Of a stretch of DNA of 64,000 nt, positions 1 through 64,000 are shown piece by piece. Below the pieces are notes generated by a model. It was not told where the DNA came from. It searched no databases and was given only the letters and a program-made list of their open reading frames with translations. The position numbers and the translations under genes were made by a program. Source of the DNA: Schistosoma haematobium (Eukaryota; Platyhelminthes; Trematoda; Strigeidida; Schistosomatidae); assembly GCF_000699445.3 (NCBI RefSeq), contig NC_067198.1, forward strand, positions 43,579,691 through 43,643,690. Reading direction: 5' to 3'. Positions within the stretch are counted from its first letter, which is position 1. Each line of letters opens with the position of its first letter.

Positions 1-246
1 TTATTTATTTTAGGCATCTAAATTTATTCGTGACTATCTAATCTGCTTTAATGAAAAAAAGTACTCATTTATTTAATTCTATTTTCGAATTGAAATTTTT
101 ATATTCTAAATGGAGAACAAATTGTTTGTTTATTTATTATTTGGTTAATTATTATCAATTTTGGCAGAAAAATCTGAATTCAGTGATATGAAGCATTTAA
201 TTTATCTTAAAATTTACATTGAATACATTCTGTTGTAATTTAATAA
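1..246. other. AT-rich stretch with no recognised feature
   Basis: I see no exon, repeat family member or structured element here. Confidence 0.6.
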
Positions 247-469
247 TTGAATTCATGTATGAATTGAAGCTAGGCCATCATGAAAAACCTGGAAGCAGTG
301 GACAACCGTTTCGTTTTATTGTGTGAGACTTCTCAGCAGTGTGTATCCACAATCCCGCCCTCCGCGAGATTCGAACACAGGACTTATTGATCTCGCGCAC
401 GAACGCTTAACTTCTAGACCATTGAGCTGGTCGGTATCCAACGGTGTTTATGTCTAACTTCAACTAATT
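247..469 (-). mobile_element. HH-SINE-A copy, hammerhead core broken
   Basis: Read on the minus strand, this is a tRNA-like head (A-box-like and B-box-like segments), then a hammerhead region, then the CATGATGGCCTAGCTTC-type tail of the family. The hammerhead core reads CTGAGAA instead of CTGANGA, so the conserved G8 is lost and self-cleavage is unlikely. Confidence 0.8.
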
Positions 470-1607
470 CTACTATGTTGATGCTGTCCAGTCTGAAAAC
501 AACATTTTACATTCATATAAAGAGAATCGGATCCCAAATATCCTTGGGTGTGTTATTCATAATGTTCAAAAGACTACATCTTATTAACATCTCCGTCAAA
601 CAGAATTTTATCATCTCTATAAGTTAGGTTGATATCTATATTTTATGGTAAGAAATTAATTCTTGAAAATTTAAAGATATGAATTATTACTTATAGAATG
701 TCATCTATGATGAGATGAAATCAAATGAAAGCAGCAATCAGCTCTGATGAAACCCTATTTAATATATTCACAGTTGAGATGACGGTTTGTCATAATCTCT
801 GGTTCAGTCATTAGTGTTTTAATAAAAGTCCTTCATTAAATTTACATACCTTTTTGCTTCATATCTGACTACAAACACTACTATTATGACCTATCAATCA
901 GCTAAGTTGATAGTTTAGAGCATTATTCTCCGAAATACATAAAATTGCTTCAACCTTTTCTTAATAATTTTCGTCAAGACTTTTGTCTACAAGAAATAAA
1001 GTGTTTGTTTATATGTATATTTGTCTGTATGTGTTTTTCATATCTGCTAAAACTTCACTTATTTTGATTGACCAATCTGATAATTGGATCATAGAATTCG
1101 AGTTTCTTTTTACGAACTTCTCAATATTGTTTCGAATGTTTCCTTCTTTCTTTTAATTGTTTGTTTCGCTATCTCGCATAAGTGATTGACTGTTAAGATT
1201 ACTTTAATTGTTAGTATAGACTACTTTTAACTTGACAAGAAGTTATATTCGCTTAGTTTGAGACTTCTGTTCACCTGCAACCCCGCCAGTAATCGGATCG
1301 CCAAAATTTTCAAGCCAATGAGTTATAATTCTATAAACCCAATCAGTTTGTGAAGTACCATGACAATTAATGAGTATCATCAGTGATATCTGTCTTAATC
1401 CAGATGTGATTGATCTTCATCAGTTATTCATCTAACTAGAGCATTGATCATACGTTTACCTTAGTATGCTATTAGAGTAGTCCATCTAAAACACATTTAA
1501 CTCTATTGAAATAACAAATAGTTATTACCTGAAAATACTAATAATCAATAATATCATCACAAAAAGTGGACTTATATTTCTTTTCGTACTTTCAAAATGT
1601 ATTACAG
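470..1607. other. Non-coding, probably intron or upstream region of the gene ending at 5176
   Basis: The first confident exon (1608) starts in the middle of a codon, so at least one more exon lies upstream. A good donor-like GGTAAGAAAT sits at 647. The 24 bases before it, following an AG at 622-623, would join in the right phase to the 1608 exon, but such a short exon cannot be established by eye. Confidence 0.4.
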
Positions 1608-1668
1608 ATATTCCACATTCAGAACGCCTAACCTGCATTCGATTCTTTCAAGATTCCATACTTAGAAG
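1608..1668 (+). CDS. Internal exon of the gene ending at 5176 (unidentified; tentative DEPDC5/Iml1-like C-terminus)
   Basis: A 61-base exon bounded by an acceptor (TTACAG before 1608) and a donor (GTTAGTGT from 1669). It enters after one base of a codon and leaves after two, and that exit phase matches the exon at 3063. The open frame reads IPHSERLTCIRFFQDSILR, which continues into RFGFINDS of the next exon. The composition is amphipathic and looks like folded protein, unlike the low-complexity frames nearby. The exon call rests on splice borders, phase and reading-frame quality. It is not proven by expression data. Confidence 0.6.
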
Positions 1669-3062
1669 GTTAGTGTATATTGGTCTTTTTAATTTGTGTG
1701 TTTCCTTAATAATTTTTTCATGGTTACACTTAAACGGAGAACTTATTCATATGTTGATATGTTACGCTGTTTAAAGTACTCGACATTAGATAAATAGGTC
1801 GAATGTTCGGATCCTGTTCCACAGAATTCGGTTTAAACAGCTTGGTAATAATACTGTCCATCACACAATACTGCTCAAAGATGAGTATATACACTTATGT
1901 TTTTTTTTGATTAGCTAGATTGATTTATTTTACACTTTGGCAGGATATTCAGTCACTTGAAAATGGATCTTTCAGGATTCTTCTTTATCAGAGCTATGAT
2001 AAAATTACATTACCTTTTATTAACCAACCCGATATGTGTTCACAAACACGTAGGCCTATGGAACTAAATTTATAGGAGAAGTTAAATTAATAAATATTCG
2101 TAGATAACCTCATCACTAATGAATTATCTCATCGTGTTGATCTAATAAATAGAAACTTCAGATAACATACATTTGCGCCATGATCTACATTCATTATGAC
2201 TGATTGACAACGACAGTTTGTATACATATCGACTAAGTACATTTACCACTCATCTGAAATCCATAAAAAGTGACAATTACATGATGCGTAGAGTTGACAT
2301 GTATCATAGTTCAAATAGTTGTCATTTCATTTTGAATTTATTACATTAGTAAATATAGTAATTGATGCTGAAAAAAAAACAACGGAAAATCTTGAATATC
2401 GATCTTAACTATGATCTTTATTATTATTTATTATTTAAACACATAAACACCGGTACAAGAAGGCACCAAATATAGATGCACCACATAAATCATTCGATTT
2501 ATGTGAGGGTTAGGATACTGTCCGGGTGCTCAGACCGAAGCAGGTGGTTTCCTTAGGAGGCCACACCTCGGAGCCTTCGACTTAAAGTTCTTAACCACAA
2601 GGCAGTGGAGTAACGTCAGGAGATGCAGTCTCATGGTAGCCAGTGACCAACAATAGGTTCAAACACCATTTGTTCCCTCAGGATACTGGATCCCACGTGT
2701 ACCATTGGATTGGAATTAGGGTTTTCCAACTCCCCTAGATGAACTCTTCGTGTCCACCAACCCGGTTAAACTGCCGGGAGAGATGACTCTTCCCACTATC
2801 AGCCGTACTAGGGCATTTGGGGGCAACTGTGATCCGTAAAATTGAATTCAATACAAGTCTCATTGAAAGCATTAGTTTCCTTAAGATTGATGTTTTGATG
2901 ACGAGTGGTACAAATCACGAAACCTAGATTCAGGACGTCCCTACTGATTGCTTCCAACTATCGAAAATTAGCTATAGTGTAGCTTATTGTCATATCATTT
3001 AGTTCATTTTATTATCAAAACATATCCACTGTTTTAATATGTTTCCATCTTTATATTCATAG
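1669..3062 (+). other. Intron of the host gene
   Basis: The intron runs from donor GTTAGTGT to acceptor TTCATAG. Apart from the Rep1 insertion at 2418-2843 I see nothing in it but AT-rich sequence. Confidence 0.55.
2418..2843 (+). repeat. Rep1, unclassified dispersed repeat, copy 1
   Basis: This matches 5404-5858 in reverse orientation and 46958-47505 in the same orientation. Shared blocks include AACACATAAACACCGGTACA-type sequence, CAAGAAGGCACC and GGATACTGTCCGGGTGC. It is clearly less AT-rich than its surroundings. This copy lacks an internal stretch that is present in the 46958 copy. No coding frame is evident, so its class is unknown. Confidence 0.75.
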
Positions 3063-3291
3063 ATTTGGCTTTATTAATGACAGCTGTGTTAAAGATCGTT
3101 TAGACTATGAATTACATGGTCGATTGGCTTTCGGTTCGTCTTGTTTTTCACAAAAACAATGGATTTATGTACATTGCAGTGGAGGTATATTTACCATGAT
3201 ACCTTCATATGAAAGTGGAGAAGTTCAAGGAGAAGATACTACAAGAAACTTCTCTGTCATTACTGAGTCTTCAGGAAGTCGAAAATCTGAA
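3063..3291 (+). CDS. Internal exon of the gene ending at 5176 (unidentified; tentative DEPDC5/Iml1-like C-terminus)
   Basis: The acceptor TATTCATAG precedes 3063 and the donor GTAAAAAAAT follows 3291. The exon is entered with one base left to complete an Arg codon and exits in phase 0. The 76-residue frame starts FGFINDSCVKDRLDYELHGR and contains QKQWIYVHCSGGIFTMIP, a hydrophobic strand pattern. It then becomes Ser/Glu-rich (EDTTRNFSVITESSGSRKSE), probably a disordered linker. A frame starting at TTG 3124 runs on past the donor into intron sequence; splicing at 3291 joins cleanly to 4865. The placement of YVH..GG.F is reminiscent of the C-terminal region of Iml1/DEPDC5 proteins, but this is from memory of the family and unverified. 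Confidence 0.7.
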
Positions 3292-3412
3292 GTAAAAAAA
3301 TGTTATGAGTTTTTTTTTTCAAGAATTACCATTCATAATAGCTACTTTCTAATTTATTTAGTGTTATTTTAATCTGTCGCATCACACTTCATCAATTACT
3401 CATTTATTATAG

Positions 3413-3535
3413 TGGTTAGCGTTTTTTTAGCGAGTTAGTTTTCTACGGGATGGGGTCACTAACCCCATGCCCAACCCTCCTCCTTTATTCGGGCTTGGGA
3501 CCGGCAGTAGCTCCAGAGGGGCTCCAGGTGGAGTT
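3413..3535 (+). repeat. Rep2 copy 1, short GC-rich repeat with a hairpin
   Basis: A ~120 bp repeat starting TGGTTAGCG and ending near GGTGGAGTT. It carries ATGGGGT and AACCCCAT separated by four bases, a perfect short hairpin, followed by CCCAACCCTCCTCC and a GGGCTTGGGACCGGCAGTA block. Other copies lie at 4656, 22308 and 45871. I could not classify it; a retroposon 3' end is possible. Confidence 0.75.
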
Positions 3536-4241
3536 CATTTAATATACTAGTTAGGGTGTAATACTTGAAGTATACGTTGTGATTCCAGACCCTTAATTTA
3601 CTTCGAACTAATGACAATACTGTCGACATTGTTTCAATAATTGAATAGAAATGTAGGCCAGAATGTGTTAACTGACATTGACAGTACCCATCTGTAAGAT
3701 GTCTACTTGCAAATCAGTGATACGATGTACAAAAATATTTCGACTACAGTACTGTACAATATGTGAAAATAAATTTGAATAGTGTAAAAACAAATACCTA
3801 AGATTAATCAACTTATGTAATATTACCAGGTTGTATTGAGTACTGGTAAATTAAGGACTTTAATATTAGACCCAGAATTCTTAATGCAGATTAGTTAAGG
3901 CATTCTGTTATATCCTAAATGATTCGTTCTATATCTTTTTCTTTTGATATGGATCTTGTAAATCACGGAGTACCTTTTTTCATGAAATTCAACGGATTGT
4001 GAACAGAAAATAAGATAGTGGTGTAATAAAGAGTATTAGTTTATAGTGAATCAGATTTGTCCAAGTTTAGTACTGTTTATCTATTAACCATTCATTGGAA
4101 ATCATTTTTTTCCTGGCTGTTTTTAATTTAACACTTAGTTTTTCTCATGATTAAGATAACGTATGGGATCGTGGAGATTGTTAAGTTGTTGATTGAGATC
4201 ATGAATCGATTGATGTTAGACCACAATTGAAAACCTGAAAT

Positions 4242-4286
4242 CACTAGACGGCTGTTTCGTCCCAATATCGGACTCCTCAGCAGTGC
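4242..4286 (-). ncRNA. Hammerhead ribozyme, core intact (HH-SINE-A)
   Basis: On the minus strand: stem I GCACTG with TAGTG, core CTGAGGA, stem II GTCC with GGAC, then GAAA, a very short stem III (ACAGCCGT, one mismatch) and a GTC cleavage site. It is open at stem I (type I). Confidence 0.7.
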
Positions 4287-4363
4287 GTATCCACGATCTC
4301 GCCACGTGAGATTAGGACTGATAGGTCCAGGGTTCCAATCTCGCGAGGCGAGATCGTGGATGT

Positions 4364-4409
4364 GCAATGCTGAAGAGTCCCACAGTGGGACGAAACGGGC
4401 GTCCAGTGC
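4364..4409 (+). ncRNA. Hammerhead ribozyme, core intact (HH-SINE-A)
   Basis: Stem I GCAATG with CAGTGC (one mismatch), core CTGAAGA, an extended stem II GTCCC with GGGAC, then GAAA, stem III ACGGGCGT and the GTC cleavage site. Confidence 0.72.
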
Positions 4410-4655
4410 TCCCAAGTTTTCCATGGCAGTCTAGCTTCAGTTGTCTCATGATCTCAACTATTAAAATTAAAATAAAATCCTCATTGAAAATTACATCCTT
4501 ATATACAACATCAATACACTAAATGAAGAGAAGAAAGAGATGCTTGGAAATAGTAGATATCGCACTTATATTAAACATTGGTTACCCTCATTTTTTTCCC
4601 AAGATTATGTTATAGATTAATAAGTAATATTGTTAAACATCTTGTAAAATTTTTC

Positions 4656-4777
4656 TGGTTAGCATGTTTTTATCAAGTTAGTTTTCTATGGAACGGGGTC
4701 TCTAACCCCATGCCCAACCCTCCTCCTTTACCCGGGATTAGGACCGGCAGTAACTCTAGAAGAGAACTACAGGCAGA
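4656..4777 (+). repeat. Rep2 copy 2
   Basis: The same GGTTAGC start, CTAACCCCATGCCCAACC block and GGACCGGCAGTAACTCTAGA block as the 3413 copy. The hairpin arm is altered (ACGGGGT instead of ATGGGGT). Confidence 0.75.
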
Positions 4778-4864
4778 TTTTTATAAAGTTTTACAATCTA
4801 ATAATTACTTTAATTAATAATAATTGAAAGCTGTTGTATTTTTATGTGTGTTCTAATTTCATAG

Positions 4865-5176
4865 GAAACTGATCATAATATTGATCATTTAAAAGATGAT
4901 TATAAACGTACAATAAATATGGATACATCATGCATATCATCAGATTGTACTGCTAATTGTTTTACAATACAAAAATCGATAGGTTATTTTTGGACATGGA
5001 ATCATATGTTACCAAAACGTTGGCGTGGTCATCTTACAGGTGATGAATTATTTCAAGATGGTATGTTAGCTGATTTTAGAATATTTCTTAATGGAGAAGA
5101 TGATCGTTTATTTGAATTATTCAATCGGTTTTTGGAAACTTTATTCACCAATAATAATAATAATCAATCTATGTAA
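4865..5176 (+). CDS. Terminal exon of the host gene (unidentified; tentative DEPDC5/Iml1-like C-terminus)
   Basis: The acceptor TTTCATAG precedes 4865, and the exon is entered in phase 0, matching the exit of the 3063-3291 exon. It encodes 103 residues up to TAA at 5174-5176. An internal ATG at 4919 is not the start: the frame is open back to the acceptor and reads ETDHNIDHLKDDYKR before it. Key stretches are IGYFWTWNHMLPKRWRGH, TGDELFQDGMLADFRIFLNG and EDDRLFELFNRFLETLF, ending in an Asn-rich tail (TNNNNNQSM). An aromatic strand followed by two amphipathic helices at the very C-terminus would suit a DEPDC5/Iml1 family tail. I hold that identity at about 0.35. The call that this is a real coding exon is much firmer. 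Confidence 0.75.
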   Translation, partial: ETDHNIDHLKDDYKRTINMDTSCISSDCTANCFTIQKSIGYFWTWNHMLPKRWRGHLTGDELFQDGMLADFRIFLNGEDDRLFELFNRFLETLFTNNNNNQSM

Positions 5177-5233
5177 ATGAAATCAGTGCAATATGTAATT
5201 CGGATTGATATGTAGAGATTATTTTTCTTAGGC

Positions 5234-5239
5234 AATAAA
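5234..5239 (+). promoter_or_regulatory. Poly(A) signal AATAAA of the host gene
   Basis: An exact AATAAA hexamer lies 58 bp after the stop codon. Confidence 0.55.
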
Positions 5240-5284
5240 GAGGCAATCATGATTTGATCTCGATATGTTTTATTATATTTTACA

Positions 5285-5290
5285 AATAAA
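5285..5290 (+). promoter_or_regulatory. Second poly(A) signal AATAAA of the host gene
   Basis: An exact hexamer lies about 110 bp after the stop, followed by T-rich sequence (CTTGTCTTGTTTTCTT) that could act as a downstream element. Either hexamer could be the one used. Confidence 0.5.
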
Positions 5291-5403
5291 GAATATTTCA
5301 TATAAATATCTTGTCTTGTTTTCTTATGAAAAGATTATCGATAAGTAGGTAATGCTTAAATAAGAAATTGGCAGTTTAGACTATTAGTGTCAGTAAGGTC
5401 TGA

Positions 5404-5858
5404 ATAGCCACGTGCATACAACCACTTCCAAAGAGAAGTCCTACTCACTGCCTTCTCGCGGCATTATTGTTGTTTACGAAATTAAAAAGACGAAATGCGA
5501 ATGCCCGGCGCTTTAACCGTGTTGGTGGACACAGAAAGTCCATCTAGGGGAGTTAGAAAACTCTGATTCCAAATCAATCATGCACATGGACCTCAGCATC
5601 CTGAAGGAACAAATGTTGTTTGAACCTGTTGTTGGTCACTGGCTACCATGAGACTGCATCTCCTGACGTTGCTCCACTGCCTTGTGGATTAGACCTTTAG
5701 GTCAAAGGCTCTGGATGTGGCCCTCTTAGAAAATCAACTGCTTCGATCTGAGCACCTAGGCCGTATCTTGGCTCTCACACAAATCAAATGATTTATGTGG
5801 TGCATCTATATTTGGTGCCTTCTTGCACCAGTGTTTATATGTTTATATAAATAAATAA
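5404..5858 (-). repeat. Rep1, copy 2 (reverse orientation)
   Basis: The reverse complement matches the 2418 and 46958 copies over most of its length, including GGTGCATCTATATTTGGTGC. With the 2418 copy it forms an inverted pair around the last two exons of the host gene. Confidence 0.75.
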
Positions 5859-6449
5859 AAATAAATCTGAATGTTCAGATTTCTTTTCGTACTGCTACGT
5901 AGTATGAATAACCTTATTTGGGCAATTATTTCTATTGTTTAAATCAATCAGCATAAATCATCCAGTCATTATCTCTTTGTATTATGGTTAATGAAAATTT
6001 CATCTATGAAGTTGTGTTTCCAATCAACCATAATTCTTCGCAAATACAGGTTGTGTTCCTCAGAGATGTAAAGTACAAAAGGAAGAAGTTATCGTATGCT
6101 TCGATTATCACCTACTTCATGCCATGATAAATTGGGAATAGACTAGGAATGATCAAATGAAGAGATAACTTTAATACATGAGATTATCGTGTATTGGAAT
6201 AAGTTGTATCAAAGCATTCGAACTTTTAACGTAGAATCTTTTGGTGAAGTTGAGTGATGACAAAAATCAATTGTGATGTTTTAACTGCTTTCATTTTATA
6301 TCATTATCATAAATCATGAGTTTAGTATCATCCCAGTTCAGTGTTCCACCATAACTGACATTATTAGTATTATTATTATTACTACCTATTCTATGCTTCT
6401 TGTTAATTTCCTATTCATTTGTACTGAATTGAATTGTAACGACTTGCAG

Positions 6450-6451
<2 letters not shown>
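5859..6451. other. Intergenic AT-rich DNA
   Basis: Nothing recognised except short ATT runs near 6362. Confidence 0.5.

Positions 6452-6498
<47 letters not shown>
6452..6498. repeat. (AT)n microsatellite
   Basis: About 23 uninterrupted TA units. Confidence 0.95.
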
Positions 6499-6499
<1 letters not shown>

Positions 6500-6616
6500 G
6501 TTCCAAATTCAAGTTATTGGTAACTGATCGGGTGTTAGTTATCATTTATAGATCTTGAAATAACTTGTTATGCAATCTGTGCGTCTATCAAGCTGAAAAC
6601 TAAACAAAATTACAAG

Positions 6617-6836
6617 GTTAGACATTAACACCATCGGATGCCGGCCCAGAGGTCCAGTAGGTTAAGCGTTTGCGCGCGAGACTGAATGCCCTGGGTTGGG
6701 ATCCCACGAGCGGGATCGTGGAGGCGCACTGCTGAGGAGTCTCACAAAAGGACGAAACGGCCGTCCAATGCTTCCAGGTTTTCAATGGTGGTCGAACATC
6801 AATCGGTTCATGATCTCAATAGAAAAATTACAAGAT
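6617..6836 (+). mobile_element. HH-SINE-A copy with intact hammerhead core
   Basis: Starts with GGTTAGACATTAACACC, then a tRNA-like head (GGTCCAGTAGGTTAAGCG, decayed B box GGTTGGGATCC), a hammerhead, and the tail TTCAATGGTGGTC...TTCATGATCTCAAT. It is the first of three same-strand copies within 1.1 kb. Confidence 0.85.
6726..6781 (+). ncRNA. Hammerhead ribozyme, core intact (HH-SINE-A)
   Basis: Stem I GCACTG with CAATGC (one mismatch), core CTGAGGA, stem II GTCT with GGAC (one G-U pair), GAAA, stem III ACGGCCGT (self-complementary, no loop) and the GTC cleavage site. Confidence 0.72.
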
Positions 6837-6945
6837 TAAAACCCAAAGTGTTGTGAACTTAAAGTGCGTGAAAAAAACAATAAGCAATTATATCATTCAA
6901 CCAGAACATTGCGTAATACATTATAAAATGACATTAATAAAACAA

Positions 6946-7142
6946 TAGACATTAACACTGTTGAGTGGCGGCTTAGTGGTCTAGAGGTTAGGCATTCATG
7001 CGCAAGGTCATGGCTTCAAATCCCGTACGCGGCATCGTGGGTGCGCACGACTGAGACTCCTGTACTAGGGCGAAAGGGCCGTCCAGTGCTTCTAGGTTCT
7101 CAATGGTGGTTTCACTATTGATCCATTCATGATATCAATCTA
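6946..7142 (+). mobile_element. HH-SINE-A copy, hammerhead core broken
   Basis: The head TTAGTGGTCTAGAGGTTAGG and tail CAATGGTGGTTTC are recognisable. The core has decayed to CTGAGAC and stem II no longer pairs. Confidence 0.8.
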
Positions 7143-7477
7143 AACTAAACAATCTCCACAACCCTTTACTAATGGCCATTTATTCCTTTTATTGAACCCT
7201 TCGACAATATAACCCCACTTCTCTACCAACGATCAAACCCAAATCATTCAAGTTTGCAACAAACTAGTTACATGTAGGCCACTAACTTCCCGTTTACTAA
7301 TTTGTATATTGACTTTAATTCACTCTCTGGTATAACGCGATCATTCATTACCAGTGAAGTCATAAATGAAACCTACTTGGTGCGAACGTGATGGTGTAAA
7401 AGTAGCAAAGTCTACGAGAGACCTGATGAGCATGTGTTCGATCATAAGAAAAAATGTTCCCAGCATTCTTCTAATTG

Positions 7478-7686
7478 AAGTTAGACATTAACACCGTTGG
7501 ATGCTAGCTCAATGATCTAGAGGTTAAGCTTTGCGTGAGAGACCGAACGTCCGGGATTCAATTCCAGCGCGCGAGGTTGTGAACGCGCACTGCTGAGGAG
7601 TCCCATAATAACACGGAACGGTTGTTAAGTACTTCCAGGTTTTCAATAGTGGTCTAACATCTATCGGTTCATGATCTCAATAAAAA
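7478..7686 (+). mobile_element. HH-SINE-A copy, hammerhead core broken
   Basis: The CTGAGGA part is intact, but GAAA has become GGAA and stem II no longer pairs (GTCC opposite ACAC). Confidence 0.8.
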
Positions 7687-7767
7687 CATAGAGTAAATAT
7701 TATTTTAAATCATTCTTCAATTAATGTGAATACAGGTGGGGGCAACCAACATATTTTAATACACACA

Positions 7768-7992
7768 GAACCGTTAAAATATGAGAACCATGCATTGAAT
7801 ACTTCATTTGCAAGTTCCATCGTTTGTCCTCCATATTCTGTATGATTCTTCCAAGTCGAAATCCCTTTCTATTTCCGTTTCTGTCTTCTCTCCAACTTGA
7901 TCTTCTTGGCCTTCTGCTGCCCGGTTTCCCACTTCCGGTTGGTGTTGCATACTACCTATATCTGTCGACATAAGTAGCGTATACCAGAATTC
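7768..7992 (-). repeat. Rep3 copy 1 (reverse)
   Basis: A ~260 bp dispersed repeat. On the minus strand it begins near a small palindrome (CTACTTATGTCGACAGATA) and ends in AAGTATTCAATGCATGGTTC. Related copies lie at 30711, 31372, 43590, 44608, 46436, 56895, 60190 and 60885. The 66-residue minus frame inside it is not a gene. Confidence 0.7.
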
Positions 7993-8886
7993 ATGTTTTA
8001 ACATATAAGAACAAAAATAGTTAAGTCAAATAAATTTAAGATAAGGGTATATTTTTATGACTCGTTTATCTGATTCCAATTAAATCAAATGATGATGTCA
8101 ACGAAATATACATGCCGTCAACCCTCGTATATAATTAGCGATTTGATTCGCGTTAGCGAATAATGGACTAATTCAAATACGAGAACGAATTTTTGGATAC
8201 GTATATTTCATGCACTCGTTGATCCAAATACACAATCAGAGAAATAAAGCGGTGAAGCAGAGCAGAATAAGCAAATGTGCCAACTTCATTTAGTCGAGCG
8301 TGACTGAATATTTACGGTCAGACGAAAATAAGCTAAAGACAAGTGATTAAATTAAATGATGGACACATATACGTTCAAATAAAAACGATCAAGATTATAA
8401 GCGAATAATTGACAAGGTCAAAATGTAAGTCATAATGAACAAATAAATCAATCTTCCTGGAAGCTAGAATAACCCATATAAGCTTGACATACTACTAAAC
8501 ACTATAATATAAATGGAAAAGCCTGAGTAGTAGTATTAGATCACCTTATTTGTTTACTGAATATCACTTCTTTATTATCATAATACCTAATGACCCAAAA
8601 CATTGTTATTCTATTGGTTATCAAATTAAAATTAATAACAGAAGGTGAAGCTTCTTTTAAAGGGAATTTGATTTATGGTTAGAATGTAGTTCATAATAGA
8701 AGAAATTCAATGAATTATCAATCAACAGAAAACATACATCTTCAATACTAATGTTAAATACATAAATCTACATAAAATACACCTCCCACATAGTTAATAA
8801 ACCTATTTTACATGACTTAAAATAGTTCGAGTTCATTTTGCTCTGTCTTAATTAATCATAATCAAACATATTTCTTTTACTTCCAT
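7993..8886. other. AT-rich intergenic DNA
   Basis: I see no repeat member, exon or structured element. Confidence 0.5.
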
Positions 8887-9290
8887 AAAGATTTGATGGA
8901 GTTTTGTTCTCTGAGCTGGATAATTTAGTCGTGGAGCTTTCATCGTTCTTCTGAACGACATCATCAACACAAACTTCTGGTAGAAATGAAGTGTTGTCTT
9001 ATAGACCTCGATCTTAAGTGGTTATTGTTGACCTCTAATCTGTTATTGGCAGATACAACAAAAAGAAAGAAGTAAACAATGACAGGTTTAAGGTCAACAA
9101 GAACCAATCAACATCAAGGTCTAAAGGACAAGCTGTGAATCACATGTGAAGAAATTCGAAAACTTCACTCTTATCTGAAGTTTGTACTGATGATGTCGTT
9201 CAGAAGAACGATGAAAGCCCCACGACCAAACCATCCAGCTCAAAGAAAAAAGTGCATTAAAACCATCCACCTGAGCTACAAATCTTCTCT
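8887..9290. repeat. Rep4 palindrome (two inverted copies)
   Basis: The left arm (8887 to about 9040) and right arm (about 9085-9290) are imperfect reverse complements centred near 9063. The most similar blocks are TTTCATCGTTCTTCTGAACG at left and its complement at right. Single Rep4 copies occur at 20575 and 27072. The plus frame at 9190-9387 falls inside and just beyond the right arm and is not a gene. Confidence 0.8.
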
Positions 9291-10410
9291 ACCATTTCAT
9301 AAAGATCGTCAACAAAATGTGGTCTTTGTTCATACTGATATTTTAAGCAGTACAAAGTTAAGAGTGAATAGAATATTGAAAAAATGATATGAAAATACAA
9401 TCAATAATCAAACTATATAGAGTTCTAATTGTAGGTTGTATTTATCACAGATTAGTTTCACTTGGTCTAACATTGGAAGCTAGGAAGAATTGAACAGTTA
9501 TTTCATTATAAGATCAATCAACCTATAAATGAACTCAGTCACCACGAACTCCTTTCATCTAAACTATAATAGTTAGCTCACTAGTAACTTATTTCAAGAT
9601 TTTCCTGAAGCTGTAATGAAAGGTAGTAAGAAGTGGATTTCAAACATATCAATAGTAAAACATCTATCATCAGTAGCATTGAATTATATACATGCTACAT
9701 CTTAAACTAAATGAATTCGAAACTGTACCATTGGTCTCCAACCTATTTTTATAATGGTTATATCTTCACCTTAAGATATGAGGGCTCTGAGTTCAATTTA
9801 TGGTTGAGTATTGGGTGAAATCTGCTGTAGAGTTCAATAACAGGGCAAAACATATATCCAGTCTTCACTAGAACTCTAACTACAAGATTTTTACAAAATG
9901 ATAACAGTCGAAGAATTCCCTGAAAAACAGATACGGTAATAAATGACTATTCCATTCTAATTCTGAACTCTATACGATTATAAATCTGTAATTTTTGGCA
10001 TTAAACAAGTTGAGAGTTAGACACTGATTTACTAAATAACAATAAGCATTGATCGTGCTGTATGAATGAATGAATGGGTTTTTAATTCCAACCTATTGAA
10101 TATGTAACATTTCACTGTTCATGAGATCTAAAAGTTCTACTTGTTTAGTTTGTAGATACACATTGCTCATAGCTTCTAAACTATGATAAAACAAATGTTC
10201 AGTTCTATATATTTTTTTCATTGATCATCTAATTGTTATCAGTTCTTAAGCAAATTTTTGAAATGTAAATTCATTCGGCATAACCAGGTATTCTAGTTTA
10301 GAAAGCATACGTTTCTTCCTATTCTGAATTCGTCTGCTGGATGTACGTGTATTCCAGGATTGATGTTCACGTTTGAACTTGAACCTAGTATCTTGTGCTA
10401 TAAATATCAA
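9291..10410. other. AT-rich intergenic DNA
   Basis: Nothing recognised. The minus frame at 10246-10437 runs into the Smα-like copy and has no support. Confidence 0.5.
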
Positions 10411-10645
10411 AGGGGAGTGGCTACTCAGACGCAACACCTAAGTAGATAGGGGGGGTAAGAGTTTGAAATGAAAAGTAGTGGGTTTGAGCCCTGGAGTCAA
10501 CATCAACTCTGACGCGTCCCAAATGCGCATTCCATATTACACTGTTGAGTGCGACCCATCTCTTCTATAGAAATTGCGACAGAACGGACATGTCGAAGCA
10601 ATCCTCACAATATACACTTATGCCAACTAAAACTGATTAGATTTT
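10411..10645 (+). mobile_element. Smα-like SINE, decayed
   Basis: Recognisable parts are GAGTGGCTACTCAGAC, the B-box-like GGGTTTGAGCCCTGG, AACATCAACTCTGA and the tail TATGCCAACTAAAACTGATTA. The hammerhead is collapsed by an internal deletion (CTGACGCGTCCC). Confidence 0.7.
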
Positions 10646-11269
10646 GGTCGGAATACCAATAACTGGATAATCCAAACCATTGTAAATCTAATTATTATTA
10701 CAGAATATTTTGTATAACCTTAGTGTTTGTTGTCTTAGTTCGTTGGTTGGTTGTAAACTACATGAATTGTAAACTTCTACATATCTCATAACAAAAATAC
10801 AACAGCTTGTATAGCCTGTCTATTGAAAGCATTTTCATATAAGATATGTAACTGATCTTCTAGTTAGTGATTTTGGGGCAGTTTGTTTAAGCTGCATATA
10901 TCAACAGAGACAAATCAATATTAATCCCTAAAATGGTGACAATAGGATAATTCAGACGCTCAATAATATAATGATCATATAAGTATGATATCCATCGAAC
11001 ACTTCAGTGACCATCTGAGTTGAATCAGTCAGTCAATCAGTAACAACGTTGAACGTCGTACGTATGTACATCAGTTCGAGTTGCCATACCATATTAGCAC
11101 ACACATATAATTATCGATTCAAATCACATAGTCGTACAGGTAGTAAAAGTAGAAGCAGTAATCGGGAATATTAGGGTATGGAGATGTTATTCAAGTAGTA
11201 TAATCCAGTGAAATAAATTTAGAAAGAGAAAAAAACATATGAAGAATTCACAATATTAGAATTTGGGAG
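10646..11269. other. AT-rich intergenic DNA
   Basis: No supported feature. Confidence 0.5.
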
Positions 11270-12245
11270 AACACAAAGAGTGGATACACTTAAGCCACTG
11301 CAAACGATTTTGAGCCATATCATTCAAAGTCTCTAACCATCGGTTGCTATCATCTCACGGATCACAACCACATAGTCTACACCTACATAGTCTACATCGC
11401 TCACTACACTTCTCAGTCACTTCATGGATCTGTGCCATATTTCCGTCTGGCCACCCCCTTACCTAGCTTTCTTTCAACCTACACTATTCTATACCATAAA
11501 ATATTGCACGTCGGGGTAGTCGGTGGTTGGGGATAAGTAACACGTGTCCCACTCATCTTAAATGACAAAATTTCACTACTTCATCAATTGATTTGCCATC
11601 CTTACATAAATACTACCCGTCTCCTAACAACTGCATTACTTACTCGGTCGTCCCATGATATACGAACAACGCTTCGAAGACACCTATGATCAAATACTAG
11701 TAACTTACGAATATCCTCTACTCTTACCGATCATGTTTCACTACCATCATGTAGGATGGAACGAACTGACGAGCAGTAAACACGTCCTTTCGTTGGTAGA
11801 AGGATATCTCGTCACACACCAGACCACATGGGCTGATGAGATTCACAAGATAAGTGAAGTGGTTGACACGCTCAACTACTTCACTTCCTATCATTAGTTC
11901 GGGTGTCGATGCAACTCAATCCTGAAGTAACATTTTGCATTTCGAGGGAGAGAACCGCATCCCGAACATGCTTGCATTGTTGTTTAGAGTGATCAGAAGA
12001 CTCTGCATTTTGTCAGCGTCTTCACCAAATAGAACTATGTCATCGTTATATTCTAGGTCGACGAGTGAATCTCCCGTAAAAGTTCAACTCCTGGAAATTT
12101 ATATGAGGAAAGTGTTATCTCTAAAAGCACGTCGACGACAAAGTTAAACAAGAATGGAGAGAGTGGACAGCCATGATAAACACCTCTTGAGGTAATCAAT
12201 TCTAATGACAGCTCGCCATAAGTTGAGTATCTCAATGGGTCACGT
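11270..12245 (-). pseudogene. RTE-type non-LTR retrotransposon fragment (RT core to C-terminus), decayed
   Basis: On the minus strand the 12235-12053 frame reads GVYHGCPLSPFLFNFVVDVL, the conserved reverse transcriptase motif before the catalytic site. After a frameshift, about 12060-11930 reads LEYNDDIVLFGEDADKMQ, where the catalytic YADD has become YNDD, followed by FGMRFSPSKC. Further downstream (11897-11655) comes VVERVNHFTYL..LISP, and near 11600-11280 the C-terminal region ends with DMAQNR-like remnants. This is the usual RTE order of RT, then the WLGHVLRM-type region, then C-terminus. The copy is 5' truncated and has several stops and frameshifts. Schistosome RTE elements such as SR2 are the likely relatives. 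It is not expected to be functional. Confidence 0.75.
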
Positions 12246-12483
12246 GATCACATTCCCAGCGAAAACTACTTGGTTCGAGTTTCATGATGAAAATCAATAT
12301 TGGAATGTAAACACTTTCACTTGTGAGTTTTAAATAGGACAGAAAATGTATTTTGGCTTCCACTGATTAAACATAATCCATCTACACTATAAAATATTTT
12401 GTAAAATATTTTCATGAATAGTTACTCAGCGTTACTAAATCATAAAACATCATTTTATTCCTTATGAAATTTTTAACGATAGG

Positions 12484-12642
12484 CTAAAGTACTGAAAGTC
12501 TGTTTCGTCCTATTGTGGGACTCCTCACCAGTGCGTATCCGCGATCTCGTCTCTTGAGATTCGAACTCGCACGGTGTCACCATCAAGTTGTCCATAGTGA
12601 TCTAGCTTCAATGAACTCATAATCTCAACCATTGAAATGACT
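12484..12642. mobile_element. HH-SINE-A fold-back fragment
   Basis: A minus-strand hammerhead plus partial head (12484-12585) is followed by the plus-strand 3' tail (12588-12642, GTCCATAGTGATCTAGC). The core reads GTGAGGA, so C3 is lost. Confidence 0.7.
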
Positions 12643-13007
12643 ATAAGATCTATATAAAAGCCCCCTTCTGATAGATGAAAGATTCATATTTCTCTCTATT
12701 TCTTTTTTTTAACAGTTATCTCATTTTTCCTAAATTTATATCCACATCAATCTTTATAATCCTTTCTATGGATTACATTACTCTCATTAATGTAAGTACG
12801 CCAGCGGAAATAAAATTAATTATCAAATCATACCTTAACAGAAAAGAAAATAAAATGTTATCCATTTAATGCTTATCAATCATTTAATCCCAAATTGTTG
12901 TACATTTGTCACAGTTAAAATTGGTATTTGATGGTATGTTTCTTTTTATTATTTTTGTTGACGATGTTGTTGCTATTGATGTTGCTGTTGCTGCTGCTGA
13001 CGATGAC

Positions 13008-13038
<31 letters not shown>

Positions 13039-13644
13039 GTAATAATAATGAATACCTGGTCATTTGATCATTTCCATCACTCTCATCATTTATTGTATAC
13101 TTCTTTATACCGATGTAAATATTGGTGTGTGTGTGTGTGTACGTGTGTGCAACTATGTGTTTATTTTAAACTTTATTTTTTTCTCTTTTCTATTCTGATT
13201 GTTTATTTTTATCGTTGGTTCTTTTCTTCTTTTTGTTTTTTCTTCCTTTTTTTCTACTTTTTCTATTTCTTTTTCATTTGTATGTGTTCGTCTACCTTTT
13301 TGTTTGTTTGTTTATTGTTCAATTTTTGATGTTGAATAACGAACTCATTTTGAAATGAATAAATGAACACGTTTGTTAAAGTGATTAGAATCAACAAAGA
13401 TATAAAGATTTAATACACATAATAAAATCTAATTGTTTATTTGTGTTTCTTTTTTCTTTTCTTTTTTTTTGTTGTTGTTGAAACAATCAATTTGTTGTTG
13501 TTGTTTATCTGTTAATTATTTATTCTATCTGGATGAAATACCTCCACTCTTTTTTTTTTTGATGATTGGTAAAATAACATTGGAATTGTGATTAGATATA
13601 TTGAGGTTTTTATCTATAGTGTAGCTCTATGGTCATTTTATTAG
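12643..13644. repeat. Low-complexity region (AAT repeats and T-rich tracts)
   Basis: Includes GATGTTG/GCTGCTG-type runs, an (AAT)n block at about 13010-13050, a GT run near 13123-13150 and several poly-T stretches (13200-13320, 13440-13560). The 133-residue plus frame at 12928-13329 consists of Leu, Ile and Phe runs produced by these repeats. Confidence 0.8.
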
Positions 13645-14157
13645 TGTTATATCTCGATGAGAATAATGAATGGTAAGTGTTGGGATCTATTTATGAACCA
13701 ATAAGATACGTATAGTTTTATTGTATCATTGTTAAATAACTAAACTATTCATATTCATGTTCCACTTATTATGAATTTTATTTTGACCTATGAACTAGTA
13801 TTCTACGATTTTCCATTCTTGAATTATGCCCTGTCTATTAATTACTACCTCACCACATTCACAGCTATATTTGGTTAACTCCTGTACAAATGTTGTTTCC
13901 TATTTTATGGTACAATGTGGTCTGTTTGATTGGGACATAAACCCAGTATGCTTGAAATAAACGATTCATATTTCAGGGGCTGATATTGATGTTCTGGACT
14001 TAACAGGCAGGACTAGGCGAGAAGCAGGACCGATAAGTACTCTAGACTCCTCACATGGGTTTTATGCGTCATTGATGCGGTCGATAATTCACTGTCGTCT
14101 AATTGGTGGTGTCATTACGCTATACATTGATAGGGGCACAAATCCACAAGTTATAGC

Positions 14158-14158
<1 letters not shown>
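13645..14158 (+). mobile_element. LTR2, solo LTR-like repeat, copy 1
   Basis: About 514 bp starting TGTTATATCTCGATGA and ending near GTTATAGCCA. It is closely similar along its length to 59459-59962, which starts TGTTATGTCCCGATAA and ends TTATAACA. TG...CA borders, an internal AATAAA (TTGAAATAAACG) and absence of flanking coding sequence fit a solo LTR. A clear target-site duplication is not visible. Confidence 0.65.

Positions 14159-14210
<52 letters not shown>
14158..14210. repeat. (ATT)n microsatellite
   Basis: About 17 ATT units directly after LTR2. Confidence 0.9.
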
Positions 14211-14211
14211 G

Positions 14212-14345
14212 TCAGTCGCATTCCTAAACATCAGTGGGTAGAACCAAAAGAAACCAACGCGTCAATTAGAAATCGCCTCATTGCACAAGCTTGTGGCTAT
14301 CTTCACTCATTAGCAAAAGTGGAAGATATGATAGTGTTTGAAGCA
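14212..14345 (+). mobile_element. Smα-like fragment
   Basis: CCTAAACATCAGTGGGTAGA (3' part of a unit) is followed by CATTGCACAAGCTTGTGGCT (5' part of a unit). This order is that of adjacent tandem Smα units. Confidence 0.6.
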
Positions 14346-14599
14346 AAAGGCATTAAGTTCAAGCTGCGGAGAGAACTTCAACATTAAAATGTTTAGTACA
14401 TCCACCTAATGAATCCTAAATATGAAGAATTACTCATCCTGTACAGTACACATTATCGTCTGTAATATAGACAATTATTATGTGTTTATTCAAAATAACA
14501 TATATAGTTATATGTCTTAATATTAACATCTATAAAGGATATATCCGGAGCTAGAAAGATTTGAGTGAGTTTATCATTCGTACACAAGAATTGTTTTCT

Positions 14600-14818
14600 T
14601 CACTAGTTGAAATCATGAGTCAATTGAAGCTAGATCACCATGGAAAACCTAGAAGCACTGGACAGCCGTTTTGTCCTAGTATGAGACTCCTCAACAGTGC
14701 GCATCCACGATCTTGCCCCCACGAGATTCTAACCCAGGACCTATCGGTCTCATGCGTGAACTCTTAGCCACTAGAGTATTGAGCCAGCATGAAATGGTGT
14801 CTAATTTCTAACCAGTGG
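14600..14818 (-). mobile_element. HH-SINE-A copy, core broken
   Basis: On the minus strand the core is TTGAGGA (C3 lost) and GAAA has become AAAA. The B box is also decayed. Confidence 0.8.
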
Positions 14819-15107
14819 AGCTCAACCAGGTCTGTTATGAGATAGTAACTCACTAAAGACAATGGTGGATGTGTCGCTAAATTTCGTGGATTATTTGAAA
14901 TTACAAATTAACGCCATTGGATGCTGGCTCCCTGGTCTTGTGATTAAGCGTTAGCGCGCGAGACTGATAGGTCCTATATTCAAATCTCGCGGGGAGACTG
15001 ATCATGAATGCTCACTGCTGAGGAATCCTACAATAGGATGAAATAGCCACCCATTGTTTTCAAGTTTTCCATAGTGATTTAACTTTAATTAACTCATGAG
15101 TTCAACT
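14819..15107 (+). mobile_element. HH-SINE-A copy with 5' module, cleavage site lost
   Basis: Carries the upstream module GAGATAGTAACTCACTAAAG, then the head (TCCCTGGTCTTGTGATTAAGCG, with decayed B box) and hammerhead. CTGAGGA, stem II (ATCC with GGAT) and GAAA are kept, but the GTC cleavage triplet has become CAC, so cleavage is not expected. With the preceding copy it makes an inverted pair. Confidence 0.8.
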
Positions 15108-16326
15108 ATAAAACGTCTATATCTTACAAAACTATATTAGATGAGTTTCTAATTAGATCCTATAAAGTAAATGAGCTTTTATTTTATAGTGACATATATT
15201 CAATGATTTTTGTAATGACAAAAACCACATTTTCTCTAATTTGTCACACTTAATATCTAACAATATGTTTATTCAATATCTATTGTTTTTCTGTATCACT
15301 TGTTAAAAAACGATTCTAATTGTTTGGATATACTTATATACGAATATTCTACCGCGTTGGTTGAAATATAAAACGCTATCTCCGCTGTCTATTCTTCTTC
15401 TTTATTGGCCACGGCCTTTTATTGAAGACTGTAATAGTGTTATAACATCTTTGTAGGCCATCCGACACTACGTAGGACTTTGGATCCAATAGTATTATTT
15501 AATAATAATCCGGGCCAAGTCTTTCTCATTACGTCGTTGATGCCATCTCGTGCAAAGGAATCTTCGTTAATCAAGTGAACTCATTTGTGGTTGCAGCTTA
15601 CAAGTAACATTCATTTCATAATAACTGTTATTACCTTGTTGTTTAATATACCATTTGTATTCTAACTGTAATTTGTTAACTTTTGGTTTTACTCATAGAC
15701 AGATACCTAGGATTTTGGTATTAACTCTTTTAGTATATTATTAATAACCTTGCGTATTGATATATCTTAAATAAGCTCTTTTGCTGGGCTCCACTACAAT
15801 TTACTTAACTGATCATGCTATCATTGCTTTCTATTGAATATATTCATTTCAAGTGTCATTATCTTATTTTCTAGTTTCACTAATCAATAATAAAGATTCA
15901 ATCAGCTAACTTATCTAAGTTCTCTTTTTTTCCTCTTTTTTTTTAGTTTTTTTTCATCAAAATAGGTATTCTTTCTTAGCATCTATATATTGGATGCGTG
16001 CCTAGTAACAATTTATTGATTTAGGTACATGATTATGATCATTTGTATACATTACGTGAATAACATATGAATATATTTATATTCTATCCCAATAATGAAC
16101 TACATTTGTATGTTTATATAATTTGAATTAATCATGCATAAAATCTGTTATTTTATATCTTAATTATCTAGTCTATAGGAGATATAGAATTGTTATTTGT
16201 TTTATCACTGGTTTTCTTTTTCTTTTTTTTTTTTGTGGACTTATATTCTATCTGAATGTAGAAAGATGATTATAACTAAGCTGAATGTCATTATAGAGAT
16301 CTACTAGTTGAAATGTTAAACACTGA
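15108..16326. other. AT-rich intergenic DNA
   Basis: A less AT-rich patch at 15390-15560 has no open frame or repeat match I can name. Confidence 0.5.
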
Positions 16327-16534
16327 CTATGTTTAATAGTTGAATTCATGAGTTAATTCAAGTTAGATCAACATGGAAAACCTAAAAGAATTAGATGATT
16401 GTTTCGCCCTATTGTAGGACTCCTCAACAGTGCTCATCCACGATCCTGCTTGCGGGATTTGAGCCTAGGATTTATCGGTCTCATGCGTGAACGCTTAACC
16501 TTTAGACCACTGAGTTAGCCGGTATCTAACGCTG
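16327..16534 (-). mobile_element. HH-SINE-A copy, split by LTR1
   Basis: Normal tail, hammerhead (core TTGAGGA, C3 lost) and head. The family sequence after TATCTAACG is interrupted at 16534 by LTR1 and resumes at about 16992 (TCTAACTTCAACTAATCC). Confidence 0.75.
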
Positions 16535-16991
16535 TGTAGTATCGGTTGATGTGTTAAGCACATATACTTTATTCTAGTTTTTGGACAGGCCAATCTATTC
16601 ATTCTACTTGAGTCACATTTTAATTTTGTTAATTATTCGCTCATCAATCTTGACGGTTTTTATATGAGTGTATATATGTGTGTACATTTCTTATCCTATT
16701 CATAACATGTCTGTAGCTTATTTTTGTGTGCCTATAAATATTGATTAAATGGAGTTGGATCACACGCCTTCTCCACTGAGTATCATTTCGCTTCGTCCTT
16801 CTGATTGCCTGCCCAGATCAATGAGTGTACAAAATATATATATTCGAAATCCATTCTCATATTTGACTTATTTAATTCCGTTATACACTAACGTGAATTA
16901 AGTCGGTAATTCTATACGAGAATCGGAAACATGTATATTTTAATAGCAATCAGAAATGATCAAACTGGAGTCAGATACTGGGCTACTAAAA
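16535..16991 (+). mobile_element. LTR1, solo LTR, copy 1 (nested in a SINE)
   Basis: Starts TGTAGTATCGG and ends GGGCTACTAAAA. It shares TTCTAGTTTTTGGACAGGCC-like, CTATAAATATTGATTAA and ACTGGAGTCAGATAC-like blocks with the copies at 20772 and 28807. The CTATAAATATTG block is a plausible core promoter. It is younger than the SINE it splits. Confidence 0.7.
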
Positions 16992-17082
16992 GGGTTCTTG
17001 TCTAACTTCAACTAATCCAGGTTTTCCATGGTGGTCTAGCTTTAATTGACTCATGAATTTAACTATTAAATTACTTAAATCT
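16992..17082. mobile_element. Remainder of split HH-SINE-A plus inverted 3' tail
   Basis: After the LTR the SINE resumes briefly, then turns into the plus-strand tail TTTTCCATGGTGGTCTAGC, the fold-back arrangement seen elsewhere in the window. Confidence 0.7.
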
Positions 17083-17153
17083 CTACAAAACCCCTTACTG
17101 ACTATACTATTAATTGATCTGTCGGTCTAATGATTGAGGTTTAAAGAACATAT

Positions 17154-17297
17154 TATGTCGAGAAATGGAGACAGACATGAGAAAAATGAACAAAAACTGG
17201 ACAGAACTGGAAAGAAAGCCTCAGGGAAGAGTGGGTTGGCGAATGCTGGTCGGTGGCCTACGCTCCATTGGGAATAATAGGTGTAAGTAAGTAAAGT
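17154..17297 (+). pseudogene. RTE retrotransposon 3' end
   Basis: The frame reads [20 protein letters not shown] then GRVGW and ends in a GTAAGTAAGTAAAG tail, the typical C-terminus and 3' repeat of schistosome RTE copies also seen at 20036, 37148, 38860 and 47805. Confidence 0.7.
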
Positions 17298-17689
17298 AAT
17301 TTTCATCTACAGGTTTTATTTGTCAAAGATTGATCTCATTTGGGGACAATTGTCTCATTTTAGCATAAGATTCTTTACCTTATAACAAATTCATGAAGTT
17401 TTCGATGGAAATCTATTTCTGATGTAATTTAGAGCATGTTCAGAGTGAAGCATGATACGGATGATCATTGTTCTTTATGAAGTTCGAAGTTGGAAATGTA
17501 TATAGTTGAAACCAAGATATTACAAATTAAATTCAACAATAATAAAACTGAGAAGGCTCAGAAGGCAAATGATCTAAAATAGATTGATCAATCGTAGTTC
17601 TGAATGTCGACTAAGGGATAAATCATTAACTCTTGCTGATAACTTCATATTGCTTTGAATAAGTTAATGACCGTCCGCATTCAATATTA
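17298..17689. other. AT-rich intergenic DNA
   Basis: Nothing recognised. Confidence 0.45.
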
Positions 17690-17830
17690 TCAATTCGTAA
17701 TGCCTTGGTATTTAAGGAGAAAAGTACTGGGTTCCAGTTCCATTATGAACATCAACACTGAGGTCTAGTTAATTCTAGTTGAAGAGTCCTAATTAAGACA
17801 AAACATACTTCTTTAGTTCAAATATCATTT
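17690..17830 (+). mobile_element. Smα-like fragment, strongly decayed
   Basis: AAGTACTGGGTTCCAGTTCC (B-box region), GAACATCAACACTGAGGT and GAGTCCTAATTAAGACAAAAC (hammerhead stem II with GAAA changed to AAAA). Confidence 0.5.
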
Positions 17831-17994
17831 GTAAAACAACTTTACCACACTCAATGATATTAACATGTCTAAAAAGGAATTTTGAAATCACATGAATTTA
17901 TAATTATGTATGTAAGCTCGTTTTTTGTGGCTAACTCACATGTTTGTCTGTCAATACAAAACTATATTCATACTACCTAGATATTTGATAGTTA

Positions 17995-18270
17995 AATTCA
18001 TCAGTCAATTAAAGCTAGACCACCATTGAACATCTTCAAACAATAGACAACTATTTCATTTTAGTATGAGACACTTCAGCAGTACGCATCTACGATCCTG
18101 TTAGCGGGTAGTGAACCCTGAACATATCATTTTCACACGTGAACGCTTAACCTTTAGACCATTGAGACTACATCCAAAAGTGTCCCATAATAGGACAAAA
18201 CAATCATCCAATTCTTCCAGGTTTTCCATGTTGATCTACCTTTAATTAACTCATCAATTCAACTATTAAA
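17995..18270. mobile_element. HH-SINE-A fold-back composite
   Basis: A minus-strand copy (to about 18180) is joined to a plus-strand hammerhead/tail (TGTCCCATAATAGGACAAAAC onward). Both cores are broken. Confidence 0.75.
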
Positions 18271-18579
18271 TTACTAACATCTCTAAAAAAACCCCCTTTC
18301 TGATCTAGGCATTTGTTAATTAGGGTCAAATGTCTGTTAATTCACCTTAATTACTACGATAAATAACTATAAAGTTATGTTTTCCTCTCTTTCCTTTTTG
18401 GTTACTACGCTTGGATTAGAATGTGTTGTTTACCATTTATATTCTGTTTTTTTTTGGTTTTAAATTAGCAATGCAAATTTGTGGATAATTTTTTTTTCAT
18501 TCTATTGAATCCGTAACTTGATATTAAGTAGGTATAATATCATAACAATTAGTTGGAAGTCATGTGTTATAACACTTTT
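18271..18579. other. AT-rich DNA
   Basis: Nothing recognised. Confidence 0.45.
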
Positions 18580-18860
18580 TTAGCGAAACTGTAATCTATG
18601 AACCAACCAATCAGGTATAAGACAACAGATCTCTGGGATTTTGGCGCGAAATTCATTCATTTGGAATTATAACTGATATCAGTTCGTGATGAAAACTCTA
18701 AATTTTAATTCCTAACCTGAATCATCAACTGTAAATTATAATGATCATTCCTCACACAGGTTCATAACCCTCATTTGATCCTAATTATTAGGTGGACACT
18801 TTCAAGATCAGTTTAACGTCGATTAAAGGTAGTTCATAAATTATGGTCTCACCCACTTTT
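18580..18860 (-). repeat. Rep5 copy 1 (reverse)
   Basis: The reverse complement resembles 27800-28100: a GGGTTATGAACC-like block, a TCTGATTGGTTGGTTC-type CCAAT-box-like segment and ATAATTT/ATAATCTC. A third partial copy is at 33400. It may be an LTR remnant, but termini are not visible. Confidence 0.5.
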
Positions 18861-19164
18861 CTTTTGAATTCACGGAATATGAAATTCATGGTGTAAAGTT
18901 TTTGTACAAGAAAATGTATGCAATACTGAATTTCGCAGTTTTACATCATTGACTGACTATAAATAGACAACAAACGAAGATTAGGAAGTAATGGATAGGT
19001 GTTTCACTCTAATATGATACTGTCCAACAATATTCAACCCAGAACGTAGAATCTTTAGTGTAGAACTTTTAGATTTCTTTATGAACACTGTAACACAAAT
19101 CAATACAACATTATCCCTAACTCTTCACTTTACTGAGTTTAGCCGAATTGTCAACATTTATTGT
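18861..19164. other. AT-rich DNA
   Basis: Nothing recognised. Confidence 0.45.
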
Positions 19165-19632
19165 TATCAGTATAGAAGATTACTAGGTTTTTGACTGAGA
19201 TCATGAATCCATTGATGTTGGACCACTATTAAAAATCTGAAATTACTGGACAGCTGTTTCCTCTGATTGTGGGACTCATCAGCAGTGCTCATCCACAATC
19301 TCGCTTGTGGGATTCGAAACCAGGGCCTTCGGTCTCGCGCTCGAACGCTCAACCTCTAGACCACTGAGCCGGCATGCAACGGTGTTCATGTCTAACTTCA
19401 ACCAATCCACGAAATGGCACAACCATCTTCCATTGTACCGAGGTAGGTACCTGTCTCTACCCAACACGGATTAGCTCCACTGATCACGGCTTCTCACTAG
19501 AACTCCGAGAATTCTCTCACGAAGCTAGTCACTAGTGAGCACATGGTAATTATCGGTATAGGATTGTGGAGATTATTAAGCTTTTGATTGAGATCAATGG
19601 TGGTCCACTACCCATCGGTTCATGATCTCAAT
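19165..19632. mobile_element. HH-SINE-A full fold-back element
   Basis: The left end TTTTTGACTGAGATCATGAA and right end TTCATGATCTCAATCAAAAA are inverted. Inside, on the minus strand, are the tail, a hammerhead, a tRNA-like head and the module CACGGATTAGCTCCACTGAT ... CTAGTCACTAGTGAGCACA. The hammerhead core is CTGATGA with GAAA, but stem II no longer pairs, so activity is doubtful. Two overlapping minus frames (19167-19467) are not genes. Confidence 0.8.
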
Positions 19633-20035
19633 CAAAAATAGCTATTGTGTTCACTGAAACCGATTCAACATTCAAGAAACGTTAATGTTTTATGTTATTA
19701 ATGTTCAATATTGATAATTTCAAATTCAAGATGAAGTATTAATCCAATCCTCTTCTTTGATTTTCACTAGTGCCTTCAGTTGATTTTATGTTACTGTTCA
19801 GTTACATCATCGTTTACTGCTTTATCACAGTGGAAAACTGATAATTCAAACGGGAAAAAACTGGGATCCTTAAAATTTAAGAAAGAAGATAAAAACTGAT
19901 GATAAGTGATTTTTATGTTCACTTTCCAAAAACACGATAGCAACTATTTAAACTGAATACTGTCATTTATAAACAGATCTTAATGTCATATGATGACCAG
20001 TCAATGAATATAATGCATAAATTAAAATATTAGAA
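19633..20035. other. AT-rich DNA
   Basis: Nothing recognised. Confidence 0.45.
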
Positions 20036-20424
20036 ATTACTTACTTACTTACTCTTGTTACTCCTGATGGAGCATTCCACAACCCACTCTATCACCAGCC
20101 TTCCTTTCTAGTTCTATCCAATTCTTGGTTATTCTTCTCATGTCTGTCTCCATCTCTCGGCACAATGTGTTCTTTGGTCTTTCTCTTTTCCTATGGCCTT
20201 CAGGATTCCAAGTGAGGACTTGTCTTGTGAAGCACTTGGGTGCTTTCCACAATGTGTGTCCTATACACTTCCAGCGGTTCTTCCTCCTCTGGAATCTCCT
20301 TTGTCAAATTATTTTGAGTTCCATATCTTCTTCAGTTGTAGATATGTTGCTCTTGCTTTGCCGATCCACACCCTCACGTTTGCATCCGATCCACCGTGTT
20401 CATCAATGATGCTGCCAAGATAGT
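20036..20424 (-). pseudogene. RTE retrotransposon C-terminus, 5' truncated
   Basis: The minus frame 20252-20058 reads [20 protein letters not shown] then [20 protein letters not shown] and [18 protein letters not shown], the conserved end of this RTE lineage, followed by the (TTAC)n-type tail at 20036. Upstream coding sequence to 20424 is present but broken. The two plus-strand frames over it are antisense shadows. Confidence 0.8.
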
Positions 20425-20574
20425 AGAAATACATGAATAAACTACACACTAAATTCGTTTAGAAAGAATTATGCGTGTTATATTTTAAAAAAAATGAATT
20501 ACAACGTAATCTCATGTATGCGATGGTAGAGAAGATTTTCAGCTTAGATGGATGAAGTTTTGCTCTTTGAACAA

Positions 20575-20678
20575 CTTCAGATAGAAGTTTGTGCTGATGA
20601 TACTTGTTCAGAAGAACAATGGTAGAGAGAGAGCTTCACGATCAAACTATTCAGCTCAGAGAACAAAATTCCACCTAA
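20575..20678 (+). repeat. Rep4 copy
   Basis: AGAAGTTTGTGCTGATGATA, TTCAGAAGAACAATG and CAGCTCAGAGAACAAAA match the arms of the 8887-9290 palindrome. Confidence 0.7.
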
Positions 20679-20766
20679 GTAATCCCATGTTTCATTCTAT
20701 TCTAATATCGAAGGATACTGTAAAATATGATTCTTTATGATTAATTGTTGAATATTTCTCATTGTT

Positions 20767-21261
20767 AACTTTGTAGTGGCTAGTCTTATATCGAGCCCAC
20801 AGAGCTTATTCTAGCTTCTGGACAAACCAACTTATCCATTCTCCTTCAAGCTATATTTTGACTTTGTCAATGATTCACTTGTCAATCTTGACTGTTTTTA
20901 TATGATCTTATATGTGTTGATTGCTTATCCTATTCATCACATGTCTAGAATTTATTTTTATTTGGCTATAAATATTGATTAACGCTTGATTAAATCGAGT
21001 TGGCTCACAGGCCTTTTCCATTGTGTATTATTTCGTTTCACTCTCTCTTCTCTTCGTTTTGTTTCTCCGCTCGTTTGTCTGGATCAACGATTGTATGAAG
21101 TATATTTATTCGAAATTGATTCTCTTTATTTGACTTATTTAATTCCATTATTTATTAATGCAATTTAAGTCGATAATTATATACGAGGATTGATGATGTG
21201 AATATATTAATAGCACTCAGAAACGATATAACTGGAGTCAGACATCAGGTCACTAAAACTT
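20767..21261 (+). mobile_element. LTR1, solo LTR with 5-bp target duplication, copy 2
   Basis: The LTR body is 20772-21256 (TGTAGTGGC ... GGTCACTAA), flanked by AACTT on both sides (20767-20771 and 21257-21261). It contains CTATAAATATTGATTAACG as a likely core promoter. No internal retroelement sequence is next to it, so it is most simply a solo LTR left by recombination. Confidence 0.7.
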
Positions 21262-21344
21262 AACACAACACCAGTTGATGATTTGTTTTGCAATTTCTTA
21301 AATGAGTTCAAATGTTTCTTTTTCTTTTTGTTGCGCAATTTCGT

Positions 21345-21580
21345 GGATTGGTCGAAGTTAGACATTAACACCGTTTTATGTCGGCCAGCTCATTGGTCTA
21401 TAGGTTAAGCGTTCTCGTGCGATACCGAAGGCCCTGGTTTTGAATCCCACGAGCGGGATCATGAATATGCACTGCTGAAGAGTCCCATACTAGAACGAAA
21501 CAGTCGTCCAATGATTCCAGGTTTCCAATAGTGGTTCATGATTTCAACCGAAAACATAATAATCTTCACAACCCCATGCT
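21345..21580 (+). mobile_element. HH-SINE-A copy with intact core
   Basis: Head CATTGGTCTATAGGTTAAGCG with a decayed B box (GGTTTTGAATCC), hammerhead, then the tail ending AATAATCTTCACAACCCC. The minus frame at 21650-21459 is not a gene. Confidence 0.8.
21469..21514 (+). ncRNA. Hammerhead ribozyme, core intact but stems weakened
   Basis: Core CTGAAGA and GAAA with a GTC site. Stem II is GTCC with GAAC (one mismatch), stem III is ACAGTCGT, and stem I is GCACTG with CAATGA. Confidence 0.5.
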
Positions 21581-21963
21581 GATGATTGAAAAAATTGACA
21601 GATTTTTTTCTTGTAAATTTATCAGGTTTACTAACCGATTTTACTCTCAATTGTTTTCTTTCTCTTTTTTATTTACAGTGAACATCACTATAATGATTAT
21701 GAATGACAGATTAGTTAAAAAGAAAATATACAAAAGTCAATAAAGTTCATCTTGATTGATAATTGAACTATTCAAATGAAGTAATATTAATAATAGTAAT
21801 ACAAATGATTCTATTTGAAAATGTAAACTAGAAATGATGTACTGAAATGGGATTAGATTGAAGAATAGAAACACACACACGGAGAGAGAGTGTGTTGATT
21901 AGATTGACAGTACAAATTGATTATCATCTTAAGAATAGAATAAGTAAGTATATTTAAAATGAT
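21581..21963. other. AT-rich DNA with a short CACA/GAGA run near 21870
   Basis: Nothing coding is supported. Confidence 0.45.
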
Positions 21964-22268
21964 TCTGTAATATAGTATAACTAAAATAAGCAAAGATGGA
22001 TAGTGGATAGCAGTGGAATCCAGTTTGGCATGTGTTTCATCCTATTTTTGACACATCAGTTGGATGCACTTGCATTTCAGAGTTGATTTTCACTCTGGGA
22101 CTCGAAATCAGTACCGTTCGCTTCTAAAGCTATCGCCTTATCTACTTAGCTACTGAGTCCTGATAGCCACTTACTTGTGCGATGGGGTGAAGTTTAAATG
22201 CACTGATTTATTACAGTTCTAAACATCAATGGGAAGATTCAAGTAAACAATACCAAGTGAATTTAATA
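21964..22268. mobile_element. Smα-like fold-back composite
   Basis: A minus-strand unit (hammerhead, B box, head; 21964-22190) is followed by plus-strand 3' sequence (TTCTAAACATCAATGGGAAG). The core reads CTGATGT, so A9 is lost. Confidence 0.7.
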
Positions 22269-22307
22269 GTTAAAATAGTTTAGGTTTTTCCATTAAATTA
22301 TTTTTTC

Positions 22308-22429
22308 TGGTTAGGGTTTTTTAGCGAGTTAGTTTTCTACGAGATGGGGTCACTAACCCCATGCCCAACCCTCCTCCTTTACCCGGGCTTGGAACCGGCA
22401 GTAACTCTAGAAGAGCTACATGCGGAGTT
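22308..22429 (+). repeat. Rep2 copy 3
   Basis: ATGGGGTCACTAACCCCAT is a perfect 7-bp hairpin with a 4-base loop, followed by the usual CCCAACCCTCCTCC block. Confidence 0.8.
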
Positions 22430-22679
22430 AATAGGAATGGTTGATCAAGAATTCTTCTACTTATTAAGTCATTGGTCAGACAGACAGTATCTTCATTGAA
22501 TTACATTCCGAAACATGTAAAAATTTATTGAGTTACCATTAGCTGTTTATCATTGTTATTTATTAGGTCTGTTACAATCAGCCTTACCCTTGTTTTTTTC
22601 GGTCGTTAAATTGAAAGAAATATAAGTTTGAAAAAGTGATATCCAAGAAGATCGGAGAAGATTGCCAATAACTGGATAT

Positions 22680-23830
22680 TATACAATTGTCGGCTACTAT
22701 CTGATCACTACCCAAGGTGAGTGCAGGATCAGGGTCCTGCCAGTCTTGTAAAAGTACTTTGCACTTGGAAGGTGCAAAGCACATACCATACTTACGAACA
22801 CTAATAGCCAACTGATAAAACGTGGATTGCATGGCTTGAGTATCATTGCGCAGTAATACCATATCACCCACATACCTGAGGTCGAGAAGTCTTTCTCCAG
22901 GCGATAGGTCCATACCGCCATTCCCTACATCCATCAGAGCTGTTTCCATAACGTTGTCGATTGCAAAGTTGGGTAGGAATGGTGTATAAACGCATTTCTT
23001 GAATGGAACAACGGAGAGAGGTGGTTCTATGTTAGTATGTTAGTATATAGAGCTTTTAAGATGTTAATGATTCTTCTATTTTACCAAGTAACTCTGTAAT
23101 TTTGTGCTAAATATAATTCGGTCGTCCTCACCTGTGTTTTCCTACACCACAGAGGGTGACTATATGATCAATACAATCTTGATCAGAATCAAAACCAGCC
23201 TCCTGCTTTTCAATCAATCCTTCTCGAGTTTGAACAATGCACGAAGTATGATGGAAGTCTATAGTTTGGACGCAATCGGAAGTAGACGTATGCCCCGATA
23301 GTTGTTTTAGAGACCACCTGAACCCTTTTTAAAGATAGGGACAACTATCGACTCATTTCACAATGTTGGGACACACCCTAATTGAAAAACCTTTGCAAAC
23401 AACTCGGTTCCACAACCGGAAAGTTGCTGCTATCTTTAAAAAGGGCTGAAGGTATTTCATCTGGGCCTAGTGATCTGTAACGCCTCCAGAGTCGGAGTTC
23501 CTTGGAAACTTCTACCTCGTTAGGTGGATCAGTCGTCGCATGCCATGGAGAGCAGGAATATGTGACCAATGTTGCCAGAGAAGCAAATCAGTTGAACTGC
23601 TCCTCAAAAACTCTGCCCATCGTCCAAGACGTCGATTGATGTTAGTGACTGACATCCCATCATCTTCAGAGGTTGTTTCACTCGAACCAATAACTCGGAT
23701 GAGTTGAGAGACCTCTCGATAGTTATCAGTTGAAGCTGCTGTTTCTAACTCGTCGGGTTACTTTGACCACCAGGTTTCTCTGTTCCTACGCGGTCACCCG
23801 GAGTAGACCAACGTGCTTCAGTGAGTTGTA
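22680..23830 (-). pseudogene. RTE-type reverse transcriptase fragment, decayed
   Basis: On the minus strand 23569-23378 reads PPNEVEVSKELRLWRRYRSL then GPDEIPSALFKD, the region upstream of the RT fingers. About 23340-23200 holds NYRGI-like and ASKL-like remnants. The 22949-22700 region reads LSPGERLLDLRYVGDMVLL (catalytic YADD changed to YVGD), QAMQSTFYQLAISVRKYGM, then CFAPSKCKVLLQDWQDPDP. Order and motifs fit an RTE-like element of a different subfamily from the 11270 fragment. The catalytic site is mutated and frames are interrupted. Confidence 0.75.
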
Positions 23831-23926
23831 AGGAACCTAAAGAAACCTAGTGCGTATAAGCGGGACATTTATAGAGATTGTAAAGTTTTATGGCGTATAT
23901 CTTGATTTGATAACAATTAGACAACT

Positions 23927-24112
23927 TTAATATTTGAGGTCATGAGTCCATTGGAGCCGTACCACTATGGAATACCTGGAAGCACTGAACGGTTTTTCGT
24001 CCTATTGTGGAACTTCTCAACAGTGCTCATCCATGATCCCGCCTTACGAGATCTGAACCCAGGACCTATCACCCTCACGCACAAGTATTTAACCATCAGA
24101 CCACTGAGCCAC
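23927..24112 (-). mobile_element. HH-SINE-A copy, core broken
   Basis: Core TTGAGAA (C3 and G8 lost). The head and tail are still recognisable. Confidence 0.75.
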
Positions 24113-24139
24113 TAGACAACTTTTGCAAGTCAAGTAGAA

Positions 24140-24600
24140 CTTGTTAACTATTTCATCCTAATTTGTGACTCTTCAACAATGTACATTCATTCACAATTGA
24201 TTAATCACTGGGTAGTGATCAGTGTCATGTTTGTCGAGTTCTTCTTAGTGCAGATCGAATGCTATCAACCATGTTGCAATGTGGCTACAAGTCTAGGTGA
24301 CTCGACATTGTGTGCACTATTTTGAGATAGAATGGTGGTTGAAGGTAGTCAACAGGAAAACATGGACACGGGTTTCGTGCTATTTGGCACTCATCATCAA
24401 GGTGTACGTGTAATCTTACGGGGACTGATTTTACGATAGGACGAATCAGTATAGACAATGATGCGACTTCTAAGTAATATCTTATAGATTAGATAGTCTA
24501 GTGGTAACGTCTCTGACTGTGAAGCTAGGCGGAACGGGATCGAATCCGTCAGGGGCATCATTACAGGTACACCTTGCTGACAAGTGTTAAGTAGTACATT
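24140..24600. mobile_element. HH-SINE-B fold-back composite (with a short HH-SINE-A remnant)
   Basis: About 24200-24430 matches the plus-strand orientation of the 52299-52625 insert after rearrangement, including TGGTGGTTGAAGGTAGTCAA and GGGTTTCGTGCTATTTGGCA. 24486-24600 is the opposite orientation, with GTGGTAACGTCTCTGACTGT and the B-box-like GGGATCGAATCCG. Hammerhead cores are ATGATGA (minus) and CTGACAA (plus), both broken. 24140-24190 resembles an HH-SINE-A hammerhead. Confidence 0.65.
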
Positions 24601-25740
24601 CATATCCACATAACAGATCGAACTCAACTGTACTACTAAGAGTCTATAGACTATTTAAAATAGAATAAAATCACTTTAAAACAATTTAATTTACCAATGA
24701 GTACATGACAACAAAAAACACAACAACAACAACAATAACAACAGGAAATTCTTACCTTATTTTATTCAATAAAAGTACAAAAAAAAAAGAAAGAGAAGAA
24801 ATTACATACATTAACAAATACATTGACCTTATTAAATACTTAATATTCAATAAATAGTTTCACACTAATTTTACTATTGTTTCAATAAAGTCACTTCTTT
24901 TTCTTCTTCTTTTTCTTCTTCTTCTTCTTCTTGCTTCTTTTGTTTTATTCATGTGGAAATCAGTTCAATTTAATATTCTCAAGAGGAGGATAAAACATTT
25001 TCATGGATTATAGAGGGTGAGGGCGGGGGGGGGGAGGAGATAGGCAATTGTTAACTATACATATCATGTCATGAATTGAGATAAATTTTTTTGTTTTTAA
25101 TATTAGATGTCAAGTTATTTACTCTTAATTTTCTTTATCTTTTTTAAGAACAAAAAAATAATAAAGAAAAATAGTAGAAGAAAATAAAAGAAAAAAGAAA
25201 GGAGAAAAAGAAAAAGAAAGGAAAAGAAAGAAAATTTTTTATACAGTTCATTAATTACTATGAAATTTATTGTTCATTTTCATTAATTTAGTTCATACTT
25301 ACATACTTACTTAAGCTGATAAAAAAAGTATGCTTTCCCTTTTATTTATATCGTCACCTTACTAATATTTCATTATATATATATGTGTATACTTATTTGT
25401 TATCAATGAACTGGAAAAGCAAAGAAAGAATCTGTGCTTGAATATGCTTCAGATCAGGATACTATTGTTGTTGTTCAATAAGAATTGTCATCTAAATTTG
25501 ATTGAATAGTTTCATAGTATTTTTGTATACTGGTACTAAACTACTGTATCTTGGAATGTGTATAATTACATGATCCGCAAATACTGACATGTTATAGAGG
25601 AACAAAAAGATGAAGTTATAAAGGATACTCATGTTAGAACATTTGAAAATCTTTACAACAGTCATCGAAATATCATAAAAACCACACAGAGAACAAAGAA
25701 GAAACATTTCAAAACCATCTGTAGTGACTTACTTTTATCA
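24601..25740. repeat. Low-complexity purine/pyrimidine-rich region
   Basis: CTT-rich tract at 24895-24940, an 11-base G run near 25024, an A/G-rich stretch at 25143-25236, and a short AT run near 25375. No supported gene. Confidence 0.7.
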
Positions 25741-26090
25741 AGAGAACGAGATTGGTTTAATGGGAACAATTAGTATTATAATCATTTGTACCAGGAATAT
25801 TTTTACCGTACTTGTTTGTTTAACTGTATTAAAGACATTCTTCCTTCCGTTGATTGTGACCTTGCACGAATTCGGTTACGCTCAGTAACCACACCTGTAA
25901 CTTGGCACGATCTCGGTATTCTTTCGATACCACGAGATCGCCAACAAATACATCTTGACTACAGCCATCAACTGCCTTCTGAGATTTGGCTTACATGGGA
26001 ACTTATCGATTAGCTGGCACGTAGTCTTCCTGTAGTGGTGATCATTGTCAACCGCGACAAGACGCCACACTACACATCCATGGAAGAAAA
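25741..26090. other. Unclassified less AT-rich segment
   Basis: Base composition is more balanced than its neighbours, and overlapping frames of 75 (plus) and 62 (minus) residues exist. Neither shows motifs or splice borders I can defend. It may be a decayed retroelement or an old exon. Confidence 0.3.
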
Positions 26091-26824
26091 CATAAACAAT
26101 TGAGTGGTCAAGTTGTCGAAGTAATCATTAATAAACATAGAAGTACACCTACTACAAAAGGGATTAATATACAAAACAAGTATCACCTTAATACCGGAAT
26201 TCTTCGCAGCACTAAACTAATATGTACTCATCCATTCCAATGTCATACACAAATGTACATTCATTTCGACATACACATTTATTACATCAGGACCTGATAC
26301 TTATACTTTTTCATCAAAACTCTTGAAAAAATAAAAGCAATAATAGTAAATTAGAAAGGGAGGAAGAATGTATTTGTGAAAATCTCAGTGAATGAATTTG
26401 AAGTGAATTCAACACTTTGCTTGATAATCTAGTCCAAGCTTTTTCAAAGAAATATAATCAAATATCAAAATTATTGAATATAAGTAGGGGTATATGGTTC
26501 TCCGGTTAACTGTATACTGAATAGGTCATTTAATCAACGTTAACAAAGTTTAAAGTGGGTATTTACATTATTGTGTAAGATACGTGTGATGTGAAACAAA
26601 AAGTGTTAAGATAACATACTGTGTGTTTATACGAAAACTCGAGAATCTACAACTGTAAATTGATATGACCTTATCAGAGACCATGTCATTATTAGAGGAA
26701 TTATTATTGATTAAAAATCTGATCAGACAACTTTGTATCTAAGTAACACCCAATATTAGATTGATTTGAAATTTTTTTTAGTTAACCAAAGTCAACCATG
26801 AGATTACAATAACTAAATCCCTGA
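26091..26824. other. AT-rich DNA
   Basis: Nothing recognised. Confidence 0.45.
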
Positions 26825-26915
26825 AATAAATACACTTGATGTTGTTTTACTTGTATCTTCAAAATGAATTTAAACTTCACCCCAATGCACAAGCAGGTGG
26901 CTATATATTGTCTTT
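26825..26915 (-). mobile_element. Smα-like fragment
   Basis: ACACTTGATGTTGTTTTACTTGTATCTTC is the reverse of the unit 3' end (written here in two overlapping halves, ACACTTGATGTTGTTTTAC and TTGTATCTTC). It is followed by CACCCCAATGCACAAGCAGG. Confidence 0.6.
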
Positions 26916-27071
26916 GGTCCATGAATATTAAGAAAGCATACAAATATGTCACAGCATGCATAAAATGAACATAGATAAACAAGATAAATGAAGGAATTCA
27001 AAGAGGAAGAATGTATTTGTAACTGAAAGTTCGTGTTATTTTAATGTTCCAGTCAATTGTTTAACATATCC

Positions 27072-27160
27072 AGTAGTTTGTGCTAATGATGTCGTCCAGA
27101 AAAACAATGAAACCTCCACGACCAAACCATCCAGCTTAGAGAACAAAACTCCATCAAATA
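27072..27160 (+). repeat. Rep4 copy
   Basis: GTAGTTTGTGCTAATGATGT, AAACAATGAAAC and CCACGACCAAACCATCCAGC match the other Rep4 copies. Confidence 0.75.
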
Positions 27161-27288
27161 AAATATTCAGATAGGATAACTGATTAGAACGGTTGAACGT
27201 ACTATCTGTTAATTAGTTAAATACAATATAGATAGAATAGAATAAGGAGTTCAATTTTACTTATTAATCATTAGTTGCCATGAGACAA

Positions 27289-27504
27289 CTAATTGTATTC
27301 CATCCTATTAATACTGTTTGGATTTGCCCATATATGTAGAGCTTCGTCTGTTAGTCTCTCCTTATAAGAATAAAAGCCTTTCCGGAGGATTCTTGTGCCA
27401 TTGAAATCAATTGTGTGACCCAATTCTATCAAGTGTAATGCTATCTCTGATTTCTTCTTTAAAATGGAAATAAATATTAAATCTTGTATTACCATGAGGG
27501 TCAT
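27289..27504 (-). pseudogene. Penelope-like element C-terminal fragment (GIY-YIG downstream region)
   Basis: The 71-residue minus frame contains SEIALHLIELGHTIDFNGTR followed by ERLTDEALHIWANPNSINRM. The spacing A.H..E.GH.IDF...ri......R...EALHI...P..iNr is typical of the segment after the GIY-YIG endonuclease in Penelope-like retroelements. Only this tail is present, without RT sequence nearby. It differs from the Penelope copies at 39590 and 50463 and probably belongs to another clade. It could also be a tail from an unrelated GIY-YIG retroelement. Confidence 0.55.
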
Positions 27505-27799
27505 TTCACTGTATGAAATCTTCGATATATATATATATATTGTATTAAGGTTAACAATATATGGTAGCTAATTGTTGCATATCTTATCAAACTATTTATG
27601 ATTGACTGACATTCAGTTTACTTATAATCTAATGACATTTTATTGAAATCATCTTTAGAATTTAACTGTTGTTATCAGATTTCTATTATGTTTGTATGAA
27701 AATATCATCTTTACCGAGAATTCTAAAGATCGCTTAAACTTAACCAAGTTTCTTATAGGTTATCTGAGCTTAGTTACTAATTTTATTGGTTTGATGAGA
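27505..27799. other. AT-rich DNA
   Basis: Nothing recognised. Confidence 0.4.
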
Positions 27800-28100
27800 T
27801 TATATGTTATGGATAACCTTTGAGAGATGTTCAAATGACCTTGAGAATCCCCATCTACTAACTGGGACTAAAAGAGGGTTATAAACCAGTATGAGGGATT
27901 AGAATTATGATTTACAATTGATGATTAAGGTTAGGAATTAGATTTAGGGTTTTTATCAGTTATAATATCAAAACTCTATTTAACCAAATATATATCAATC
28001 AACTTTGCGCCAAAAGTCCAAGACTCGTTATCTTATATCTGATTGGTTCGTCCGTAAATTATAGTTTTGCCATCGGTTTTTCACGATCATGTAAATATCA
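27800..28100 (+). repeat. Rep5 copy 2
   Basis: Matches the reverse complement of 18580-18860, including GGGTTATAAACC, TCTGATTGGTTCGTCCGT and AAATTATAGTTTTGCCATC. Confidence 0.55.
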
Positions 28101-28535
28101 TATTTATCTAGCTTGAGACTTGAAAACTCTTATGAAGATCAGTCTTCTCTATTTATTTCAATGTTGCTATTTATTTTTCTACTGTAGATATGTAATCGCC
28201 GTTTGTTTGGCAGTAATCGTGGTAAAGCAGTCCTAGAATTATTATTACTAGTTGGCCATGTCATCCATTTTACGGAACACAACACAACACGATATTTTTT
28301 GATAGTTATCTGTGTATTGAACAAAACATTAAGCAGCTCACAGTATACTTTTACTATTATGTTCCTTTTTGTTTGATAAGATTTTTAGAGTATGCCTTCT
28401 CCAAAACAGTAAATTTTTTCTTTCTCTGATGTGAAACCATAGTGCTATTATTTTAATTGACCATATATTCATCATTATTTTGTTCTACTTAACTCTAAGG
28501 TTTTGTTTTGGGCTTAACTTACTTTCAGTTTGCTT
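28101..28535. other. AT-rich DNA
   Basis: Nothing recognised. Confidence 0.4.
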
Positions 28536-28722
28536 TGCGCGCAAGATCAAATGACTTACGTTCGATTTCCAGTTGCGGGGTTGTGGATAGGCACTGATAA
28601 AGAGTTCCATACTGGGATGAAAAAGCCTTTCCAGTGCATCCAGGTTTATAATGGTTGTCTAACTTAGATAGGTCCACCATCTCAATAAAACTCAACAGTC
28701 TCCACAACCTCATACTGATAAA
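28536..28722 (+). mobile_element. HH-SINE-A copy, strongly decayed
   Basis: The tail CAACAGTCTCCACAACCTCA is good. The head has lost its B box and the hammerhead core is unrecognisable (GATAAAGAG). Confidence 0.7.
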
Positions 28723-28801
28723 CGTGGTTTCGTTGGCTTACTTGACTGTTAAACTGAAATAACTTTCTGTTTGGAAAGTATTTCATCCAGTGTATTTTAA
28801 T

Positions 28802-29379
28802 TCCCTTGTGGCGCCTAGTGATATTTCAAACCCATATGGGTTATTCTAGCTTCCGGATAGACCGGTTTATTCATCCCTTTCAAGTCAAATTTTTGAACTT
28901 GTCAATTGTTCGCTTAATACCCTCGACTGTTTTAATATAGGCGTATGTGTATATGTTGCCTACTCTATTCATTACATGTCTGTAGCTTATTTTTGTCTGA
29001 CTATAAATATTGAGTAACGCTTTACGGAATCTGAGTTGGTTTATTTGCTATCTCTACTTTGCTTCGTTTTCCATATTTCGGACTGTACTCTCCGCTTTGC
29101 GCTGCTCTCCCATATTTATGTATGCGCTTGAATCTTATTAATTCATTCAACTCTTAATTAGCCCCTGTATTCGCTCACTCGTGCACATTAGCTTTTCTGC
29201 TTGGATTCGCTTGATGTGTATGTGGCTTACTGATCTTTGCTAACTAATGATATACTGTAGTCTGCGCTTCGTGTTGCCTTCTGAATTCAAACACGATTGA
29301 GATTTATTTAATAACGGTTACCAGGGCGATTGATATTCGAAGGCTAAGGGATGGTCTCGAAACTAGATCACCACGCCCT
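28802..29379 (+). mobile_element. LTR1, solo LTR, copy 3 (longer form)
   Basis: The body is 28807-29374 (TGTGGCGCC ... GATCACCAC). It is flanked by TCCCT and GCCCT, a possible 5-bp duplication with one mismatch. It contains CTATAAATATTGAGTAACG. The 3' half has extra sequence compared with the 20772 copy, so it is another subfamily. Confidence 0.6.
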
Positions 29380-30103
29380 GTTCATCTTTGTTTTATAGAT
29401 TTGATTGAAAATATTCTCAATAACATATTGCTATCTTACTTATGTACACCACCATACCATTGCTTTTGATTATCTTTTGGTGCTGATACCGAGTTACTAA
29501 CATAACCGTTAATACTATGTACAAAAGGTGGATAGGTTACGTGTCCATGGATTAATTGTTCATCTCTCACTCATTGTACAATATGTGTTCAGTATTTAGT
29601 ACATTTTCATTCATTTGATGAGTGAACGATGCATATAAAAGAATGATTTCACTGGGGCTTTCATTACAAACCCGCTTCAATTTATTTGCTTTATCCTCCG
29701 ACAAATTGTATTCCGCTTCAGTGTCTTGTTCATAAAAGCCATATAGATAGCTTCTAAAATGAAATTCCCAGTGAAAAGTACACTCTTACATACAGTACTG
29801 ATTCACTTAATACAAGTAAAACAGTGCTCAAAAGTGCTAGACATTTCGCTTTTACTAAAGAGTGAAAAAAAGATGGTTTACATTACGCTAAGTGGCCTAG
29901 TCATTTGATTAGAATTCATATTGTTATCCTACATCAACTACACTTAGAGACTAAAGTTTTTTGATCACTTTGATTGCTACACATGTTTTATACATATTTT
30001 TATTGACTGTAAATGATGAATAATTACAAAAACCCATAAAAAGACTGACGACTCCTTTCTTTTATCCTTATAGGATTTTTGAGGAATTATTTTGATTATT
30101 ACC
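29380..30103. other. AT-rich DNA
   Basis: Nothing recognised. Confidence 0.4.
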
Positions 30104-30350
30104 ATAGATACTTTTTGATTGAGATCATGAACCGATTGATGTGAGACCACCATTGAAAACCTGAAGGCACTAGATGGCCGTTTCGCCCTATTGTGGGACT
30201 CCTCAACAGTGCGTGTCCACGATCCCGCTTTGCGGGATTCGAGCTCAGGGCCTTTGGTCTTGCGTGTGAACGTTCAACCTCTAGAACACTGAGCCGGCCG
30301 GCATCCAACGGTGTTAATATCCAACTTCAGCTAATCCACGAAATTGCCCG
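30104..30350 (-). mobile_element. HH-SINE-A copy, core broken at C3
   Basis: Well-preserved tail, head and 5' flank. The core reads TTGAGGA; stem II is GTCC with GGGC, and GAAA is kept. Frames of 69 (minus) and 64 (plus) residues over it are not genes. Confidence 0.82.
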
Positions 30351-30710
30351 ACTATTTCCATACATATGTACTAAAGTTAACTACTGATTATATATTGAAA
30401 ATATAAAAAAATGTATTGACATATACAGATTTAAAAAACTAATAGCCTTAAGGTGTATATACAACGAACAGAATGTTTATTAACAACAACTAATCCATGT
30501 TGCTATAAGAGGTTATTAATCGATTGAGAAATTTTAAGCGTTAGCTTGTCAAGATGATCCTCTTCAGATATACATGAAAAAACTTCATGAACAAACTACA
30601 CAACTCAGAAAATTCAACTGCACCGTAAAGATTTAAGTTATATTAATTCTAGGAGATTGGTGAAATATGAAGGTTTGTCATTCTAAATGAAAAAAACTTC
30701 GTAATACTGT
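30351..30710. other. AT-rich DNA with a weak Rep4-like stretch near 30545-30625
   Basis: AACTACACAACTCAGAAAAT resembles the Rep4 end but is strongly diverged. Confidence 0.35.
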
Positions 30711-31010
30711 GGTGTGTGCTACTTATATCGACATAAGTAGTATGTAACTCTAATCAGGAATAGAATGTCTAGCAGCAAAAGGTCAAGAAGATCAATGAAG
30801 AAAGAACAGGAACAGAAGGTAATTGATATGATCATGGAGGAACAATGAAGTTTGAGTTGATTGGTCGATATTTACAAAAGAAACATTCAAGTTTGAGATA
30901 ATTGATTGACATTTTGCAAATGAAGTATTTACTGTATGGTTCTCAGATTTTACTAAGATGTTCTGTTATGTTGTATTCAAATACACTGAATTGCCCCCGG
31001 TTGTGTTCTC
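30711..31010 (+). repeat. Rep3 copy 2
   Basis: Starts GTGGTGTGTGCTACTTATAT with the internal palindrome CTACTTATATCGACATAAGTAG (central 12 bases alternate). It ends in TGTATTCAAATACACTGAAT and GTGTTCTCGTCCATTACA. Together with 31372-31592 it forms an inverted pair. Confidence 0.75.
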
Positions 31011-31224
31011 GTCCATTACAATACCTGACATAGTAAATTGATCAATGTAAATTTACAGCCTTTAATTAATCCAATTAGTTATGTGAAACTATGATTAACA
31101 TTAAACAAGCTGGTGAGATTAAAATTCAATGTAGATCATGATTTACAAAATAAAGTTTTGTATTGTGTATATTATTTGTCAAAATAATTTAAATAAGGAT
31201 ACTAGAGTATATGATTCAGCTTGA

Positions 31225-31335
31225 GATCAATAGAGGCTCAAATAATTCAGTGGTAATGCCTCGGATGAGGAAATTAGTTCAAAATCACCAAGGTGGAATC
31301 AATTACCCAAGATTACAGGTATTGTAGTGAATGTG
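31225..31335 (+). mobile_element. Possible HH-SINE-B remnant
   Basis: CAGTGGTAATGCCTCGGATG and GATTACAGGTATTGTAGTGA resemble the head and pre-hammerhead of HH-SINE-B. The hammerhead itself is gone. Confidence 0.35.
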
Positions 31336-31371
31336 AACACAAATAGGGACACCTATTAGCATTGGGCCACA

Positions 31372-31592
31372 ATGTTACAGAATCTCGTGGTTAAATCTGA
31401 AAACCATATAGTAAATACTTCATTCGCAAAATGTCTATCAGACTTGATTGTTCCTTCTTTTCCACACCAATCATCCTTTGTTCTCATGCTCATCTATTTG
31501 ATCTTTTCAACCTTCTGTTTCCAAGCATCCCATTTTCGATCGTTAATACATACTACTTTTATCTATCGACATCAGTAGTACACACCACCATA
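31372..31592 (-). repeat. Rep3 copy 3 (reverse)
   Basis: The reverse complement matches 30711-31010. Two plus frames (31372-31622) over it are repeat-derived and not genes. Confidence 0.75.
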
Positions 31593-31849
31593 TTCCCTAC
31601 TGATGAGTGTGAACTAACATAAAACGACTTTTCTAAAATGTTAAATTTCAAATAAATTGTAGTGATATCAATCGGTTAGTAACATTCATTGTAGTTGTCA
31701 TTAGTTATCAAATTACGATAAAGTATAATTCATAAATGGGTGGGTAATTTCTTCTTTATCCAAAGTCTATTTCAATTATAATTCACTTTGGAAGTAATTC
31801 ACAAGTGATTTCGGGTTAAGTGTTGAAAGAAGTGGGATATTCATTTTGA

Positions 31850-32345
31850 GTCAATTGAAGCTAGAACATCATGGAAAACCTGAAAGCGCTGGATGGCCGT
31901 TTCGTCCTAGTATTGGACTCCTCAGCAGTGCGCATCAACGATCCCGCACCCCGCGAGATTCGAACACAGGACCTATCAGTCTCGCGCGCGAGTGCTTAAC
32001 CATTGGACCAGTGAGCGGGCATCCAACGGTGTTAATGTCTAACATCAACCAATCCACGAAATTGCGCAACCATCTTCCATTGTACTGAGGTAGACACCTG
32101 TTTCTACCCGACACGGATTAGCTCCACTGGTCACGGCTTCTCACTAGAACTCCGAGAATTTTCTCACGAAGCTAGTCACTAGTGAGCACATGGTAATTAT
32201 CAGTTTAGGTGTTGTGGAGACTGTTAAGTTTTTGATTGAAATCATAAGTCAATTGAGGAGTCCCATACTAGGACGAAACGGCCGTCCAGTGCTTCTAGGT
32301 TTTCCTTGGTGGTCTAGCTTCAATTGACTCATGATTTCCATCAAT
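31850..32345. mobile_element. HH-SINE-A full fold-back element with one intact hammerhead
   Basis: The minus-strand part has tail, hammerhead and head with a B box (GATTCGAACAC in plus orientation), then the TAGTCACTAGTGAGCACATG module and AATTATCAGTTTAGG. A plus-strand hammerhead/tail follows (TTGAGGA, C3 lost; 32245-32345). The ends GAGTCAATTGAAGCTAGAAC and CTAGCTTCAATTGACTCATG are inverted. Confidence 0.82.
31886..31931 (-). ncRNA. Hammerhead ribozyme, core intact (HH-SINE-A)
   Basis: Core CTGAGGA, stem II GTCC with GGAC, GAAA, cleavage triplet ATC. Stem I is GCACTG with CAGCGC (one mismatch); stem III has one A-C mismatch. Confidence 0.6.
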
Positions 32346-32524
32346 AATCTTATTGACCATGAATTACTAATGTTAAGAGTAAAATAAGTTGAATTAGTTG
32401 TTCTATCTTGAAGTGCCAGTTATAGATAAATGTCCTTAGTCATCTATATATGATCTTTTCTAATTGGAATATTCCTAAATAAAGGATTGTTATTTATTTA
32501 TTTATTTATTCATTTGACAACTAA

Positions 32525-32670
32525 GATTGGAGATTGATATCATGAATGGATCAATGTTAGACCATCATTGAAAACCTGGAATCACTGGACAACCAGTATG
32601 AGTCTCAGTATGGGAATCCACAACAATGCGCATCCACACAGGATTCGAGCCCAGGACTTTTAGTTCATAG
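32525..32670 (-). mobile_element. HH-SINE-A fragment
   Basis: The tail (CATGAATGGATCAATGTTAG, CATTGAAAACCTGGAATCAC) and a decayed B box (GGATTCGAGCCC) remain. The hammerhead is scrambled. Confidence 0.65.
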
Positions 32671-33169
32671 AGAAATGAACAAATGTCTTACCATAGTTTA
32701 GAACATATCACCAGTACATATCAACTATTTAGTCAGCCAGCACATGACCTCAACCAAAAATCATTTGAAATTATTATGGATACTTTCTTTATTACTGACC
32801 TGATTAGACACCATCAATCACCAGTGTGTAATAAGAACTAAGTGAAATTCAATTTCTTGTATATGAATATTTTCATTAAGGTTACTATGTTATGTCAACT
32901 CATATTTCATGTTTTAATCTTACCATTTCTATGTTCCTCATTATAATTGAAATATTTCAATTAAATGTCATTGTAATGATTGCTTATGAAAAACTGTTTT
33001 GTCATTGATTATTATTATTATGATAATGATCATTACGATTTCTACCCTCTACCATTATAAGATTTTATTACCTTGATTGATTAATCAACAACTAGTACTC
33101 ATTCCAATTCGTGCTAAATACTACTTATCGGTGTGAAGTGTTGAAAATTATTAAGTTTTGATTGATTGA
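32671..33169. other. AT-rich DNA
   Basis: Nothing recognised. Confidence 0.4.
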
Positions 33170-33305
33170 TTAAAGTTAGTTTTTGATTGGAATCATGAGT
33201 CGATTGAAGTTAGACCACCATGAAAAACCTGGAAGCGCTGAACGGCCGTTTCGTCCTAGTATGGGACTCTTCAGCAGTGCCCATCCACGATCCTGCACCC
33301 TGCGA
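33170..33305 (-). mobile_element. HH-SINE-A 3' half with intact hammerhead
   Basis: Tail and hammerhead are present. The tRNA-like head is cut off at about 33305, leaving only CCTGCACCCTGCGAGAG. Confidence 0.8.
33235..33280 (-). ncRNA. Hammerhead ribozyme, core intact (HH-SINE-A)
   Basis: Core CTGAAGA, stem II GTCC with GGAC, GAAA, self-complementary stem III ACGGCCGT, cleavage triplet GTT (allowed but usually slower than GTC), stem I GCACTG with CAGCGC (one mismatch). Confidence 0.68.
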
Positions 33306-33399
33306 GAGTTAGTTTTATTTGTTATAGCAGCTCAATTATCACATTTTGTATAAAATCCTCCTGTGAACAGATCATATCTTAGTATTAAGCACTAAAGTT

Positions 33400-33545
33400 G
33401 ATGCCGTGACCTTGAAACCTCTCAAATCCTTCTGATTGGTTAGTCGATAAATTATAATCTCGCCATCTTAGTCCATAATACACAATGAATGAGATGGGGT
33501 ATGTAGATATATATACACAAAAGAGATATCTAAGACGAGTGCTTA
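33400..33545 (+). repeat. Rep5 partial copy 3
   Basis: TTCTGATTGGTTAGTCGATA and AATTATAATCTCGCCATC match the other Rep5 copies. Confidence 0.45.
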
Positions 33546-33689
33546 TAATATTATTGTTAATACAAATGATTGGATAAAGTAAAGGTTAACCTCAAATTAG
33601 TAGATGATATACAATTTTCCTTATTCACACTAGATTCTTCTTATCATTATTGTTATTATTATCAATACGCTTATAGTGAAAAATATCAG

Positions 33690-33870
33690 AAGAGTTTTTG
33701 TGGATATTATGGACCACCTGAAGACAATGGAGGATGTGTTGCTCAATTTTGTAGATTGGTTGAATTTAGACATTAACACCGTTGGATACCGGTTCAGTGG
33801 TCTAGAGGTTGAGCGTTCGTTCAGGAGGTGGGATCACCATAGAAAACCTGGAATCACTGGACAGCTGTTT
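33690..33870. mobile_element. HH-SINE-A composite
   Basis: Plus-strand 5' module and head (AGACATTAACACCGTTGGAT, CAGTGGTCTAGAGGTTGAGC) break off at about 33825 and continue as minus-strand tail (CACCATAGAAAACCTGGAAT). Confidence 0.7.
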
Positions 33871-33964
33871 ATCTTTGTCGAATGAATAATAATGAATATA
33901 AGTGAAATGAATTTTCCGTATGTATGTTTTAAACTAACCATTTTTTTAATCATTACCCGAGCTC

Positions 33965-34070
33965 CCAACTTTGGGGAAATTTTGGGGATTTCCCCAGGTC
34001 TGGGGAAATTTCGGGGTTTTTGTGCCATTTCCCCAAAATTTCCCCATAATATGCCAAATTCTCCCCGAAA
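33965..34070. repeat. G4/C4-run inverted repeat
   Basis: GGGGAAATTTTGGGG (33973-33987) and its exact reverse complement (34031-34045) are separated by 43 bases. The plus strand has four GGGG runs (33973, 33984, 34002, 34013), and CCCC runs occur at 33992, 34031, 34042 and 34063. The stretch can form a hairpin on either strand and might form a G-quadruplex with long loops. The overlapping frames of 60 and 64 residues come from this pattern. Confidence 0.85.
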
Positions 34071-34494
34071 TTAGCAGCTTGGGTAGGGCGAAGGTTTTAT
34101 AAAGATAGTTCAATTTTTTTTAATTTTCGACAAACAACACAACAATTGTAGAACCATTGAAAACTAAAAAGCAAAAAAACACAAGTGTGTGTGTGTGTTT
34201 TTCTCTTGTAGTCTGAAACATCCCAATAGGGAATTATCATAATCCTATTGGGAAAGTAAACTCATGAATTTCAGATAATGCTTTCAGCAAATGATCTTAC
34301 CTTTCACCGACTAAACAATGTCACTGGTAATATCTGTCCGTCCCAACAATCACAGCTGCTTGTTGAAATCTGTCTTAAAGATAAATATTAGTAAGTATAC
34401 GTTCATCAATATTAAAATGAAAGAGGCTGTTGAAATTAAAGAATTTTGAAACAGCTGTTCAGTTTATTTTATGTTTTAACGATTCTATAATTCA

Positions 34495-34675
34495 TATCAG
34501 AAGGGGTTTTGTGGAGATTTAAGTAATTTCAATAATTGAGATCTTGAGTCAATTGAAGCTAGACAACCATGGAAAACCTGAAAGCACTGGACAACTGTTT
34601 CGTTCTATTATGGGACTCCGCAGCAGTGCTCATCCACGACCCCGCCTCGCGTAATTCGAACCCAAGACCTATAAT
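34495..34675 (-). mobile_element. HH-SINE-A copy, core broken
   Basis: Begins with the outer terminal sequence ATATCAGAAGGGGTTTTGTG. The core reads CTGCGGA (A6 lost). Confidence 0.78.
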
Positions 34676-36194
34676 TTATATGAGAGCTAGAAATATACGG
34701 TAGAATGATTTAAAAAAAATACTAAATGATAACAAGAAACGAAGATGTTATGATTTCACATTCTATTTACCGTAAGACTTTATGCATGGAGCAACAGTTT
34801 CACACTACAAGAACTTTTGTTCAATCTTATATCAAGGAAGCCCGGTCAGAAATTAGTTATTGAAACTAAACAGATTATGATACTATCTATAACTAATAAG
34901 AAACTATTTTGTGAATTTAAGTCATAAATGGTTATGTCTTGAAGGTTATAAATAAGAATTCTTAGTCAATAGATGGGATGCGACAACAGGCCACTATCTC
35001 GAAAGATAATATATTCGTCATATTTCGATTCAGATTGGCAATCGACAGTACATTAAATAGACATCAACTAAAATTATTCTGTAGATCACCAACGTAGATG
35101 ATCTATGTCCTCCCAGGTGAGAAATATAAACTGAGGGTAAGAGTGGGTGCTTTTTGTGTGAAAGTTTATCAAGTGACCTCTGGGGATCTAGCATCCCCAA
35201 CAAGTAATCAAGTTGTGTGAATATGTTATTTGATGAGGGAAATGTCGTCAGGTTAGTTATGGTCATAATGATGAGAAATTTGTGTGAATGTGCAAACTAA
35301 CGATGAGGCAGGGCAGAGGAAAACATAAAAGGTGTATTTATGGTGTGATCCAATAGAAGGTCATCATAAACAGAGAGGCTGAATATGTCTCTTTCGGATA
35401 AACAGGTTTGGTTTGATGGAGTTGATCTCTATTAAAGAAGCATAATCTTACTATTTTAAGTAGATTTTTCACAACTTGTTATTTATTGAGGAGGGTCCTT
35501 CTTTTTTAATGTAACTTTCACTGTCTACCAAGTGAGAATGGATAGTTGCGTCGATAGATTTAGTGACTCCCTTTCTTTAATATTTGGATACATGTTCACG
35601 AGCACTCAAGGATAAGATTCCCTGAGTAACTATCTCCATGGAAGCTGTTGACTTGGCAAACACGTAGAAGAGTACATCACCAGTATCTTATCCTCGACCC
35701 GTTATGAGAAGATGACATACAACTTATTAACGTTAAGTTTACCTTCAATAGATGCAAGTCGAAGTTTTGAAATATCTGTTGCCTACCATGACAATTTTAC
35801 AATCAGTGCCTAGATAAAAGAGTACCTCAGCCACAGTCCTAGTATTTGTCCTATTTTCCTGTTCGATCGAATACTTTGTGATAAAGTATGGTTGGATATT
35901 ATCTATTTAACAATGTGCTATTTAGTTTATACATTTCTTAATTCACACTATCTTCATAATATAGTAATCTGATTCTATAATTGAGAAATTTAACCTGATG
36001 TATTTTCTACTAAAACAATATAAAGCTATGGAAATTGATATTACCAATAAGTCTGTATATTCTTTCAAAAATGATTCCAATTTATAGATTGATTAATCGT
36101 TACGGAAGAGGAAAGTACCAAGAAAAGGTATACCATTTTCATGTTTTTCTCTATATGATGAATTTATTAGCAAAATAAATATCACTGAAACAAT
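34676..36194. other. Mostly unique DNA, possibly with a decayed coding repeat
   Basis: 35030-35890 is less AT-rich and has minus-strand frames (78 residues at 35266-35030, and a broken frame around 35880-35500), but no recognisable motif. I cannot tell a decayed retroelement from chance frames. Confidence 0.3.
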
Positions 36195-36475
36195 TCAATA
36201 ATCATGAGCTGGTTGAAGCTAGACCACCATGGAAAACCTGGAAGCACTGGACGGCTGTTTCGTCCTATTGTGGGACTCTTCAGCAGTATGCATCCACGAT
36301 CCCGCCGCCCCGCGAGATTCGAACCCAGGACCTATCAGTCTCGCGCCAGGCGCTTAACCAACTAGACTAGTGGGCCGGCATCCAACGGTGTTAATGTCTA
36401 ATTTCAATGGTCTAGCTTCAATTGAATCATAATTTCAATCAGTGAAATTTCTAAAATCTCCACAAAACCCCTTTT
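36195..36475. mobile_element. HH-SINE-A copy with intact hammerhead and inverted 3' tail
   Basis: Minus-strand tail, hammerhead and head with a good B box (GATTCGAACCC in plus orientation) are followed by the inverted tail (CTAGCTTCAATTGAATCATA ... CTCCACAAAACCCCTTTT). Confidence 0.82.
36244..36289 (-). ncRNA. Hammerhead ribozyme, core intact (HH-SINE-A)
   Basis: Core CTGAAGA, stem II GTCC with GGAC, GAAA, cleavage triplet GTC, stem I ATACTG with CAGTGC (four pairs plus G-U), stem III ACAGCCGT with one mismatch. Confidence 0.68.
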
Positions 36476-36699
36476 GACAATAGATAATTATAAAGAAAAT
36501 AATCTAACACTTGAAATAACCAAATAGTTAAAGTAAATAATAAATAAATAAACTGAAATAATAGTGAATAGAGATTCAAATGAAAATGTTTAAATTCCTA
36601 TCTTACTACTTATTTGATTCAATTAGTTATATGTATTTATTTATGTTTACAATGTTTGAGTTTTCCCAAGTCTAAGAAATGTACATGGATACTATCTAG

Positions 36700-36730
<31 letters not shown>

Positions 36731-37147
36731 CGTTACTCTCTCTTCATTTCACACGTTCGCTTATTCGCTAGCTTACTCTCATACACACACACACACGTAC
36801 ACACAAACATTCAAGAATGTATTTGTTATGTAAATAAAAATAAATTTATCTCAAGTATTAGTTAAGTACTTCGGATAAACGATTTACTATTTACTTGTTT
36901 ACTCTTTCTTTTTTTCTATTTCTTTACTTTCTTTTTTCCTCTTCATTTTTCAATCTTTTCAAATCTAGTTGAATTCAAGAATCAAAATTCTCTATAAAAT
37001 GGAATTCAACTAATAAAATTGAATTTTGTAATTTGAGTTAACTATCTTAATGTATGAATTGGTTTGTCACTGTTCAATTCTTCAAGAATAAATAACATAC
37101 GTGAATGGATATATATGTATATCTAATAAGCAGAGTTCGGGGAAAAG
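36476..37147. repeat. AT-rich DNA with (CT)n and (CA)n runs
   Basis: A CT run at about 36701-36726 and a CACACACA run at about 36784-36796. The 83-residue plus frame over them is repeat-derived. Confidence 0.7.
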
Positions 37148-37690
37148 TTACTTAATTACTTACGCCTGTTACTCCTCATGAAAGAGCATAGACCGCCCAT
37201 CAGCACTCGCCATCCAATTCTATCTTGGGCAATCGTTTCCAGTTCCTTCCAGTTGTTATTCATTCTTTTCATATCTGATTCTATTTCACGATGTAATGTG
37301 TTCATTGGCCTTCCGCTTTTCCGCTTCAATTAAGGATTCCAAGTTATCGCTTGCCTCGTGTTGCAGTTAGGTGATTTCCGTAATGTATGTTCTATCCACT
37401 TACATTGTCTTTTTCTAATTTCCTGCTCAGTTAGAAGTTGGTTTGTCCTCTCCCACAGTAGGTTGTTGCTGATGATATCCGATAGATATGGTAGAAACGT
37501 CTGGACGTTCGTATTGAAGAATCTGACTTCGATGTTGGCTTGCAAACAGTTGTTTTGAGTTCCATATATTGTTTAATTGTAGGAATACTGTCCTTCTTTT
37601 AACCATTCTTGTCTTTACGTCTGCATCTGATCCTCCACGTTTATCGATGATGCTGCTGATCAGCTACGTGAATGATTTCACATCCTTCAA
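37148..37690 (-). pseudogene. RTE retrotransposon 3' coding end, decayed
   Basis: On the minus strand: DVKSF(T)-like start near 37690, DERGGSDADVK-like remnants, then 37545-37330 with [20 protein letters not shown] followed by [10 protein letters not shown], and a decayed RKSGRP-type region ending in the TTACTTAATTACTTAC tail. Frameshifts and a stop after TWNP show decay. Plus-strand frames here are antisense shadows. Confidence 0.75.
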
Positions 37691-37879
37691 ACATCTATCA
37701 AATAATAATCTTTTCATTGAACAAAAATTTCTAATTTCAATAGACTTTTATAACTATGAGGTATTTAACAAGCAAACTAGCAACAATGAAGAAATCATGT
37801 CTGATCAATTTAGTCAGAGCAAAATTGTGAGTTCGAGGATTGTCCACACGAATGTCGTCAGTGTGGAAATGAGAATTAT

Positions 37880-38116
<237 letters not shown>

Positions 38117-38117
<1 letters not shown>

Positions 38118-38859
38118 CTTTAGTCTTAGTGATTGATAGACATTTATAAAATGTTCTCCATTATTTGACATTAAATTTCTGATAACATATCACTGTACTT
38201 ATAATGATTTTTTTCTGTTTCTATTTAAATTTTATAGTTGTCAACATATATATTAACGTATAGTCTAATAGCCAAATAAGCATAATGAAAACAATCATAA
38301 TACTGTTTGCTTTCAGACATTTAATGTACAATTTACATCAAGTACATAAATAGTGAAAACAAAACAAAAAAAGGAATCTAATTGATTGATGATTGAACTA
38401 GGACATATATATATATATATATATTTTTCGTATTTGACTGAAGATTATTCTGATGAATTATAATGTTGATTTGTTCTTTTTTCTCTTTTCTCTTTTTATT
38501 TTTTCTCTTTTTCTCTCTCCTTTTTGTTTTCTTCGACGCATTATGTTATCATTAGGTTGAAATTTATTTTGTTCTATTTTTGATAGATTACTTAAAATTA
38601 GATTTAAACTTTAGAGAAAACAAACAAACAAACAAAATAAACAAATAAATAGTCACTTCAAACGACAAATTAAGTTTCATTGTCTAATATTGAACTAAAT
38701 TGACAAATGTCATTAGAAATGGTATATTTATTATCAATATAGACTATTAAGTCTGATATTTATATTACAATGACTACAAAATTTGTATTTGAGTTATAGA
38801 TCTGGATGTAAAGAAGAGAATTGGCAAAGGAAGGATAATATTTCTACAATGAAACAATA
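38117..38859. other. AT-rich DNA
   Basis: Includes an AT run near 38406 and CTTTTTCTC-rich sequence at 38480-38530. Nothing coding. Confidence 0.5.
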
Positions 38860-39338
38860 GATGGAATTGAAAACAATTGTCTGTAAGTCAATATCAAAGT
38901 GAGAATCTTCAATATGAACATCGAGATAGTTCTATTGTATGGAGATGAAATGTGGTGAACTATCACAACAATCATCATCAAGAAGGTAAAAGTATTTATC
39001 AACAATTTTCTACACAAGATATTCAATATCCTTTAATCGGATGGAATCAGTAACAACCTACTATGGTGGGAGAGAAGAAAATTAGGAAAAGACGATATAA
39101 GTGGATAGGACATACATTATGGAAGTCATCAAACTGCATCACGAAGTAAGCTGATTGGAAATAGAGAAATGAAAGACCAAGGAACATATTGTGTCGGTAA
39201 TTGGAATCAGACATGAAAAGTATTAATAGCAACTGGAAATAACTGGAAAAGATTGTCTAGGACAAAGTTGGATGGATATTGCTGGTGGATAGCCTGTACT
39301 CCTACATGAAGGGTAACATGTGTAAGTAAGTAAAAGTA
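38860..39338 (+). pseudogene. RTE retrotransposon 3' end, decayed
   Basis: The plus strand carries the same late coding region as 48240-48735 (CAACCTACTATGGTGGGAGA, AGTGGATAGGACATACATTA) and ends with GTAAGTAAGTAAAAG. Compared with the 47805 copy it lacks the CAAACCAGCTTCCAGC segment. Stops are frequent. The minus frames at 38844-39232 are antisense. Confidence 0.7.
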
Positions 39339-39589
39339 TAGTCGAAAATCAAGGTATACTCTTGGAGTGCATAGATTTTAAAAAGCAGTAACAAATGTCA
39401 ACCAAGAAAAACTACAAACATTTACTAAACAATTTTAACTCTTTTCAAATTTACCCCACTTAATTATTTGGACCGTAAAGGATTCAATATATTTAGTCCG
39501 CTGAATACCATTATGAAATTTCTATAACGTATTGAGAAGACTGAGTGTAGATAAAATATGGTGTAATTAGAAGACGAAGATTATCAGAC

Positions 39590-39925
39590 CTATGTCATAT
39601 ATTAACGCAATAAATTTCGAACAATCTGTGTGTGGTCACATATACATAGGGAGGAGTAATAGTGATCTCAAAATGTGAACATGTGTGAACATGATTGCAG
39701 GAACAAATAAAATCAAACGATCTAATAAGAGTAGAAGATAAACATTCATGATACTCTATTGTCAAACACATAGTTGAAACAGGACATAAGATTGATCTTA
39801 ACTCAACTCTTGTGATGTTGTACAAAAGTGTAAAAGGGCGTATACCAAGGTTTATTGAAGCCGTAGTCATACGAAAATTCAAACAGTTTGTTCTCAGCTT
39901 AAACCTACCCTGGGAATATTAACTT
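39590..39925 (+). pseudogene. Penelope-like element, GIY-YIG and C-terminal fragment
   Basis: About 39634 reads GHIYIGRSNSDLKM, matching the YIG end of a GIY-YIG endonuclease. After a frameshift, 39770-39922 reads HIVETGHKIDLNSTLVMLYK, then VKGRIPRFIEAVVIRKFKQF and VLSLNLPWEY followed by TAA at 39920-39922. This is the conserved C-terminal layout of the Penelope copy at 52626-52860 (EHLINYGHIA..., VEALPIYQIKSK, VQKTICPISQPS). Only the 3' end is present. The minus frame at 39882-39595 is a shadow. Confidence 0.7.
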
Positions 39926-40150
39926 AATATACACAGTGATGAGGTTTCAAATTGTTTTCACATTATTATTTACTTCATTATCCTTAACTTCTCTTACCCT
40001 CCATTTCTAGTTTAGTTGACCTTTTATTTTTATATACAGATGTTTTTGACATGTGTACGTTTGATCAGATTGTTCAAAGTGTATTGAGCTAATATATCAC
40101 ATGGTTCTGACAATGTTCGTCTTCTAACCATACTATCGAAATTCATTAAA
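39926..40150 (+). repeat. Penelope 3' untranslated region, copy 1
   Basis: TCTTACCCTCCATTTCTAGT, GTTGACCTTTTATTTTTATA and ATACTATCGAAATTCATTAA recur at 40565-40745. Confidence 0.65.
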
Positions 40151-40564
40151 ACGAGGCTAATTGCATGAAATTATTGGTTTTAATATGGTAATTATTGGTT
40201 ACTGATTTCTGAAAGGTGATATAACGTGTAAATATTTTTCGGCTAATCATCTTTTTCCCAAACTTTGAACGTTGTCAAGGACAATAACAACGTTTTCCTG
40301 AGTACGTTAAATCTGGTAGCGTTCCAATCGCAACAGTGTTCCTTAACACATGAGCACATATTTTCAAAAACAAGTTAACCAATCACTTTCAAACCATTTT
40401 TAACCACACCCAAGAAGTCTTCATTGCTAGCGGTCAGGAATCACAATAGACATGCAATAAATGTCAGCCAAACCTACAAATCCACCAACGATAGTGGAAA
40501 GGACCATAAAGATCAATCTTATAATAGGTCGAAAACTCTCGTAAGAAAGTGCACGAGGAAAGAC
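40151..40564. other. Sequence between duplicated 3' ends
   Basis: AT-rich to about 40380; then 40425-40564 is more balanced and may belong to the second Penelope 3' copy. No motif could be read. Confidence 0.35.
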
Positions 40565-40745
40565 TTGTTTCCTCTTACCCTCCCTTTCTAATCTAGTTGA
40601 CCTTTTATTTTTATATATCAATGTTCTAAACAAGTATATGTGTGACCGGATTGTTCGAAATGTATTGCGCTAATAAATTATCTCATAGTATTGATCATCT
40701 TCATCTTCTTATTACACTATCGAAATTTATCAAAATATGGTATGC
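40565..40745 (+). repeat. Penelope 3' untranslated region, copy 2
   Basis: The same ordered blocks as 39990-40150 (TCTTACCCTCCCTTTCTAAT, GTTGACCTTTTATTTTTATA, TATTGCGCTAAT). It indicates two partial insertions or a local duplication. Confidence 0.65.
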
Positions 40746-40846
40746 CTATGAAACATTTCGAACAGTCTGATCAGACATCTACTTTTCACTGGCAACCAGA
40801 AAAAATGTCTGTCAAGTATTTCTTTCAGTTAATTCATATAATATCA

Positions 40847-41022
40847 GAAGGGTTTTTGTGGATATTATAGTTGAGATCATGATTTAATTAAAGCTAGACT
40901 ACCATGGAAAACCTGAAAGCATTGGATAGCTGTTTCGTCCTCCTATTATGGGACTCATGAATTCAACCATTGAAATTATTATAATATCCACTATAACCCT
41001 TCTTTGATATAGAAGTTACTCA
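40847..41022. mobile_element. Miniature fold-back derivative of HH-SINE-A
   Basis: The left end ATATCAGAAGGGTTTTTGTG and right end CCCTTCTTTGATATA are inverted. Inside, a tail fragment (CTAGACTACCATGGAAAACC) runs into a truncated hammerhead (GTTTCGTCC...GGGACTC) and then the inverted tail. The tRNA head is missing. The element is about 175 bp. Confidence 0.75.
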
Positions 41023-41224
41023 TCCAAATATGAATAGTGTAATGGTAATGGAATAATACAAATCATTGTTATTCAATGAATCTTTCTTATATATATGTAA
41101 TTAATAGATTTGAGTAATTATTTACACAGGATAAAAACGTTTGACATACATGATAACTCCTAACTAGTTCTGACATGATATATCTTGTCAATTGAACACT
41201 ACTCCTTAATATCTAGTCGTCAAT

Positions 41225-41370
41225 GATGGTAATGTCGGAATCGATTATCACTTATACTTGTAAAACAAGGGATCACTACAATTCCCACGACGTGAAAGTA
41301 AGAACACAGAGACTGATATAACTGATGATTTATTAACCCCAAAACACGACAACAACGACTGTAATTAAAA
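41225..41370 (-). repeat. LTR4, LTR-like repeat, copy 1 (reverse)
   Basis: The reverse complement matches 58150-58285: GTTTTGGGGTTAATAAATCA, CTTGTTTTACAAGTATAAGT and GATAATCGATTCC. The TTAATAAAT block could be an LTR poly(A) signal. Confidence 0.5.
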
Positions 41371-42137
41371 ATAAATTCATTTATTTATTGATTCGTATAC
41401 ACATTTTGATTAATAATTAGAATATAATCACATATATGAAAAATGCCCACAGTTATAACAATCAACGTAGAATCAAGGTAGATTGTGGAAATGGTGTGTG
41501 TTCTAAATGCGACTCACCAACTTTATAGAGAACACTTTTTCCTATATCTAACTCCAATAAAATAGTATCCCGTTAACTGAGTATTTAAGGCAGGCTGAAT
41601 CCCCTAGTAGAATTCTAGATTTACTCGAGATTATTCAAAAGCCTGAATACCAATTACAGAGATAGTTTATTGTTAAGGATTGATAAAATCTGCAAAGCGT
41701 ACAAGAAGCAAGCACACAGGGGAACCAAGAGTGTGTGTTTGTGTCAGTGTTAAAAATCCATATCTATATTTATATGTGTTAATCAAGTATGGATAAATTA
41801 TTGATTATCTGTGTATTACAACCAATGGGAGAATAGATTGAAAATGGACATGTGCTCAATCATACTCACACAAAAATTTACATGGTGGATCAAGTGTCTA
41901 AACTACAGTGAGCAGATAAATAATACAACAGTTGAATGGGCTTAGTACAACATAATTAGTGAAACCATAGTAAGATAAATAGATTATTAAATAATTAAAA
42001 CAAAAACTCTAATCATCCATTTAAATGATAAAACGCCATAGTAACTTAATTTAATTTACAGTTACTAACCATTATAGAAACATTAAAACAAACTATAGGG
42101 TTAGGTAACACAAAACAAACAGAGAAATCTGAAATCA
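41371..42137. other. AT-rich DNA
   Basis: Nothing recognised. Confidence 0.45.
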
Positions 42138-42475
42138 TTCATAGTTGATCACTTTGGGACTTGAATTCAGTACCGTTCACTTGAAACGGTATCACGTTGT
42201 CTATTTAGCCATTGAGTCCTGATAGCCACTTACAGTCTTAAACATCAATGAGAAGATTTAAGTAAACAATACCAATTAAATTTAAGCTTCACCATATTGC
42301 ACAAACAAGTGGTTATTTGAACTCAGTAGCTAAGTGAATAATGTAATGGTGTTTGAAGTAGACGGTACTGGGTTCGAGTCTGGGAGTGAACATCAACTCA
42401 GTTGATGAGGCCCGAAATAGGTTGAAACGCATATTCTGGATTCTACTGTTAGCCACCGTTACTCATATTTGCTTA
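42138..42475. mobile_element. Smα-like inverted composite
   Basis: 42138-42235 is minus strand (head and B-box region). 42236-42475 is plus strand and includes the B box GGGTTCGAGTCTGGG and a hammerhead with core TTGATGA (C3 lost), plus GAAAC. Confidence 0.75.
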
Positions 42476-42611
42476 TTTCTGAAAGAGTTACTTTACTATA
42501 ATCATAACACTATAATTAATAAAAATGTAGCGTAATTTTCAAACACTTTTTTTATCTGACACAATGACTTTAAATACCATAGATAAGGAATAACTGTATT
42601 ACATTCCTTTT

Positions 42612-43015
42612 TATTGAAATCATGAGTCAATTGAAGCTAGATCATCATGGAAAACCTGGAAGCGCTGGATGGCCGTTTCGTCCTAGTATGGGACTCCTCA
42701 GTAGTGCGCATCCATGTTCCCGCACCCCTCGAGATTCGAACACAGGACCTATCAGCCCCGCGCCAGGTGCTTAACAAACTAGACCACTGAGCTGGCATCC
42801 AACGGTGTTATTGTCTAACATTAACCAATCCATGAAATTGCGCGACCATCTTCCATTGTACTGAGGTAGACACCTTTTTCTACCCGACACGGATTAGCTC
42901 AACTGGTCACGGTTTCTGACCAGAACTCCGAGAATTTTCTCACGAAGCTAGTCACTAGTGAGCACATGGTTTCAATCAAAAACTTAACAATCTCCACAAC
43001 ACCTAAACTGTATTA
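42612..43015. mobile_element. HH-SINE-A element with inverted ends
   Basis: Minus-strand tail, hammerhead, head and the CTAGTCACTAGTGAGCACAT module are followed directly by the inverted terminus (TTTCAATCAAAAACTTAACA, ATCTCCACAACACC). Confidence 0.82.
42662..42707 (-). ncRNA. Hammerhead ribozyme, core intact (HH-SINE-A)
   Basis: Core CTGAGGA, stem II GTCC with GGAC, GAAA, cleavage triplet ATC. Stem I GCACTA with CAGCGC has a mismatch at its base, so it is probably weaker than the 33235 or 4364 copies. Confidence 0.5.
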
Positions 43016-43589
43016 CATTTATTTATTTCTTCATCGTCCTATAGTTGTACTATCTCTGCATTCATTCTCTATCATATTAGTACAGACATAAATACAAAAG
43101 AATAATGTGTGTAAAGTTCATATGTTATTAGTGTTATCAAACCACTTCATAAAGACCCTTTGAATTTTGAAACAAGATATATTAATGTCAGTCAGATACA
43201 ATTAAGTTAAAGCCTGGTAAGAATACATATAAAGGTTTGAGTTGTCATAACATGAGAACATAGATGAAATTCATCGAAATAATAACAACAATAATAATGA
43301 GGTAGATTAAACACTGAGAATATTATTTAGTAAATGAGAATATTGAAATTCAATGTCTGTTGTACAATGAAGGATTAGTGCATTTTAGCCAATGTCCATA
43401 GCTTCAACTACTGACTGCATTTAATTACTCTGAGATCAACTGCGGATTTTGTATCTAAGATCATAGATCAATTTGTAGTGAATGAACATTCACACGGAGA
43501 TGATCAGTTTATTGTTTTATGCAAAATTACAGAGAGAGCTTCAATCAAATATGAAAACTATATATGAAATAGATAATTTACACATCTTT
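43016..43589. other. AT-rich DNA
   Basis: A 65-residue plus frame (43482-43679) is hydrophobic, runs into Rep3 and lacks support. Confidence 0.4.
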
Positions 43590-43772
43590 CATCAGTTATT
43601 CTTTACATGCTTTATGCTTCTTACAGTTCCGTTTTTATTACAATTACTTTTCGTTTGGCTTTCTGTTTTCTTCAATTGACTATTCTCAATCTCCTGCAGG
43701 TAAACATTACACTTCCAATCAGTGTTACATGCTACTTATATCTCCAAACATAAGTAGCATACATCAGAATTT
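43590..43772 (-). repeat. Rep3 partial copy (reverse)
   Basis: Ends in ACATGCTACTTATATCTCCA and ATAAGTAGCATACATCAG, the Rep3 palindrome end. Confidence 0.6.
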
Positions 43773-44607
43773 CAATAGTTAGATATTTCATGGACTGATT
43801 CAAATAAACCATTGTTTCACAATGTAAACAACACTCGCTCTACATCTTTACTGACTACATAGTTATCATTTCTTTTACAATATCTCTACATGTTCGATGA
43901 CTCCTGTTTATATCAGTAAGGAATTCATTAATTCGAATATAAATGTAATACGACTGGTGAAATAATGTAATTCAGTGTTATTTAATTTCGTTCCCATTGA
44001 AGAAAATTGTTATATTTAGAGCTTTGTTTGTTAATATACTGCTTACGACTTCAGCACTCGAACACTAGAACCCACCCTAGTCACAAATGAGAAGACAGAA
44101 GACAAGTGGAAGGAATGCTCTTCCAAACATAGCCATTTATGGTACAGCAGTGTCAAGTATTGATAGTTTTTAGTAAAAATAAAATCATTATTGTAGTCCG
44201 CAGACGGGAGGGGGTATCGACATTTGTCCAATAGGGAATTTACATGTAAAGATTCTGGAATATTCTTCTAAAAGATGATTGGATGGAATATCTTCAGCTC
44301 TTTCTGAGCTGAGCACCATCCTCACAAAAAGGGTTTTGTAGATGTCAAGTTTAAACGAGTTTTGAGCAAGATATTAACATCAGCTATATAATTACAAACC
44401 ATCAGTAAGAATTAGTCTATTGTTTTGATCTAGGTTGAGATTGATTACAAATAAGATTAAACTAAGGACATTCAAATGTCACACCTAATACAATATCTTT
44501 AAACCATTTAGTTGACATATAATCATCATAATAGAAAGGATTATTATCCAAATCGTTTATTTAGTAAATTTTGAGATTTAAAATAATTCTTGTTTCATTC
44601 ACATTGC
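43773..44607. other. AT-rich DNA
   Basis: The short minus frame at 44231-44043 has no support. Nothing else recognised. Confidence 0.4.
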
Positions 44608-44885
44608 AGTGTGTGCTACTGATGTCAACTGATATAAGTAGTATGTATCACCAATTAAAAGTCAAATGTCTGACAGTAGAAGGTTAAAAAGGTTATTGAG
44701 AAGAGAACGAGAACAGTGATTGATTGGTGTGGAAACGAACAAACAACAAAGTCTGAGACAATTGATGAATAAAGTATTTACTGTATGATTCTCAAATTTG
44801 ACTAAGATGTTCTGTAATTTTCTATTCAATTACATTTAGTTGTTCCGTTTGTGTTGTTCTTGTTCACCACAACTTGACTATGTGA
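44608..44885 (+). repeat. Rep3 copy
   Basis: Starts GCAGTGTGTGCTACTGATGT and ends GTGTTGTTCTTGTTCACCAC. Confidence 0.75.
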
Positions 44886-45009
44886 TCAATGAATAGTTGA
44901 ATTTTTACTTTCAATCATTCAAAATGAATATAATTTACTTGACTAAAACTAACTGAAGTCACTGAAGGTTCAATAGATGTTTGATTAAAATAAACGTGTG
45001 TAATATTTA

Positions 45010-45455
45010 ATTTCACTTGTATCTTCTCAGAGTGAACATCAACTCTGCGCTTCAGGTACATCAAGCTGACGAGTCCCGAATAGGACAAAACGCGCGTTTC
45101 AGATTCCATTGCTAGCTACTATCTATCTTCGCTTAAAATGCTTGTAAATAAAAGCTATATCGAGGCAATTCGTACAGGATGCACATATGCCAACAAGTGA
45201 CTAATTAATTACAGTCCTAAATAACAATAAGAAGATACAAATAAACCAACATCAAGTGAATTTAAACTTCACCACATTGCATAAACAAATGGCTATCAAG
45301 ACTCAGTGGATAACGTGATATCATTTAAAGCGAATAGTACTTGAGTTCGAGTTCAACAGTAAAACATCAACTCTGAATTGTAAGTACATCTAGCTGACAA
45401 GTCTCAAATAGGACGAAACTCATATCCTGTATTCCATTGTTTAAAAATCATCTTT
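45010..45455 (+). mobile_element. Two tandem Smα-like units
   Basis: The hammerhead cores start at 45066 and 45394, a period of 328 bp. Between them lies one full unit: stem-I partner and ATTCCATTGCTAGC, GCACATATGCCAACAAGTGA, TTCACCACATTGCATAAACA, head and decayed B box. The first core is CTGACGA but GAAA has become AAAA; the second is CTGACAA with GAAA. Both are expected to be inactive. Confidence 0.82.
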
Positions 45456-45870
45456 AAATGTTTGATTTAAAAACAAACAACTAAACATATACTTCTGTAT
45501 TGCATTATTATTATTATTATCATTAAAATATACTACTGATAAATATAATCAGATTTAAATTGACAATAATATAATTATGCATGAATGATTTTTCTATTCA
45601 TTGAATTCATGATAAGTCAATTGTTTTAAGAATATTGAATATGATTATAATAACAAATTATTCATCTGTCAATAAATTTCAATCATTGAATAATGAAATG
45701 GACAATATTACCATTTAGTATTTAATAAACATTAAGAAATATGAAAGAATCCTAATAATAGGTACATTCTAAATGACTGATTATTGTCAAGATCACTGAA
45801 CAAACTAATCACTTTATAATACATTATTATTCTTTCATCTATTCTCTAGGTAGAGTTTGAACAGTTTATT
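45456..45870. other. AT-rich DNA
   Basis: Nothing recognised. Confidence 0.4.
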
Positions 45871-46132
45871 GTGGTTAGAGTTTTTTCTTCCTCTTCTTCT
45901 TCTTCTTCCTCCTCCTCTTCTTCTTCTTCTCCTTCGTCTTCTCCTTCTTCTCCTTCTTCTTCTCCCTCTTCTCCTTCTTCTTCTCCCTCTTCTCCTTCTT
46001 CTTCACCTTCTTCTTCTCCTTCTTCTTCATATTATTATTATTTAGTAATGCTGTCTTCTATGAGATAAGGTTGCCGACCTCTTGTCCAACTCTCCTTCTT
46101 AACTCAGGTTCAGGATTGGTAAATACACCTAA
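45871..46132 (+). repeat. Rep2 copy 4, expanded by a polypyrimidine tract
   Basis: GTGGTTAGAGTTTTT at the start and TCTTGTCCAACTCTCCTTCT...CAGGTTCAGGATTGG at the end match Rep2. In between lies an almost pure TTC/TCC tract (45889-46027). The Leu/Pro-rich and Ser/Pro-rich frames here come from the tract. Confidence 0.75.
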
Positions 46133-46149
46133 AACTTTGAATACTAATA

Positions 46150-46220
46150 GGATTTCTTAATTCATAATCAATTAATTAGTTTAATTAATTAATTAGTTAA
46201 TTAATTAATTCATTCAATTC
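46150..46220. repeat. AT-only palindromic TTAA cluster
   Basis: Runs of TTAATTAATTAATTAG-type sequence, self-complementary at many offsets. Confidence 0.8.
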
Positions 46221-46352
46221 ACCGTAGTTTATCTTCAGACAACCTTGATTACTTAAATATGTCGTCTGAATTACTAATATGACAATCCTATTTTTAGTAT
46301 TACTTTATAAACAATAAAATTTGTAAAAGTTTTTCACACACTTTCGGTGTTA

Positions 46353-46378
46353 TTCATATATATATATATATATATATA

Positions 46379-46417
<39 letters not shown>

Positions 46418-46431
46418 TACTATTACTGCTA
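46353..46431. repeat. (AT)n followed by (ATT)n microsatellite
   Basis: About 13 AT units, then ATT units, then ACT-containing units, ending where Rep3 starts. Confidence 0.9.
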
Positions 46432-46435
46432 CTAT

Positions 46436-46705
46436 GCTCTGGGCTACTTATATAACGGTGGTCAGGCATAGAATGTATTTCAGTAGAAGATCGATAAAGA
46501 AAGAACGGAACTGGAACGCAATTGGTATGAAAATGTATGAACAATGAAATCTGAGACAATCGACTGATATCTGCAAAACGAACAATGAAGTTTGAGACTA
46601 TGGATTGATACTTTGCAAATTAACTATTTACTTTATGGTTCTCAAATTTTAGTGAGATGCTTTGTAATTCGATTGTTCTCACTAGTGTTCTGTTTACCAC
46701 ACTAC
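46436..46705 (+). repeat. Rep3 copy
   Basis: Contains GGGCTACTTATATAACG, GGCATAGAATGTATTTCAGT and GAACGGAACTGGAACGCAAT, closest to the 60190 and 60885 copies. Confidence 0.72.
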
Positions 46706-46957
46706 TACTGTTACTATTATTATTATTACTATTATTATTACTAAGAAGATGAAAACGAATAGGATAATTGGCAAAACATGAAATACTAGATACCAGAGAG
46801 AATTTATTATTGTTAAAATATCCAAAAGAAAATTGTCAAAAACTAATTAATCAATTAATTATTACACAATTTGGATAGTTTATTGCAAACCATGTAATAA
46901 TTGATAATGAGAAATTAAGTAAATTATGTTCTGTCTAGGTTAGTGCATTTAACATTA

Positions 46958-47505
46958 TATTATTATTTGAACACATAAACATTGGTACAAGAAGGCACCG
47001 AATAGATATGGGCTATATAAATCATTTGATTTGTATGAGAGTTGGAATACTGTCCGGATGCCCAAATCGAAGAAGGTAGTTTTCTTAGGGGGTCATTCTC
47101 TGAGACTTTGATTCTGACGTCTAATCCATAAGTCAGTGGAGCAACGTAAGGATATGCGATCCCATGGTAGCTGGTGACCAATAATTGGTTCATACACAAT
47201 TTGTTCCCTCAGGATCCTGGAGTCTATATGCATCATAGGTATAGAATAATGGTTTTCCTAATAACTGCCCTAGGTGGATCGTCCATATCTGTCAAACCGG
47301 TTGAAGTGCAGGAGATTTGCTTTTCATCCTCTCAATTTCACAAATAACACTCTGGCGATGAAAAGGCAGTGAGTAGGACTTCCCCAAATGTGGTTGTATA
47401 CGCGTGGCTATGTGAGAGCATTTCGAGGGGAAGAGTTAACTCTCCCGACGGTCGTTCGTACTAGAGCACTTAGGGACTACAATTCTGTAAGGTCGGTGAA
47501 ATATC
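46958..47505 (+). repeat. Rep1, copy 3 (longest)
   Basis: Includes the segment missing from the 2418 copy (GGCAGTGAGTAGGACTTCCC, GTGGTTGTATACGCGTGGCT). The minus frame at 47199-46963 is not a gene. Confidence 0.75.
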
Positions 47506-47804
47506 AATGAACCCTAACCAAGCGGGACCGTTTCTATATTTAACGAGGAATCACTGAGTATTTAATAGCTTACTGAATCTCGTTACGTTCAAACAAATTT
47601 GATAAATTAGTTTCACATCTTAAACCGTCCCACGGGACGGTGTCTAACTCAGCAGTGATATAAACGACTGTTCTGCTAATATTCTACCTGTTGTATGCAT
47701 TCACCAAAAACGAAATAGTACCTGGATACCCCACAATTCAGATGAAGGACTACAGTGCAAAGTGGCACATGGTGGACATCTGACAGATCCATTCCAAGTA
47801 AGGA

Positions 47805-48740
47805 CCAGTGTCAGACGTACCTAATTACTCTCACTCTTTCTCTTTCTTCTGGTGGTTGACTGGATTATGAAGACCTTAACATCTGAAGGAAAGCATGGGA
47901 TACAATGAACAGCTCAGAATCAATTAGAAGATTTGGACTCCGTAGATGACCTGTCCATTCTATCCCATACACACAAACATATGCAGATGAAGACAACAAG
48001 TGTGACAGCAGTCTCTGTCTGCATCAGTAGGCTTCAACACACACAAGGCAACAAACAAGATCCTCAAATACAACGCGGAGAACTCCGACCCAATCACACT
48101 TGATGGCGAAACTGTAGAGGATGTGAAATCATTCACGTAGCTGGTCAGCAGCATCATCTATGAACGTGGAGGATGAGATGCAGACGTGAAGACAAGAATG
48201 GTTAAAAGAAGGACAGCATGCTTACAGTTGACCAACGTATGGAACTCCCAACAGTTGTCTGCAAGCCAACATCGAAGTCAGATTCTTCAATACGAACGTC
48301 AAGACAGTTCTATTATATCGTGCTGAAACGTAGAGAACTACCACAACCATAATCAAAGAAGGTACAAGTAAACAGATGTCTGTACATGATACTCAATGTT
48401 CATTAACCGGATAACATCAGCAACAGTCTACTATGAGAGAGGACAAACCAGCTTCCAGCTTAGGAGGAAATTAGGAAAAGACGATGGAAATGGATAGGAT
48501 GCACATTGAGGAAATCATGGGACTACATCACAAGGAAATCGGTAGCGTGGAATCCTGAGTAGAAACAGAAGATTGGGAGACTAAAGAACACAAAGTGATG
48601 AGAATTGGAATCAGATATGAAAAGGATGAATAACAACAGGAAATAACTTAAAAGGATTGTCTAGGACAGATTTTGATGGAGAATTCTGATGGTTGGCCTG
48701 TTCTCCTCTATAAGAGGTAACAGGTTTAAGTAATTAAGTG
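47805..48740 (+). pseudogene. RTE retrotransposon, RT end to 3' tail, decayed
   Basis: The plus strand reads, with frameshifts and stops: GLNTHKxxxKILKYNAENSD-like (observed KATNKILKYNAENSDPITLD), [46 protein letters not shown], then the [19 protein letters not shown] region and GTAAC...TTTAAGTAATTAAGTG at the end. The (F/Y)ADD catalytic block upstream is degraded. This is the longest tail copy of the lineage also found at 17154, 20036, 37148, 38860 and 63482. The minus frame at 48157-47960 is antisense. Confidence 0.78.
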
Positions 48741-49394
48741 TTTGTTTATTATTTACAATGCAATGGTCATTGAACATACTTATTTTGAATTAGGGAAATA
48801 TCTAAGACTAGTCTTAACGAATGACTGATATAATCAAATCATGTAGTAAAACTGATTGACAATATGAGTACTTACCTTCACTCAATACAAACAAATTTAA
48901 AGACTTCACAAAGCCTAACCATTGAATTAATTCATAATGTTTGCGTGTTTATTAAGTATGTTGTACTCAGTGTTTCCTGTCATTTATGTAGTGAGTAGAC
49001 CTTTCAGGGTGTTATTTTCATAAAAATTGTAACTTCAACCCTCTATCGTTGACTTGTTCAAAGTGTAAACAAGAGATTTTTTCCAGTATTTACCATTGTA
49101 GTAGGGTATAAGGGTTTTACAAAAATTTAAGGGTGAATGTTGGAACTAACACATATCTACAGTTAATGAAAGTAAATATATATCAGAGAAGTTAGTTAAA
49201 AACTCATACTACTGAAAACTATGTTGCTCAGATACTTTGAATCTGGTAGCATAATTTTCTTCCCGACTCTTGACACATTTCGGTGCTGAATGTCATCAAT
49301 TGAGAGAAGAATTGGTTGAACAGTACGAACAGTTACTTATACTAGTGGCTACAGTACCAGTGTCAAATGCCGTCATACAGATCTCCATCTAGTA
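48741..49394. other. AT-rich DNA
   Basis: Nothing recognised. Confidence 0.4.
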
Positions 49395-49565
49395 TTTAAT
49401 TGTTATTTAAGTCGTTGTCATCTCATCAGAGGGCAGTCACTACCTAAATATTTCAGTGGTAATGTGACCTACTGTATTACTACCGTCCACAGGTTCGAAT
49501 CCTACTTGATAATATCAATCTGCTCAAAATCGTAGGCAGGTCTTATTGACAAGAACTAATCACCT
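49395..49565 (+). mobile_element. tRNA-like SINE remnant, probably HH-SINE-B
   Basis: TTTCAGTGGTAATGTGACC (A-box-like) and an exact B box GGTTCGAATCC (in CACAGGTTCGAATCCTACTT), followed by GGTCTTATTGACAAGAACTA where the hammerhead should be. The core is lost. Confidence 0.45.
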
Positions 49566-49924
49566 CTAAACGTAATTGCATAACATATTGCTAATTGCCC
49601 TCAGTAACTAGTTTTTCACAATTAAAAGTCTCCATTCATTTCCGAGGTTCCATATCAGCTTACTTGAGTAACTAATGCGCAGCGACCAAAGTTGCAGATA
49701 AATAAGTGTAACGGTCTTTATTTAGCCACGAAACCTTTTCTGAAAAACTTCAATTATAAGTTTAACTGAAAGACCAATATTTAAACGGTGAATATTCTTT
49801 TCGGTAAATTCTCTTCGGATTCTGTAATTATATATCTAAATTAATAATCCGAAAAAATGACCAGGTTAAAGTCAAACTGAATCGTTTAAAGTTATAGTAT
49901 GTGAATTTAGGATTGTCAAACAAA

Positions 49925-50172
49925 ATAGAGTAAATTCACTTGGTTTTGTTTTACTTGTATCTTCCCATTGTTATTTATAACCGCGATTGATCGGTCTGTT
50001 GCTGGCATATGTGCGTCCTATGCGGACTGCCTCTATATGACCTTAAGTCATAAGCTTTTCAAGCAAAGATGGATAGTGGCTAACAGTGAAATCCAGGACG
50101 CGCGAGTCCCAAATAGGACGAAACACACATCGTGGATTCCACTGATAATCACTATCCATCTTTGCTTAAAAT
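49925..50172. mobile_element. Smα-like fold-back
   Basis: A minus-strand unit (ACTTGGTTTTGTTTTACTTG ... GCAAAGATGGATAGTGGCTA) meets a plus-strand hammerhead half (CGAGTCCCAAATAGGACGAA ... CTATCCATCTTTGCTTA). The last ~110 bp form a palindrome. The plus half lacks CTGA, so there is no complete ribozyme. Confidence 0.75.
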
Positions 50173-50462
50173 AGAATAAACTTGTTAGTGTTGATATGAC
50201 TCATATAGAATGTTAACTTGTATCAACCTATATGTTAAGTGAGAGTTTTGTGATCCATGATCAGAATAAATATGGGTCAGATGGGTGAGAAAAATAGTAG
50301 TGAGATTACAATTCGATGAAATGCTTAGTGTAAGACCATAGTGTGTGAAAAATTAGTAAGATATAATAAGGTGGGATGAATGTGAAGTGAATAAATCATT
50401 TACTGGGGAGATTAATAATGGTGGTCAACCAATAGTAATATCTGAAGAGCTGCAACGATCCT
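50173..50462. other. Sequence upstream of the Penelope element
   Basis: No recognised repeat; it may be Penelope 5' untranslated sequence. Confidence 0.35.
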
Positions 50463-52298
50463 GTGACAGTAAGGGAACTTGATGGGTTTCTTAGGTTTTC
50501 TATCAAGCTTGCTATAGCAAATTCCAGAATCAATGTTCTGAAAAGCCCCATAGACAAACGTGAATATCCGAAACCATTTTTCGAGCCATTACGCCGAAAA
50601 AAAATCCATCCAAATCATTGTTCTTTAAAATATCCCACCTTGAATTATGTCGATGAAATTAAGTCTAGAATACCAGAATTGGAATGGAATATTTCATTAC
50701 GAACACATGCATTACATGGTTTGTCAGAAGATCAACGTTTCAAGCTCAAAGATTCCATTGATATTGTTGGCAGAAATCATTCAGAAGATGTGATTTTAAA
50801 ATTAATAAAAAGCTTAAAACCGACCAGGACTCAAGATTTTTTTCCGGAAACGCCAGAGAAACATGCTCTCATGTACAACATTATCGACTATTCAGCTACA
50901 AGCATTATCTCTTGCTCCTAAATTTCATAGTAAGTTAGCTAATGTTAGTGAACTCAACGCTAAAATCCAATTTGAAAGCCTCATTTGTCAGACAAGTGAC
51001 CTTATTCCAGTATCCAATAAAGATTATGAGCATTTCAAAAAACCTCTTGTAGATTTTTGTAATCAATATGTAAACACAATACCTACAATTAGTCGATTGC
51101 ACACAAATGAGCATAAATCTCAATTATCTGAACTTTGGAGAGATCAGGACTTTGTGTTTTGTCTCCCTGACAAGGGTGCAGGAACTGTCCTTATGGATCT
51201 TCTTGACTATGTCACCAAAATATCTTCGATATTATCTGTCAAATTCTCCAAAGAAACCATTCAAAAAGACGTAACTGCGAAAAACCGAATAGATGTTAAT
51301 TAAAGTTCTAAAGAAGATGAAAGATGAGTTTATTACCAATTGTGACTTCTATGAACATCTTTAACCATCGAGTTCCGTTATACCAAGACTATATGGACTC
51401 CCAAATGTTCATAAGAATAATGTCCCTCTTCATCCTATACTTGATATGAACAACCCTCCGTAACACGCGTTGGATGATACAGATGAATGGAGTTGCAATG
51501 GGTTCTCTGTAGGTTCCCCTTTGGGCTGATTGTTTTATGGCCAACATAGAAAATATGGTACTTCGACCAATAATTGAGAGATTTAGTTTCTATAAGAGAT
51601 ATATGGATGACACTTTCATTATTTGAGAATAAGATACGAACCTCAATGAAATTTTGAATAGTTTCAATAATTGTCAGCCCTCAATTCAATTCACTTTGGA
51701 AGAAGAAGTAAACGAGGAGTTTTATTTTCTTTATACCCGTTTGAAAAGAAGGTCAGATCATTTTTCACAGACATCTATATATAGAAAGCTGACCTGGAAT
51801 AGGCAGTACACGAATTTCAATAGTTGATTTCGATTGATTAGAAAGAGGAACCTAATTCACTCTTTATTCTCAAGGATCAGGCGAATATGTTCTACTGACA
51901 CAATAGATGGGAAACTACTTCAAGTTCGTCAGACTCACATTAAGAATGGTTATCCACCTATATTCGTCGATAGACGTCATTCGTAAAGAGCACCGACAGT
52001 ACAAAAGAAAACTCTTTTCATGTATGTAGAATTTAACTAAGATACGGCTGCTGAAATCTTGAATAAAGGGATTTCAAATTCGTTGGATAAAACGTTCTAC
52101 TCAGCTAAGCTCCAAATTGTTTTCTCAAGACAGCCTACAATTCATGGATATGTTAAGGATTAACATCTGCTTTGGGCCATATCAATGTGCATCTATGAAT
52201 CGACTTGCTCATGTGGGACAGGTTACATTGGCCGCACAAAAACTGTCACTTTCCAAATACATCTCAGAACACTATTCAGCTTGGCTTTTAAAAGAAGA
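50463..52298 (+). pseudogene. Penelope-like retroelement, N-terminal region, RT and start of GIY-YIG tail (decayed)
   Basis: Penelope-like elements encode one protein with a reverse transcriptase and usually a C-terminal GIY-YIG nuclease. The first frame (50463-50921) contains WNISLRTHALHGLSEDQRFK and is followed by a frameshift. The second (50863-51303) contains LWRDQDFVFCLPDKGAGTVL then MDLLDYVTKISSIL, the conserved PDKG..VVLMD.DYV.KM.sIL block of Penelope RT. After further breaks, about 51480-51560 holds NGVAMGSL-like and ANIENMVL-like sequence, and 51582-51620 reads FSFYKRYMDDTFII with the catalytic YMDD at 51600-51611, then a stop. Downstream is EILNSFNNCQPSIQFTLEEE. 52117-52298 resembles the GIY-YIG segment (RLAHVGQVTLAAQKLSLSKY, ISEHYSAWLLKE). 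S. mansoni Perere-10 is the likely relative. Many stops and frameshifts make it inactive. The frame is interrupted at 52298 by an HH-SINE-B insertion. Confidence 0.8.
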
Positions 52299-52636
52299 TT
52301 AGATGGTGGTTGGAGGTAATTGACAGGAAACCTTGGACCCAGGTTTCGTGCTACTTGGCACTCGTCAGCAAGGTGTACCTGTAATCTTGAGGGAACTGGT
52401 GCTCCCTGGCGGATTCGATCTCGTGTCACCCAGTTTCACAGTCAGAGACGCTACCACTGTCGACTACCTCCAACCACCATCTAATCTCAATATATAGTGC
52501 CCGCAGTGTCAAGTCACCTAGACTGGTGGCCAAATTGCAACATGATCGATAGCATTCGATCTGCACTAAATAAGGAATTGACACACATGACATTGATCAC
52601 CACCCAGTGATCAATCAATTGTGATTTAAAAGAAGA
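52288..52636 (-). mobile_element. HH-SINE-B insertion with 11-bp target-site duplication
   Basis: TTAAAAGAAGA occurs at 52288-52298 and again at 52626-52636 and bounds a 327-bp insert (52299-52625). On the minus strand the insert has an A-box-like GTGGTAGCGTCTCTG, a B-box-like GAGATCGAATCCG, an intact hammerhead, and a GAGGTAATTG/CCAACCACCATC end. A long duplication, Pol III boxes and no coding sequence fit a SINE mobilised by LINE machinery. The Penelope reading frame continues after it. Confidence 0.88.
52330..52374 (-). ncRNA. Hammerhead ribozyme, fully paired (HH-SINE-B)
   Basis: Minus strand: stem I ACCTTG with CAAGGT (perfect), core CTGACGA, stem II GTGC with GCAC around CAAGTA, GAAA, stem III ACC with GGT and a two-base TG loop, cleavage triplet GTC. 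It is the best-formed hammerhead in the window. Confidence 0.85.
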
Positions 52637-52870
52637 ATATATAACAATGACTAGTTCAATACATGAACATTTAATCAACTATGGACACATAGCTCCAAAG
52701 AAGTCTTCTTTCAAAGTAATCTACACAGTCAAAGAAACTAGATCGAACAGAATTCGAATCAAAATCTTATGCACTGTTGAGGCATTGCCAATCTACCAAA
52801 TCAAATCCAAAATTTGAGTTCAAAAAACGATTTGTCCAATCTCTCAACCTTCCTTGATTCTGAGTACCTT
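52637..52870 (+). pseudogene. Penelope-like retroelement C-terminus (continuation after the SINE)
   Basis: With the duplicated LKE codons the frame reads EYITMTSSIHEHLINYGHIA, PKKSSFKVIYTVKETRSNRI, RIKILCTVEALPIYQIKSKI, a TGA at 52815-52817, then VQKTICPISQPSLI. This is the usual Penelope C-terminal pattern (EH...GH, EAL/I...KP, VQ...SLP) and the same layout as 39770-39922. Confidence 0.75.
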
Positions 52871-53019
52871 TAGTAGTATGTTTCGGTTTTTTCATTTTAA
52901 ACTGTAATCAGTTATTATTATTATTGCCCTTTAAACAAGTTATCTTGATGTTTATTCAGTTTTTATTATTATGACCTTTATGTTTGTTGTTTTTTCTTCA
53001 TATCTGTCAGTTGGATGTT

Positions 53020-53355
53020 TTTTTTAATGAGATCATGAACCGATTGATGTTCGACCATCATTGAAAACCTGGAAGCACTGGACGGCCGTTCCATCATATT
53101 GTGGGACTCCTCAGCAGTGCTCATCCAGGATCCTCCTCGCGGGATTCGAACCCATGGCCTTCAGTCTCGCATGCGAACGCTTAACCTACTGGACCACTGA
53201 CCCGGCACCCAATTGTGTTAATGTCTAACCTCAACCAATCCAAGAAGTTACGCGACCAGTGCTTCCAGGTTTTCAATGGTGGTCTAACATCAATCGGTTC
53301 ATGATCTCAATCAAAAAAAAACCTAACAATCTTCACAACCCCTAAACTGATAATT
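53020..53355. mobile_element. HH-SINE-A fold-back element, core broken
   Basis: Minus-strand tail, hammerhead (CTGAGGA kept; GAAA changed to GGAA and stem II broken) and head with B box are followed by the inverted tail CCAGGTTTTCAATGGTGGTC and terminus CTTCACAACCCCTAAACTGA. Confidence 0.82.
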
Positions 53356-53974
53356 AGATAAGTATCTGACCCGTAAATTATTTTCATCTTCATATTCATT
53401 TCTTACCCGTTGATTATTGCGTAACCTCATTTGATAATAAAAATCTCAAATCAATGTATGACTCAATGTTTTCTATCCTTCTATAGGCATATGTTATCCA
53501 TGTAACTATAAATGAATGATTTCGTCTAAAAGAAAAGAAATATCTTCAAATGCATCTCCACCTCTGACCAATTAATCAAGGCCAATTAAACATTAGTAAC
53601 CTTAGCTATTGACTTACGACCTTTCGAAGTCAAATGTAATTGTCTCCATTAACCTTATTCACAATGATTATTATTATTATTATTATTGCAATAACCCATT
53701 GTGTCATTGAAAGAAAATAGAATTCAGCGAAGAAAATTTTCCCATCGACGAAATCATTTACTTAAGATGTACATTTGTATTTACAGTTTTATGGGAAATA
53801 TATGTCTATAGAAGAATAGAGAAGATTGGATTATAAAATGATTCGACACTCTAAATACCAAATGACGTTGAGTAATAATCAGGGGTGAGAGAACAATATG
53901 AGGATGAAATTAACTTACAAGTGAGAATTACAGAAGATAATTATCTACTTGTCAGATATAAAGAAAAATGAAAA
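53356..53974. other. AT-rich DNA with a short (ATT)n run near 53669
   Basis: Nothing else recognised. Confidence 0.45.
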
Positions 53975-54192
53975 TGGATTAGTTGAAGTTAAACATTAAC
54001 ACTATTGCAGGCCGGCCCAGTGGTTTAATGGCTAAGTGTTCACATGCAAAACCGATAGGTCCTGTGTTTGAACTCAGCGAGCGGTATCGTGGATGTGCAC
54101 TACTGAGGAGTCCCATACTAGGTAGAAATAGCCGTTCAGTGCTTTCATATTTTCCATAGTAATTTAGCTGTAATTGACTCATGAATTCAACT
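53975..54192 (+). mobile_element. HH-SINE-A copy, hammerhead stems damaged
   Basis: Core CTGAGGA and GAAA are present, but stem II ends in GGTA (no pair next to GAAA) and stem III is ATAGCCGT, so activity is unlikely. The minus frame at 54182-53979 is not a gene. Confidence 0.78.
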
Positions 54193-54258
54193 ATTAAAAA
54201 ACATAACGGTCATAATAACAACTGAATAATCATCATGAAGGATTTTTAAAAGACAGTA

Positions 54259-55347
54259 ATGACTATAGACTTGGCCTACATTGATTTCAGTAAAGCTTTT
54301 GACAAAGTTCTACACAACCGGCTGTTATATAAGCTAAGGAATGTCGGAATTGGAAGCAATCTATTGATATGGATAAAAGACTTCCTAGTTGGGATCCAGC
54401 AAAGAGTACGGGTGAACTCAAAGTCATCTAGCTGGGAAACTGTGTTTAGTGTAGTGCCCTAGGGTACAGTTTTGGGGCCAGTGCTATTCCTCTTTTATGT
54501 AAATGGCCTTACTCGTCTCCTATCAACATCGGTCTTGCTATGTGCTGACGACGTCAAGATATGGAGAACGATACGATATAAGAGTGATAGCTTAGAACTT
54601 CGAAATGACCTGAAGAAGTTATCTGAATGGTCTCAAACATGGCAGTTGCCGATAGATACTTCCAAGTGTGTTGTGATGCATATCAGTCATCAAGGCACAG
54701 ATACATACACGATGAATAACACTGAGCTACATGTCGTCCAGACATATAATGACTTAGGAGTCATCGTTAGCCAAGACTTAAAGACTACTGCACACTGCCG
54801 TGCAATATCCGCCAAAGGTTTTAGAACGTTATGGTCAATACGTAGAGCTTTTAGTCATGTCGACGCCAAAACGTTTTTGACTCTGTATACAGTGTTCGTT
54901 CGTCCTAAACTTGAGTACTGAATACAAGCGGCTAGCCCCTGCTTAAAAAAAGACAGTGAGCTTCTGGAAAAGGTTCAGAGAACGGCGACTAAGCTGGTTC
55001 CCGGAATAACGAAGCTTCCGTATGAATCTCGACTGGCCAAGCTGAACCTTTTCCCGTTGTCATATCGCAGAACTAGAGGCAACTTGATTACAGTCTACAA
55101 ATTGCTTAGTGATAAATTTGCACCTGATATGCCCTCATTTTTCTTGTCTTCCAAAACAGAGAATTTACGAGGACACTCCAAAAAAGTTCACAAGCCGAGA
55201 ACAAATTACTTGTCAGCTGACTATTGACTTTCCCATCGAATCATCAACGAGTGGAATTCATTACTTCAGCACGTGGTTGAGGCTCCATCCGTTGACCCTT
55301 TCAAAAGAAAGTTAGGTCAACTGAGAGACCACCATTGCCAGGACTAA
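54259..55347 (+). pseudogene. CR1/Jockey-type non-LTR retrotransposon RT and C-terminal domain, 5' truncated
   Basis: The frame from 54259 reads YIDFSKAFDKVLHNRLLYKL, the RT palm motif, then ends at TAG 54460-54462 where the motif VPQG requires Gln. It continues in the same frame from 54472: GPVLFLFYVNGLTRLLS, LLCADDVKIW (catalytic ADD kept), LSEWSQTWQLPIDTSKCVVM, ISAKGFRTLWSIRRAFSHVD, FVRPKLEY then TGA at 54919-54921. It goes on through IQAASPCLKKDSELLEKVQR and AKLNLFPLSYRRTRGNLITV, a third stop at 55225-55227, and IINEWNSLLQHVVEAPSVDP, ending at TAA 55345-55347. With only three in-frame stops and no frameshift it is the best-preserved retroelement frame in the window. SR1/Perere-type CR1 elements of schistosomes are the likely relatives. 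The endonuclease domain and RT N-terminus are missing. Confidence 0.85.
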
Positions 55348-55649
55348 CACAGGCCATCAAGCCTCCTGTCCTTTCCAAACTGAAACTTAGAATAAATTAC
55401 ATAACATTAATTCAAAATAAAAAACTAGACCAAAATATACTACAGAAGGGAATTAGAGCCAAGGAACAATGATAGGTTGAACGTATCGTTTTCTCACGCG
55501 GAGTTCGGCTTCAGTTCGAGAACTTTTCTTCGTTGAGTAGTTATTTTCAAAACATTAGTAAGTTTACGTTATACCCTAATGGTTTGAAGCAAGATTATCT
55601 GTGCATTTGTAACCTTAACGCCTTTGCTGCTTAATATCTAATATATCAA
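55348..55649. other. Probable 3' untranslated part of the CR1 copy and flanking DNA
   Basis: CAGGCCATCAAGCCTCCTGT follows the stop. No clear tail repeat is visible. Confidence 0.35.
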
Positions 55650-55732
55650 CTCCTCAACAGTGCTGATTCACGACCTCGAACGCTGGAATCGAACCTGGGA
55701 CCATTGGTGATGTGTGGGCGAGAATGACAATG
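55650..55732 (-). mobile_element. HH-SINE-A fragment, left part
   Basis: CTCCTCAACAGTGCTGATTC (hammerhead part) and ATCGAACCTGGGACC (B-box region). The rest of the head lies beyond the LTR3 insertion. Confidence 0.65.
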
Positions 55733-56039
55733 ATTAGTTGTTTGGTTGGTCAGACTAGCAGATAGTCTGACAGGTAATAGATGATTTACATATTCTCCTA
55801 TCTTTATTACTATTATTATTGATTGATTATCAATTGCTAATGTAGTGTCGGATTGTTGTCGGTTTTTTGTGCGGAAATATATTTACGTTCTAGTCAGGCT
55901 AACCACGTGTTCTTGATCTGAGTTGTGTTGAAGTCTTATAAAATAGACGCTAAGAAGGTATCTACTGTAGATATTTGTCTAACGTAAATTAACGTCTCAA
56001 TCGAGCAGACGAAGAACTCCGAGCGTTATAACAATTAGT
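55733..56039 (+). mobile_element. LTR3, solo LTR with perfect 6-bp target duplication
   Basis: ATTAGT (55733-55738) and ATTAGT (56034-56039) flank a 295-bp body (55739-56033) that starts TGTTTGGTTGG and ends CGTTATAACA, i.e. TGT...ACA borders. TTATAAAATAGACGC near 55937 is a plausible core promoter. No second LTR or internal region is nearby. I see no other copy in the window. Confidence 0.8.
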
Positions 56040-56088
56040 TTCGCGCGTAATCACTTAACCTCTTGACCACTTAGATTGATTCATGGTT
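56040..56088 (-). mobile_element. HH-SINE-A fragment, right part
   Basis: TCGCGCGTAATCACTTAACC and CTTGACCACTTAGATTG continue the head interrupted by LTR3. Confidence 0.6.
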
Positions 56089-56305
56089 CCAATGAAATAT
56101 AAAATAAACGTAGATAAATTTCGTCACTATTATTTATATACTACTTCATTCGTTTACAGTGAATAGAAAACCTATGTCATTAAATCATTCAGGTGATATG
56201 ATCAAATCTTTAAGAAATTTTCATTAGGTAACAGTAAAATCAAAACATTTTTCAATATAGATCATAAAAACTGAGTTCATTCTAAGTACAAACCTTTTCT
56301 CCCCT

Positions 56306-56385
56306 TAAATCCACTTGGTGTTGTTTTACTTGTGTCTTCCCATTGTTATTTACAACTGCGATTGATCAGTCTCATGTTGGCATAT
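56306..56385 (-). mobile_element. Smα-like 3' fragment
   Basis: CCACTTGGTGTTGTTTTACT, TTCCCATTGTTATTTACAAC and GATTGATCAGTCTCATGTTG. Confidence 0.7.
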
Positions 56386-56421
56386 GTATAAAATATTAAA
56401 GAAAGTTATTAATACTAATCA

Positions 56422-56785
56422 ACACATGCTCACTAGTGACTGGTTACAAGAGGTATTTCCAAGAGTTCTATTCAGAAACAGTGACCAGTGAAGTTCAATC
56501 GGGTCAGTTGTGAGATAGTAACTCACTAATGACAATGGTAGATGTGTCACTCAATTTTGTGGATGAGTTGAAGTTAGACATGAACACCGTTGGATGGCGA
56601 CTCAGTGGTCTAGTTGGTTAAGCGCCTGGCGCGAGACTGATAGGTCCTGAGTTCGAGGCGGGGTCACGGATGCGCATTGCTGAGGAGTCCTACAATAGGA
56701 CGAAACGGCCATCTAGTGCCTCCAGGTTTTCCATGGTGATCTAGCTTCAATTGACTCATGATCTCAACTGTTGAAATTATTAATA
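56422..56785 (+). mobile_element. HH-SINE-A, long plus-strand copy with intact hammerhead
   Basis: 5' module (TGCTCACTAGTGACTGGTTA, GAGATAGTAACTCACTAATG), then the head (CAGTGGTCTAGTTGGTTAAG; B box GAGTTCGAGGC decayed), hammerhead, and the tail to CATGATCTCAACTG. The same 5' module starts again at 63888. Confidence 0.85.
56674..56719 (+). ncRNA. Hammerhead ribozyme, core intact (HH-SINE-A)
   Basis: Stem I GCATTG with TAGTGC (pairs with two G-U), core CTGAGGA, stem II GTCC with GGAC, GAAA, cleavage triplet ATC. Stem III has one A-C mismatch. Confidence 0.65.
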
Positions 56786-56894
56786 AAAAGACACTTTTTT
56801 CACTATCATTTTGAGATTGTCATCTAAGCGAATAACTATGTTTAATCAATCAGCCTGGTAAAGGTAGTTGTCACATATTGATCTAAATCAACAT

Positions 56895-57185
56895 ACTCTG
56901 GTGTGTGCTACTAATATCGACAGATATAAGTAGAATGTATCATCAGTCAAAAGCGAAACGCCTGGATACAGAACGTTAAGATAATAGGAGGGAAGGGAAC
57001 GAGAGCAGAGAATGATTAGTGTGGAAACGAAGGAACAATGAAATCTGAGACGATTGACGGATATTTTGCAAATGAAGTATTTACTTTATGGTTCTCAGAT
57101 TTTAATAAGAAATTCTGCAATTTTGTATTCAAATACATTCGATTGTTCCCATTTGTGTTCTTGTTCACTAAAATATAACTGTTTA
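56895..57185 (+). repeat. Rep3 copy
   Basis: CTGGTGTGTGCTACTAATAT start and GTGTTCTTGTTCACTAAA end. The minus frame at 57207-57016 is not a gene. Confidence 0.75.
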
Positions 57186-57424
57186 TCTGGAATATGATAA
57201 ATACCATAAAAACACCAAATATTCCACAACACGGAATTTTAGACTGATCATCTATTTAGTTTCCTCCTTTAGTTCTGATATGTCGGGATTAAAATAGCGG
57301 TATTACGTTGTTTTTCTTTATTCATCGTGATGTTTATTCAATATCACTTTTATTTTTAATTCAACGTGATGATTACACAGTGAAGTATTTGTTTTGTATT
57401 TCCAGTGTGATATTCTTTTTTGAT

Positions 57425-57958
57425 TGAGATCATCAACCAATTGATGTTAGATCCCCATTGAAAACCTGGAAGCACTGGACGGCCAACTCATCCTGTTGTC
57501 GGACTCCGCAGCTGTGCACATCGACGACCCACTCAGGAAGTTCGATGCCAGGGCCTTCAGTTTCACGCGCGAACGCTTGACCTCTAGATCACTGAATAGG
57601 CAGGCATTCAACTGTGTTAATGTTTAACGTCAACCAATCCAAGGAATTGCGCGACCATTTTGCATTGTACTTAGGAAGATAGCTGTCTCTACCCGACACG
57701 GATTAGCTCTATTGGTCACGGCTTCACACTAGAACTCCGAGAATTCCCTCACGAAGCTAGTCACTAGTGAGCACATGGTAATTATCAGTATAGGGTTGTG
57801 ATTATTCTGTTTTTGATTGAGTTTATGAATGCGCACTGCTGAGGAGTCCCACAATAGGATGAAACGGCCGTCCAATGCTTCCAGGTTTTCAACGGTGGTC
57901 GAACATCAATCGGTTCATGATCTCAATCAAAAACTTAATAATCTCCACAACCTTATAC
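57425..57958. mobile_element. HH-SINE-A full fold-back element with intact plus-strand hammerhead
   Basis: The left, minus-strand half has a broken core (CTGCGGA). The right half (from about 57825) is plus strand with an intact core. The termini TTTTTGATTGAGATCATCAA and TTCATGATCTCAATCAAAAA are inverted. It contains the CACGGATTAGCTCTATTGGT / CTAGTCACTAGTGAGCACAT module. Confidence 0.85.
57833..57878 (+). ncRNA. Hammerhead ribozyme, core intact (HH-SINE-A)
   Basis: Stem I GCACTG with CAATGC (one mismatch), core CTGAGGA, stem II GTCC with GGAT (one G-U), GAAA, self-complementary stem III ACGGCCGT, cleavage triplet GTC. Confidence 0.7.
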
Positions 57959-58019
57959 TGATAATATTTTATTCTGTATAACATACGATATTCTTGTATT
58001 TAATTTACATGAACTAGGC

Positions 58020-58285
58020 TCAGAGTGATATGCGACGTGATATGTGACGTGTTATAACTCTGGGTGTTTTTCATAAGTGTAATTTCATCCTTATAATTAA
58101 TCAAAATAGGTGTACAATCAATATATAAATGAGTGTGAATTTTCGACTAACGTTGTCTTCATGTTTTGGGTTTAATAAATCCTCACTTGTATCAGTCTTA
58201 TTGTTTTTACTTCGGTTCGTGGGGAATTGGTTTAGTTTCTCGTTTTACAAGTATGAGTGATAAGCGATTCCAACTTTACTACTCC
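58020..58285 (+). repeat. LTR4, LTR-like repeat, copy 2
   Basis: TATATAAATGAGTG (possible TATA element) is followed by TTTGGGTTTAATAAATCCTC (possible poly(A) signal) and TTTACAAGTATGAGTGATAA. It shares its 3' half with 41225-41370. Borders and target duplication are not clear. Confidence 0.5.
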
Positions 58286-58499
58286 GCTAATATAGATAAG
58301 TTGATCCCATGAAAATATGTTTATCAGTAAAAAGAAACGTTTGCATTGTAAGTATATACGACTATGAATTAAATGGGTGTATAAAAAATTAAACTATGTG
58401 GTAACATTAGTGTATGTGATTAAAACAAAATACTAATCAATTACTAGACCGTAAAATTTGACAGAGTATCACGCTCATATTATTAGTACTTATTTTCCA

Positions 58500-58860
58500 C
58501 TGAAATAATGAACCGATCAGTGTTAGACTACCACTAAAAACCCGGAAGTACTGGACAACCATTTTGTCGCAGTACAAGACTCCTCACCAGTGCACATCCG
58601 CAACCCGCACACGGGACTCAAACCCAGGATCTTTGGTTTCCCCAGCAAACGTTTAATTTCTAAATTTCTGGAACGGGACCCAACCGTGTTAATGTTTAAC
58701 TTCAATCAATTCAAGATATTGCACGACCATATCCAATTGCCTTCGGTGGGTAACATCCTCATGTCTGACACAGTTAAATTCCACTGGTCATGACTTCCCA
58801 CTAGAACTCCGAGAATTCCCTCTCAAAGCTAGTCATTAATGAGTATGAAAGTTGTAAGTA
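58500..58860 (-). mobile_element. HH-SINE-A copy, old, core broken
   Basis: Tail, hammerhead (GTGAGGA; GAAA lost) and head are diverged but ordered as usual, followed by the ACTAGAACTCCGAGAATTCC module. The small frames here are not genes. Confidence 0.7.
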
Positions 58861-58879
58861 TAGAATCGTAGAGATTTTC

Positions 58880-59015
58880 ACGTTCCATCGGAATCATGAA
58901 CCTGATCAATGTTAGACTACCAATGACAACCTGGAAGCATTGGACGACGATTTCATTCTAGTATGAAATCCCTTAACAATGTACATCCACGAACATGCCT
59001 ACTGAAATCAAACCA
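58880..59015 (-). mobile_element. HH-SINE-A fragment, old
   Basis: CATGAACCTGATCAATGTTA, CAACCTGGAAGCATTGGACG and a scrambled hammerhead. Confidence 0.6.
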
Positions 59016-59458
59016 CTAATGAATGAAAGATGACAGATTTAACTTTACGGGGAGAATTTCAAATTCAGCTTATATAAATTTCATTCTCTGGTTGATTTTA
59101 GTTTCAGAATTCACAAAATTATTAAATAATGTTCATTAGCAGAGTATTAACTCATTAACTATGATTCATTTCAATTTCCACGATTAACTAAGTTAAGTAA
59201 TTGACTTTGTAAAGAATATATCCTAAGTCAATATGTGAGGTATAGAACACTTAACAATAACAATTATAACTATAACCTTCATATTAATTTACAAATAAAA
59301 ATCTTATCCATATACACCTATATCTACAAACTGATTTAGACAAATGTTCCATATCACCGTAGTTACCGATATTTCTACAAATTGTAGAGACTATGGTTAA
59401 ATAGTATGATTGTTAAGTTGGAAAAAATCTTACATTATAAGGCGTCAACAAGTATCAT
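59016..59458. other. AT-rich DNA
   Basis: Nothing recognised. Confidence 0.4.
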
Positions 59459-59962
59459 TGTTATGTCCCGATAAACATAATGAATGGTAACTTTTGGGAT
59501 CCATTTATGGACCAATACTATGAGTATATTTTTATTGTATATTTGTTAAATAACTGGACTATTCATATTCATGTTCCTCTTATTATGAGCTTTATATTGA
59601 CCTATGAACTATTATTATACGATTTACCATTCTCGAGTTATGCTCGGTCTATCAATTACTATCTCCCTTATTCACAGCCAAATTTTGCTGAATCTTGTAC
59701 AAACGTAGTTTCCTATTTTATGGTACAATGCGGTCTGATTGATTGGTATACAAACCCAGTATGCTTGAAATAAATGATTCATATCTCAGAGGTTGATATT
59801 GGTGTTTTGGACTGGGCTAGGCGGTAAGCAGGACCAATAAGGACTCTAGACTCCTCACATGGGTTTTATGCGTCATTAATTCGATCGATAATTCACTGCT
59901 CTTTAATTAGCGGTATCATTACGTTATACATTAGCAGGAAACTCACGCCACAAATTATAACA
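59459..59962 (+). mobile_element. LTR2, solo LTR-like repeat, copy 2
   Basis: TGTTATGTCCCGATAA to AAATTATAACA, 504 bp, with TG...CA borders. The 97-residue frame at 59480-59773 lies inside and is interrupted in the 13645 copy, so I do not call it a gene. An internal AATAAA follows CAGTATGCTTG. Confidence 0.7.
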
Positions 59963-60189
59963 CTTATATATTTGATTGTCACCAGAAATTTATCAAACAT
60001 GTCTTGTCCTAATAGATTCTTGGAATATATAATATGTTTTGCTACTTTATTTAATAAGCGGATGCATTAATACAAAGAATTTAGAACAAAAGTTTAAACC
60101 CTAATTAATTCTGTAATTCAGTCATCAACAATTTAGAAAATTAAAAACTTCAGGTAGTTTACTATAACTTTAACAAATGTTGATACAGT

Positions 60190-60470
60190 GTAAAATGTAT
60201 AGGTACTAATGTGGTGCATAGAATGTATTTCAATAGATCGATAAGGAAAGAACGGAAATGGAACGCAATTGGTATGAAAATATATGAACAATGAAATCTC
60301 AGACAATTGACTGATATTTGCAAAACGAACAATCAATTTTGAGACGATGGATTGATATTTTGCAAATTTACTATTGATTATATGGTTATGAGATCTTAAT
60401 GAGATGCTTTGTAATTTCATGCAAAATACATTCGGTTGTCCCCACCCGCGTTCTCGTTCGCAACGTTTAG
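60190..60470 (+). repeat. Rep3 copy, left of a direct pair
   Basis: GTGGTGCATAGAATGTATTT to CATTCGGTTGTCCCC. Highly similar to 60885-61145 in the same orientation. Confidence 0.8.
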
Positions 60471-60880
60471 TGTCGTTATCAACCAGGACAGGGGAAGGCT
60501 GGTGTTCTGTGAACGCCGTTGCAGGCCTGGTGCTAGTTAGGGCAGTGTGATGAGGAGAAGTGACGTCGAGTGAAGTGTTCTGGTGGAGTGGCGTTGACTG
60601 TAGCGCTTGCTGTCGACAGGGAGGAGCGGTGGGACGCGAGGATGCTAGGCGGACATCAGATGTAGATGGGTCAGCAGGTCGCTGGAGCGCAAGCGTTGAA
60701 GGTCCAAGGTGCCGGGAGGATGTCGGATGTTGATTCTCTGGGATGTCGACGGAGCTATGAAGGCCAGTGCTCTGCAGACTCGAAATTTCGACGGAGAGCG
60801 TAGCACAGACTGGAGAGAAGAAGAAGGTGGCACGGTGAGCAGAAACATCGCTAGAACGAATGCTTTAAATGGGGGACGAA
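60471..60880. other. G-rich segment between two direct Rep3 copies
   Basis: About 410 bp with conspicuously high G content on the plus strand (GACAGGGGAAGGCTGG, GTCGACAGGGAGGAGCGGTG), unlike anything else in the window. Open frames overlap it, but none has a recognisable motif. TTTAAATGGGGGACGAATA precedes the right Rep3 copy. It could be the interior of an unknown element with Rep3 ends, or a separate insertion. Confidence 0.7.
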
Positions 60881-60884
60881 TATG

Positions 60885-61145
60885 GTGCATAGAATGTATT
60901 TCAGTAGAAGATTGATAAGGAAAGAACGGAAATGGAAAGCGATTTGTATGAAAATATATGAACAATGAAATCTCAGACAATTGACTGATATTTGCAAAAC
61001 GAACAATCAATTTTGAGACGATGGATTGATACTTTGCAAATTAAGTATTTACTATATGGTTATGAGATTTTAATGAGATGCTTTGTAATTTCATGCAAAA
61101 TACATTCGATTGTCCCCACTCGTGTTCGTGTTTGCTACACTAATA
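60885..61145 (+). repeat. Rep3 copy, right of a direct pair
   Basis: ATGGTGCATAGAATGTATTT to CATTCGATTGTCCCCACTCG, near-identical to the left copy over most of its length. Confidence 0.8.
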
Positions 61146-61682
61146 GAAAGCCACAAAGAATAAATGATTTAAGATGTTAAAGTCAACTCTACCAGAAGAA
61201 TATCAAAATTTCATACCTTTTTTTGAATGATTCTGGACGAAATAAACATGAAAATGTAGAACATTGCATCCGAACTCATCGATTTAAAAGTTATGTTTAC
61301 CCCATGATATCTATTGTTCTCTTGTAGGTTTATGGATGCTACTTGAGAATTATGATTGATTCTTTCAATGTCAGAAATCAATTGAGAAGGAAGCCAATGA
61401 TGTAATCCGATCAAAGATATTAATTACCTTAAACATGAGTGTAAGACATTTAATGATCTAAGATTTTAATTCTAAACAGAGTGTTCCTTTTGAATAACTT
61501 CAATTCATCCCATTTCTGGCAGCTTTTCAAGATATTTCTAAATAATTTCATGAGATGTATGCGGTCCATTAATAGTAATTGGGATATTTCTAGTATATTC
61601 GATAGCAAATTTACAAAATAGTATAGTGTACCATATTTAAAACGTTTCATATATAATTATTGTAGGCTACAAAAAGATATGT
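61146..61682. other. Possible decayed coding sequence on the minus strand
   Basis: Two minus frames (61414-61211, 67 codons; 61650-61450, 66 codons) have balanced composition, e.g. DIERINHNSQVASINLQENN. The first ends at a donor-like AAAAAAG/GTATGA. In another frame the second region reads IPITINGPHTSHEII before a stop. I see no acceptor that makes a convincing exon and no family match. Confidence 0.25.
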
Positions 61683-62260
61683 TAATCAGAGAAGGGTTTT
61701 TGTGGATATTATAGTAAATCAATAGTTGAATTCATCAGATAATTGAAGCTAGACCACCATCGAAAACATGAAAGCACTGAATCATCGTTTCGTCCTATTG
61801 TCAGACTTATCACCAATGCACAACCATGATCCCGCCTCGTTGTTAAATTCGAATCTACAACTCATCAGTCTCTCATGCAAGCGTTTAACCACTAGACCAC
61901 TGAGCTGACCAGCATCCAACGGTGTTCACGTCCAACTTCAACTCATCCACGAAATTGAGTGCAACATCTACCATTGTCATTAGTGAGTTACTATCTCACA
62001 ACTGCCCCGGTTGAACCTCACTGGTCACTGCTTCTCACTAGAACTCTTGGAAATACCTCTTGAAACCAGTCACTGGTGAGAATATATCGATTATAATCAG
62101 AGAAGGGTTTTCGTGGATATTAAAGTAATTTAATAGTTCAATTCATATGTCAATTGACTTATGAAGAGTGCTAAACTAGGACGAAACGGCCGTCCAGTGC
62201 TTCCAGGTTTTCCATGGTGGTTTAGCTTCAATTTACTCATGAATTCAACTACTAAAAAAT
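61683..62260. mobile_element. HH-SINE-A full fold-back element, cores broken
   Basis: Starts TAATCAGAGAAGGGTTTTTG; minus-strand tail, hammerhead (GTGATAA), head, and the GTGAGTTACTATCTCACAAC module. A second terminus follows (ATAATCAGAGAAGGGTTTTC) and a plus-strand hammerhead half and tail (GACGAAACGGCCGTCCAGTG, TTTCCATGGTGGTTTAGC). Confidence 0.8.
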
Positions 62261-62462
62261 ATTTGCTGATTATCAATAGTACTTGGACAGGAAGTTGCCC
62301 AAATGATCTGTACAAAAATATAAATAATAATAATAATAAGAAGAAGATAAAGAAATCTAAAACAGGACGTAAACTATTTATTGATGCACTGAATTTCGTA
62401 GACTTTATGAACAGTCTAAATTCACTTAGTATTGTTGAATTGAATCCTCCGATTGATGTTTA

Positions 62463-62885
62463 GGATTACAGTTGATCAGTCTCTTATTGGCATATGTGCA
62501 TACTATGAGTATTGCCTCGATATTGCCTTAATCCACAAACATTCTAAGCAAAGAAAGATAGTAGCTAGCAATGGAATCCAGAATGCACGTTTCGTCCTAT
62601 TTGGGATTTGTCAACCAGATTTGCATGTATCTCAGAGTTTTCGTTCATTCTTAGACTCAAAACCAGTACCGTTTACTTCAAACGGCCTCACATTATCCAC
62701 TTGGCGATCAGAACTCAATCTCTCAGTGGATAATGCGATAGCATTTGAAGTAGACAGTACTGGGTTCAAATCCCAGAGTGAACATCAACGCTGAGATGTA
62801 GGTATATCCAGTTGACGAGTTCTAAATAGGATGAAACGCACATCCTGAATTCCATAGTTGGACACTATCCATCTTTACTTTCATG
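62463..62885. mobile_element. Smα-like inverted pair (large palindrome)
   Basis: A minus-strand unit (62463-62715) and plus-strand unit (62716-62885) meet in the head region. Cores are TTGACAA (minus) and TTGACGA (plus), both with C3 lost. Pol III B boxes are GACTCAAAACC and GGGTTCAAATCCC. Confidence 0.8.
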
Positions 62886-63481
62886 TATAGTGTTTAATAG
62901 TTATCTATTGAATAAACTTCAACTTGACAACAATCATCACTGATTAATTAACAGCTTATTCTTACACAATCCATTTAGAAATGTTATAAAAGATTAAAAT
63001 ACTACAACCAATATACATTTATATAAACTACTTAATTAAGTTACTTATTTAATATAAATAGAGTATTCTATTATTCATTATAGAATATCGTACAAGTCTT
63101 AGTTATAAAGTTAGTGAATGAATTTAAGAAATCAAAACATTGAATGTATCTAAGTAGGAAATTGTCTTCATCTATTAGACAATCAATCATGTAGGGTAAA
63201 TCATGTGTTTATATATGAACAACGGAAACCATATATTCTATAAGAAACTTTACTCAACAACAAAAATACACCCAACTAAATTTAGATACATAAACTGAAT
63301 TGTAGAAAAGAACAATAAACATAATGAAAAAAAAACTTTCCCTTTTTTAATTATTTCTCATTATCATTATTCACTTAAGGTTTACTCTATCGAAATAGAT
63401 GATTTTCATGGAAAATCCATTAAAACTTTAATTCAGTGGTGAATATCAGAGTCTCGGCATCATAAGATAAGTCTTAATTTG
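62886..63481. other. AT-rich DNA
   Basis: Nothing recognised. Confidence 0.4.
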
Positions 63482-63705
63482 AAATCTTGAAGGGAAGCCG
63501 AAAAGAGGCTTAATGATGTAGACAGAGGGAGCTGTTACATTGTTTGTCTTCATCTACATTTGTTCGTGTGTATGGGATAGATGGGACAGGTCATCTACGA
63601 AGTTCAAATCTTCTAATTGATTTTGAACTGTCCATTGTATTAAATGCTTTCCTCTCAGCTGTCAAGGTCTATATAATCCAGTCAACCACCGGAAGAAAGA
63701 GGGAG
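63482..63705. pseudogene. RTE retrotransposon fragments in opposite orientation
   Basis: 63482-63512 (plus) resembles the NPEGKRKR-coding segment (ATCTTGAAGGGAAGCCGAAA). 63516-63705 (minus) encodes NQLEDLNFVDDLSHLSHTHE, i.e. the (F/Y)ADD catalytic block altered to FVDD. It is the same lineage as 47805-48740. Confidence 0.65.
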
Positions 63706-63887
63706 TAGGGGTAGTAGTGTTGAGAAATTCATCACTTTCCAAAATTTAAATCTAAATAGTTCTTTTAAAACTTGTATTAGTTTGAGTTCGGTTATTTATT
63801 CACTGTGAATAAGTGGTATACATTAACTCACAAAACATAAAAAAAACAATTTTTCTACTGATTAGGATATAAAAAAAATATAATATT

Positions 63888-64000
63888 ATCATGTGCTCAC
63901 TAGTGAGTGGTTTCAAGAGGTATTTCCTGGAGTTCTAGTGAGAAACAGTGACCAGTGGGGTTCAACCGGGGCAGTTGTGAGATAGTAACTCACTAATGAC
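63888..64000 (+). mobile_element. HH-SINE-A 5' module, cut by the window end
   Basis: CATGTGCTCACTAGTGAGTG, AGTGAGAAACAGTGACCAGT and TGAGATAGTAACTCACTAAT match 56422-56540. The head and hammerhead should lie just beyond position 64000. Confidence 0.8.

Follow-up and report, generated by a model that had tools for sequence, protein, structure and literature searches.

Head-to-head inserts of a 345-nt hammerhead repeat in Schistosoma haematobium suggest copying of its RNA from two fixed internal sites

Introduction

Metazoan non-LTR retrozymes have been proposed to move by means of a circular RNA template with Penelope as the driver (Cervera & de la Pena 2020, PMC7229834; review PMC7761336), and platyhelminths are listed among the phyla that carry retrozyme-type repeats (PMC7229834). 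According to the review, which models a circular RNA template, no conserved motif in metazoan retrozymes reveals the retrotransposon that moves them (PMC7761336). The Smalpha and Sjalpha repeats of schistosomes have a tRNA-like head and a hammerhead in roughly 330 nt and occur both in tandem and dispersed (PMC2770079, PMC8490949).

Penelope-like elements (PLEs) offer a second point of comparison. In a lizard PLE, both target strands are cut and extended, and synthesis starts internally at two adjacent sites in an AC-rich stem loop; the genomic tail lies between the two start sites, a hammerhead lies before them and the targets are AT-rich (PMC11167929). Insertion is independent of hammerhead cleavage, and the start sites are not homologous to the target (PMC11167929). 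Rotifer Penelope copies show an adjacent inverted pLTR, duplications of 8–10 bp and a 31-bp tail (PMC3846280). Here we describe a hammerhead-bearing repeat of Schistosoma haematobium, beginning with one insert in a 64,000-nucleotide stretch of contig NC_067198.1 (the window, to whose positions all coordinates refer).

Results

A head-to-head insert in a decayed Penelope-like element

A preliminary description had reported a 327-bp insert with an 11-bp target duplication and had called it a SINE. The boundaries proved correct: TTAAAAGAAGA occurs twice in the window, as an unstranded left copy at 52288–52298 and right copy at 52626–52636, and flanks 327 bp; the duplication may be 12 bp long, as a T before TTAAAAGAAGA is common to both sides. 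The SINE assignment was not supported. The insert instead consists of two pieces of a 345-nt unit placed head to head, with a join that varies between copies. Arm 1 (52299–52459, minus strand) is inverted and runs from unit position 174 down to 14 (alignment of unit 14–177 at 52459–52296); its outer end, CCATCTAA, lies at about unit 174, and in the minus-strand sense it contains the hammerhead, the B box and the 3' half of the A box. Arm 2 (52457–52625, plus strand) is direct and runs from unit 147 to 314/315 (alignment of unit 147–316 at 52457–52626), with CAATTGTGA(T) as its outer end at unit 314. The two arms overlap by 3 nt at their join. They are marked by a 31-nt inverted repeat that was absent from the preliminary description, the left copy of which (52296–52326, plus strand) is the overlap of the two arms and the right copy of which lies at 52457–52487 (plus strand). 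An AC-rich stretch, CCAACCACCATCTAA, leads up to the 174 end, and a hairpin with a CACCCA loop, TGATCAC-CACCCA-GTGATCA (52594–52613, plus strand), precedes the 314 end by about 11 nt. The 327-bp form is thus one outcome of two-armed insertion of a 345-nt repeating unit.

Of the tRNA-like Pol III boxes previously claimed, the B box is present (AGATCGAATCC, 52411–52421, minus strand; unit 52–62), but the A box is incomplete in the window copy because arm 1 ends at unit 14, within the A-box-like stretch (unit 9–19). ARAGORN found no tRNA in the 64-kb window. The window also holds a second, older copy of the unit at 24191–24427 (minus strand), which covers unit 75–314 and ends at unit 314; an inverted piece of the unit, 7–125, lies beside it at 24492–24597 (plus strand; both from alignment within the window).

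The sequence hit by the insertion is a decayed Penelope-like element (50439–52817, plus strand), the frame of which resumes after the insert and runs to a stop at 52815–52817. The continuous Penelope frame described before exists locally across the insert, but the earlier frames hold many stops and shifts. This element carries YMDD at about 51600 and C.CG..YIGRT (GIY-YIG-like) at about 52206, which we take to be Penelope motifs. Pfam gave no credible match for the Penelope-like pieces (one chance hit, E 0.069) and a protein search with one such piece found nothing, so the name Penelope rests on these YMDD and GIY-YIG-like motifs. We also observed a reverse transcriptase fragment at 54463–54921, scoring 28.2 bits against RVT_1, just below the Pfam cut-off of 29.6, and a Penelope-like stretch at 50420 that resembles the 174 site.

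The unit and its copies

We built a unit consensus of 345 nt from 60 loci (L001–L060). It has a tRNA-like head at position 1 and a hammerhead at 99–143 with a predicted cut after 137; CCATCTAA ends at 174, CAATTGTGA ends at 314, and 315–345 joins the next head. The B box of the unit, GGATCGAATCC, fits the Pol III consensus, and the A-box-like TAGCTCAGTGG (9–19) is one letter off the exact pattern used. The element is a 345-nt, tRNA-headed, hammerhead-bearing repeat with no protein of its own. It is far from single-copy, as the 36-nt tail of the unit has 707 exact places (375 + 332) and the reversed control has 0. Among the first 100 listed of these places we found three tandem tail pairs, 344–345 nt apart, and saw no long head-to-tail arrays. 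When the insert was used as the query, 40 of 2636 candidates were scored, and these were the window copy and 39 nearly full-length others at 82–94% identity. In an alignment of 30 copies, the window copy included, the sequence from the inverted repeat to the tRNA-like head varied from copy to copy, which indicates that the insert does not represent a fixed unit.

The hammerhead and its relatives in the window

The window copy contains a type I hammerhead at 52330–52374 (minus strand) that scores 44.5 bits against RF00163 (gathering threshold 34), with cleavage predicted from the motif after GTC, between 52336 and 52335 on the minus strand. Stems I, II and III all pair in this copy, as had been claimed, with one U-G in stem III. 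In an alignment of 25 hammerheads from three families, 89.4% of stem cells were paired, versus 25.0–37.5% in slid controls. The proposal of covariation between families fared less uniformly: three measures were positive, beyond all shuffles, and two were not. The covariation score was 0.426 versus 0.209 in shuffles, and 56 stem cells had both sides changed versus 25.2 (0/500 shuffles reached the observed value in either case, for the same 25 hammerheads). By contrast, pairs changed on both sides (7/14) showed no excess over shuffles (6.6; 258/500), nor did further pair types (19 versus 18.4). Covariation between the three hammerhead families thus appears mostly supported. RNAfold of the 45-nt hammerhead was no better than for shuffles (z −0.44). 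Among 104 family hammerheads found with at most 7 substitutions, the core was kept in 68 and varied about as much as the stems (4.9% versus 6.1%), as expected if selection acts on source copies alone. Given the intact family consensus, it is plausible that the ribozyme is functional.

This hammerhead family had been described as separate, and it is indeed distinct from the two other families in the window and present in hundreds of copies. The unit matched the window's Smalpha-like copies over only 22–45 nt, at the hammerhead, and gave elsewhere no more than stray weak hits, each 43 nt or less in length (E-value limit 10). The window copies are presumably Smalpha-like, as labelled in the preliminary description. 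One Smalpha-like hammerhead repeat forms a tandem pair at 45035–45091 and 45363–45419 with 328-nt spacing, and two Smalpha-like elements stand head to head at 62546–62708 and 62718–62880, with 163-nt arms that are 72% complementary. The other family (family A) has inverted arms at 57417–57521 and 57829–57933 and in other window copies, with true ends beyond the aligned part; we withdrew a reading of family A as having two ends of one kind, as the flanks show that the element extends further. Stem III is a palindromic 8-mer in the unit consensus (ACCCGGGT; the window copy has ACCTGGGT at 52337–52344) and also in copies from both other families (ACGGCCGT at 57833 and ACGCGCGT at 45060), so dimer pairing of two ribozymes would be possible. 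A Type-P1 twister ribozyme lies at 22365–22434 (minus strand, 72.5 bits).

Insert anatomy across the genome

We compared inserts from three samples. Two were unselected with respect to arms, namely the best 30 loci by tail match (tail sample) and the first places of the exact tail pattern, 30 + 8 loci, all on contig C1 (pattern sample); because both require the tail, short inserts ending at 174 are missed. Together with the insert-query set, these gave 98 loci, from which 10 were dropped to leave 88 inserts. Seven each repeated a place already in the samples (L031, L035, L036, L060, L063, L076 and L081) and three were segmental duplicates (L015, L039 and L093). The dropped tail loci L031, L035, L036 and L060 were two-armed inserts with ends at 314 and 174, already within the insert-query set. 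L005 and L015 lie 15 kb from each other on C6 and have an identical right flank, as a single insert carried by a segmental duplication.

Outer ends were classed as site 314 (unit 303–326) or site 174 (unit 163–190). Among the 59 inserts of the unselected samples, 40 were two-armed, 38 of them with one end at 314 and the other at 174 and 2 with 314 and another end; the one-armed inserts ended at 314 (13) or at 174 (6). The tail sample (25 inserts) comprised 17 two-armed 314+174 inserts, 7 one-armed at 314 and 1 two-armed with 314 and another end (L053). The pattern sample (34 inserts) comprised 21 two-armed 314+174 inserts, 6 one-armed at 314, 6 one-armed at 174 and 1 with 314 and another end (L096). 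All 29 distinct copies in the insert-query sample were two-armed 314+174 inserts, although this sample was selected for that form. Of the site-314 ends, 53/67 lay at unit 314–317 when shared letters were assigned to the element, and 61/65 site-174 ends lay at unit 173–182.

Target duplications were found in 69/88 inserts (29/29 insert-query, 17/25 tail and 23/34 pattern, or 40/59 in the unselected samples), and 55/69 of them were 11–15 bp long. The duplication finder returned 0/60 on random placements, and the apparent duplication of L041, which is the element's own sequence, was left out of the count. No duplication was found in 4 of the 38 two-armed 314+174 inserts, and L053 and L096 were also without one. 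The first base of the duplication, reading away from the arm, was A in 35/67 and 40/65. Microhomology between target and unit exceeded shuffles (1.69 versus 0.54, and 1.22 versus 0.57), with part of the excess arising from the choice of the longest duplication.

The inner ends of the arms were variable, and arm lengths were widely spread. At the join, the arms overlapped by 1–6 nt in 47/66 simple two-armed inserts, most commonly by 2–3 nt, to which BLAST end extension may add. Among the 35 simple two-armed inserts that came from the unselected samples, a single pair had joins matching within 2 nt. We rejected a flip of one cassette, in which the core inverts between inverted repeats, because the joins differ between copies. 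We also set aside a ribozyme effect as the origin of inner ends at unit 145–148, as GGATAG/GACAGG-like letters are common to those joins (by eye).

Arm sequences and the RNA template

Arms continue through the point where one unit meets the next head to tail, and 15/161 arms are longer than 345 nt, or over one turn. The ribozyme cut site is crossed by 70/73 site-174 arms and 40/82 site-314 arms, indicating that those templates were continuous there; the crossing in 70/73 site-174 arms is compatible with either a closed or an uncut template. There was no clear pile-up of arm ends within 5 nt of the hammerhead cut (9/82 site-314 arms and 1/73 site-174 arms). Of those 9 site-314 arms, 6 came from the insert-selected set, in which the insert's own join is nearby, and 3 were unselected. 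The arm ends thus give no sure cleavage footprint, and an uncleaved template would look alike.

Variants shared among copies linked the arms of single inserts. Opposite arms of one insert agreed at 124/146 comparisons (14 shared-variant sites, 74 arm pairs), versus 55% for arms of different inserts (2000 shuffles, maximum 0.70), and the minor allele was common to both arms in 82/104 comparisons versus 38.8 expected. Transversion sites alone were concordant in 38/43 comparisons within inserts versus 58%, and divergence in the arm overlap was 7.0% within inserts versus 9.5% between them. Where an arm exceeded one turn, its second turn agreed with its first at 23/27 comparisons (12 arms). The arms disagreed at 22/146 comparisons, for example with concordance of 5/8 in L088, 2/4 in L032 and 2/5 in one arm pair of L071; we ascribe such disagreements within inserts to later mutation by assumption. 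This agreement of arms and turns indicates that both arms, and both turns, were mostly copied from a single RNA, or from RNAs with a common source. The strict pairing of two end types would fit a single monomer on which each site is used once.

Discussion

We conclude that the inserts were probably produced by copying a closed (circular) or head-to-tail RNA from two fixed internal sites into both cut strands of the target, with a Penelope-like enzyme as the likeliest agent. The template would be either a closed RNA, obtained when the hammerhead cuts a multimeric transcript and the product is ligated, or an uncut multimer. A reverse transcriptase/endonuclease would cut both strands of an AT-rich target, and each target 3' end would prime synthesis on the same RNA, at one of its two fixed internal sites. 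The two cDNAs would then be joined through a few nucleotides of microhomology, giving head-to-head arms and duplications of 11–15 bp. We favour the enzyme of a Penelope-like element because a published Penelope-like protein cuts and extends both strands and starts internally at two nearby sites. The anatomy of the inserts, taken alone, matches what is expected of a Penelope-type process, namely two fixed internal RNA sites and head-to-head arms. One insert, L044, provides a further hint. A single duplication, TAGTTCATTGT (read from the flanks), encloses both of its arms and a 135-nt filler (L044:1724–1858), of which 84 nt are 84.5% identical to the window's Penelope-like element. In this one case, the filler looks like a template switch. 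The involvement of Penelope in the model is suggested by analogy and by this captured fragment; we regard the model as a whole as probable.

The same two-armed insertion could have used a linear head-to-tail transcript of a genomic dimer as its template in place of a circle. Such dimers exist, as the three tandem pairs among the first 100 listed places illustrate, and arms of up to 468 nt would fit on them. In addition, 3/13 one-armed 314 inserts (L040, L052 and L061) start close to the tRNA-like 5' end (unit 341–1), as a linear Pol III transcript might. However, a linear dimer carries each site twice, so that inserts with both ends at 314, or both at 174, are expected, and none of the 40 two-armed inserts in the unselected samples had two ends alike. 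Moreover, 146/161 arms do not exceed one unit in length, too little to yield such a transcript, and first and second turns mostly match. We therefore consider a linear dimer unlikely as the template.

A second alternative is target-primed insertion by an ordinary LINE (such as RTE), with twin priming as in human L1 and without Penelope. In L1 twin priming the second start lies anywhere, whereas 61/65 of the 174 ends here fall at unit 173–182. In addition, the arms continue through the head-to-tail join, the one-armed inserts include both 314 and 174 ends, and every locus of the tail samples has more of the unit, or an inverted arm of it, next to the tail, all of which argue against a LINE. On the other hand, twin priming does yield inverted, truncated copies with duplications (PMC2837659), and among S. 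haematobium hammerhead RNA clusters, 2/16 overlap LINE/RTE-BovB annotations and 7/16 overlap SINE/tRNA annotations (PMC5993326). We judge this explanation to be quite improbable.

It is very improbable that the 327-bp insert forms a third SINE family of its own, as first described. The whole-insert query did return two-armed copies with both ends in 29/29 cases, and six pairs of those 29 have equal joins within 2 nt, but the join differs in most copies, 19/59 unselected inserts have a single arm and the arms span a wide range of lengths. An origin at the DNA level, through an inverted-repeat DNA transposon (MITE) or hairpin repair, could draw on the 31-nt inverted repeat but is scarcely credible, since that repeat is internal and variable in extent, duplications vary around 11–15 bp and one-armed copies exist.

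Copying from two fixed sites of one RNA, the reading that we prefer, leads to a broader and more tentative proposal. The reverse transcriptase of Penelope may insert animal hammerhead retrozymes from two dedicated starts on a single circular RNA, into both cut strands at once and for more than one turn; the schistosome head-to-head inserts might then be the record of this process, and the start sites the missing signal of the driver. A family that offers hundreds of copies, a fixed pair of start sites and shared source haplotypes makes both the driver and the template of a retrozyme testable by sequence and in vitro. The two-armed anatomy also hints at which enzyme moves such ribozyme-bearing elements. 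For annotation, the 327-bp 'SINE' should be corrected to a joined pair, and inverted arms are not to be read as separate families.

The unit resembles Smalpha and Sjalpha in its apparently tRNA-like head, its hammerhead, its similar size and its occurrence in tandem and dispersed, but it differs from Smalpha, as represented by the Smalpha-like copies of the window, in having other hammerhead stems and no homology along the unit beyond 22–45 nt at the hammerhead. Like metazoan retrozymes, whose repeats measure a few hundred nucleotides (about 150–450 nt), it combines a type I hammerhead with a short unit (345 nt), a tandem arrangement and target duplications. Unlike them, it also bears tRNA-like Pol III boxes (a B box and an A-box-like stretch), and its sampled inserts are mostly head-to-head pairs of arms whose two outer ends are fixed. 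The word 'inverted' is absent from the main text of PMC7229834, and we found no report of two fixed start sites or of two-armed inserts for a retrozyme in a literature represented mostly by titles and abstract openings. An inverted segment with a duplication is shared with L1 twin priming, from which the unit differs in its fixed second site, its probable closed or head-to-tail template and ends that can be used singly. In contrast to PLEs, which encode a reverse transcriptase and a GIY-YIG endonuclease, the unit has no room for either in its 345 nt, its two sites are 140 nt apart rather than 30–40 nt (the PLE tail being 30–40 nt), and, unlike in the lizard PLE, microhomology between unit and target exceeds shuffles. 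The anatomy of the inserts is nevertheless like that of PLEs in kind, and the CACCCA hairpin and CCAACCACCATCTAA form a loose parallel to the AC-rich stem loop of the lizard element.
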